The notes under the pieces: model-generated
Databases searched by the model: none
Told to the model about the DNA's origin: nothing
What the model saw: the letters and a program-made list of their open reading frames with translations, nothing else
NCBI GenBank assembly: GCA_017650925.1
Contig: JAGCDY010000040.1
Location: forward strand, 1-36,042
Reading direction: 5' to 3'
DNA length: 36,042 bases
From: a bacterium
GTDB lineage: Bacteria > Auribacterota > UBA3054
Translations under genes and position numbers: made by a program
In this document: positions 1-36,042 of the stretch, piece by piece
Position numbering within the stretch: position 1 is the first letter of the stretch
Layout: every line of letters begins with the position of its first letter

Positions 1-984
1 CACAGTGAAGCAGCGGAACTTGTCTTTATTTTCTGTAACTTTAACTTCCACTTCGTCAGGCCCAATGAACTCAGCGCTTGCGGATCCTTCGCCGACAACC
101 TTGAGTGAAAAGTCATAAGATCCGAAGACCGCCTGGACTTCCGTGTCTTCCAGAAGTTCCAACGTCATGAAATCGTTTGTAACTTTCGTACCCTTGTAGA
201 AGAAATAACGGAACTTGTCAGGATTCTTCGTAACCCTAAACTCGACCTTGTCAGGTTCGCAATAACCGGAATACACATCGCCGTCGCCGATAATTTCCAA
301 AGAGTAATCGTATTTGTTCGTGAATATGTACTCGCTTTCAAGAATAGCGGGATAGGCGGCTTCAGGGGAAAGCGTATACTTGGCGGTGGCCTTTCCTTTG
401 GAATTTACGGAAACCTTCGCCTGTATGTCGTTAAAGTTGCAGGAGAATTTGTAATTCTTGCCTTTCGGTTGAAGACTGAAGACTAAGGAAGCGAGATATC
501 CCAGACTCTGATCGGCACACAGTTGGTCGAAGACAGTAAGCCTTTTGGTTTCGAGTTCCGCAAGTTTAGATGTATCAATAGTGCCTTTGGATTTTAAAAC
601 AGCCTTGTCAGGCCGTATCCTTTCTTTTCCGGTCACGAATGTGAAAAAAGGCGTGACGTCTTTTTCCGTCCATTGAAATTTTCCGTTTTTGGTTTTTACG
701 GAAACGTTCCGCGTCTCGGTCTTTTCTCCGTATCCCGCTTTTGTTGCCGGAAGCAAAGTCGGAAACGCCAGATAACTGTCCAGGGAATTGTAGATCTCCA
801 TGGGGTTCCCGTCTGAGATGCTTTGCATGGCGGCGTCGTTCATCTGCCCGCTTAAATTCAGCGTGGTCGTTCCTTTGATAAAGCCGCAAGCGTTCACCAC
901 TCTCTGCGTAGCGATAGAGCCGGCGAATATCACTTCCGCCATGAAGAAGATCGTAGCAACGATAAGCAGGATGGATCTTTTCAT
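1..984 (-). CDS. Secreted InlB-like repeat protein, N-terminal part (cut by window edge)
   Basis: The reading frame is open from an ATG at 984 to base 1 (328 codons, no stop), so the C-terminus lies outside the window. The start is backed by a TGGAGGG ribosome site six bases upstream. Residues 1-21 form a signal peptide (basic MKR, hydrophobic core, likely cleavage after VIFA), so the product is exported. Residues about 40-120 form a beta-rich region opening with LNLSG that resembles the C-terminal region of the 2368-residue protein at 15869-22975. From about residue 226 there is a 65-residue unit with an E/GPD-x-VE-x-[RK]VT core and DKFR, which begins again near 291, typical of divergent InlB_B-type cell-surface repeats. 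No catalytic motif is visible. A role in adhesion or surface structure is inference; the family assignment is moderate. Confidence 0.8.
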   Translation of the reverse strand, partial: MKRSILLIVATIFFMAEVIFAGSIATQRVVNACGFIKGTTTLNLSGQMNDAAMQSISDGNPMEIYNSLDSYLAFPTLLPATKAGYGEKTETRNVSVKTKNGKFQWTEKDVTPFFTFVTGKERIRPDKAVLKSKGTIDTSKLAELETKRLTVFDQLCADQSLGYLASLVFSLQPKGKNYKFSCNFNDIQAKVSVNSKGKATAKYTLSPEAAYPAILESEYIFTNKYDYSLEIIGDGDVYSGYCEPDKVEFRVTKNPDKFRYFFYKGTKVTNDFMTLELLEDTEVQAVFGSYDFSLKVVGEGSASAEFIGPDEVEVKVTENKDKFRCFTV

Positions 985-1044
985 CTGATTCCCTCCAAAA
1001 AATTGGTGTGCTTTGGCAAAAATTATAACTAGTTTTGTTATAGG

Positions 1045-1062
1045 ATTTTACCAAAAAGTCAA
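1045..1062 (-). promoter_or_regulatory. Extended -10 promoter of the 1-984 gene
   Basis: On the minus strand TGG followed by TAAAAT (1053-1045) forms an extended -10 (TGN plus hexamer), about 60 bases before the ATG. A TTGACT lies only six bases upstream (1062-1057), too close to be a standard -35 for this hexamer. The block 1040-1057 is identical to one in front of the GH2 operon at 15756-15773. Confidence 0.5.
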
Positions 1063-1073
1063 ATTATTTGAGT

Positions 1074-1104
1074 GGCAATAAAAAAGGCCCGCATCGCGGG
1101 CCTT
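1074..1104 (-). terminator. Intrinsic terminator of the AAA ATPase gene
   Basis: GGCCCGC (1086-1092), a three-base loop and GCGGGCC (1096-1102) form a GC-rich hairpin. On the minus strand it is followed by TTTTTATTG. It lies about 120 bases after the stop of the ATPase gene at 1226. The remaining bases, 1105-1225, show no gene or other signal. Confidence 0.85.
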
Positions 1105-1225
1105 AAAATAAAAGCTCACTTCTGCTCGTATTCAGTCTGTGCGACAAGCTCACTCCTTCTCCGCGCCATGAGTGAAACTGAGTTTTAAATCAACGGACTA
1201 GGAGGTTAACCTAAAACTAATTTCA

Positions 1226-2422
1226 TTAACTTAAAAGCCAGTCGCTAAGATCAACAATCTTAATTCCCTCATACTGATATTCCGGGTGACCAGTGTTTGC
1301 TATCAAGATTTTTGGATAAGCGTCCCTGATCTGCAATAAGGAATCAATTTCCCGTTTAAAAGTCTCCTCCACTGTAATATTGTCCGAAACTTGTATGTAT
1401 ATTTTTTCATCGCCCTTCATAGCTACAAAATCTATTTCCTTCCGGTAAAGCTTGCCAACATAGATTTCGTATCCTCGCCGAAGAAGTTCCATGGCAACAA
1501 TATTTTCATAGCATCTGCCATAATCTATGTTTCGCCTTCCTAAAACAGCACCTCTGATTCCCAGATCGGCAAGGTAATACTTTTCAGACGTCTCCAGATA
1601 TTTCTTGCCTTTTACGTCAAACCTTTTCGTGCCGTAAAATAAGAAGGCCGCGCATAAACATTTGATGTATTTTCCTATCGTAACATGATTAGCAGGCATT
1701 TTATTGATGTTCAACACGTTACTTATGTTATTTGGTGATGTGATATTGGATATGTTGTCCATCATAAACTCAGCGAGATGTTCCAACGAATCAACATCAG
1801 TGATTTGATATTTCTTTATCAAGTCTCTTCTGATTATCGTGGAATATACATCCTTCAAATATGCTTTGCGATCAGTTTCGTTAGTATATTCGTATGATCC
1901 CGCCAATCCGCCTTTAAGAACGTAATCATCCAGCATATTTTTCTTGCTTTTGGCATCGGAATAATACAATGAAAATTCCTTGAAACTGAATGGATAAACA
2001 GGTATTTCCAAGAATCTACCGGTGAACAATGTCGTAAGGTCAGAACTAAGCAGGAAGGCGTTCGAGCCGGTTATGTAAATATCGTATTTTTTGCTGTTGT
2101 GGAGACTATTTACTGCCAACTCAAAATTTTCACACAGTTGAACTTCGTCAATAAAGACCATATTTATTTTATCTTCGACGTAATTCTTTTCAACATAATC
2201 ATAAAGAACTTTATAATTTTTCAGTTCTTCATACTCCAGGTTGAAAAAATCCACAAGAATAACGTTAGCCATTTTTATGTTATTCTCAATGTAGCTCACA
2301 AAGGCATGCATCAGTTCGGACTTACCGCATCTGCGGATGCCGGTTATAATTTTGATATCGGGAGTCCCTATAAGCCCTTTGAGCCTATCCAGATATTGTG
2401 TCCTTTCAATATATTTCTTCAC
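1226..2422 (-). CDS. AAA family ATPase with DUF4143 C-terminal region
   Basis: The 398-residue product carries a Walker A motif, GIRRCGKS, at residues 28-35 and a Walker B, VFIDEVQL, at about 89-96, followed by an ITGSNAFLLSS sensor-like stretch (118-128). This is the usual plan of the AAA_14 plus DUF4143 family. The C-terminal part has an EIDFVAMKG...IYIQVS pattern like the PD-(D/E)xK-type fold often seen at the end of these proteins. Substrate and role of the family are largely unknown; it is common as a single-gene accessory locus. The start is GTG (2422) with GAGG five bases upstream. The gene is clearly richer in A/T and in ATA/AAA codons than its neighbours, has its own promoter and terminator, and is flanked by unrelated operons, which suggests recent acquisition (inference). 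Confidence 0.85.
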   Translation of the reverse strand: MKKYIERTQYLDRLKGLIGTPDIKIITGIRRCGKSELMHAFVSYIENNIKMANVILVDFFNLEYEELKNYKVLYDYVEKNYVEDKINMVFIDEVQLCENFELAVNSLHNSKKYDIYITGSNAFLLSSDLTTLFTGRFLEIPVYPFSFKEFSLYYSDAKSKKNMLDDYVLKGGLAGSYEYTNETDRKAYLKDVYSTIIRRDLIKKYQITDVDSLEHLAEFMMDNISNITSPNNISNVLNINKMPANHVTIGKYIKCLCAAFLFYGTKRFDVKGKKYLETSEKYYLADLGIRGAVLGRRNIDYGRCYENIVAMELLRRGYEIYVGKLYRKEIDFVAMKGDEKIYIQVSDNITVEETFKREIDSLLQIRDAYPKILIANTGHPEYQYEGIKIVDLSDWLLS

Positions 2423-2433
2423 AAAAGCCTCGC

Positions 2434-2516
2434 TTTCGAAAATTGTTATTTTTTCGTTTTTCGAAAGTATTATACGATTTCACTTTCAAAATTTCAATAT
2501 TTTTCGAGTTTCGAAA
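2434..2516. repeat. Four 25-bp-phased TTTCGAAA palindromes, likely operator array
   Basis: TTTCGAAA occurs at 2434-2441, 2459-2466 and 2509-2516, and a one-base variant TTTCAAAA at 2484-2491. The four copies start exactly 25 bp apart. One covers the predicted transcription start, one lies in the promoter spacer beside the -35, one is upstream of the -35 and one is in the leader. Such phasing over a promoter suggests binding of a dimeric regulator. No regulator gene is adjacent, so the factor is unknown. Confidence 0.75.
2469..2497 (-). promoter_or_regulatory. Strong promoter of the AAA ATPase gene
   Basis: On the minus strand TTGAAA (2497-2492), a 17-base spacer and a perfect TATAAT (2474-2469) predict transcription starting near 2462, 40 bases before the GTG start. 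This is the best consensus match in the window for a protein gene. It is interleaved with the TTTCGAAA palindromes at 2434-2516. Confidence 0.8.
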
Positions 2517-2563
2517 GTGTAGAAGAGGCTAAGAAGCGAGCAAAAGACAAAGTAATATAACGA

Positions 2564-3712
2564 TTAGGCTTCGTCGGTTTCCACTTCTTCAAGAGAGTCG
2601 AAGGGATTGGCGGGCTTTTCGGCTTCGGGCTCTTCTTTGCTTTCGGCTTTTTCGGGCTCCTTCAAACCTTCCTCGTCGATGAAGAGCTTCTGATAGGTCG
2701 CCTTGTCCACCTTGTAAGTGAACTTGCCGTACCATTCGTTGTACTGGTTCGCTTCGTCGGCCGCTTTCAGGTCGGCGTCTTTTTCCGCTCTCGTCACTTC
2801 GTTGGTGCCGCGGTCGGGAGCGGTGAAAGAGGCTTTGATGGAGAGGAAAGATTCTTTTCCGTCCGCGCTGCTGCCTGTTATGGCGTAATTGAGACCGCTG
2901 TTCAAAGATACGCTGAGGACAGACGCATCCTGAAGTTCTTCCTTGGGTTTGGCCTCCTTGGCCTCCAGGCGGGACAGGGTCTCAGTGAGTCTCAGAAGGG
3001 CGCCGGAATTAGGCTTAGTTCCGTCTTCCAGGGCGAGGCCGTCCTCCCCTTTTGAGACGAGAGTGTAGTCGGAGCCGACGATTTTTTCAATGTCGTCCTT
3101 CTTTAATTCCAGGATGAAGGGGTCGCGCCATTCCTTGGGATCGGGATTCACCCTGAAGACGTTCCTGACCAGCATGGGCTTCTCCTCGTTACTCAGGCGC
3201 AGATACTGGCCGACAAAAAGGGAATCCATGGAAAAGGCCCCGGCCGTCATTTCGCCGTCGGAGCTTCTCATCTTGGTGTGGCCGAGAATGAAGGAGGAGA
3301 CTTTCTTACCGTCGGGAAGGAAGGTCTCCACACGGCAGCCGGCGTTGGTCGTCACTTCGTCGGGATCGGCCACGCTCATCTGCTGGTAGCCTGATTTCCT
3401 CACGTTTATGACCTGGCCGGCCTTAAGGGAGTAGATCTCGGAAAGCAGGTTGGCGAGCAGGTAATATTTGGCTCTAAAGTTGCTTCCGTCCTTCACGACC
3501 CAGAAATTGCCCTCCTTTTCCACCGTCACCTCGTACTTGTTGTTTTTCAGGGTGACCTTCGTGATGTCGTTGACGGGATAATCCTTGTAGATGGTATCCC
3601 CGAGCTTGCGTTCTGAGCTAGCTTTGACCGACTGATATTTTTTGTAAGCGAAAATTCCGCCCAGTCCGAGGAGGGCGATCAGAAGGAGTATTATCGTGGT
3701 TTTCGCGTTCAT
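2564..3712 (-). CDS. DUF4340 domain protein, ABC exporter accessory
   Basis: This 382-residue protein has one membrane segment at residues 4-23 followed by KKY, and then a long soluble part that should face the periplasm. The sequence fits DUF4340 (for example NNKYEVTVEKEGNFWVV near residues 57-73 and later beta-rich repeats). The C-terminal tail, about residues 350-382, is very rich in E, P and K (KAESKEEPEAEKP) and probably disordered. DUF4340 proteins commonly follow GldG-like genes. Here the gene starts three bases after the GldG-like stop and is last in the ABC operon. Its biochemical role is unknown; a part in the assembly or function of the exporter is inferred from context. I see no hairpin terminator after it. 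Confidence 0.8.
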   Translation of the reverse strand: MNAKTTIILLLIALLGLGGIFAYKKYQSVKASSERKLGDTIYKDYPVNDITKVTLKNNKYEVTVEKEGNFWVVKDGSNFRAKYYLLANLLSEIYSLKAGQVINVRKSGYQQMSVADPDEVTTNAGCRVETFLPDGKKVSSFILGHTKMRSSDGEMTAGAFSMDSLFVGQYLRLSNEEKPMLVRNVFRVNPDPKEWRDPFILELKKDDIEKIVGSDYTLVSKGEDGLALEDGTKPNSGALLRLTETLSRLEAKEAKPKEELQDASVLSVSLNSGLNYAITGSSADGKESFLSIKASFTAPDRGTNEVTRAEKDADLKAADEANQYNEWYGKFTYKVDKATYQKLFIDEEGLKEPEKAESKEEPEAEKPANPFDSLEEVETDEA

Positions 3713-3715
3713 AAT

Positions 3716-5560
3716 TTATCTCTGTTTAACTCTGTATTGGTGACGGATCGCGAGGAAAATTCCGATGAGGCAGACGATGGCGGGAACCAGCGCGATGTTT
3801 ATGAGTTTCAGATAGAAGCCCAGTTTTTCCTTGTCGCGGTTCAGGTTCTTCCTGACCATTTTCAGTTCGCGGGCGACTTGCTGGCGCTGAGCTTGGAACT
3901 CCTTGATCTTCTTTTCCTGCTCGGGGCTGATGATCATGCGCTGGGAGTCGTCTTTCTGCTGCTGCAGTTCGAAGAGCTGGCGCTGCAGGGTTTCGTACTG
4001 CTGGGAGAGGGCCTGCTCCTTGCTGAGCCATTCGTTCTGGGCCTTCTTCTCAAGATCCTGCACGACCGTAAAGGGCCTTTCGTAGCTGTCGCGGGCCCTG
4101 ATGGCGATGAGGTTCTGGTCGCCGCTGAGCTGGTTGATGGCGTTCAGGATCAGCGTGTAGTTGTTGTTGAGCGGCTGGTAGGCCTGCATGCCCATGAAGC
4201 CAATCTGACGGATGTTGTACTGGTCGCATAGAACGTCCACGTCGGCGAAGACCACGATCGTGTTGTCGACTTCCGCGTAGGAGATAAGATTGGTCTTTCC
4301 CTGGAAAGCGCTCTCGAATTGTCCGCTCACTTTAGCTACCATCGGGTAGTTCTTCACGTCAGAATTGAAATTCATCCTCAGGTCGCTGGCTTCCTTGAAG
4401 ACTTCCATGACGTCTATAAGGGAGGCGCTCAGGGAAGTGGAAACGAGCGGCACCAAGGTCGTCTTGGCGTCCTGCTTTTTTATTATGGCGCCCGCCAGGG
4501 GCAGAAGCATGCGGTCAAGCTGGGCCGTCATGATCTCGCTCGTGTTGAAACTGTCCCCGCTCGGGCTGACCCACAGAGGGTTCTTTTCCTGGCCGCCGCT
4601 GGTGCTGGAAAGGACCGTCGGATGATCAAGGTCGGCCACGACTTTCCCGGGATCGACGGTGAAGCCCCATTTCTCGAAGAGCACGTTCGCGTCGGAAGAA
4701 CCGAAGGGCATGATCGGGCTGTGCTCGTCCCTGTCGGCGGTGCACAAAGGATCGACGAAGAATATGACCTTCCCGCCCTTCATGACGTACTGGTCGATGG
4801 CGATCATCGTTTCGTCAGGCCAGGCCTTGGGATGGACGACCAAGAGCATGTCCACGCCCGTAAGATCGACGGGGCTGTCAGGCTTGATGTTCCTGACGAC
4901 GTAGTTGCGCTTCAGCTCGTTTATAATGATCCAGGGCTGGGCAACGCCCTTGGAATTGCGGCCGTACATGTCGGCCTTGTCGACGCCGGTTATGGGCAGC
5001 GAGCTGATCACGCCGATGGTCTTCTTCTGCGGATGCAGGACCTGGTAGATGAGCTGGGAGACGTCGTACTCCAGATAGCGCTCGCGGCTGATGTCGACTA
5101 TAGGCAGGGAGGCGTTCTGGTCGAGCGCCTCGGCCACGATGCCGAAATAGAAGTAGCCGTCGGACGTCGGATCGCTGCTGAAGCCCACTCTCTTAAGGCC
5201 GTATTTCAGGGCCCATTCCTCTTCATCACTGTCGAGCTTCGGGTCGAGGACTTCCACCTTCACGCTTCCCTTGGAAGCATTCTCGTATTCCTTGAGAAGA
5301 TCCTTGACGCGGCCGGCGAAAGCCTTCAAGGCGGCCGGCTGCCCTCTCAGGCTGGAGGAGTAGAAAAGCTTTAATGTCACGTCCTGGTCCAGGTCGCGCA
5401 GAAGCTTTTTCGTTCCGGGAGTCAGGCTGTAAGTCCTGGCTTCCGTAATGTCGCAGCGCACGTAAAAGGACAGGGCGATAAAATTGACGATTATGATGAC
5501 AGCCAGAAGGGCGATGAGCCCGACGACTGAAGTCAGAAATTTCTGAGAAAACAAATTCAT
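3716..5560 (-). CDS. GldG-like ABC transport auxiliary protein
   Basis: The 614-residue protein has a membrane segment near the N-terminus (about 10-32) and another near the C-terminus (about 585-605, ending in a basic RHQYRVKQR tail). Between them is a large extracytoplasmic part of the GldG / ABC-type uncharacterised transport family, including TLKLFYSSSL and KDLLKEYE near the start and DMLLVVHPKAWPDE in the middle. Residues about 510-580 are rich in Q, E, K and L and predict a coiled coil just before the last membrane helix. The start is an ATG with GGGAGA four bases upstream. In Bacteroidota GldA/F/G form an ABC complex associated with gliding, but homologues occur in many non-gliding bacteria, so no motility role is claimed. 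Confidence 0.85.
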   Translation of the reverse strand: MNLFSQKFLTSVVGLIALLAVIIIVNFIALSFYVRCDITEARTYSLTPGTKKLLRDLDQDVTLKLFYSSSLRGQPAALKAFAGRVKDLLKEYENASKGSVKVEVLDPKLDSDEEEWALKYGLKRVGFSSDPTSDGYFYFGIVAEALDQNASLPIVDISRERYLEYDVSQLIYQVLHPQKKTIGVISSLPITGVDKADMYGRNSKGVAQPWIIINELKRNYVVRNIKPDSPVDLTGVDMLLVVHPKAWPDETMIAIDQYVMKGGKVIFFVDPLCTADRDEHSPIMPFGSSDANVLFEKWGFTVDPGKVVADLDHPTVLSSTSGGQEKNPLWVSPSGDSFNTSEIMTAQLDRMLLPLAGAIIKKQDAKTTLVPLVSTSLSASLIDVMEVFKEASDLRMNFNSDVKNYPMVAKVSGQFESAFQGKTNLISYAEVDNTIVVFADVDVLCDQYNIRQIGFMGMQAYQPLNNNYTLILNAINQLSGDQNLIAIRARDSYERPFTVVQDLEKKAQNEWLSKEQALSQQYETLQRQLFELQQQKDDSQRMIISPEQEKKIKEFQAQRQQVARELKMVRKNLNRDKEKLGFYLKLINIALVPAIVCLIGIFLAIRHQYRVKQR

Positions 5561-5570
5561 ATTTTCTCCC

Positions 5571-6305
5571 TTAAGAAGCTTTGCGCGAGGTTAAGACTAC
5601 GGAAGTGGCGGCCAGCATGAAGGTGATCACGGAAGCGTAGTAGATCAGATCCCTGGTGTCGATGACGCCCCTTTGCACAGAATCGAAGCGGTACATGAAG
5701 GAGAGCGAGGCGATGAAATTCGCGACGCTAAGAGGCACCGTATTGGCCAGCGTTTCGGTGACCGGCGGCCAGCCCGCCACCACAAAAAAGAGGCAGATGA
5801 CCAGGCAGATGATGAAGGCCACGACCTGGTTCCTGGTAAGGCTGGAGGCGAAGCTGCCGACCGCGAGATAGCAGCCGGCCAGAAGGAAGCTGCCGATGTA
5901 TCCGGCTATTATCTGGCCGATGTCGGGGTTGCCGAGGTAGCAGACGGTGATAACCATCGGGAAAGTCAGGGAAAGCGCGATCCCGATGAAGATCCAGCCG
6001 GCCAGGAATTTTCCTAAGATGGCCTGCGGCAGTGTGACCGGCAGGGTGAGAAGAAGCTCGATCGTCCTGGTCCTTCTCTCCTCTGCCCACATCCTCATGG
6101 CGACGGCCGGAATGAGGAAGAGGTAGAGCCAGGGATGCCAGACGAAAAACGTCCTCAAGCTGGCGTCGTTGGAGTTGTAGAAATCGCCGAACTGGAAAGT
6201 GAAGAAACCGCAGAGGATCAGGAAAATAACGATGAAGACGTAAGCCACCGGCGATCCAAAATAGCCGCTCATCTCCCTTTTTATAATGCTTATTATCGTT
6301 CTCAT
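5571..6305 (-). CDS. ABC-2 type permease, GldF-like
   Basis: This 244-residue membrane protein has about six hydrophobic segments. It starts IISIIKREMSGYFGSPVAYV, the common opening of ABC-2 permeases of the GldF/NosY kind, and has RMWAEERRTRTIELLLTLPV near residues 67-86, the conserved cytoplasmic coupling region. It should form the membrane channel paired with the ATPase at 6307-7239, whose stop lies one base before its ATG. The GldG-like gene follows after 10 bases. The exported substrate cannot be told from sequence. Confidence 0.9.
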   Translation of the reverse strand: MRTIISIIKREMSGYFGSPVAYVFIVIFLILCGFFTFQFGDFYNSNDASLRTFFVWHPWLYLFLIPAVAMRMWAEERRTRTIELLLTLPVTLPQAILGKFLAGWIFIGIALSLTFPMVITVCYLGNPDIGQIIAGYIGSFLLAGCYLAVGSFASSLTRNQVVAFIICLVICLFFVVAGWPPVTETLANTVPLSVANFIASLSFMYRFDSVQRGVIDTRDLIYYASVITFMLAATSVVLTSRKAS

Positions 6306-6306
6306 A

Positions 6307-7239
6307 TCATTGCCTCGTTATGTTGCGGAAGACTTCGTCGAGACGCCCTTCCTCCACTGAGAACTGGGTGTTGCGCCAGTTGCGGCGCCGTATTTCCTCG
6401 GCGACGGCCGGCGCTATGACGTTCCCGCCGGAAGGCAGGACCTTTACTATGATGGTGCCGTTCTCTTCTTTCAAGATCTCTGTACTAGCGACGTTGGCCA
6501 GACTCATGAAGGCCTCTTTCGCCTCCTCAGCGCCGACGTTGTCAAGGGAGAGCGTCACAGCCTCGTACAGGGAGGATCTCTTGCGCAGTTCGTGCGGCGT
6601 GCCGTTCGCGACGATCTTGCCGTTGGCGATGATTATCGCCCTGGTGCAGACCGCGTCCACTTCCTCGAGGATGTGCGTGGAAAGGATCACGCATTTTTCT
6701 TTCGCCATGCTAGAGATCATGCGCCTGACTTCGTATTTCTGGTTGGGGTCGAGGCCGTCCGTCGGCTCGTCCAAGATAAGGACGGGCGGATCGGGCAGGA
6801 TGGCCTGGGCGAAGCAGACGCGCTGCTTGTAGCCCTTGCTGAGCGTGTCGACGGTCTGGGGCAGAACTTTTTCCAGGCTGCAGATCTCGACGGCTCTCTC
6901 GAATTTCTTCTTCGCTTCGGAGCCGGAAAAGCCTCTCACCTCGGCTATGAATTTCAAATAGCCCTCGACGGTCATGTCGGGATAGACAGGCGCGTTCTCA
7001 GGAAGATAGCCGATCTGCCGGCGGGCGTCCAGAGAGTTTTTTATGATGTCGAAGCCGTTGATAACGGCCGTGCCGGATGTGGGCGGGAAAAAGCCCGTGA
7101 GCATTCGCATTGTCGTGCTCTTGCCGGCGCCGTTGGGCCCCAGGAAACCGAGCACTTCGCCCTTCTCGACTTCGAAGGTGATGTCGTCCACCGCCCTGAA
7201 GTTCCCGAAAAGCTTGATGAGATGTTGAACTTGGATCAT
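6307..7239 (-). CDS. ABC transporter ATP-binding protein, GldA-like
   Basis: The 310-residue ATPase shows the full ABC set: Walker A GPNGAGKST (34-42), a Q-loop region around GYLPENAPVYPDMTV, the signature LSKGYKQR, Walker B VLILDEPTDGLDP, and the switch histidine in ILSTHILEEVD. The C-terminal extension (about 220-310) is typical of CcmA/GldA-type ATPases that pair with ABC-2 permeases. It is the first gene of a four-gene operon with the permease, GldG-like and DUF4340 genes. There is no clear Shine-Dalgarno sequence before the ATG at 7239. The promoter at 7286-7296 lies about 40 bases upstream of the leader. Confidence 0.93.
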   Translation of the reverse strand: MIQVQHLIKLFGNFRAVDDITFEVEKGEVLGFLGPNGAGKSTTMRMLTGFFPPTSGTAVINGFDIIKNSLDARRQIGYLPENAPVYPDMTVEGYLKFIAEVRGFSGSEAKKKFERAVEICSLEKVLPQTVDTLSKGYKQRVCFAQAILPDPPVLILDEPTDGLDPNQKYEVRRMISSMAKEKCVILSTHILEEVDAVCTRAIIIANGKIVANGTPHELRKRSSLYEAVTLSLDNVGAEEAKEAFMSLANVASTEILKEENGTIIVKVLPSGGNVIAPAVAEEIRRRNWRNTQFSVEEGRLDEVFRNITRQ

Positions 7240-7264
7240 TTTTGATTACGGATAAGTTAATGTG

Positions 7265-7296
7265 TTGTCATTTTGACAAGACGAAATTATACCACA
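7265..7296 (-). promoter_or_regulatory. Extended -10 promoter of the ABC operon with operator-like inverted repeat
   Basis: On the minus strand TGTGGTATAAT (7296-7286) is an excellent extended -10; the region 17 bases upstream has only a T-run and no good -35. Immediately downstream, TTGTCA (7265-7270), three bases and TGACAA (7274-7279) form a perfect inverted repeat that covers the expected transcription start. This placement suits repression by a dimeric regulator. Confidence 0.65.
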
Positions 7297-7321
7297 GGTT
7301 ATATAAGCAAAAAACGTGCCG

Positions 7322-7747
7322 CTAACTTTCGCGCAGGACCGCCTCTCCCCTTTTCACAAAATCTAACCAGACGGCGTTCTTGGGGATAATCTCCGGAAAG
7401 AGATCGGCCCACTCGACTACGCAGATGCCGCCGCCCGAGCAATACTCTTCCCAGCCGATGCCCCAGACCTCGTCGGAACTCTTCAGGCGGTAAAAATCGA
7501 AATGGTAGACATAGGGCTTTTTGAAACGGTATTCCTGGATGAGCGTGTAAGTCGGACTGCCCAAAAAGAGCGTGTCCTCGCCTTGCAGAGCCCTGATGAG
7601 GCCCTTGACGAAAGTCGTCTTCCCGGCCCCCAGCTCCCCCTTAAGGCAGAGGATGTCCCCCGGCTCCAGATAAGCCGCCAGCTTTTCCCCCTGAAGCGAG
7701 GTCTCTTCCGCCGACTTGGCCTTGAATCTAAATTCAGAAATGCGCAT
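7322..7747 (-). CDS. tsaE: tRNA threonylcarbamoyladenosine biosynthesis ATPase TsaE
   Basis: TsaE is the small ATPase that works with TsaB and TsaD in making the t6A base 37 of tRNAs that read ANN codons, in the cytoplasm. The 141-residue length is typical. Walker A is GELGAGKTT at 37-45, followed by FVKGLIRAL. SPTYTLIQEY, HFDFYRL and the VVEWADLFPE stretch match the family. The gene overlaps the end of thiL by 14 bases and is last in the run that begins with the GH2 genes. tsaB and tsaD are not in this window. No hairpin terminator is visible after its TAG. Confidence 0.95.
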   Translation of the reverse strand: MRISEFRFKAKSAEETSLQGEKLAAYLEPGDILCLKGELGAGKTTFVKGLIRALQGEDTLFLGSPTYTLIQEYRFKKPYVYHFDFYRLKSSDEVWGIGWEEYCSGGGICVVEWADLFPEIIPKNAVWLDFVKRGEAVLRES

Positions 7748-8627
7748 AACCGCTCCACTTTTTCGCTTTCCCGTCTATCGTGAGAGGATGCTTTCCCGCT
7801 TTCAAAACTTCGCCGACGACGGTAAGCTTCAGCGAAAACTTTTTTTCGAAGCGCCTTTTGAGTTTCTCATCGAACTTGCTTTTAGGCACGGTAAGAAGAA
7901 GCTCGAAATCCTCCCCTCCCGTCAGCGCTTCCTTGAGCGCGCAATGGTCGGCGCAAGGGACTTCCGTTCCTCTTATCGCCAACGTCGCGCCGCTAGCCCG
8001 CCCCATGCGGCTCCCGTCTTCGAAAAGCCCGTCGGAAAGATCCATCATGGCAGTGGGAGAAAACTTGTCCCTGAGCCACCTGGCCTCCTTTAGCCTCGGC
8101 TCAAAATCGAGGTGTTTACCGTTTGAGAAAGTGTTGCCAAGGAGACCGGTCACCAAAACGAGGTCGCCCTCTTTGGCGTTCGACCTGAGAAGGGCGCGGC
8201 CCTTCTCGACTTTCCCTAAAAGAGTGAGCGTCAGCGTAAGGGCGTCCGCTCTCACGGTGTCGCCTCCCACTATCGAGACTTTATATTTTTCCGCCTCCTT
8301 CCCCAGAGCGGTCATAAAACGCGTGAGAAAGGCCGGAGAGAGCTTTTTGGGCGCCGCAAGGGACAGTATGCCCCAGAGAGGGATGCCGGCCATTGCGGCG
8401 ACGTCGCTCAAATTTACGGCCAACAGCTTGTGAGCCAGAAGCTCCGGAGGCGTCCCCTTCAAAAAATGAGTGTTTTCGGAAAGCGTGTCGCAGGTCGCTA
8501 TCAAGTCCCATTTGCCGTTGTAGCTTAAGACAGCGCAGTCGTCGCCGATGCCTTTTGATATCCCCTTTCCGGCAATGTTCCCAGAAAACAGAGAGTCAGC
8601 CAAAGTGATGAGCTCTTGTTCCCGCAT
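7734..8627 (-). CDS. thiL: Thiamine-monophosphate kinase
   Basis: ThiL phosphorylates thiamine monophosphate to the active cofactor thiamine diphosphate using ATP. The 297-residue protein (slightly short for the family, but with all core motifs) has GIGDDCAVL near the start, the SENTHFL stretch, VNLSDVAAMAG, the IVGGDT motif, MMDLSDGL and GGEDFELLLT. These line the Mg-ATP and substrate sites of the AIR synthase-like superfamily. The ATG at 8627 is 11 bases after the stop of the M16-like gene, and the 3' end overlaps tsaE. It is the only thiamine gene in the window and there is no thiamine riboswitch in front of it, so expression probably follows the upstream genes. Confidence 0.95.
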   Translation of the reverse strand: MREQELITLADSLFSGNIAGKGISKGIGDDCAVLSYNGKWDLIATCDTLSENTHFLKGTPPELLAHKLLAVNLSDVAAMAGIPLWGILSLAAPKKLSPAFLTRFMTALGKEAEKYKVSIVGGDTVRADALTLTLTLLGKVEKGRALLRSNAKEGDLVLVTGLLGNTFSNGKHLDFEPRLKEARWLRDKFSPTAMMDLSDGLFEDGSRMGRASGATLAIRGTEVPCADHCALKEALTGGEDFELLLTVPKSKFDEKLKRRFEKKFSLKLTVVGEVLKAGKHPLTIDGKAKKWSGYAHF

Positions 8628-8638
8628 GGCTTTACGTC

Positions 8639-11251
8639 TTATTCCGCCGGTTTGACCGTAACCTTGTGAAGTCCGCCGACGCGCTTAAGACAGTTGCTGA
8701 CGGAGGAGATCTGGCAGGCCCTCACCGACTCGGAAAGGTCGCCGAAATCGTTCGTGGAAAAGAGCGCCTCGACGGCCGCCCTTCTGACGAAGTCTTCTGA
8801 GCTTCTGGAATAGAGCGCGGAACCGGCGGCGGCGGAATTGATCGAGCCGGCGAATTTTTCTGGGGCGAGAAGTTCTTCTCTGCTCTCCTTGCAGGCCTCG
8901 TAGAGCATATCGGCGCATTCCTCGACCATATCCGGCCGCGTTTTGAGATAGACCAAGGCGTATCCCAGCGCGTAGCCCCTGTAGGTCTTGGACCCGCTGC
9001 CCAAAACAGACTGGCTGCCGTATTTCTCCCTCAGCTTCGCCGCAACGGAAGAAAGCGGACGGTTGAGCGAATAAGAAAGAACGTAAGAGAGCGCCGGCTC
9101 GGATTCGAAGCCCGGCAGAACGGTGCCCACGACCGCCATTCCGGTGCTTTCTGGCGCGTAGAAGACTTTCTCCTCCTCGCTCTCCGGGACCTCGTTCACG
9201 CGGTCGGGAAGAAGCCTCGGGCGGGAGGGCCTTCTTTCGTTCTTGGCTTTTTCGTTCCTTTTGTAAAGGAAATCCTTCATCTCCCCTAAGATCGTCATGG
9301 TGACGGTCTTCTCGTCGCAGGGGCCGCTGATTATGATCTCGGTGTTGTCGGGAGTGATGTACTCCTGATGAAAAGAGGAGATATCCTTCGCCCTTATCCT
9401 TTCAAGAACGAAAGGATTTCCGTAGCGGTCGAAAGCGAAGGGGTGCTCCTTGAAAAGCAGCTGCCTCATGAGCATCTCCGCGCTCTCTATGCTGTTGGTA
9501 AACTCTATACTGGAACGCGCGAGCGTTTTCTTCACCGCGTCGCTCACGCTGCTTTCCGTAATTTTCGGAGCGCCCCATGAGCGGCAGAGGTAAGGGAGAA
9601 GCTTTGTGAAATTGCGGGCCGGGACCACAACCAGGAAACCTATGCTCTGCGGTTCGTTTATCGGTTCGATCTTCGCGCCGCACTCTCTTACGGCTTTCGA
9701 AAAAGCCTCCTGGTCGCCGGCTCCCTGCGACAGGAATTCCGACATTACGGCGAAGGTGCCGTTGTTGAAAGTCTCCTCGTACCAGTTGCCGCCCAAAGAA
9801 ACGAAGGCGCAGCGCACCAGGGTCTCGTCTTCCCGCTTCTGGAACATGATCTCCGCCTGGCCGGGCAGGGGCCTTCTGTAAGACTGGTAGCCGATGTTTT
9901 CCAGTATCTCGCGCTCGAGGCGCAGAAAAGCCGCCGCCTTCGGTTCTATTATCTCCTCGGGGTCGCTCCAGCAGAGCGTAATGTTTTCGGGAGCGAGACA
10001 TTTTGCCGCGTAGCTTTTCAGCTTGTCGGCCCTTAAGGCGTCGATCTCCTTCGCGTCTTCGTTCAAGGAGAAAGGGCCCCTCTTGTCTATGACCGACCTG
10101 CAGAGCATCTTGGAATAGCTCGCAGGCCTGGCGCAGTTCGCGCTAAGCTCGGTAAGGATCTGATCCGCTTCGCCCCTCACCTCTTCGTCCGTGAATTTTC
10201 TGTTCGGGAAAGAGCGAATGTATCCGCTCATTATGCTCTGGACTTTCCTGCGGTCTTCGGGGGGCGTTTCGCAGATAAAGACAAGGGAGAAGCCTCCCAG
10301 TTCCGTTTCCTTTTTGACGTTGACCTCGACCCTGCGCTGGAATTGCTCCGCCAAATTCTTTTCCAGTTCGCCAACGCCCTTTACCAAAAGGTTGGAAAGG
10401 ACGTAGGCCGCGGCTTTGTCCTTGGCGTTCGGCCTAATAGTCAATCCGAGGCAGACTAGGCTTTTGCCGCCCTTGGCGGTCTTCATGGAAAGGCGGGGCG
10501 ATCCGTCGTCGCCTATTAGCACCCTGTCGTCCTTTATGAATATGCCTTCCGGAAGCGAAGCGAGGCATTCGCCCGCCAGCTCTTCCAGACCGCTGCCGAA
10601 AAGGCTTCCCACCAGAACGAAGGAAGCGTTCCCGGAGACGAAGTGCGCCGACAAGTATTTTTCGAGATCCTCTTTCTTCAGCTTTTCTGTCTGCGCGGAG
10701 TAGCCGCATTTCGGAACGGCTTCCATCATGGCCGGGAAGGCCGTGCGCCGCCAGAGGTTTATAAGGGCGTTCTTTTCTTCGCTTTCAGAGCTTTTCAAAA
10801 ACGCGACCGTCTCTTTTTTGAGCTTCGCGAATTCCTCCTCGTCAACATCCTTTTCCCTGATGATCTCGAAGAGCTCTTTCACGGCCGCTTTGACCTGCTC
10901 CTTGAGGCCGGTGAAAACGATCAGGATCGCGTCGCGTTCCAAAACGATCTCGTAGTCCGCTTCCGCAAAGGCGCAGTCCGGTTTCAGGCGCTCTTTGTCA
11001 AGCTTTCTCCTCAGCCATTCCGTCGCCGTGAAAGCCAGGCCGCTCCCCAGAAGATTGCCCTCTCCGGAGACGCCGCCTGAGAAAGCGACCGTCACCGCCG
11101 TCTCGGGATTGCCCGGAAGATCGGCGCTGACGATCGTCGCGCCCAGGTCGCTCACGGAACAGTTCACGGAGCAGGCCGGAAGGATCGCCTCCTCCCCCAT
11201 CAGGAGCGAGGCAGCGAAAAGAAGAAAGAAAAGTCCCTTAAAGAGCTTCAT
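8639..11251 (-). CDS. M16 (insulinase/pitrilysin) family-like protein, zinc motif lost
   Basis: This 870-residue secreted protein (signal peptide 1-19, core LFKGLFFLLFAASLLMG) is built from two M16-type halves, about 25-430 and 440-865. Family hallmarks include NNGTFAVMSEFLSQGAG (start of the second half), FTNSIESAEML and LLFKEHPFAFDRYG. At the place where active members have HxxEH, after a GLA as in GLAHxxEH, this protein reads GLAFTATEW (71-79): both histidines and the glutamate are replaced. I find no HxxEH or HxxxEH elsewhere, so it should not bind zinc as a classical M16 protease does. In two-subunit M16 systems one partner is also non-catalytic, but no active partner is encoded in the window. 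ATGA overlap with the HIT gene implies translational coupling. Confidence 0.8.
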   Translation of the reverse strand: MKLFKGLFFLLFAASLLMGEEAILPACSVNCSVSDLGATIVSADLPGNPETAVTVAFSGGVSGEGNLLGSGLAFTATEWLRRKLDKERLKPDCAFAEADYEIVLERDAILIVFTGLKEQVKAAVKELFEIIREKDVDEEEFAKLKKETVAFLKSSESEEKNALINLWRRTAFPAMMEAVPKCGYSAQTEKLKKEDLEKYLSAHFVSGNASFVLVGSLFGSGLEELAGECLASLPEGIFIKDDRVLIGDDGSPRLSMKTAKGGKSLVCLGLTIRPNAKDKAAAYVLSNLLVKGVGELEKNLAEQFQRRVEVNVKKETELGGFSLVFICETPPEDRRKVQSIMSGYIRSFPNRKFTDEEVRGEADQILTELSANCARPASYSKMLCRSVIDKRGPFSLNEDAKEIDALRADKLKSYAAKCLAPENITLCWSDPEEIIEPKAAAFLRLEREILENIGYQSYRRPLPGQAEIMFQKREDETLVRCAFVSLGGNWYEETFNNGTFAVMSEFLSQGAGDQEAFSKAVRECGAKIEPINEPQSIGFLVVVPARNFTKLLPYLCRSWGAPKITESSVSDAVKKTLARSSIEFTNSIESAEMLMRQLLFKEHPFAFDRYGNPFVLERIRAKDISSFHQEYITPDNTEIIISGPCDEKTVTMTILGEMKDFLYKRNEKAKNERRPSRPRLLPDRVNEVPESEEEKVFYAPESTGMAVVGTVLPGFESEPALSYVLSYSLNRPLSSVAAKLREKYGSQSVLGSGSKTYRGYALGYALVYLKTRPDMVEECADMLYEACKESREELLAPEKFAGSINSAAAGSALYSRSSEDFVRRAAVEALFSTNDFGDLSESVRACQISSVSNCLKRVGGLHKVTVKPAE

Positions 11252-11646
11252 TTCAATTTGCCAAGGATCTCTTCAGCTTGTTCTTTGGAAAGCGAGCCGG
11301 CGGGCGGGAACTTGTAACCGTCGCCCGCGAATCTCGGTATGATGTGCCAGTGGCAGTGATGGACGGACTGTCCGGCCGCTTCGCCGTTGTTTATGAGAAT
11401 GTTGACGCCGTCGCAGGGAAGCTTCTCCTTCATCAGGGCCGCAATCTTCTGGACAAGATCAAGGACGGGATAGAGGTCCTTGGGATCAGCCTCGAAAATG
11501 TTTTTGATGTGCTTTTTTGGCAGCACGAGCGTATGCCCCGCGGAAAGGGGGCCTATGTCCAGAAAAGCATAGGCCTCCGCGGTCTCCGCGACTTTGTAGG
11601 AGGGGATCTCCCCTTTTATGATCTTGCAGAAAATGCAATCTTCCAT
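11248..11646 (-). CDS. HINT-type histidine triad (HIT) nucleotide-binding protein
   Basis: The 132-residue protein starts with MEDCIFCKIIKGEIPS, the CxxC opening of HINT proteins, and ends the fold with GQSVHHCHWHIIPRF, where H-C-H-W-H is the histidine triad that attacks the alpha-phosphate of AMP conjugates. HINT proteins hydrolyse purine nucleoside phosphoramidates and acyl-adenylates in the cytoplasm; the physiological substrate in bacteria is usually unknown. The ATG is one base after the TAA of the GH2 lipoprotein gene, with GAGGA as ribosome site inside the end of that gene. Its TGA overlaps the start of the M16-like gene. A second, different HIT protein is at 25327-25878. Confidence 0.93.
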   Translation of the reverse strand: MEDCIFCKIIKGEIPSYKVAETAEAYAFLDIGPLSAGHTLVLPKKHIKNIFEADPKDLYPVLDLVQKIAALMKEKLPCDGVNILINNGEAAGQSVHHCHWHIIPRFAGDGYKFPPAGSLSKEQAEEILGKLK

Positions 11647-11647
11647 T

Positions 11648-13906
11648 TTAGTCCTCGAGTTTCAGTTCGCTGTAGAAGCCCAAATCGATCATGGCGCCGC
11701 CATGTTTGTTCTTGCAGCCGATGGCGATGACGTTTTCACCCTTCTTAAAGACTTTCTTGACGTCTTCCTTCTTCAAAAGCACCGGTGTGTAGCCCTGGTT
11801 GTAGCCTTCCTGCTTGAAGACTTCCACGCCGTTGACGTAAACAACAGGATCCTCGTCGTAGAAGATGTCCATCTCGACGTTCTCATCCGGGACTTCCTTC
11901 AATATGAAGGCGCGCCTCAGATAGATCTCCTTGGTGTCCCATTCCGTTTTCGGCTTGGCGCCCAGGTCGTTTACGATCACTTTGTTGCCGAAGCCGCCCA
12001 ATCCTTCCTTCCAGGAAGCGTCATTGAAAGAAGGAGCGTTCCATTCGCCCTGCGGTTTTTCAAAGGTGTATTTCCAGACGACCTTTTCTTCCGCGCCCTT
12101 GGGCATGAAGCACTTTCTCGTCATGGGCTTGGTGGAAAGGGCGATCTTTTCGACGCGCTTGTGCATCTCTCTCATTTTGTCGGTCGGGTACTTAACCACT
12201 TTCCTGTCGTAGGTGACCAGTCCGTTGGCTTCCGTTTCCACGTCCGTCGTCTGCGTGTAGACGCTGCCGGCGAAGCTCTCGTGCGAGGTGCGGGCCAGAT
12301 TGTCCATGATCTCGGCGTAGCGTTTGAGACTGTCCTCAACGTTGGCGTCGGAGCGGTAGCCCCACTTCTTCTCGGGATCCCAGAGGTGGCCTTCCACGAA
12401 GAGGCCCAGGCCGCCGAATTCGCCCACGATCGTCAGCCTGTCGTCGTTTTTGGGAGTCGGCAGCGGTGAGGGATACTGGTGATGGTCTTTCATGTCGCCG
12501 CAGTTGTGATCCGTCCAGCCGGAGGTCTCGCTGATGAGGCGCGTGGAGTCGATCTGCTTCAGCCACTTGGTCGTCTCGGTGGATTTCTCCTTGTCGGGCT
12601 GGCCCCAGCCTTCGTTGTAGGCGATCCAGACGACGATACTGGGGAAGTTCCTCAGGTCTTTGATCATTTCGACGAGTTCGGCGCGGTAGATGTGGTATTT
12701 CTCCTCAGGCTTCTGGCCGCCGGAGACCATGTCCTGCCAGACCGGGAAGCCGGCCTTGTCGCAGAGATAGTAATAGCGCCTCGGCTCGATCTTGATGTGC
12801 TTGCGCATGAAGTTGTAGCCGTGCTCCTTCAAGATGTCGATGTCATACTGCATGGCTTCGTCGGAAGGAGGAGTCAAAAGGCCATCGGGCCACCAGCCCT
12901 GGTCGAGCGTGCCCTGCATAAAGATCTTCTTGTTGTTCAGATAAATTCTCTGAACGCCAAGCTCGTCCTTTTTGAACTCGATCTTGCGCATGCCGAAGTA
13001 GCCCTGGACCTCGTCCTTTCCGAAGGCGGTTTCCAGAGTGAGTTTCAGATCATAGAGGTTGCCTTCGTTGACGTCCCAAAGCTTCGGCTCGGGAATAGTC
13101 AGGGTAAGGCCCTTGGACCAGTCGGCGATCTCGCCTTCCGCGACTTTTTCGCCGCCGAAAGAAACTTCCGCCGTGACTTTGGCGCCAGCCAGGTCGCCGG
13201 CGCAGTTCACGGTCACTTTCGCTTCGCCTTTGTCGATGTCGCTTTCAACGTTGTAGCTCGTGATGTAACCCTTGGGCGTCGTTTCCATCCAGACGCTGCC
13301 GTAGATGCCGGAAACTCTGGTGTAGAAGCAGCCGCCGGGATTAAGGCTCTGCTTACCGGTAGGCTGGCCGTAGGATTTGCTGGGATCCCAGGCGGTCACG
13401 ACCAGCGTGTTCTCGCCCTCTTTGACAAGGCCCGTCACTTCCACGGAGAAGGGCACGTTGCCGCCGACGTGCGGGGCGTCTGTGGCTTCAAGACCGTTCA
13501 CGAAGACCTGGCATCTCCAGTCCACCGCCTCAAAGTTCAGGAAATAACGGAGCCCTTCCTTCACTTCCGAAAGATCAAAAGTTCTCTTGTACCACAAGGT
13601 CTCGTTCGGCTCCGTAAGGCGGCCTATGCCGCTCAAAGCGGATTCCGGAGCGAACGGCACCAGGATGTCCTGCTGCCAATTCTCGTCTTTAGGCATCTCC
13701 TCGTTGATCTTCGTCACGGCGAATTTCCAAAGGCCGTTCAGGTTCTGCCAGTCGGGACGCACAAGATTGGGCCTCGGGTAATTCTGCCAGGCAGTTTCCG
13801 GCGTCATGTTTTCGCCCCAGGTCGTCATGATGTGATCCTTGACGGGGGTGTAAGCGCAGGCGCTGATAGCGATCAGAGCCACTAAGAGGAACAAGCTTTT
13901 TTTCAT
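11648..13906 (-). CDS. Glycoside hydrolase family 2 protein, probable lipoprotein
   Basis: The 752-residue enzyme has a lipoprotein-type signal (VALIAISAC, lipobox ISAC with C17), so it probably sits in a membrane facing the periplasm or outside. The order is a sugar-binding jelly roll (about 40-190), an immunoglobulin-like domain (190-300), a TIM barrel (300-600) and an extra C-terminal beta domain (about 620-750, with DPVVYVNGVEVF) resembling the sugar-binding domain again. The likely acid/base is E432 in AYNEGWG and the likely nucleophile E496 in GEFGGLG. GH2 enzymes cleave beta-galactosides, beta-glucuronides, beta-mannosides and others; I cannot assign the substrate. The ATG has AAGGA five bases upstream and lies 23 bases after a second GH2 gene, which is a paralogue. 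Confidence 0.9.
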   Translation of the reverse strand: MKKSLFLLVALIAISACAYTPVKDHIMTTWGENMTPETAWQNYPRPNLVRPDWQNLNGLWKFAVTKINEEMPKDENWQQDILVPFAPESALSGIGRLTEPNETLWYKRTFDLSEVKEGLRYFLNFEAVDWRCQVFVNGLEATDAPHVGGNVPFSVEVTGLVKEGENTLVVTAWDPSKSYGQPTGKQSLNPGGCFYTRVSGIYGSVWMETTPKGYITSYNVESDIDKGEAKVTVNCAGDLAGAKVTAEVSFGGEKVAEGEIADWSKGLTLTIPEPKLWDVNEGNLYDLKLTLETAFGKDEVQGYFGMRKIEFKKDELGVQRIYLNNKKIFMQGTLDQGWWPDGLLTPPSDEAMQYDIDILKEHGYNFMRKHIKIEPRRYYYLCDKAGFPVWQDMVSGGQKPEEKYHIYRAELVEMIKDLRNFPSIVVWIAYNEGWGQPDKEKSTETTKWLKQIDSTRLISETSGWTDHNCGDMKDHHQYPSPLPTPKNDDRLTIVGEFGGLGLFVEGHLWDPEKKWGYRSDANVEDSLKRYAEIMDNLARTSHESFAGSVYTQTTDVETEANGLVTYDRKVVKYPTDKMREMHKRVEKIALSTKPMTRKCFMPKGAEEKVVWKYTFEKPQGEWNAPSFNDASWKEGLGGFGNKVIVNDLGAKPKTEWDTKEIYLRRAFILKEVPDENVEMDIFYDEDPVVYVNGVEVFKQEGYNQGYTPVLLKKEDVKKVFKKGENVIAIGCKNKHGGAMIDLGFYSELKLED

Positions 13907-13929
13907 ATTTATCCTTAAGGTTTTATTGT

Positions 13930-15708
13930 TTACTTGAATTCAGGCCTTTCCTGCGTGAAGATCTCGCGCAATTTCTCAACGGGGACTTTGTCGGTCCTGT
14001 CGTAGTTGTAGACGCCGTTCTGCTCCTGCTCGACGTCCGTCAGCTGGGTGTAGCAGAAGCCCTGGACGTGCGGAGCGTCAACAAAACACTTGACCGTCGC
14101 CCTAAGCCTCTCCAAAAATTCCTCCGCGGTCTGCGGCATTCCGCCGTAGCCCCAGGTGTTGCTCGCGAAAGCTTTCCTGTCGGGAGGAATGAAGCCGATG
14201 CCGCCGATCTCGTCGACGACGTAGGGTTGGCCGTGATGCTTGGTCTCCTGCTGCTCCGGGAAGTTCTCGAAATAACGCCCGTTCTCGTCCGGGACCAAAA
14301 GGGAGGGAAGCTTGTCGGGCTTGTGGTACATGTGCACCGTCCAGATGTCGGTGGCGTAATGCACGCCGCCGGAAGCGGTGTTGACGGGGCGCGAGGGATC
14401 GAGCTGCGTGCAGAGCCTGTAAGATTCCATATGGCTGTTTTCGTGCTGCAGTCTGTTCATGATGCCCCAGGTCTCGTTCCAGGGCGTCCAGGCCACGATG
14501 GAGGGATGGTTGCGGTCTCTAAGCAAAACTTCCTTCCACTCGCGCTTGTGGTTCTCGCAGGCTTCCGCCATGTTGGGGTCGCATCCCCAGCTCGGGAATT
14601 CGCCCCAGGTCAGATACCCCAGCTTGTCAGCCCAATAGTGGAACCTTTCCTCGAAGACTTTCTGGTGCAGCCTGGCGCCGTTGAAGCCGGCCGCCATCGA
14701 CATCACGATGTCCTGCTTTAAGGCCGCGTCGCTGGGCGCCGTCCAGATACCGTCGGGATAGAAGCCCTGGTCCAGCACCATGCGCATGAAGATGGGCTCG
14801 TTGTTAAGGTAGATCTTGCCGTTGGCGCAGTGGTATTTTCTCAGTCCGGTGTAAGACTTGACGAAATCGACGACAGCGCCGTCCAAGACAGTCTCAAATT
14901 CCACGTCGTAAAGATAAGGATCAGCCGGAGACCAGAGCCTCATCTCGTCAAAAGACACTTCGTACTGTTTGCCTTCCTTGGCTTCCCACTCACCTTCCGT
15001 TACAACTTTGCCTTCAGAGAGAACGCGGCAGCGGAACTTCAAGCCTTCCGGAACTTCGTAGAAAGAGGGCGTGAGATAAAGTTTCTTCGCGTCGATATCC
15101 GGACGCATGAAGCAGTCCGCCAATCCGGCCTTGCCTACCGCCTCGACCCAGACCGTCTGCCAGATGCCGGTAGTCCTCGTGTAAGAGCAGCCGTGGGACT
15201 GGTAGACGAAGCACTGCTTGCCGTAAGGATGCGTGCAGCCCACGTTGCCGAAATCCGAGCCCTTCAAGCCCACCCGCATGACGTCTTCGACGCGCAGGAC
15301 AAGATCCATTTCCTCGCCGAACTTGGCCTTCTCGGTGATATCGTAAGCGAAAGAGCAGGCGCCGCCAAAATGCTTGCCAACGGATTCCCCGTTCAGGTAA
15401 GCCTCGGACTCGTAATCGACGCCGCCGAAATGCAGAATTATCCTCTTGCCTTCCCAATCGGAGGGAATAAGAAGTTTCCTGTGATACCACATCCCCTCGA
15501 TGAAATCGTAGTAGCCGACGCCCGACAGCGGGCTCTCGGGGCAGAAAGGCACCGTGATCTCCTTATCAAAACCCGTGCTCTTAAAAAGTTCCCTGCCTTT
15601 GTCGGCGCCGGAACGCCCGAAGTCAAAGGTAAAAGTCCACTGCCCGTTCAGATTGATCCAGCTGGTCCGCTCAAACTGCGGCCTGGGGTGCTCCGGTCTC
15701 GGTATCAT
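13930..15708 (-). CDS. Glycoside hydrolase family 2 enzyme, cytoplasmic
   Basis: The 592-residue enzyme starts directly with the GH2 sugar-binding domain (RPEHPRPQFERTSWINLNGQW) and has no signal peptide, so it should act in the cytoplasm. The TIM barrel carries the acid/base E412 in PWNETWG and the nucleophile E500 in VVDEIGGIGF. LDQGFYPDGIWTAPSD matches LDQGWWPDGLLTPPSD of the GH2 lipoprotein gene downstream, so the two are paralogues. The lipoprotein has an additional C-terminal domain that is absent here. The start ATG at 15708 is preceded by AAGGA five bases upstream. This is the first gene of a co-directional run reaching tsaE. Substrate unknown; a beta-galactosidase or beta-glucuronidase label would be a guess. 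Confidence 0.9.
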   Translation of the reverse strand: MIPRPEHPRPQFERTSWINLNGQWTFTFDFGRSGADKGRELFKSTGFDKEITVPFCPESPLSGVGYYDFIEGMWYHRKLLIPSDWEGKRIILHFGGVDYESEAYLNGESVGKHFGGACSFAYDITEKAKFGEEMDLVLRVEDVMRVGLKGSDFGNVGCTHPYGKQCFVYQSHGCSYTRTTGIWQTVWVEAVGKAGLADCFMRPDIDAKKLYLTPSFYEVPEGLKFRCRVLSEGKVVTEGEWEAKEGKQYEVSFDEMRLWSPADPYLYDVEFETVLDGAVVDFVKSYTGLRKYHCANGKIYLNNEPIFMRMVLDQGFYPDGIWTAPSDAALKQDIVMSMAAGFNGARLHQKVFEERFHYWADKLGYLTWGEFPSWGCDPNMAEACENHKREWKEVLLRDRNHPSIVAWTPWNETWGIMNRLQHENSHMESYRLCTQLDPSRPVNTASGGVHYATDIWTVHMYHKPDKLPSLLVPDENGRYFENFPEQQETKHHGQPYVVDEIGGIGFIPPDRKAFASNTWGYGGMPQTAEEFLERLRATVKCFVDAPHVQGFCYTQLTDVEQEQNGVYNYDRTDKVPVEKLREIFTQERPEFK

Positions 15709-15755
15709 AAAATTCCTTAAGCTGATATTAAAAGAAAATAAAGTACTTCAACTTA

Positions 15756-15789
15756 ATAGGATTTTACCAAAAATAGGGAGTCAAATCCA
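15756..15789 (-). promoter_or_regulatory. Extended -10 promoter of the GH2 operon
   Basis: On the minus strand TGG-TAAAAT (15769-15761) forms an extended -10 about 50 bases before the ATG. TTGACT lies at 15784-15779, 12 bases from the hexamer, which is too short for a normal -35. The 18 bases 15756-15773 and the 8 bases 15779-15786 both recur in front of the 1-984 gene. Confidence 0.5.
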
Positions 15790-15810
15790 GCGAACCGCGC
15801 AGACATATTG

Positions 15811-15847
15811 CAAACAAAAAAGCGGCACCTTGCGATGCCGCCTTTTT
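15811..15847 (-). terminator. Intrinsic terminator of the 2368-residue protein gene
   Basis: GCGGCA (15822-15827), an eight-base loop and TGCCGC (15836-15841) form a hairpin. On the minus strand it is followed by TTTTTTGTTTG. It sits 28 bases after the stop at 15869 and separates this gene from the GH2 operon promoter. T-runs on both sides could make it bidirectional. Confidence 0.85.
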
Positions 15848-15868
15848 GCAGAGTTCAACCGAACCGTC

Positions 15869-18800
15869 TTATTCTTCCGTGACCAGGTTGATGGTATTGG
15901 GAGCGACGTACTTCATATTGAACTTCCTGTTCTTGATGGAGAGCGAGATCTGCATCGTAACGTTTTTGACCGTTCCTTTGTAGGTCAAGGATTTGCCGTT
16001 GTTGGAGAGCTTAACTTTCGTTCCGCTCAAAATATGGAATTCCATGCAGTCATCGCTCAGGCAGATCCACTTGCCTATCAGCTCATTCGAGATATCCTCG
16101 TTTAGCGTAGAAGTGAAGTTCAGTTTACGTTTAGGTTTGGTAACTTCACAAGGAGCAGCCACTTGCCCATCAAAACGAGCCAAGGTAACACTAGGCAAGG
16201 TGGAAGTGTATTTGAACATACGCTTCTTAGCGTTATATTGGATCTTCAGACTTTTCTCTTTCACGGGGAGTGTATTGATCATTTTCGGCTCAACTATCAT
16301 CGTGTTGTCCTCGGAAGCGTACAGAGCAACCTCCAGAGAATCGCAGATATCCTGGAAGTCATCCGGAGCAAGGAAGCCGCTCAGGTTGAGTTTGCACTGC
16401 GATGTGCCTGCCCTCTTGACCCATTTGGTGTCCAAGTGCCTGAAGAACGGCTTGGTGATACCGTCGGACATTTCCCAAACGTTGATGAAGTCCCAGTCAC
16501 TGAAGGTCTCCCTCTTCAGCAGTGCCTCGGCTGTCACGGCCTTGCCGTAACCGTTATCCCCGGCCTGCGACTTGTCAAAGAAGGACGAGATCACCGTGCT
16601 TTCTGTCGCCGTGCCGAATACGCCGCCCTGGCTTCCGGAGGAAGTCGTGCTTCCGGCGGCATATCCGTAGGTCAGCGTCGTATATATCGCCGTTCCTACG
16701 AAACCGCCTGCGTTGTTACAAGCGGAAACATTCGCCACAGTGAATGCGTTGTTTATGCTGCTGTCCGTAGCGCAGCCTATCAACCCGGCGACGTTCTCGC
16801 CGCCCTCGGCATAGCCTTCGGCGCAGACGATCTCTGCAGTAATATTATTGACCGAGCCAACAAGAAGCGCCGTGTTGGTCTCGGCGTTGACACGGCCAGC
16901 GACAGACACGTTCTTTATCGTGCAGCCTTCGCCGCAGCCAATCAGCAAGCCGACATTTTGAGACGCCGTAACTTTCGCCTCGGAAATGGTAAGGTTCTTT
17001 ATCTCGCTTCCTTTGGCGTATCCGAACAAGCCGGCGCCTTCCATATCGGGATCGTTGACATAGAGGCCTTTGATAGAGAAGCTGCGGCCGTCGAAATAGC
17101 CCTGGAACGGCTCCGCTTCGCTCCCTATCGGCTCGAAGCCCAGGCCGTCCAGCCAATCTTCGCACAGAGACAGATCAATATCAGCGGACAGGACGCTGTA
17201 GGCCCCGACCGTTGTCTTTGTGTTCCTGGAGAGCCAGAGCAGGTTGGCGACATTTGCGATCGTATAAGGAGCTTCTTCGGTTCCCTTGCCGGACGGTTTT
17301 TCATCACCGTACACGAACACCGCCTTGATTTCGGTGTCGCCCTCTATAACATAAGTGCTGCCTTCTATTGCTTCTCCGTTTACTAACAACTGTCTCAAGA
17401 CATATCCGTTATCCGGAGTTGTCTCAATTATAATCACATCATTATAGTGATAAGAATCTTTTGCCGGCTCAATCGCCACACTGCCGCCAAAGGTTGAAAC
17501 GCAAGTCATGCTGTACTCTTCCAGCTCAAAGACAGGCGTCAGGGTCAGGTTGTCCGTTACGGTTATCGTTCCGGTAGCGTTAGTCAGGACTTGCTCGTAG
17601 CCCTGGATCTCAACGAAACTATAGCCTTTTTCAAGTTCGACGCTATACCCCACCTCATCATTGTAATGATACGAGCTCTTTTGCGGATCCAAAACTATGC
17701 TGCCGCCTTCAGCAACGTCGCAAGTCACCACATACTCCAGATTGGTGAAGTTCGCCGTCAATTCGTAATGCTGCGTCATCTTTATGACCAGAGGATTGTC
17801 GGTGGATTCCAGCGTTCCGGAATAATTTGCGAAAGCGTATCCAACTTCCGGGTTAGCGGAAATGGTCACCTCTTCTTCGTTGTGATAGGTCTCTTTCTCT
17901 GGTTCGACGGTAACGGTACCGCCTTCGCTCGTGGTCAGCGTCAAGGTGTAAGCGTCGAAGTAGAACGCGGCAGCTATCTCGTGATGCTGATCCATCGTCA
18001 CTTCGAGCACGAGGTTCGTGGATTCGGCTGTGCCTGTGTAACCTTCAAAGGCATAACCTTCGTCGGGTACGGCTGTCAGCGTCACCACTTCGTTGCGGTG
18101 GTAAGTTTCCTTCTCGGGCTCGACGGTAACAGTGCCGCCTTCGCTCGTGGTCAGCGTCAAGGTGTAAGCGTCGAAGTAGAACGCGGCAGCTATCTCGTGA
18201 TGCTGATCCATCGTCACTTCGAGCACGAGGTTCGTGGATTCGGCTGTGCCGGTGTAGCCGTAGAAAGCATAGCCTTCGTCAGGAACGGCCGTCAAGGTGA
18301 CTTTCTCGTTGAGATGATAGGTCTCTTTGTCGGGAACAACCGTTACAGATCCGCCAGATCCCGTAGTCAAGTTCAACTTATAAGCGTCAAAGTAGAACGT
18401 TGCAGTAATATCTAAATGATTGGTTACCGTCACTTCAACCGTATCATCAGTTGAAGTAACGCTTCCGCTGAAGCCCTCAAAGGCATAATTCGTCTCGGGA
18501 ATCGCCGTTAGAGTCAGAACATCTCCATAGTAGTAAACTTCCTTTTCCGGACTTATCGTAACGCTTCCTTCCCCTACCGTTGTCATGGAACACTTGTATT
18601 CGCATTTTCTAAACTTCGCCCTGAATGTAGTGGAATGCGTCACAGTATAAGTGCTGACAAGATTCGTCGTCTCAAAATCATCACAATATACCTTCTCCAA
18701 CTCGTAGCCTGGGTCAGGCGTGGCCGTTATGGTGACAACATCGCCGTAAGTATAATTCCCTTTGACAGGAGCAATTGCTATCGTTCCTCCTTCGGAACTC

Positions 18801-21800
18801 GATGTTGTTAGATCAAAGCCCGTTGTTGGAATGGTCCTGACAGAAACATTGTCGAACTGAATATTCCCTTCGTAAGTAACGCACATACAGAAGAGATTGC
18901 AACCGCTGCCCACATATTCTTCATTTATATAGGCATCCGCAGGATGCTCCGTGTTCCCGTTTATGGCGAATTCCACGAGCTTGCCTTCCTTATAGTCGAT
19001 AACATAAGAAACATGCATCCATTCTTCTGTGTATTCCGTCGTCGAATAAATGCAGTCGTTGGCATGATCGTGCCCATAAACGATTGGAACGCCGTCCACA
19101 AAATCGATATCCAGCGTAATGTCCGCAGCGGACATGAATTTGCTGTTCTGCTTTAAGTAGATGACTTCCCTGCCGATCAGATCTTCCCTGTCAAAGATGT
19201 CAGGCGGGAAGAAGAAGTCGCAGTCGAATCTTACGAGCTTGTTGGCCGGGACCTGGAGGTCATGGAAATAGCCGCCCCAGCCGCCGCCAGTCTCAACCAT
19301 AAGCACTTGAGTATCATTGGTGCTTAAAACATAGGCAACGTTGCCGTTCTGGTTGTCGTTGCCCCATTCATCCTGACCAGTAATATCACCCAAAGTAAAG
19401 AATGGTTCCTCAAAGTCGGCATAATAGTAAACATCCCCTTTGACAAAAGAAACGATGCAGGTCGCGCATCCTGCTTCTCCGGCGTCAACTTTAATTCTGG
19501 AACGATAGAAATTGTCCTTTAGGCCGCTTCTGTCAACGCTAATGCTCAAATTGGCGGAAGCATCCACCGTTCCCGTCGGATTCGTGATCGTCAAAGCGTC
19601 GCTCAAGTCTATGACTTCCGCAGTGTAATCAAAACTGTCAGTACCGCCGTTCTTCATTTGAATGTCTATCGAATCGTTCGTGCCGATAGCCTTGTAGGAG
19701 GGAAGCATCAACTTAGAGTCGCCTTCACAGGCAACTCTCTTAATCATAAGATTGTCAACAGCAATCCTACTGCCGTTCGCCTCACCGCTCCAAGCGGCGA
19801 TTCCCCAGGAATTGAAGAAGTTGCAGTCTGGGTTTTTAAGAGTGAAATTTGTAAAGTTCGTGACCGTGCCGTTCCAACCGAAGGAAAGAAGCATATTAGC
19901 CCGGAAATCTATCGTGTACTCAACTTGGACCCACGTGTCATACGGAGCTGTTGGGAAATCACCGATACTTTGCGCACTTCTTGCCAAAATATTGTACAAC
20001 TCGAATCCATCATCGGCAGGATAAATATGAGCTTCAAATTTCTCGTTTGTATCACTGTCTTTCTGAAGCACGTAAAAAAATTCGGCGTCGCTGTCGCTTG
20101 GCCAATACATATCAAAAGAGACTTTAACGACAAGATTCTCGTACCAAGGCTTGGGCAGATACTTGCTGCAGCCGTTATTGCCGCCCGCTCTGTATGCGAA
20201 CATGCATTTCTCATCGCAATTGTAAGCATTCGTAATAACTACGTTGCCGACATCGACCGTCCAGCCTCTCTGGCCGACGATATTGCCGTCTTCCATAGTG
20301 TTGAAGTCTTCGGCAAAAATGACATCGCCTTTGGAGCACACGACGGAAACTATTTGCGTTCCGGCAGCGCCTCCGTCAACAGTCATACTGCCGCGATAGA
20401 AACCTTCCTCCAAACCGTTTTTGGGCTTCAGTGTTAAAGTGGCGGACTCATTGAAAGATCCGCTGGAAGGAGTCACTTCAAGCCAAGGACTGTCAGTCGA
20501 TACGGAGTAATTGATTACAGAAGAAGACGAACTGGCGTTGAAAATATCGAATTCAATGCTGGCAGCGTCCAAAGGAATCACCGCCTCTTCATCGCAGCAA
20601 AGCAAAGGATCCGAGGAACGAGCAAATGATGAGACCCCTATAAAATCATAATAAGAGCCCGTTGCTCCGTTAAGCGTACCGAGTCGTGTAGATAGGCGCA
20701 ATCTGGACGGCTGTTCACATGTACCATTGGGACTGATCTCGCAATCTTTCACTTCACCATTGCAAATTATTTGAACGATCTTTTTCGCAAACGGATCCCA
20801 AATGATTGAGATCTCATTGGGGGTCGAAGCATCCGTGTAAAGGTTTGTAAACTTCACGCCAGAGGGACCGCTTTCCAAAGTTCCGGCGCTGCGATTACCA
20901 TTCAAATAAAAGTAACGGCTGCCATTTTTGTCATAAAGGGCGAAAAGGTCTTGATCGCTGGCAATAACGACTCTGGTGCTTATTCTGACCAAACCGACCG
21001 CGGGATTCTCAATATCCAAGTTAAAACTAGGAGTAAAAACCATGACGTATTCATCGCTCCCTCCTGAGGATCGTGAGAGAAGCATAGCTTTGCCATCAAT
21101 ACCGGGAGCATCATCAACCACTGTGGTGTTGCCCTCATAGGTGCTGTAGAAATTCCAGCCATCCACTGTTCCGACCACCTCTGTTCCAACCGCATAATCC
21201 TCGAAGTCTTCATAGAACAAAACGCCTGGATCCACACGCTTGGTAAATTCCGCCCTGATAGTCGTAGAGTGCGTCACAGTATAAGAGCTGACAAGATTCG
21301 TCGTCTCAAAGTCATCGCAATATGCCCTCTTCAGCTCGTAGCCGCTGCCAGGCGTTGCTGTAATGGTTATAACGTCGCCGTAGGCGTATTGCTCCTGTGC
21401 GGGAGAAACAGAAAGTGTTCCTCCTTCCGAAGTCACTGCGTTTATCGTAATATCATCAAGACCTTCATTCGGGAGATAACTAGCCCAGAATCGACTGCAA
21501 GCAACGTCTTTGCCGGTTTGCTGATCTCTTGCCAGCATAGAACCGCCGAAAAGCAGCTTGCCATACTCGGTAACATCACAGGAAGCGTAATAAGAGGCTA
21601 CTGGCAGTTTTGTGTCGTGAACAAGCGAAGTCCTTCTATTCATATCGACGATCTGAACAGTATCCAAGGGAATAAGAGCGTTGCTTTCATCCTTTGTGCG
21701 CCCGCCCATGGCGTATATAACATCCTTGTAACAGGCAACAGAAACATCGCGAACCGGTATCTGGAGTTCCAAATCACTATCAACCAGTTTGAAAACATTG

Positions 21801-22975
21801 GTTGCTGTCTCCATTATTCGAATCTTGGAAGATACCCTGCTATCTCCAACAATGTAGATCTTTGATCCCCATTTGGAAATACCAAAATTAATTAAGTTAT
21901 CGGAATAAATATTTTCGTAACTTGTCCACTGATCAGACTTGGTGTTGTAAGTTTGCATGCAACAGCTGCCGTTTCCCCAAAAACTGCCTCCAATGACATA
22001 GGCGATTCCATCTATGCAGACAGCTCCGCCGCCATACTGACATTTATAACCGCTTGAGAAATTACTGGCTGCGCTAGATCCGCTCCAAGCGCCATAAGGG
22101 CTTTCGGGATCCGTTATCGGTTTCCTATTGGGATTGTAAATACTGAATGTGCCGTCCCACGAAGGATAACCGCCATGCACAAAGAAAGAAGGTGTTCCTG
22201 ATTCGTCAAAATCGTACAGAAAAGCCTGGCCGTTGCCGCTGCGGACACCGTCAACTGAAACTGCTTCCTGCACTACCCATTCATCATGGATCCAACGAGC
22301 GCCACATTTATCTGATTGCATATCTATGTAAGTCGGAGGGCCGCTGCCATCCCACTTAGAAGAATCCCAAGAATCTTTTGAAACGTCATATATGTTAAAC
22401 TGAACGCTGCGATTGAATGAAAAGCCTTCTTCGAAAGTGTTGCTCGGCCAAAAATAGCCGTAATCCGTCAAATCTCCGTTCTTCGTTCCATCCTTGACAA
22501 ATTTGCAGTAGTTATCCATGCCGGGAAAAGTCAGTTTTGTTTCTGCGCTTCTCAGAGCGAAATTGCACATCTGCCCAGTGGCGATCATATATTTTCCGTC
22601 AAGGTAGGCTGCTGCGCCGTAGAAGGTCGGCCAGTAGCCCGGAACTTCCTTGAATGGGTCGTCGGTAGCGACCAGCTGAATATTGGTAGAAACAAGCTCG
22701 GCTGTCCCCCAAGTGTTTCCATAAAACGCTTCGACCGTTCTGTTTGTCGGGCAAGGAGGTTCCATATCCGCATAGTACTCAACCATATCTTCTCTTGCGG
22801 TTGAACGTCTGGCATCATAATGTTGATATGGCCACCAGGATGGATTCTGCGCTTTCTCTGTCCAAACCTCATTCAAAGCACTCAAATCTTCAGGCCAGAG
22901 CGTCTCTGCAAGAGTGAAAAAATTCATTACCATTATGCATGCAATGACTACGGTTAAAAAGCTAAATCTTTTCAT
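15869..22975 (-). CDS. Giant secreted multidomain protein (kelch-like, LamG-like, BACON-like, InlB repeats, GLUG)
   Basis: The 2368-residue protein has a signal peptide (1-23, cleavage likely after TLA). Order, with rough positions: kelch-like propeller (90-500; YVIGGSFWG, IYAMGGR, LLFGGSML), one InlB_B-type repeat (507-580), LamG-like domain (587-790), BACON-like domain (804-876), LamG-like (888-1080), BACON-like (1096-1176), LamG-like (1186-1382), seven tandem InlB_B-type repeats (1384-1892), GLUG-type repeats (1896-2130) and a beta-rich C-terminal region (2186-2368). Each LamG-like unit opens with a (Y/A)xxFE or EDF motif. There is no sortase, PEP-CTERM or obvious type IX sorting tail and no enzymatic motif. 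Carbohydrate or surface binding is the likely role. The ribosome site is weak (ACGGGA). It is monocistronic, with its own promoter and terminator. Confidence 0.85.
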   Translation of the reverse strand: MKRFSFLTVVIACIMVMNFFTLAETLWPEDLSALNEVWTEKAQNPSWWPYQHYDARRSTAREDMVEYYADMEPPCPTNRTVEAFYGNTWGTAELVSTNIQLVATDDPFKEVPGYWPTFYGAAAYLDGKYMIATGQMCNFALRSAETKLTFPGMDNYCKFVKDGTKNGDLTDYGYFWPSNTFEEGFSFNRSVQFNIYDVSKDSWDSSKWDGSGPPTYIDMQSDKCGARWIHDEWVVQEAVSVDGVRSGNGQAFLYDFDESGTPSFFVHGGYPSWDGTFSIYNPNRKPITDPESPYGAWSGSSAASNFSSGYKCQYGGGAVCIDGIAYVIGGSFWGNGSCCMQTYNTKSDQWTSYENIYSDNLINFGISKWGSKIYIVGDSRVSSKIRIMETATNVFKLVDSDLELQIPVRDVSVACYKDVIYAMGGRTKDESNALIPLDTVQIVDMNRRTSLVHDTKLPVASYYASCDVTEYGKLLFGGSMLARDQQTGKDVACSRFWASYLPNEGLDDITINAVTSEGGTLSVSPAQEQYAYGDVITITATPGSGYELKRAYCDDFETTNLVSSYTVTHSTTIRAEFTKRVDPGVLFYEDFEDYAVGTEVVGTVDGWNFYSTYEGNTTVVDDAPGIDGKAMLLSRSSGGSDEYVMVFTPSFNLDIENPAVGLVRISTRVVIASDQDLFALYDKNGSRYFYLNGNRSAGTLESGPSGVKFTNLYTDASTPNEISIIWDPFAKKIVQIICNGEVKDCEISPNGTCEQPSRLRLSTRLGTLNGATGSYYDFIGVSSFARSSDPLLCCDEEAVIPLDAASIEFDIFNASSSSSVINYSVSTDSPWLEVTPSSGSFNESATLTLKPKNGLEEGFYRGSMTVDGGAAGTQIVSVVCSKGDVIFAEDFNTMEDGNIVGQRGWTVDVGNVVITNAYNCDEKCMFAYRAGGNNGCSKYLPKPWYENLVVKVSFDMYWPSDSDAEFFYVLQKDSDTNEKFEAHIYPADDGFELYNILARSAQSIGDFPTAPYDTWVQVEYTIDFRANMLLSFGWNGTVTNFTNFTLKNPDCNFFNSWGIAAWSGEANGSRIAVDNLMIKRVACEGDSKLMLPSYKAIGTNDSIDIQMKNGGTDSFDYTAEVIDLSDALTITNPTGTVDASANLSISVDRSGLKDNFYRSRIKVDAGEAGCATCIVSFVKGDVYYYADFEEPFFTLGDITGQDEWGNDNQNGNVAYVLSTNDTQVLMVETGGGWGGYFHDLQVPANKLVRFDCDFFFPPDIFDREDLIGREVIYLKQNSKFMSAADITLDIDFVDGVPIVYGHDHANDCIYSTTEYTEEWMHVSYVIDYKEGKLVEFAINGNTEHPADAYINEEYVGSGCNLFCMCVTYEGNIQFDNVSVRTIPTTGFDLTTSSSEGGTIAIAPVKGNYTYGDVVTITATPDPGYELEKVYCDDFETTNLVSTYTVTHSTTFRAKFRKCEYKCSMTTVGEGSVTISPEKEVYYYGDVLTLTAIPETNYAFEGFSGSVTSTDDTVEVTVTNHLDITATFYFDAYKLNLTTGSGGSVTVVPDKETYHLNEKVTLTAVPDEGYAFYGYTGTAESTNLVLEVTMDQHHEIAAAFYFDAYTLTLTTSEGGTVTVEPEKETYHRNEVVTLTAVPDEGYAFEGYTGTAESTNLVLEVTMDQHHEIAAAFYFDAYTLTLTTSEGGTVTVEPEKETYHNEEEVTISANPEVGYAFANYSGTLESTDNPLVIKMTQHYELTANFTNLEYVVTCDVAEGGSIVLDPQKSSYHYNDEVGYSVELEKGYSFVEIQGYEQVLTNATGTITVTDNLTLTPVFELEEYSMTCVSTFGGSVAIEPAKDSYHYNDVIIIETTPDNGYVLRQLLVNGEAIEGSTYVIEGDTEIKAVFVYGDEKPSGKGTEEAPYTIANVANLLWLSRNTKTTVGAYSVLSADIDLSLCEDWLDGLGFEPIGSEAEPFQGYFDGRSFSIKGLYVNDPDMEGAGLFGYAKGSEIKNLTISEAKVTASQNVGLLIGCGEGCTIKNVSVAGRVNAETNTALLVGSVNNITAEIVCAEGYAEGGENVAGLIGCATDSSINNAFTVANVSACNNAGGFVGTAIYTTLTYGYAAGSTTSSGSQGGVFGTATESTVISSFFDKSQAGDNGYGKAVTAEALLKRETFSDWDFINVWEMSDGITKPFFRHLDTKWVKRAGTSQCKLNLSGFLAPDDFQDICDSLEVALYASEDNTMIVEPKMINTLPVKEKSLKIQYNAKKRMFKYTSTLPSVTLARFDGQVAAPCEVTKPKRKLNFTSTLNEDISNELIGKWICLSDDCMEFHILSGTKVKLSNNGKSLTYKGTVKNVTMQISLSIKNRKFNMKYVAPNTINLVTEE
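17300..18830 (-). repeat. Seven tandem InlB_B-type repeats inside the giant gene
   Basis: Seven units of about 72 codons each show the pattern Y-x-L-T-x5-GG-[ST]-[VI]-x4-P-x-K-x2-Y-x5-V-x-[LI]-x-A-x-P-x2-GY-x-F, then an aromatic-rich hinge and an A-x-F end. An eighth, isolated copy lies earlier in the protein (about 21240-21460). The middle units are nearly identical, the outer ones divergent. Confidence 0.85.
17919..18250 (-). repeat. 116-bp perfect direct repeat (216-bp period)
   Basis: Bases 17919-18034 and 18135-18250 are identical over 116 bp and offset by 216 bp (72 codons), one InlB-type unit. The identity ends sharply on both sides, so this is a recent duplication or gene conversion between neighbouring units. 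Confidence 0.95.
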
Positions 22976-23066
22976 AAAAATCCCGTAAAGTTTGATTGTT
23001 GGTTCACGAAAGCATTATCCACCCTAAAAAGGATGAAGCCTGCATCGTATTCTTCTACGTTGGAAT

Positions 23067-23075
23067 ATTATACCA
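23067..23075 (-). promoter_or_regulatory. Extended -10 promoter of the giant secreted protein gene
   Basis: On the minus strand ATGGTATAAT, with TATAAT at 23072-23067 and TGG at 23075-23073, is a very good extended -10 without a recognisable -35. The predicted leader is about 85 bases, long for this window; I see only a weak ATCC/GGAT pairing in it and no known riboswitch. Confidence 0.65.
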
Positions 23076-23134
23076 TAAATCCAAGCATTTGTTTTGTACT
23101 GATTTTGGACGGATATAAGGCTATGAGACGGCAC

Positions 23135-23163
23135 TTGACTTTAGACCCCCTTTATAATAAAAT
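23135..23163 (+). promoter_or_regulatory. Promoter of tRNA-Gln
   Basis: TTGACT (23135-23140), a 17-base spacer and TAAAAT (23158-23163) lie 24 bases before the tRNA. The promoter diverges from that of the giant gene. Confidence 0.75.
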
Positions 23164-23186
23164 CATCCTCACTAATTTTGACATCT

Positions 23187-23260
23187 AGGCGTGTGGTGTA
23201 ATGGTAACACTTCGGATTCTGGTTCCGCCATTCTAGGTTCGAGTCCTGGCACGCCTGCCA
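23187..23260 (+). tRNA. tRNA-Gln(CTG)
   Basis: The 74-base gene folds as a cloverleaf: acceptor AGGCGTG/CACGCCT, D-stem GTGT/ACAC around AATGGTA, anticodon loop TTCTGGT with anticodon CTG, and T-stem CTAGG/CCTGG around TTCGAGT. The discriminator base is G and CCA is encoded. The top pair of the anticodon stem is a T-C mismatch, and T50-G64 is a wobble; the rest is paired. It has its own promoter and is followed by a strong terminator. Confidence 0.93.
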
Positions 23261-23270
23261 ATAATAAATA

Positions 23271-23305
23271 AGGACCTGCTCGTGTGAGCAGGTCCTTTCT
23301 TTTTT
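23271..23305 (+). terminator. Intrinsic terminator of tRNA-Gln (possibly bidirectional)
   Basis: AGGACCTGCTC (23271-23281) and GAGCAGGTCCT (23286-23296) form an 11-bp perfect stem with a GTGT loop, followed by TTTCTTTTTT. On the minus strand the same stem is followed by TTATTTATTATT, so it may also end manA, whose stop is 16 bases away. Confidence 0.92.
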
Positions 23306-23320
23306 GCTTTTTCGCAGATC

Positions 23321-24361
23321 TTAGAACTGGCCCTGGGGGTGCGGGGTCATCGCCTGCTTGCGGTCCTCGTTCTTGTCGAACTTGCCGCCGAAGACTTCCA
23401 GCATGACGCAGTGCGTCGCGGGGACCAGGCTGAAGTCGTAGAGGCAGGCCGGGATCAAAATTGTGTCGCCGGGATGGAACTCGATGTCCTCGAAGAGGCT
23501 GTCCGGGGAAATGATCGTGCCGTGTCCTTCCACGTTGCAAAGCAGCCTGAACTGGTTGTAGGTGTAGTCGTGGATGGGTTCCCTGAAGGAATACTTATAA
23601 AGGGAGAAACAGTCGTTCAGGCAGATCTTCGAGCAGAGGCTGTTAAGCTTCACTTCCTTGACGAAATCGTTCTGGTCCTGGAATTTCAGGACGTCCAGAA
23701 CTTTCTCTATCTGCAGGGGGCGCTTTTCGCCCTTGGCGGGAGTGCGGTTGTAGTCGTAGGCGCGGTAGGTGATGTCGGAGTTCTGCGCGACCTCGGCGAC
23801 GATCAAGCCCCTGCCGATGCCGTGGATGGTGCCGGGAGGAACAACGATGGACTGGCCTTTCTCAACGGGGTAGGAGTGGATGACTTCCTCGGCGCGGCCT
23901 TCCCTTATGGCCTTCTTAGCTTTCTCGGCGGTGACGCCGGGCTTGAAGCTCCTTGAGATCCTCGCGTTCGGTTTAGCGTCCACTATGTACCAGGCTTCGA
24001 ACTTGCCGTTGGCGTTCTCATACTTCATGGCGTAGCGGTCGTCGGGGTGGACCTGGATGGAAAGGGCCTCCTCGGCGTTGATGTACTTGAAGACGACCGG
24101 GAAGCCGGTGTACTGGTACTGGCTGGCCTGGCGGCCGTAGATCTCCTGGGGATAGCTCTTGCAGAGTTCCGTAAGCGTCATACCGGCCATCGGGCCTTCC
24201 GCGACCGAACTTGTCATGCCGGGCATATCGATTATCTCGGCGGATTCGCCGACCGGGGAGACGTCGGGCGTCGGGCGGTTGAAGAAGCGGGTGAGGCAGC
24301 GGCCGCCCCAGGTCTTGGCCCTGTAAACGGGCGCAAACTTCATAGGATAGAAAATTGGCAT
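23321..24361 (-). CDS. manA: Mannose-6-phosphate isomerase, type I
   Basis: This cytoplasmic zinc enzyme interconverts mannose-6-phosphate and fructose-6-phosphate. The 346-residue protein (short class I form) carries the metal ligands Q103 and H105 in SIQVHPDD, E122 in KFEAWYIVD and H180 in VPPGTIHGIG, and the VAEVAQNSDITYRAYDYNR signature. The ATG at 24361 is chosen because GAGGAG lies 10 bases upstream; an in-frame ATG at 24343 (MKFAPVYRAKTWGG) has no ribosome site. The start codon touches the -35 box of the tRNA-Ala promoter on the other strand. It could provide or drain GDP-mannose precursors for surface glycans, but no other mannose gene is present here. Confidence 0.93.
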   Translation of the reverse strand: MPIFYPMKFAPVYRAKTWGGRCLTRFFNRPTPDVSPVGESAEIIDMPGMTSSVAEGPMAGMTLTELCKSYPQEIYGRQASQYQYTGFPVVFKYINAEEALSIQVHPDDRYAMKYENANGKFEAWYIVDAKPNARISRSFKPGVTAEKAKKAIREGRAEEVIHSYPVEKGQSIVVPPGTIHGIGRGLIVAEVAQNSDITYRAYDYNRTPAKGEKRPLQIEKVLDVLKFQDQNDFVKEVKLNSLCSKICLNDCFSLYKYSFREPIHDYTYNQFRLLCNVEGHGTIISPDSLFEDIEFHPGDTILIPACLYDFSLVPATHCVMLEVFGGKFDKNEDRKQAMTPHPQGQF

Positions 24362-24390
24362 TTGACTTTTACTCCTCTTTGTAGTATTAT
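24362..24390 (+). promoter_or_regulatory. Promoter of tRNA-Ala
   Basis: TTGACT (24362-24367), a 17-base spacer and TATTAT (24385-24390) lie 16 bases before the tRNA. The same bases on the minus strand hold the manA ribosome site (GAGGAG) and the bases just before the manA ATG. Confidence 0.85.
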
Positions 24391-24406
24391 TGTCGTCGTT
24401 TTCCGT

Positions 24407-24482
<76 letters not shown>

Positions 24483-24486
24483 AATT

Positions 24487-24510
24487 CCATCCCAAGGGGA
24501 TGGTTTTTTT
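24487..24510 (+). terminator. Intrinsic terminator of tRNA-Ala
   Basis: CCATCCC (24487-24493), an AAG loop and GGGATGG (24497-24503) are followed by seven T. The minus strand has no T-run after this stem, so it should not stop transcripts coming from thyX. Confidence 0.92.
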
Positions 24511-24526
24511 ATTTCTGAGTTTTGTT

Positions 24527-25222
24527 TCACCAGTGCATTATCTCCGCCACGTGCGGCAGTTTCGGTTTTATAAGCTGTTTTATGGCCCTGGCGTACTGGA
24601 CCATCTCCCACTGCGCGCCGGCGTGGTCCCTGATCTCCAGGAAGTGCGCCAGGTTGTGCAGGTCGACGGTCGCCCAGAAGGTCGTCATGACGTTCTGAGT
24701 CAAAACTCCCCTGGCCTGTTCGCGGCAGACGCCCTTTTGAAGCAGGGCTTCGTATTCCTTTAAGCTTTGCTCATTGGCCTTCTTGATCATTTCCCTGGCC
24801 TCGGCCTGGGCTTCCTGTGACATCGTGTCCTCGGAGGCCTGGCGGTTGTTCTCGCTCTGCGACCTGACCATGGGCGGCACGTAGAACTCGATGTCCGTCT
24901 CGGTGTAGCGGCGGCTGATCTCGTTGTAGGACCAGGTGCGGTGGCGGTGCCACTGGCTCCTAACGAAGAGCGGGCAGTGGACGATGAAGGAGAAGGCCAC
25001 GTGCTCCAAGGGGCTCGTGTGGCGGTTTTCGAGAAGGTACTTCATCAGGATGATGTCGCGCTCCGTAATTTCGGAAACGAATTTCCCAAATGAGACCCTG
25101 GCGGCGTTGACGATCGTCGTCTCGCTTCCCATCATATTGACAAGGCCTACCCAGCCCTGACCGTCCAGGACCATGACGTGATCCTTGGGCGGCGCGTTCA
25201 CGTTCAATACTGTTTCTGACAT
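24527..25222 (-). CDS. thyX: Flavin-dependent thymidylate synthase ThyX
   Basis: ThyX methylates dUMP to dTMP with FAD, NADPH and methylenetetrahydrofolate, replacing ThyA. The ThyX motif RHRxxSxNExSxR is seen as RHRTWSYNEISRRY at residues 93-106 of the 231-residue protein. The C-terminal half has NVMTTFWATVDLHNLAHFLEIR, and an arginine-rich QWEMVQYARAI region follows. The start at 25222 is chosen over an in-frame ATG at 25267: GGAG is six bases upstream, MSETVLN is a typical opening, and the likely transcription start (near 25259) lies inside the longer version. No classical thyA is in this window. The gene lies upstream of manA with the antisense tRNA-Ala between them. Confidence 0.95.
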   Translation of the reverse strand: MSETVLNVNAPPKDHVMVLDGQGWVGLVNMMGSETTIVNAARVSFGKFVSEITERDIILMKYLLENRHTSPLEHVAFSFIVHCPLFVRSQWHRHRTWSYNEISRRYTETDIEFYVPPMVRSQSENNRQASEDTMSQEAQAEAREMIKKANEQSLKEYEALLQKGVCREQARGVLTQNVMTTFWATVDLHNLAHFLEIRDHAGAQWEMVQYARAIKQLIKPKLPHVAEIMHW

Positions 25223-25265
25223 ATCACACACTCCAAAATTTTCTAGGCAAAAACCTAACACTTCC

Positions 25266-25284
25266 ATCTTACCATCCCTGTCAA
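25266..25284 (-). promoter_or_regulatory. Promoter region of thyX
   Basis: On the minus strand TGG-TAAGAT (25274-25266) gives an extended -10 about 45 bases before the thyX ATG. A perfect TTGACA lies at 25284-25279, only seven bases upstream of the hexamer, the same odd close arrangement as in front of the 1-984 gene. Confidence 0.45.
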
Positions 25285-25305
25285 CACCTTGCGAAGAGCG
25301 AATTA

Positions 25306-25314
25306 TGCTAAAAT
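25306..25314 (+). promoter_or_regulatory. Extended -10 promoter of the HIT/M42/glycan operon
   Basis: TGC-TAAAAT (25306-25314) is an extended -10. The start of transcription would be near 25321, about six bases before the ATG at 25327, so the first mRNA codon would be almost at the 5' end. It diverges from the thyX promoter with 31 bases between the two signals. Confidence 0.5.
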
Positions 25315-25326
25315 ATAAAGTTAATT

Positions 25327-25878
25327 ATGGATATTGAAAAAGAACTCAACGAGGAACTGGCGAAGTCCCTGCGCAAGGTGGGCGAAGTCTGGGCTCCCTG
25401 GCGGAGCGCCTACATCTCCGGGCCGAAAAAGGACGGGGAATGCGTGTTTTGCGCGAAAGTGAAGGCTCCCTCCGGTTCCGACCGCGAAAACCTCCTCCTG
25501 GAGAGGGGCGAAAGGTGCTTCGTCTGCATGAACACCTATCCCTACACTCCGGGGCACGTGCTGATTCTCCCCTACTCCCACGTCGAGACGCTGGATGAGC
25601 TGGACGAGGAAACTTACGCGGAATTCTTCGCGCTGCTCAAAAAGTGGCAGGGAATAGTCAAGAAGAGCGTGGGCGCGGGCGGCCTCAACATCGGCATCAA
25701 CATGGGCAAGATCGCGGGCGCCGGCATCGCGGAGCATCTGCACATGCACATCGTCCCCCGCTACTTCGGCGACACGAATTTTATTACGACCTGCGCGGAC
25801 ACTCGCGTCGTTTCCAAATCTTTATTCGACATCTACGATCTTTATCTTTCAAACATAAACTCTAAGGAAGAAAAATGA
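25327..25878 (+). CDS. HIT protein, Ap4A phosphorylase-like
   Basis: The 183-residue protein has the WAPWRSAYI motif (about 23-31) typical of the longer HIT branch that includes Ap4A phosphorylase-like and related hydrolases, a CVFC metal site near residue 39-42, and the histidine triad HLHMHIVPRYFGD near 138-150. These enzymes cleave dinucleoside polyphosphates or related AMP compounds in the cytoplasm; the exact substrate is open. No ribosome site is visible before the ATG, which fits the short leader predicted by the promoter. It is the first gene of a seven-gene operon and its stop overlaps the M42 start (ATGA). It belongs to a different branch from the HINT-type protein at 11248-11646. 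Confidence 0.9.
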   Translation: MDIEKELNEELAKSLRKVGEVWAPWRSAYISGPKKDGECVFCAKVKAPSGSDRENLLLERGERCFVCMNTYPYTPGHVLILPYSHVETLDELDEETYAEFFALLKKWQGIVKKSVGAGGLNIGINMGKIAGAGIAEHLHMHIVPRYFGDTNFITTCADTRVVSKSLFDIYDLYLSNINSKEEK

Positions 25879-26930
25879 AAAAATCAAGCATGACCTATCT
25901 GGAAAAACTCCTGAACGCTCCCAGCCCGACCGGTTACGAAGACGGCGCCAGAAACATTTGGCGCGCTGAAATGAAGTCCTTCGCCGACAAAGTCTACGGC
26001 GACACGCACGGCAACAGCTTCGCCGTCCTTAACGAGAAAGGCAAGAGGAAAGTCATGCTGGCCGGCCATATCGACGAGATCGGCTTCCAGGTGCAAAGTA
26101 TCTGCGACGGCGTCATCAAGTTCCAGCCTCTGGGCGGCTTCGACACCAACATCATCCCCGGGCGCCGCGTCATCATCCACACCGCCAAGGGCGACGTCCC
26201 CGGCGTCATCGGCAAGAAGGCCATCCACCTCATGTCCGCCGACGAAAGGAAGAAAACCACCGAGTTCCGCGACATGTGGATCGACACCGGCATCTATGAC
26301 GAGGAAGAGCTGAAGAAGACCGTCGAGATCGGCGACCCCATAACCTACGGCTACACGCTTGAACATCTGGCCCACGACGTTTACGTCGGCCGCGGCGTGG
26401 ACGACAGGATCGGCGCCTTCATCATCGGCGAAGTTTTGAGAAACCTCAAAGGCAAGAACCTCGGCGATCTGGCCGTCTACGCGGTCGCGACCGTCCAGGA
26501 AGAGATCGGCTTGCGCGGCGCCGTGACGGCCGCCGGCAGCATCAAGCCGGAATTCGGTTTCGCGGTGGACGTCTGCCACTGCCTGATGCCGGGCGTTGGC
26601 AAAGACGTGGTCGGCGACGTGACGATGGGATCTGGCGCCGTCGTTACGAGAGGCCCGAACATCAACCCGAAGCTCTTCGACCTGGTCGTGAAGACCGCCG
26701 GCAAAAAGAAGATCGCTTTCCAGCGCGACGCGGCCTGCCGCGGCACCGGCACCGACGCCAACGCCATGCAGCTATCTAGCGGCGGCGTGGCCTGCCAGCT
26801 GATCTCTATCCCCAACCGCTATATGCACACCCCGGTCGAACTGTTCGACATGAAGGACGTGGAATCCGCCATCGCCCTCATGACCGAAACGATCCTGGCC
26901 GTCGATAAGAAAACCTCTTTTGTGATCTAA
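25875..26930 (+). CDS. M42 family metallo-aminopeptidase
   Basis: M42 enzymes (glutamyl aminopeptidase/endoglucanase M family, tetrahedral aminopeptidases) remove N-terminal residues from peptides in the cytoplasm with two metal ions. The 351-residue protein shows the metal and catalytic signatures AGHIDEIGF (near 58), GRGVDDRIGAF (near 176; the bridging aspartate), VQEEIGLRGA (near 213; catalytic EE) and AVDVCHC (near 235), plus a late ISIPNRYMHTPVELF with the last metal histidine. The gene overlaps the HIT gene by four bases and is followed by the aminotransferase gene after two bases. The link to the glycan genes downstream is by transcription only; I see no functional link. Confidence 0.93.
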   Translation: MKKSSMTYLEKLLNAPSPTGYEDGARNIWRAEMKSFADKVYGDTHGNSFAVLNEKGKRKVMLAGHIDEIGFQVQSICDGVIKFQPLGGFDTNIIPGRRVIIHTAKGDVPGVIGKKAIHLMSADERKKTTEFRDMWIDTGIYDEEELKKTVEIGDPITYGYTLEHLAHDVYVGRGVDDRIGAFIIGEVLRNLKGKNLGDLAVYAVATVQEEIGLRGAVTAAGSIKPEFGFAVDVCHCLMPGVGKDVVGDVTMGSGAVVTRGPNINPKLFDLVVKTAGKKKIAFQRDAACRGTGTDANAMQLSSGGVACQLISIPNRYMHTPVELFDMKDVESAIALMTETILAVDKKTSFVI

Positions 26931-26932
26931 AA

Positions 26933-28090
26933 ATGAGCGAAACGAAATATCACATTCCCCTCTCCTCCCCCGACATAACGGAAAGGGAGATCCAGGCTGT
27001 GACGGACGTCATGAGGACCGGAACTTTGAGCTTGGGCCCGAAGCTTCCGGAGTTTGAGAAAGCCATAGCCGATTACGCCGGAATAAAGCACGCCGTGGCC
27101 GTCAACTCCGGCACTTCCGGTCTGCACCTCTGCGTCAGGGCGCTGGGGTTAAAAGAGGGTGACGAAGTCATCACGACTTCCTTCTCCTTCATCGCCTCCG
27201 CCAACTGCGTCATCTTCGAGGGCGCCAAACCAGTCTTCATCGACATCGATCCCGTCGACATGAACTTCAACATCGATCAGATCGAAGGCGCCATCACCGA
27301 GAAGACCAAAGCCATCGTGGCGGTGCACGCCTTCGGGATGCCCCTGGACATGGTGAGAGTCATGGAAGTGGCCAAAAAGCATAACCTCGCTGTCATAGAG
27401 GACGCCTGCGAAGCCATCGGCGCCATGATAAAAGACGGGAATGAATGGAAAATGGCCGGCACCTTCGGCGACTGCGCCCTGTACGCCTTCTATCCCAACA
27501 AGCAGATAACGACAGGCGAAGGCGGCATCATAATAACCGACAACGACGAGATCGCCCGCCTTTGCGTCTCCATGCGCAACCAAGGGCGCGACGCCGGCAT
27601 GGGCTGGCTCGCGCACGCGAGGCTAGGCTACAACTACCGCCTCAGCGACATGAGCTGCGCCCTTGGCACCGTCCAGGTCTCCCGCCTTGGCGAGATACTG
27701 CCGAAGCGCGCGGAAGTGGCCGCCCGCTACACGAAGCTCTTCCAGAAAGAACTTCCCGAAGTGGTCCTCCCCTGCCCCGATCCCGAAAACTTGAAGCGCA
27801 GCTGGTTCGTCTATGTCATCCAGCTTCCCAAGCAGTATAGCGGCGACCAGAGGAACGCGCTCATAACGCATCTGCGCGGCCTCGGCATCGGCTGCAACCA
27901 GTACTTCTCCCCCATCCATCTGCAGCCTTTCTACGTCAGAGAATACGGCTGGAAGCGCGGAGACCTCCCAGTGACCGAATACATGGGCGATCACAGTATG
28001 TCCATCCCCTTCTTCAACAAGCTGAAAGAAGAGGACCAGAAGATCGTGGTCAGTGAAATAAAGAAATGGCTTAAGGAAAATCCGGCCTGA
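26933..28090 (+). CDS. DegT/DnrJ/EryC1/StrS-family sugar aminotransferase
   Basis: The 385-residue PLP enzyme transfers an amino group to a keto-sugar nucleotide. Features are the opening PLSSPDITEREIQAVTDVM, the NSGTSGLHLC phosphate-binding stretch (about 60-69), EDACEAIGA (near 160) and the lysine K190 in YPNKQITTGEGG that binds PLP. Length and motifs match PglE/PseC/ArnB-like enzymes. With the 4,6-dehydratase two genes downstream it can make a UDP-4-amino-4,6-dideoxy-sugar (known pathway PglF then PglE). It starts two bases after the M42 stop, and its TGA overlaps the ATG of the glycosyltransferase (TGATG). The exact sugar and position of amination cannot be read from sequence. Confidence 0.92.
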   Translation: MSETKYHIPLSSPDITEREIQAVTDVMRTGTLSLGPKLPEFEKAIADYAGIKHAVAVNSGTSGLHLCVRALGLKEGDEVITTSFSFIASANCVIFEGAKPVFIDIDPVDMNFNIDQIEGAITEKTKAIVAVHAFGMPLDMVRVMEVAKKHNLAVIEDACEAIGAMIKDGNEWKMAGTFGDCALYAFYPNKQITTGEGGIIITDNDEIARLCVSMRNQGRDAGMGWLAHARLGYNYRLSDMSCALGTVQVSRLGEILPKRAEVAARYTKLFQKELPEVVLPCPDPENLKRSWFVYVIQLPKQYSGDQRNALITHLRGLGIGCNQYFSPIHLQPFYVREYGWKRGDLPVTEYMGDHSMSIPFFNKLKEEDQKIVVSEIKKWLKENPA

Positions 28091-29691
28091 TGAGCGAAAG
28101 TAAAGGCGTCAAATTTCTGAAACTCCTGGCGGAGCACGGGCTCGCCGTGACCATTGGTCTCGCGGCGCTCGTCAGGATCTATCTTCTGCTGATCAGGGAG
28201 TACGTCATCGTCAACGACGGGCTCCTCTATGTTCAGTGGATAGAGAAGATCCAGGAGCTTGGATTTAAGGGCGCCTTTACGAACGCTTATCCTTTCAACC
28301 TCTTCCCGCTTTTCGCGGCCTGCCTTCAGAAGATCTCCTTCGGAACGCTTTCCGCCGAGACATCAGTTCTCATCCTGAACTTCTTCTTCGGGCTTTTGGC
28401 GCTCGTTCCCGTCTATCTTCTGGCGAAGAGGATCTTCGGGAAACTGCCGGCTCTGGTCACAGGCTTCTACATCGCCTGGCACCCGATCTTCACGGAAGTC
28501 TCCTGCCAGGTCTTGAGGGAAGCCCCCGCCATCTGCTTCGGCCTCTGGGCGGTCTACTTCCTTCTGACCGGACTTGAAAAGGAAGAGCCCGAGAACTGGG
28601 ACTACAAGAAGCTTGCGCTGAGCCTCGTCTTCATCTTCCTCGCGCTCTTAATAAGGCTCGAGATGCTCTCGCTTCTTTTCGTCGCCTTTATTACGCTCTT
28701 TTTGGCGCACTATGAGAAAGGCCGCGACAATCATTTCAAGGCCAGGTTCAAGATCTTCTTCGTCTGCGCGGCCATACTTCTCGTCTCAGCCGCCGCCGTC
28801 TTCGGCGCCGTCAGAGTCGTGAAGGGCCAGTGGGATTTCGCCAGGCTCGACAAGATCTTCTCCGCCCAGGGAATGGGTGAGGAAAAATACGACGTGGCCG
28901 ATCCTTTGAAACCCTCCGCGGAAATTTACGACGCCCAGGGCAAGCCTATCCCGATGGCGAGGACGAAGTACGCCTTCGCTCATTTGGCCTGGGACCATCA
29001 GCGGGCGCTCTTCGGCTATGAGATCCTCTACAAGACCTGGAAGACGCTGCATCCGGTGGGATTGGCGCTGCTTCTCATCGCGTTCTACTACCTTATTGTG
29101 AAAAAGCCCCTGAAGCTGTGCGCTCCCATAAACGTTTTCTCGGCCGCGCTGATCGTGATAATGGGCGCCGTCTTCTACCGCTACGTCTCCACGAAGTTCG
29201 CGGTCAGCAACAGGCACATCGTCCTGCCGGTCTTCGTGCTCTCCGTTTACATGGGGCTATTCACCTCTTACCTGAGAGTCGAGAAAGGATACCAGAAACT
29301 ATTGCTGGCCTTCTGTCTCGCTGCGGCTTTCCTAATGCTGACCTACAAAGCCTTCCGTCCTTTGGAGAGCCATCGCCTTCCCTTAAAGCTTTACGGGAAA
29401 CAGCTGGCGGATAAAAAACTTATTCCCGAAAAGTCTCTTTTGATCGAGCCCGACGGCCTCAAGCAGCTTGCCTACTACGCGGGCATGAGGCACAAGATGT
29501 GGGCCTCGCAGACTTCCGAAGAACTTTTAGAGCAGCTGGCGAAAAAAGAGAACGCCTTTCTGCTCGTCAATTTCCGGGACGGCAGCCACACCGCGGCTTT
29601 CCTCCCCGTCAAGGACAAGCTGGAATACATAGATTCCCTGGAACCCGCCGACAAAAGATTCGATCTGAAACTTTACCGTTTGAAAAAATAA
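28090..29691 (+). CDS. GT39-like (GT-C fold) membrane glycosyltransferase
   Basis: The 533-residue protein has about ten hydrophobic segments and a soluble C-terminal domain (about 430-533). Residue about 42 onward, YVIVNDGLLYVQWIEKI, resembles the first luminal loop of ArnT/PMT-type enzymes with an acidic residue for sugar transfer, and a YPFNLFPLFAACLQK loop follows. Such enzymes take a sugar from undecaprenyl phosphate and move it to protein, lipid A or another acceptor on the outer face of the inner membrane. The exact acceptor is unknown. It overlaps the aminotransferase gene by one base, and the dehydratase starts five bases after its stop, so it probably works with a sugar made by these neighbours (inference). 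Confidence 0.8.
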   Translation: MSESKGVKFLKLLAEHGLAVTIGLAALVRIYLLLIREYVIVNDGLLYVQWIEKIQELGFKGAFTNAYPFNLFPLFAACLQKISFGTLSAETSVLILNFFFGLLALVPVYLLAKRIFGKLPALVTGFYIAWHPIFTEVSCQVLREAPAICFGLWAVYFLLTGLEKEEPENWDYKKLALSLVFIFLALLIRLEMLSLLFVAFITLFLAHYEKGRDNHFKARFKIFFVCAAILLVSAAAVFGAVRVVKGQWDFARLDKIFSAQGMGEEKYDVADPLKPSAEIYDAQGKPIPMARTKYAFAHLAWDHQRALFGYEILYKTWKTLHPVGLALLLIAFYYLIVKKPLKLCAPINVFSAALIVIMGAVFYRYVSTKFAVSNRHIVLPVFVLSVYMGLFTSYLRVEKGYQKLLLAFCLAAAFLMLTYKAFRPLESHRLPLKLYGKQLADKKLIPEKSLLIEPDGLKQLAYYAGMRHKMWASQTSEELLEQLAKKENAFLLVNFRDGSHTAAFLPVKDKLEYIDSLEPADKRFDLKLYRLKK

Positions 29692-29696
29692 AGCCT

Positions 29697-31574
29697 ATGA
29701 AGCTGAATTTCCTGAAAAATCCGGACCGCGGTCCGCTTGTTTGGCTGATGGTCATCAGCGACGCCATTTTGTGCGCCGTGAGCTTTTTGATCATGACCTT
29801 CGTGCACGCCAGCTGCGCCGAGAAGCCTTTCTCGAACTATCTTGAGATGCTGAGCTACTGCCTCCCCATCGTCATCGTAGTGAGGCTGATCGTCTTCGCC
29901 TGCTTCTCCCTCTACCGCAGCGGCTGGCGCTATGCCGGTCTGCATGACGCCGTCAACATCGCCAAGGCCGTCTCGGTCAGCACGCTCATCGCCTGCATCG
30001 CGACGATACTCATAAGCAAGATACCGGCAAAGCCCTTCAACTACTCCGTCTACATCTTCCTGGGCGACATGGTCATCGCCACGGTGCTCATCACGACCAT
30101 GCGCTTCTCCATGAGACTCAAAAAGGAATTCCTGGCCTGGAGGCAAACCGGCAGGAAGAACGTTTTGATAGTAGGCGCCGGCGACGCGGGCGTCATGCTT
30201 TTGAGGGAGATCAACGCCAACATGCCGAAATACGCGGTCTGCGGCTTCATTGACGACGATCCCAAGAAGCAAGGGATGCTCATCCAGGGCGTTCCCGTCC
30301 TGGGCCCCAGGTCGCAGCTTGAGACCATCGTCCACACCACCTTCGCGGAGGAAGTTTTCATCGCCATCCCCTCCGCTTCCGGCCACGCCATCAAAGAAGT
30401 GGCCGAGACTTGCAACGCCCTCAAGATAAGATACAAGACGCTGCCTAGTGTCAACGATATCGTGGACGGCAAGGTGACGGTCTCCGACCTTAGGGAAGTC
30501 GACATCCTCGACGTTCTGCGCCGCGATCCCGTGGAACTGGATCTGCCCGCCATCAAGAACAAGATCAAAGGCAAGCGCGTCCTCGTCACGGGCGCCGGAG
30601 GATCCATCGGCAGCGAGATGTGCCGCCAGATCGCACTCTTCAAGCCCGAAGAGCTGATCCTTCTGGAACTCTGCGAATTCAACCTCTACCAGATAGATCG
30701 CGAACTCAAGGCCAAGTTCCCCGAACTGAAGATCTGCCCCTACATCGCGGACATCAAGAACGAAGCCAGGCTCGACCATATCTTCGCCGAGCACAAGCCC
30801 CAGATCGTCTTCCACGCCGCGGCCTACAAGCACGTGCCGATAATGGAACTGAACCCTCTGGAAGCCGTCCTTAACAACGTCAAGGGCACCTACCAGATCG
30901 CCTGCGCCGCCGACAAGCACGGCTGTGAGGAATTCATCCAGATCTCGACCGACAAGGCCGTCAAGCCGAGCTCCATCATGGGCGCCACGAAAAGGGTGGC
31001 TGAGAAATTCGTCCAGAGCCTCAACACCATTAGTTCGACGAGATTCATCTCCGTCAGGTTCGGCAACGTCCTCGGGTCCTCCGGCAGCGTCCTTCCCCTC
31101 TTCAGGGAACAGATCATAAAGGGCGGACCCGTCACCGTCACGCACCCTGACATGACGCGCTACTTCATGCTAATTCCCGAAGCGGCCCAGCTCGTTCTGG
31201 AAGCCGCGACCATTGGCGAAGGCGGCGAGATCTTCATTCTCAACATGGGCGAGCCCGTCAAGATCGTCGACCTTGCCAACCAGCTGATAAAACTCATGGG
31301 CAAGCGTCCCGGGACCGACGTTCAGATAGTCTTCACCGGACTCAGGCCCGGAGAAAAGATGCACGAACAGCTGGTCTACGACGGCAGCGAGCAGCCGACC
31401 AGGATGAAGAAGATCATGGTGACGAGGACCAATCCGGAAGATTACGAAGCTCTGAAGGAGAAGATCCTCGAGCTCATCGACACGGCGGCCTTCGGGAACG
31501 AAAAGGAGACCAGGCAGGAACTCTGCGCCATCGTTCCGGAATACACTCCCGACACCAGCTACATAAGCGAATAA
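29697..31574 (+). CDS. Membrane-bound nucleotide-sugar 4,6-dehydratase (PglF/WbpM/CapD type)
   Basis: I place the start at the ATG 29697 (625 residues), just after the glycosyltransferase stop; a longer frame upstream only overlaps that gene. Residues about 15-140 hold four membrane segments. A first Rossmann-like domain has VGAGDAGVMLLREI (near 160). The catalytic SDR domain begins with TGAGGSIGSEM (near 298), has YKHVPIME and the STDKAVKPSSIMGATKR motif near 415-431, in which methionine replaces the usual tyrosine, as in PglF, WbpM and CapD. These enzymes convert UDP-GlcNAc to the 4-keto-6-deoxy form. The DegT aminotransferase in the same operon is the natural next step. Confidence 0.92.
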   Translation: MKLNFLKNPDRGPLVWLMVISDAILCAVSFLIMTFVHASCAEKPFSNYLEMLSYCLPIVIVVRLIVFACFSLYRSGWRYAGLHDAVNIAKAVSVSTLIACIATILISKIPAKPFNYSVYIFLGDMVIATVLITTMRFSMRLKKEFLAWRQTGRKNVLIVGAGDAGVMLLREINANMPKYAVCGFIDDDPKKQGMLIQGVPVLGPRSQLETIVHTTFAEEVFIAIPSASGHAIKEVAETCNALKIRYKTLPSVNDIVDGKVTVSDLREVDILDVLRRDPVELDLPAIKNKIKGKRVLVTGAGGSIGSEMCRQIALFKPEELILLELCEFNLYQIDRELKAKFPELKICPYIADIKNEARLDHIFAEHKPQIVFHAAAYKHVPIMELNPLEAVLNNVKGTYQIACAADKHGCEEFIQISTDKAVKPSSIMGATKRVAEKFVQSLNTISSTRFISVRFGNVLGSSGSVLPLFREQIIKGGPVTVTHPDMTRYFMLIPEAAQLVLEAATIGEGGEIFILNMGEPVKIVDLANQLIKLMGKRPGTDVQIVFTGLRPGEKMHEQLVYDGSEQPTRMKKIMVTRTNPEDYEALKEKILELIDTAAFGNEKETRQELCAIVPEYTPDTSYISE

Positions 31575-31577
31575 ATC

Positions 31578-32849
31578 GTGGCTGTCAGAATTGGAGATGA
31601 ATTAGTCCTGGACATCGTCGACAACGCCTTCGGCGGCGAAGCGGTCGGAAGGATCAACAATCTTGTTATTTTCGTGCCCTTCGCCATCAAAGGCGAAAAG
31701 GTGCGCGTCAAGATCATCAGCAAAAAGCGTAGGATGCTTTTCGCCGATCTTCTGGAAGTAATAGAACCTTCCCCCGAGCGCCAGGAGCCTTTCTGCAAGA
31801 ACTTCGGGCGCTGCGGCGGCTGCCAGTACCAGCACATAAAGTACCCTTACCAGCTGGAGATCTTCGTCAAGCAACTGAAAGACCTGCTCATCAGGACGGG
31901 CGGCTTCCTCGAGCTTCCCGAGATCCTTCCGGCTCTCCCCTCCCCTAAGACCACCCATTACCGCAACAGAATAGACCTGCACCCGGCCGTTAACGAAGCG
32001 GGAGAGCCGTATTACGGCTTCTGCTTAAGGAACGCGCCCAAGACCATATTCCCCCTAACAGAGTGCCCTATTTTTGCCTTGGAGGACGATTTCTCAAAGA
32101 TCCCCATGCGCATGGAGGACAAGCTGCTGGTCTTGAGGACGCACAGCGGGGAGCCCTACTATTATTTCAAGGACAACCACAACGTTGTCTCCTCGAAGCC
32201 GTACGACTACAAAACGAAGGAAAGTTTAGGCGACGAGGACGTCTTCTACGACTTCTGCGGGCTGAGATTCTTCAATTCCTACAGTGGTTTCTTCCAGGTC
32301 AACCCCTCGCTTCTGGAAACCTTCGCCAAAGTCGTCAGAGATTTCGCCCAGCCCAAATCAGACGACCTTCTGCTGGACGTCTACTGCGGCGCGGGCTTCT
32401 TCGGACTCACATTGGCAAAGGAAGTAAAGAAAGTTCTGGGCGTCGAGATCGACCCCTCTTCCATCGCCTACGCCAAAAAGAACGCCGAAGCGGCCGGCTT
32501 TGCGAACTGCGAATACACCGCGGACTTCGCGGAAAACTTCCTGAGAGGCCTTCTGGAAACAGGCGCCAAGCCCGACATCTGCATACTTGACCCCCCGAGG
32601 ACCGGGCTGACCAACAAGGCCGTCTCTGCCGTCAAGCACCTTGAGCCCAAGCGTCTCATCTACATTTCCTGCGGTCCGCCGACCTTCGCCAGGGACGCCG
32701 CCAAATTCGCGAACGCCGGCTACCAGCTCAGCAAGATCCAGCCCCTGGACCTCTTCCCGCACACCAAGCACTTCGAGCTCATCTCGCTCTTCGAGTGGAA
32801 AGGGAAAGGTCTGGGCTCTCCCACCAAAAGCGCTGAAAGCGAGGAATAA
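31578..32849 (+). CDS. RlmD/TrmA-type 23S rRNA or tRNA uracil-5-methyltransferase
   Basis: The 423-residue protein has an N-terminal TRAM domain (about 5-60), the four-Fe four-S cysteine pattern C-x5-CGGC at CKNFGRCGGC near 75-84 plus a later cysteine (LTECPIF), the SAM-binding LLDVYCGAGFFG (near 265), CILDPPRTGL (near 335) and the catalytic cysteine C365 in IYISCGPPTFARD. Enzymes of this family make m5U in 23S rRNA (positions 747 or 1939) or tRNA; the exact target cannot be told here. The start is a GTG three bases after the dehydratase stop, with no strong ribosome site, so translation is probably coupled. Its stop overlaps the MntP start (TAATG). Confidence 0.9.
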   Translation: MAVRIGDELVLDIVDNAFGGEAVGRINNLVIFVPFAIKGEKVRVKIISKKRRMLFADLLEVIEPSPERQEPFCKNFGRCGGCQYQHIKYPYQLEIFVKQLKDLLIRTGGFLELPEILPALPSPKTTHYRNRIDLHPAVNEAGEPYYGFCLRNAPKTIFPLTECPIFALEDDFSKIPMRMEDKLLVLRTHSGEPYYYFKDNHNVVSSKPYDYKTKESLGDEDVFYDFCGLRFFNSYSGFFQVNPSLLETFAKVVRDFAQPKSDDLLLDVYCGAGFFGLTLAKEVKKVLGVEIDPSSIAYAKKNAEAAGFANCEYTADFAENFLRGLLETGAKPDICILDPPRTGLTNKAVSAVKHLEPKRLIYISCGPPTFARDAAKFANAGYQLSKIQPLDLFPHTKHFELISLFEWKGKGLGSPTKSAESEE

Positions 32850-33409
32850 TGTCCCTGCTTGAGATCTTACTTCTGGGCGTCAGCCTTTCCATGGACGCCT
32901 TCGCCGTCTCCATCTGCCAGGGCCTGACCTTAAAGAGCTTCAGCCTCAAGCACGTTCTCGTGATAGGTTTGTGGTACGGCGGATTTCAGTTTTTGATGCC
33001 GGTGATAGGCTTCTTCCTCTCCGCCCGCTGCGCCGGAATGATCGAAAGCTTTGACCACTGGATCGCCTTCGGCCTTCTCTTCCTCATCGGCGTCAACATG
33101 ATCAGGGAAGCGCTTTCCAATGAAGAGGAGAGCCTCACCTCGTCTCTGGCCTTCCTTACGATGCTTAAGCTTGCCATCGCCACTTCCATCGACGCCCTGG
33201 CTGTCGGCGTCTCGCTCTCGATGCTTCAGGATACGATCGTGCTTCCGGCCCTGCTTATCGGGCTTACTACTTTCACGATCTCGGCGATCGGCGTCTCCTT
33301 TGGCAAGTATATCGGAGAAAAGTTCAGCTCCAAGGCTGAGATCGCCGGCGGTATCGTCCTGATCCTCCTCGGCGTAAAGATCCTTTTGGAACACACTCTT
33401 TTGAAATAA
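32849..33409 (+). CDS. mntP: Putative manganese efflux pump MntP
   Basis: The 186-residue, six-segment membrane protein matches MntP: GVSLSMDAFAVSICQGL near the start (residues 8-25, with the acidic residue of the metal path) and the internal repeat IATSIDALAVGVSLSM near 110-125. MntP exports Mn2+ from the cytoplasm. The length is typical. It is the last gene of the operon, overlapping the RNA methyltransferase gene by one base. I see no manganese riboswitch, which often controls mntP elsewhere; as a downstream gene it would be co-transcribed. Its stop is two bases from the convergent amidohydrolase stop. Confidence 0.93.
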   Translation: MSLLEILLLGVSLSMDAFAVSICQGLTLKSFSLKHVLVIGLWYGGFQFLMPVIGFFLSARCAGMIESFDHWIAFGLLFLIGVNMIREALSNEEESLTSSLAFLTMLKLAIATSIDALAVGVSLSMLQDTIVLPALLIGLTTFTISAIGVSFGKYIGEKFSSKAEIAGGIVLILLGVKILLEHTLLK

Positions 33410-33411
33410 GG

Positions 33412-34989
33412 TCAGAGCTTGCGGCCGCCCAAATAAGTGGCGACGACTTTTATCTTGCGGATATCTTCGGGATCGACTTTGAAAGGATCTTTGTCGAGTA
33501 TTATGAAATCCGCCAGCTGGCCTTCCTTTATCCTGCCCTTCACATGCTCCTCAAAGCTCGCTTCCGCGCCGCGGAAGGTAAAGGAATCCAAAGCCTCCGC
33601 AACGGTGAAGGCCTCGCTTGGCAGATAAGGCCCGGTGCCGTCCAGGGAAGTTCTCGTGACAGCCAGCTGGATGCCTTTCAAACAGTCCGGCTCCTCCACC
33701 GGGCAGTCGGAGCCGTTGGAGACTGAAACGCCTTTACATATCAGCGTCTTCCAGCTGTAGCTTGTTTTCAAAAGTTCGGGATCCAACAGTTTTTCCACGA
33801 TGTGATTGTCGTAATCAAGGAAAACGCTCTGGGCGTAAACGCGCAAGCCTAGCCTGGCGATCCTTTCCAGCTGGTCTTCTCTTGTCGCCTGGCAGTGGAC
33901 TATGCCGTGCCTGTGATCGGGCCTTGGAAGCTCTTCCAGAGCCCTTTCGAAGGCTTCCAGAACTTCATCCAAACATTTGTCCCCTATGGCGTGCACAATT
34001 ACCTGCAAACCCTTTTTGTGGGCGTAGGAGATCATCTCCTGAAGACGCTCAGGACTAAAAAGCGAAAAACCGTATTCGCTGCTCCCCTTGTAGGGCCTAG
34101 TAAGATGCGCCGTCCGGCTTCCCAGCGAACCGTCGCCCAGCAGTTTGACGGGACCGATCCTGAAAAGTTCCGAAGCTTTTTTTGCTTCTCTGGAATCGAC
34201 AAAGCTTTTCAATTCCTCAAGCGTCGTGAAATTGCACTGCTCGCAGATTCTGACCGTAAGCGCCCCTTCCCTTTCCAATTCACGGTAGGCTTCATTTATG
34301 ACAGCTGGAGCGATCTTTTTGAAAACACAGTAATCGTCCGTCTGCACGCTGGTGACACCGCGGCGGTTGAGCTCTTTTACGGCCGATACGATCATTTCTT
34401 TTATTTCGCCTTTGGAAGGCTGTGGCAGCTTGGCTTTGACAAGCTCGAGAGCGTTATCGTAAAAACGCCCTTCCTCAAGATCGACCGCTCCGCCTGAAAC
34501 GGCGATATTTTCCGCGATATCCAATATTTCCAGGGCCTTGGAATTAACGACGCCCATATGGCCGCAAACGCGCGTTATGAGAATGGGAATCTCCCTTGAC
34601 ACACCGTCAAGGTCGCTCCTTGACGGCAGACGCGCGGCGCCCTTGAAATAATCCTGGTTGAAGCCGCGTCCAATCAGCCATTGTCCCGCGCTTAAGGGAT
34701 TCCTTGCGAGAAAAGTCCGCAGACAATCCAGCATGTCAGCAAGGCTTTCAGTATGCGCATGCAGCGGAGCCTGGCGCAAAATCAATCCGTAGCCCAGAAG
34801 GTGCATGTGCGAATCGTTGAAGCCGGGGCAGACGAAAGCGCCCTGGAGGTCTGCTTTTTCATACGCAGGATAGCTCTCAAGCAGCGAATTGCCGCCTACA
34901 GGGCCGAACCTTCCGTTCTCAACAACGAAAGCCTCGGCCAATTCGCCGCCGCCAACATAAACAGCGCCGTTATAGTAGAGCTTTTTCAT
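33412..34989 (-). CDS. YtcJ-like metal-dependent amidohydrolase
   Basis: The protein (about 525 residues) belongs to the amidohydrolase 3 branch (YtcJ, N-substituted formamide deformylase relatives). Metal-binding motifs are seen as GFNDSHMHL (near 50), VIVHAIGDKCLDE (near 325), GIVHCQA (near 358) and NGSDCPVEEPD (near 440). Substrate unknown; such enzymes hydrolyse amide bonds of small molecules. I chose the ATG at 34989 (MKKLYYNGAVYV, the usual family opening). A TTG at 35007 would extend it by six residues and overlap the Fic stop by four bases (TTGA), so the longer version is possible. It is downstream of the Fic gene and convergent with mntP. Confidence 0.85.
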   Translation of the reverse strand: MKKLYYNGAVYVGGGELAEAFVVENGRFGPVGGNSLLESYPAYEKADLQGAFVCPGFNDSHMHLLGYGLILRQAPLHAHTESLADMLDCLRTFLARNPLSAGQWLIGRGFNQDYFKGAARLPSRSDLDGVSREIPILITRVCGHMGVVNSKALEILDIAENIAVSGGAVDLEEGRFYDNALELVKAKLPQPSKGEIKEMIVSAVKELNRRGVTSVQTDDYCVFKKIAPAVINEAYRELEREGALTVRICEQCNFTTLEELKSFVDSREAKKASELFRIGPVKLLGDGSLGSRTAHLTRPYKGSSEYGFSLFSPERLQEMISYAHKKGLQVIVHAIGDKCLDEVLEAFERALEELPRPDHRHGIVHCQATREDQLERIARLGLRVYAQSVFLDYDNHIVEKLLDPELLKTSYSWKTLICKGVSVSNGSDCPVEEPDCLKGIQLAVTRTSLDGTGPYLPSEAFTVAEALDSFTFRGAEASFEEHVKGRIKEGQLADFIILDKDPFKVDPEDIRKIKVVATYLGGRKL

Positions 34990-35003
34990 CCCGTTTTTGC
35001 CAT

Positions 35004-35990
35004 TCAAACGGCAAAATATCCGCCGTTTTTAGGCGCGCCGCGAAATTCAATTTTTCCGGAGTCTTTCAAGAGCTTAAGATATCTGGAAACGGTTGGAATG
35101 CTCTTCCCCACAAACGCGGCCAATTCCCTGGTCTTTGAGCCAGGATTTTTTTCAATTGCTGAAAGGATTTCCTTGGCGACCACGCTAAAATTTACTCTAT
35201 CATTTACTCTATCATATCCCCCGGGATTTACTCTATCATCCTGTAAGTTTATGGACTGTCCCATCAGGCGCAGAAGCTCTTTTTGAGTCTCGCAGACCCT
35301 GTCCCGAATGAAAAGCACAAACTGAGAAGGATCGGCCTCGGACTTTTCAAGAGCGGTGATGTATTCGTGCCGGCAAACGGGCGGTATAATGGCAAGCGTC
35401 CAGCCCGCCCTAAGCAGCATAAGGTTCATCAGAAGCCGCGCCACGCGGCCGTTGCCATCCACAAAAGGATGAATATAAACGAACTTTTGGTGCACGAGCG
35501 CGGCGAACTCGATTGGATGAAGTTTTCCTTCATTCCTATCCATCCATTTCAAAAATCCCGCCATGAGCCCCGGAATCTTTTCGGGATCCGGCAATGTCCT
35601 GCGGGAACCGGAAATGAAAACTCTGACAGAGCGCCACCTTCCGGCATTGGATCTGTCAATTTGTGAATAGAAAAGCTTATGGATCTTAAGGACGTCAGAT
35701 TCCAAAACATGACGTTTCTTCAAAAGCTCATAAATGAAGTCATAAGCCTTGGCATGACCGGTCGCCTCATACACGTCGCGAAGCGGCTTCCCACTGATAG
35801 TCAGTCCGTCCTCGATGACTATTTTCGTTTCGCTTTCGGTAAGCGAGTTCCCCTCCAGAGCATTGCTGGTATAAGTCAATCCTACGCGATAATACTCGCG
35901 CAGTGATTTCAGCGTTTCTTTCGGGAACGGCCGTAAGGCCGCTATCCTACAAGCGTACTGATCGCATTTGCTAAATTCGTTCCGTCTCAT
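35004..35990 (-). CDS. Fic family protein with C-terminal winged-helix domain
   Basis: Fic enzymes attach AMP (or related groups) to hydroxyl side chains of proteins. The 328-residue protein has the complete active loop HPFVDGNGRVAR (H174 to R185) and, at the N-terminal side, an inhibitory helix of the type [ST]xxxE[GN] seen as SNALEGN (42-48). This marks it as a self-inhibited (class II) Fic protein. The C-terminal part (about 268-328) is a helix-turn-helix (TRELAAFVGKSIPTVSRYLKLLKDSG), common in chromosomal Fic proteins. The linker 252-267 is made of the repeated tetrapeptide DRVN. It begins 12 bases after another short frame at the right edge, and the amidohydrolase gene follows. No antitoxin gene is needed or present. 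Confidence 0.92.
   Translation of the reverse strand: MRRNEFSKCDQYACRIAALRPFPKETLKSLREYYRVGLTYTSNALEGNSLTESETKIVIEDGLTISGKPLRDVYEATGHAKAYDFIYELLKKRHVLESDVLKIHKLFYSQIDRSNAGRWRSVRVFISGSRRTLPDPEKIPGLMAGFLKWMDRNEGKLHPIEFAALVHQKFVYIHPFVDGNGRVARLLMNLMLLRAGWTLAIIPPVCRHEYITALEKSEADPSQFVLFIRDRVCETQKELLRLMGQSINLQDDRVNPGGYDRVNDRVNFSVVAKEILSAIEKNPGSKTRELAAFVGKSIPTVSRYLKLLKDSGKIEFRGAPKNGGYFAV
35190..35237 (-). repeat. 12-bp in-frame repeat in the Fic protein linker
   Basis: ATTTACTCTATC occurs at 35190-35201, 35202-35213 and 35226-35237 (plus strand), all identical and in a 12-bp register. The unit between them (35214-35225) is unrelated in bases but keeps the register. They encode DRVN, DRVN, PGGY and DRVN in the linker between the Fic and helix-turn-helix domains. 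Confidence 0.95.
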
Positions 35991-36002
35991 GTCAACTTAA
36001 AA

Positions 36003-36042
36003 TTATTTCGCTTCGAAGACGGTGTAGTGATACTCGAAGGTG
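36003..36042 (-). CDS. C-terminal end of an unidentified gene (cut by window edge)
   Basis: On the minus strand the frame entering at 36041 reads TFEYHYTVFEAK and then TAA (36005-36003), 12 bases before the Fic ATG. The aromatic-rich ending looks like a real protein terminus, but 12 residues are too few to name a family. If real, the Fic gene is its downstream partner in an operon. Confidence 0.45.
   Translation of the reverse strand, partial: TFEYHYTVFEAK

What the first reader, a model, noticed from the sequence alone, without database searches (positions are those of the whole stretch)
2434..2516. Four TTTCGAAA palindromes in exact 25-bp phase across a strong promoter
Seen directly: TTTCGAAA starts at 2434, 2459 and 2509, and TTTCAAAA at 2484, so all four steps are exactly 25 bp. 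Within them lies a minus-strand promoter with TTGAAA, a 17-base spacer and TATAAT. One copy covers the likely start site and one sits in the spacer. An 8-bp palindrome at constant spacing is unlikely by chance even in AT-rich DNA. It suggests a regulator binding cooperatively as an array, controlling a lone DUF4143-type ATPase gene that looks foreign in composition. The family has no well-known regulation.
Basis: partly seen in the sequence, partly recalled or inferred. Interest (0 to 1): 0.72.

Follow-up and report, generated by a model that had tools for sequence, protein, structure and literature searches.

The report
Orphan ATPase reads its own operator
The four phased palindromes are two copies of a binding site that a very widespread, uncharacterised ATPase (catalogued as a candidate phage-defence protein) appears to recognise with its own DNA-reading helix, and the letters of the site change in step with four amino acids of that helix in relatives across several bacterial phyla.

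Summary
TTTCGAAA lies at 2434, 2459 and 2509 and TTTCAAAA at 2484, over a near-consensus minus-strand promoter. No local shuffle (20,000) gave even three copies in 25-bp phase.

The unit, however, is not an 8-bp palindrome. It is a 37-bp inverted repeat with its dyad on a base, present twice: O1 (2482-2518, covering -35) and O2 (2432-2468, over the likely start site). Relatives of the gene (47-67% identity, several phyla) carry the same element at the same promoter position. Arm letters differ between genes, but left and right arms stay complementary; neighbouring genes' promoters lack it.

Four half-site bases covary with four residues of the ATPase's own predicted winged helix: 245-b3, 247-b4, 246-b5 and 231-b6 are the top four of all residue x base pairs (z 9.9-14.3; next 5.7), with sensible chemistry (Arg/Lys/His-G, Asp-C, Asn-A). 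The rule, noted beforehand, predicted 132 of 138 bases in 19 new members (best of 20,000 permutations: 112).

So the ATPase (AAA_14/DUF4143; PADLOC candidate PDC-S01) very probably binds, and probably represses, its own promoter. Repression, the role of ATP and any link to phage defence are inferred. 3' copies of the site in 9 of 52 members are unexplained.

The parts
1226..2422 (-). AAA_14 / DUF4143 ATPase gene (398 aa, GTG start), P0001; PADLOC candidate defence family PDC-S01
   Evidence: Pfam AAA_14 1e-30 and DUF4143 3e-19; PADLOC PDC-S01 2e-144; GC about 0.36 against about 0.55 in the flank
2482..2518 (-). Operator O1, 37-bp odd-dyad inverted repeat (dyad 2500), ACTTTCGAAACTcgaaaaatattgaAATTTTGAAAGT, contains the -35
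   Evidence: same geometry relative to the -10 in relatives
2432..2468 (-). Operator O2, 37-bp inverted repeat (dyad 2450), ACTTTCGAAAAAcgaaaaaataacaATTTTCGAAAGC, covers the likely transcription start
   Evidence: TATAATA-CTTTC junction identical in L012 and L014
2509..2516 (.). half-site 1, TTTCGAAA (left arm of O1)
2484..2491 (.). half-site 2, TTTCAAAA on + strand (right arm of O1)
2459..2466 (.). half-site 3, TTTCGAAA (left arm of O2)
2434..2441 (.). half-site 4, TTTCGAAA (right arm of O2)
2492..2497 (-). -35 TTGAAA
2469..2474 (-). -10 TATAAT
1616..1795 (-). codons 210-269: predicted winged helix-turn-helix (helices 210-223, 230-239, 246-259; strands 263-265, 267-269)
   Evidence: AlphaFold2 model, local pLDDT about 60-77
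1682..1690 (-). codons 245-247 (N-H-V), start of the recognition helix; covary with half-site bases b3, b5, b4
1730..1732 (-). codon 231 (N), start of helix 2; covaries with half-site base b6

Best explanation
The element is the private operator of the ATPase gene it precedes. The ATPase's winged helix (residues 210-269) binds as a symmetric pair to two half-sites 25 bp apart on either side of an A-rich centre. O1 contains the -35 box and O2 overlaps the start site, so the bound protein most likely blocks RNA polymerase and keeps its own level low; two operators about 50 bp apart allow a second dimer or cooperation. Residues 245, 247, 246 and 231 each read one base, and operator and helix evolve together, so the gene travels between phyla as a self-regulating unit. 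Shown by sequence: the conserved geometry, the promoter overlap and the residue-base code. Inferred: physical binding, repression rather than activation, the role of ATP and what releases the protein.
For: (1) In 64 non-redundant upstream regions of the subfamily (window included) inverted repeats are enriched only at odd spacings (25: z 20.9; 27: 20.6; 29: 21.5; even spacings z under 4); promoters of neighbouring genes are flat. (2) Fixed place: the -10 hexamer starts mostly 23-27 bp after the dyad, so the -35 falls in the operator. (3) Of all protein columns x half-site positions the top four APC-corrected MI pairs are 246-b5 (z 14.3), 231-b6 (11.6), 247-b4 (10.9), 245-b3 (9.9), next 5.7. 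Counts per half-site: K247->C 88/88, D246->G 46/46, H246->C 85/86, N245->T 96/96, R231->C 85/86. (4) Rule noted, tested on new genomes: 132/138 correct in 19 members; best of 20,000 permutations 112. (5) On a tree built without residues 224-256, residue and base each change 7-8 times for 246, 247 and 231; no independent pair goes the other way. (6) AlphaFold2 places 246-259 as the third helix of a three-helix unit with a two-strand wing, with 245-247 at its start. (7) The same residue 247 tracks a half-site base in a separate subfamily: K/R with G in 8 of 8 genes, N with T in 12 of 13 (read post hoc).
Against: No binding or expression data. About a fifth of subfamily members lacked a clear odd-dyad repeat and were left out of the coevolution set (52 used); a few have even-dyad or degenerate arms, e.g. 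L301. T245 breaks the b3 rule in 3 of 19 new members (6 half-sites). Held-out members are relatives of the training set (maximum identity 0.59-0.88), and only 3 (7 for residue 245) of the independent pairs rest on strongly supported branches, too few for a sign test to reach 0.05. 3' copies in 9 of 52 members are not needed for simple autorepression.
Confidence: 0.85

Rival explanations
1. A host-encoded regulator binds the palindromes and controls the foreign gene.
For: Operators overlap a promoter.
Against: The element moves with the gene across phyla; different ATPase genes in one genome have different arms (G052: L129, L130, L135); arm letters track residues of the ATPase itself.
Confidence: 0.03
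2. The repeat acts as an RNA hairpin (attenuator or translational control) in the 5' UTR.
For: O2 would be largely transcribed and its arms can pair (sequence).
Against: O1-type operators, the only copy in most members, contain the -35 and lie upstream of the start site, so are not transcribed (e.g. L156); one-to-one covariation with recognition-helix residues points to double-stranded DNA contacts; arms are A+T-rich with a loop of about 15 nt.
Confidence: 0.03
3. The sites are recognised by the ATPase but their main role is not transcription: they bracket the gene as ends of a mobile or protected unit, or as an anchoring site, with promoter overlap secondary.
For: A copy of the gene's own operator lies at the stop codon (dyad +6 to +37) in 9 of 52 members against 0.08 expected; strong horizontal spread; conserved synteny ends exactly at the neighbouring gene, with different DNA beyond it in four congeners.
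Against: 43 of 52 members, the window included, have no 3' copy; the upstream copy keeps a tight promoter register; no target-site duplication or transposase seen.
Confidence: 0.09
4. The ATPase activates rather than represses its promoter from these operators.
For: Good -10 boxes combine with variable -35 boxes in the family; binding upstream of -10 could recruit polymerase.
Against: O1 covers the -35 itself and O2 the start site, the usual layout of repressors.
Confidence: 0.1

Closest known systems
PDC-S01 (PADLOC putative defence candidate; ATPase fused to a PD-(D/E)XK-like domain)
   Same: The window protein matches its model over residues 1-397 at E 2e-144. PMC12988326 calls it the fourth most common defence system across all prokaryotes, with validation pending for most such candidates.
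   Different: The passages on it in the two survey papers read say nothing of DNA recognition or an operator; in this subfamily the third PD-(D/E)XK residue is not Lys (Q344-x-S/A/C346).
Archaeal Walker-type ATPase PABY2304 (2QEN) and Orc1/Cdc6 initiators (2QBY)
   Same: Best fold matches (E 2e-8, 5e-8); AAA+ domain followed by a winged helix; Orc1/Cdc6 bind short repeats with the winged helix (general knowledge).
   Different: 13-16% identity and TM-scores of only 0.30-0.50; Orc1/Cdc6 sites are origins, here the site is the gene's own promoter.
RptR-type repressors of defence islands (PMC12255303)
   Same: Repressor of a defence locus that binds repeats of a short palindrome in the promoter (abstract).
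   Different: RptR is a small separate regulator with a conserved TAGCTA site; here the ATPase itself carries the DNA-reading domain and the site varies gene by gene.
Autorepressors with operator/recognition-helix coevolution (e.g. LacI and TetR families; general knowledge)
   Same: Helix residues and operator bases covary.
   Different: Those are dedicated regulators; this is an AAA+/PD-(D/E)XK-like ATPase of unknown function.

Membership tests
AAA_14 / DUF4143 ATPases (PF13173, PF13635) | profile matches over curated cut-offs | tested here: met
   106.6 bits (cut-off 27) and 70 bits (28.1)
AAA_14 / DUF4143 ATPases (PF13173, PF13635) | intact Walker A and B | tested here: met
   G33 K34 S35 and D92 E93 invariant in 75 members, G28 in 74
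PDC-S01 | PADLOC model match over the full length | tested here: met
   E 2.2e-144, residues 1-397
PDC-S01 | anti-phage activity | not testable with these tools
   described as a candidate lacking validation (PMC12988326)
active PD-(D/E)XK nuclease | D, (D/E) and K catalytic residues | tested here: inconclusive
   E306, D331 and Q344 invariant; 346 is S, A or C, not K; a migrated Lys cannot be excluded
autoregulatory operator (works like) | site overlaps the gene's own promoter at fixed register | tested here: met
autoregulatory operator (works like) | site letters depend on the DNA-reading residues of the encoded protein | tested here: met
   held-out 132/138
autoregulatory operator (works like) | protein binding changes transcription | not testable with these tools
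   needs EMSA and reporter assays
Orc1/Cdc6 initiators | sequence family membership | tested here: not met
   no PDB chain matched by sequence profile and no Orc/Cdc6 Pfam match; fold similarity only

The most novel reading that the evidence does not exclude
The ATPases are self-recognising modules. Each binds its own private site at the 5' end and, in some lineages, also at the stop codon, so the protein brackets its own gene; the rapidly changing site and helix give each copy in a genome a separate identity (up to 38 DUF4143 matches per genome), perhaps for movement, copy exclusion or self/non-self sensing rather than only autorepression.
Probability: 0.12. Interest if true: 0.92.

Novelty: new variant of a known kind. 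Interest (0 to 1): 0.77.

Why it matters
The family is counted among the commonest 'defence systems' of prokaryotes, yet I found no known mechanism, target or ligand for it. This gives it a first predicted ligand: a specific DNA sequence that can be predicted from four residues and tested with a gel shift. It also shows that the gene carries its own promoter control, which helps explain how it crosses phyla, and offers a set of DNA-binding proteins with a simple, readable recognition code.

Tried and rejected
Chance phasing of A+T-rich DNA: rejected by shuffles and by conservation. Host regulator: rejected by the code and by different operators in one genome. RNA hairpin: rejected by untranscribed O1 operators. 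Dyad parity in other subfamilies: mostly even (66 genes even-better, 18 odd-better), so the odd 25-bp geometry is a subfamily trait. An APC-corrected MI scan in one such subfamily (31 genes, 19 effective) gave no clear pair (top z 3.6), though residue 247 tracked a base by eye. Two viral-contig scans gave one relative. No empty site: four congeners share the DUF4340 neighbour up to window 2563 but have different DNA after it. No PDB sequence relative. Open-access literature: DUF4143 is named in one paper and PDC-S01 in three.

Full report
Observation. The coordinates are right: TTTCGAAA at 2434, 2459 and 2509, TTTCAAAA at 2484, around a minus-strand promoter TTGAAA-17-TATAAT that matches 11 of 12 consensus positions. 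Four copies make three 25-bp steps. Shuffling the local sequence 20,000 times gave two copies of TTTCNAAA in phase 11 times and three or more never. In the held genome the paired pattern occurs here and at one other, directly oriented place. The promoter drives a 398-aa AAA_14/DUF4143 ATPase in a stretch of about 36% G+C against about 55% next to it.

Conservation. A first scan found nine relatives of 54-67% identity in records named as Clostridia, Pyramidobacter, Fenollaria, Erysipelotrichaceae, Bacteroidales and others, and a related element was visible upstream of them. Further searches of whole genomes and of plasmid and phage records gave 177 distinct genes. In 64 non-redundant members of the window's subfamily (47-67% identity, window included) inverted repeats are strongly enriched at odd arm spacings only (25, 27 and 29 bp: z 20.6-21.5; even spacings z under 4), while promoters of other genes in the same loci are flat. 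An odd spacing means that the dyad falls on a base pair. Other subfamilies also have strong upstream repeats but mostly with even spacing.

Anatomy. Centred on the dyad, the element is 37 bp: two half-sites A-Y-T-b3-b4-b5-b6-A-A-A (0-based numbering, complementary arms) around an A-rich centre. In most members there is one copy, whose dyad lies 23-27 bp before the -10, so that it contains the -35. In the window this is O1 (dyad 2500). Sixteen of 72 scored members, the window included, have a second operator-like site upstream; in 8 of the 16 the dyads are 49-51 bp apart. The window's O2 (dyad 2450) lies over the likely start. The exact 25-bp step between O1 and O2 is thus partly particular to the window; the 25-bp step within each operator is the conserved part.

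The code. Arm letters differ between genes (CTTTCGA, TTTCCCA, TTCCGAA, TTTACCA, TTTCGCA), while left and right arms stay complementary. A pairwise screen controlled for overall protein distance put residues 247, 231, 201 and 246 on top (r 0.51 to 0.32; permutation maximum 0.298), and the tables showed a one-to-one pattern. In 71 members (effective number 50) the four highest APC-corrected mutual-information pairs are 246-b5, 231-b6, 247-b4 and 245-b3 (z 14.3, 11.6, 10.9, 9.9), the next is 5.7. Per half-site: K247 with C 88/88; V or I247 with T or A 42/42; H246 with C 85/86; D246 with G 46/46; N245 with T 96/96; D245 with C 12/12; R231 with C 85/86; N or S231 with A or G 51/52. On the opposite strand these are Lys-G, His-G, Asp-C, Asn-A and Arg-G, the usual contacts of recognition helices (general knowledge).

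Tests of the code. The rule was written in the notebook before members from new genomes were read. In 19 new members with a clear repeat it predicted 32/32 (247), 34/34 (246), 36/36 (231) and 30/36 (245) bases, 132/138 in all, against a mean of 77.9 and a maximum of 112 in 20,000 permutations. The new members are related to the training set (0.59-0.88 maximum identity), so this is not fully independent. On a tree built without residues 224-256, residue 246 (D or not) changes state 8 times and its base 8 times, 247 7 and 7, 231 7 and 7; all independent pairs in which the base differs go the predicted way, but only 3 pairs (7 for 245) rest on strongly supported branches. Fitch mapping puts 8, 6, 5 and 8 co-changes on the same branches for 246, 247, 231 and 245. 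In a second subfamily with AGTTTT arms, residue 247 again goes with one base (K/R with G in 8 of 8 genes, N with T in 12 of 13), a post hoc reading; the formal scan there was not significant.

Structure. The AlphaFold2 model (mean pLDDT 79, weaker around the winged helix) shows helices 210-223, 230-239 and 246-259 and strands 263-265 and 267-269, a winged helix with 245-247 at the start of the third helix and 231 at the start of the second. The nearest solved folds are an archaeal Walker-type ATPase (2QEN) and Orc1/Cdc6 on origin DNA (2QBY), at low TM-scores. Walker residues are intact; the PD-(D/E)XK-like domain keeps E306, D331 and Q344 but has S, A or C at 346.

What is known. PADLOC names the family PDC-S01. 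A 2026 survey ranks it fourth among all prokaryotic defence systems and says that validation is pending for most such candidates (PMC12988326); it is the most frequent individual locus in a rumen survey (PMC13356809). DUF4143 itself is named in one held paper. I found no account of DNA binding or regulation, within the limits of an open-access library.

Mechanism. Best supported is autoregulation: a symmetric pair of winged helices on each operator, blocking -35 and start site. Direct recognition is strongly supported by sequence; repression follows from position; ATP dependence, the release signal and any role in defence are open.

Unexplained. In 9 of 52 members a copy of the gene's own operator sits at the stop codon (dyad +6, +22/23 or +36/37), against 0.08 expected. 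Some are direct copies with the same centre (L191, L198), which fits remnants of tandem duplication; others are not. The window has none. This is the main reason to keep the non-regulatory readings alive.

Noticed in passing
L159, L165, L182, L191, L198, L155, L168, L222, L135 (3' ends): A copy of the gene's own operator lies at or just after the stop codon in 9 of 52 members (0.08 expected); dyad positions cluster at +6, +23 and +37.
   Followed up: partly
L017, L018, L019: The same gene with identical upstream DNA occurs in bins labelled Clostridia, Methanobrevibacter and proteobacterium, which suggests misbinning or a very recent transfer.
   Followed up: no
window 2563; L305-L308: Synteny with four congeners ends exactly at the 3' end of the DUF4340 gene, and they show different DNA after it: a variable junction.
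   Followed up: partly
G013, G014: 38 and 36 DUF4143 matches in single genomes of about 2.2-2.5 Mb.
   Followed up: no
L118, L139, L143, L146: Other subfamilies show two longer composite repeats around the promoter, e.g. CTAATCGAAA..GTCA..TGAC..TTTCGATTAG in L118.
   Followed up: no
L292, L298, L300, L303: New recognition residues extend the code: N247 with A at b4, N246 with A or T at b5.
   Followed up: partly
window 15869-22975: 2368-aa protein with InlB B-repeat-like, BACON and Kelch matches.
   Followed up: no
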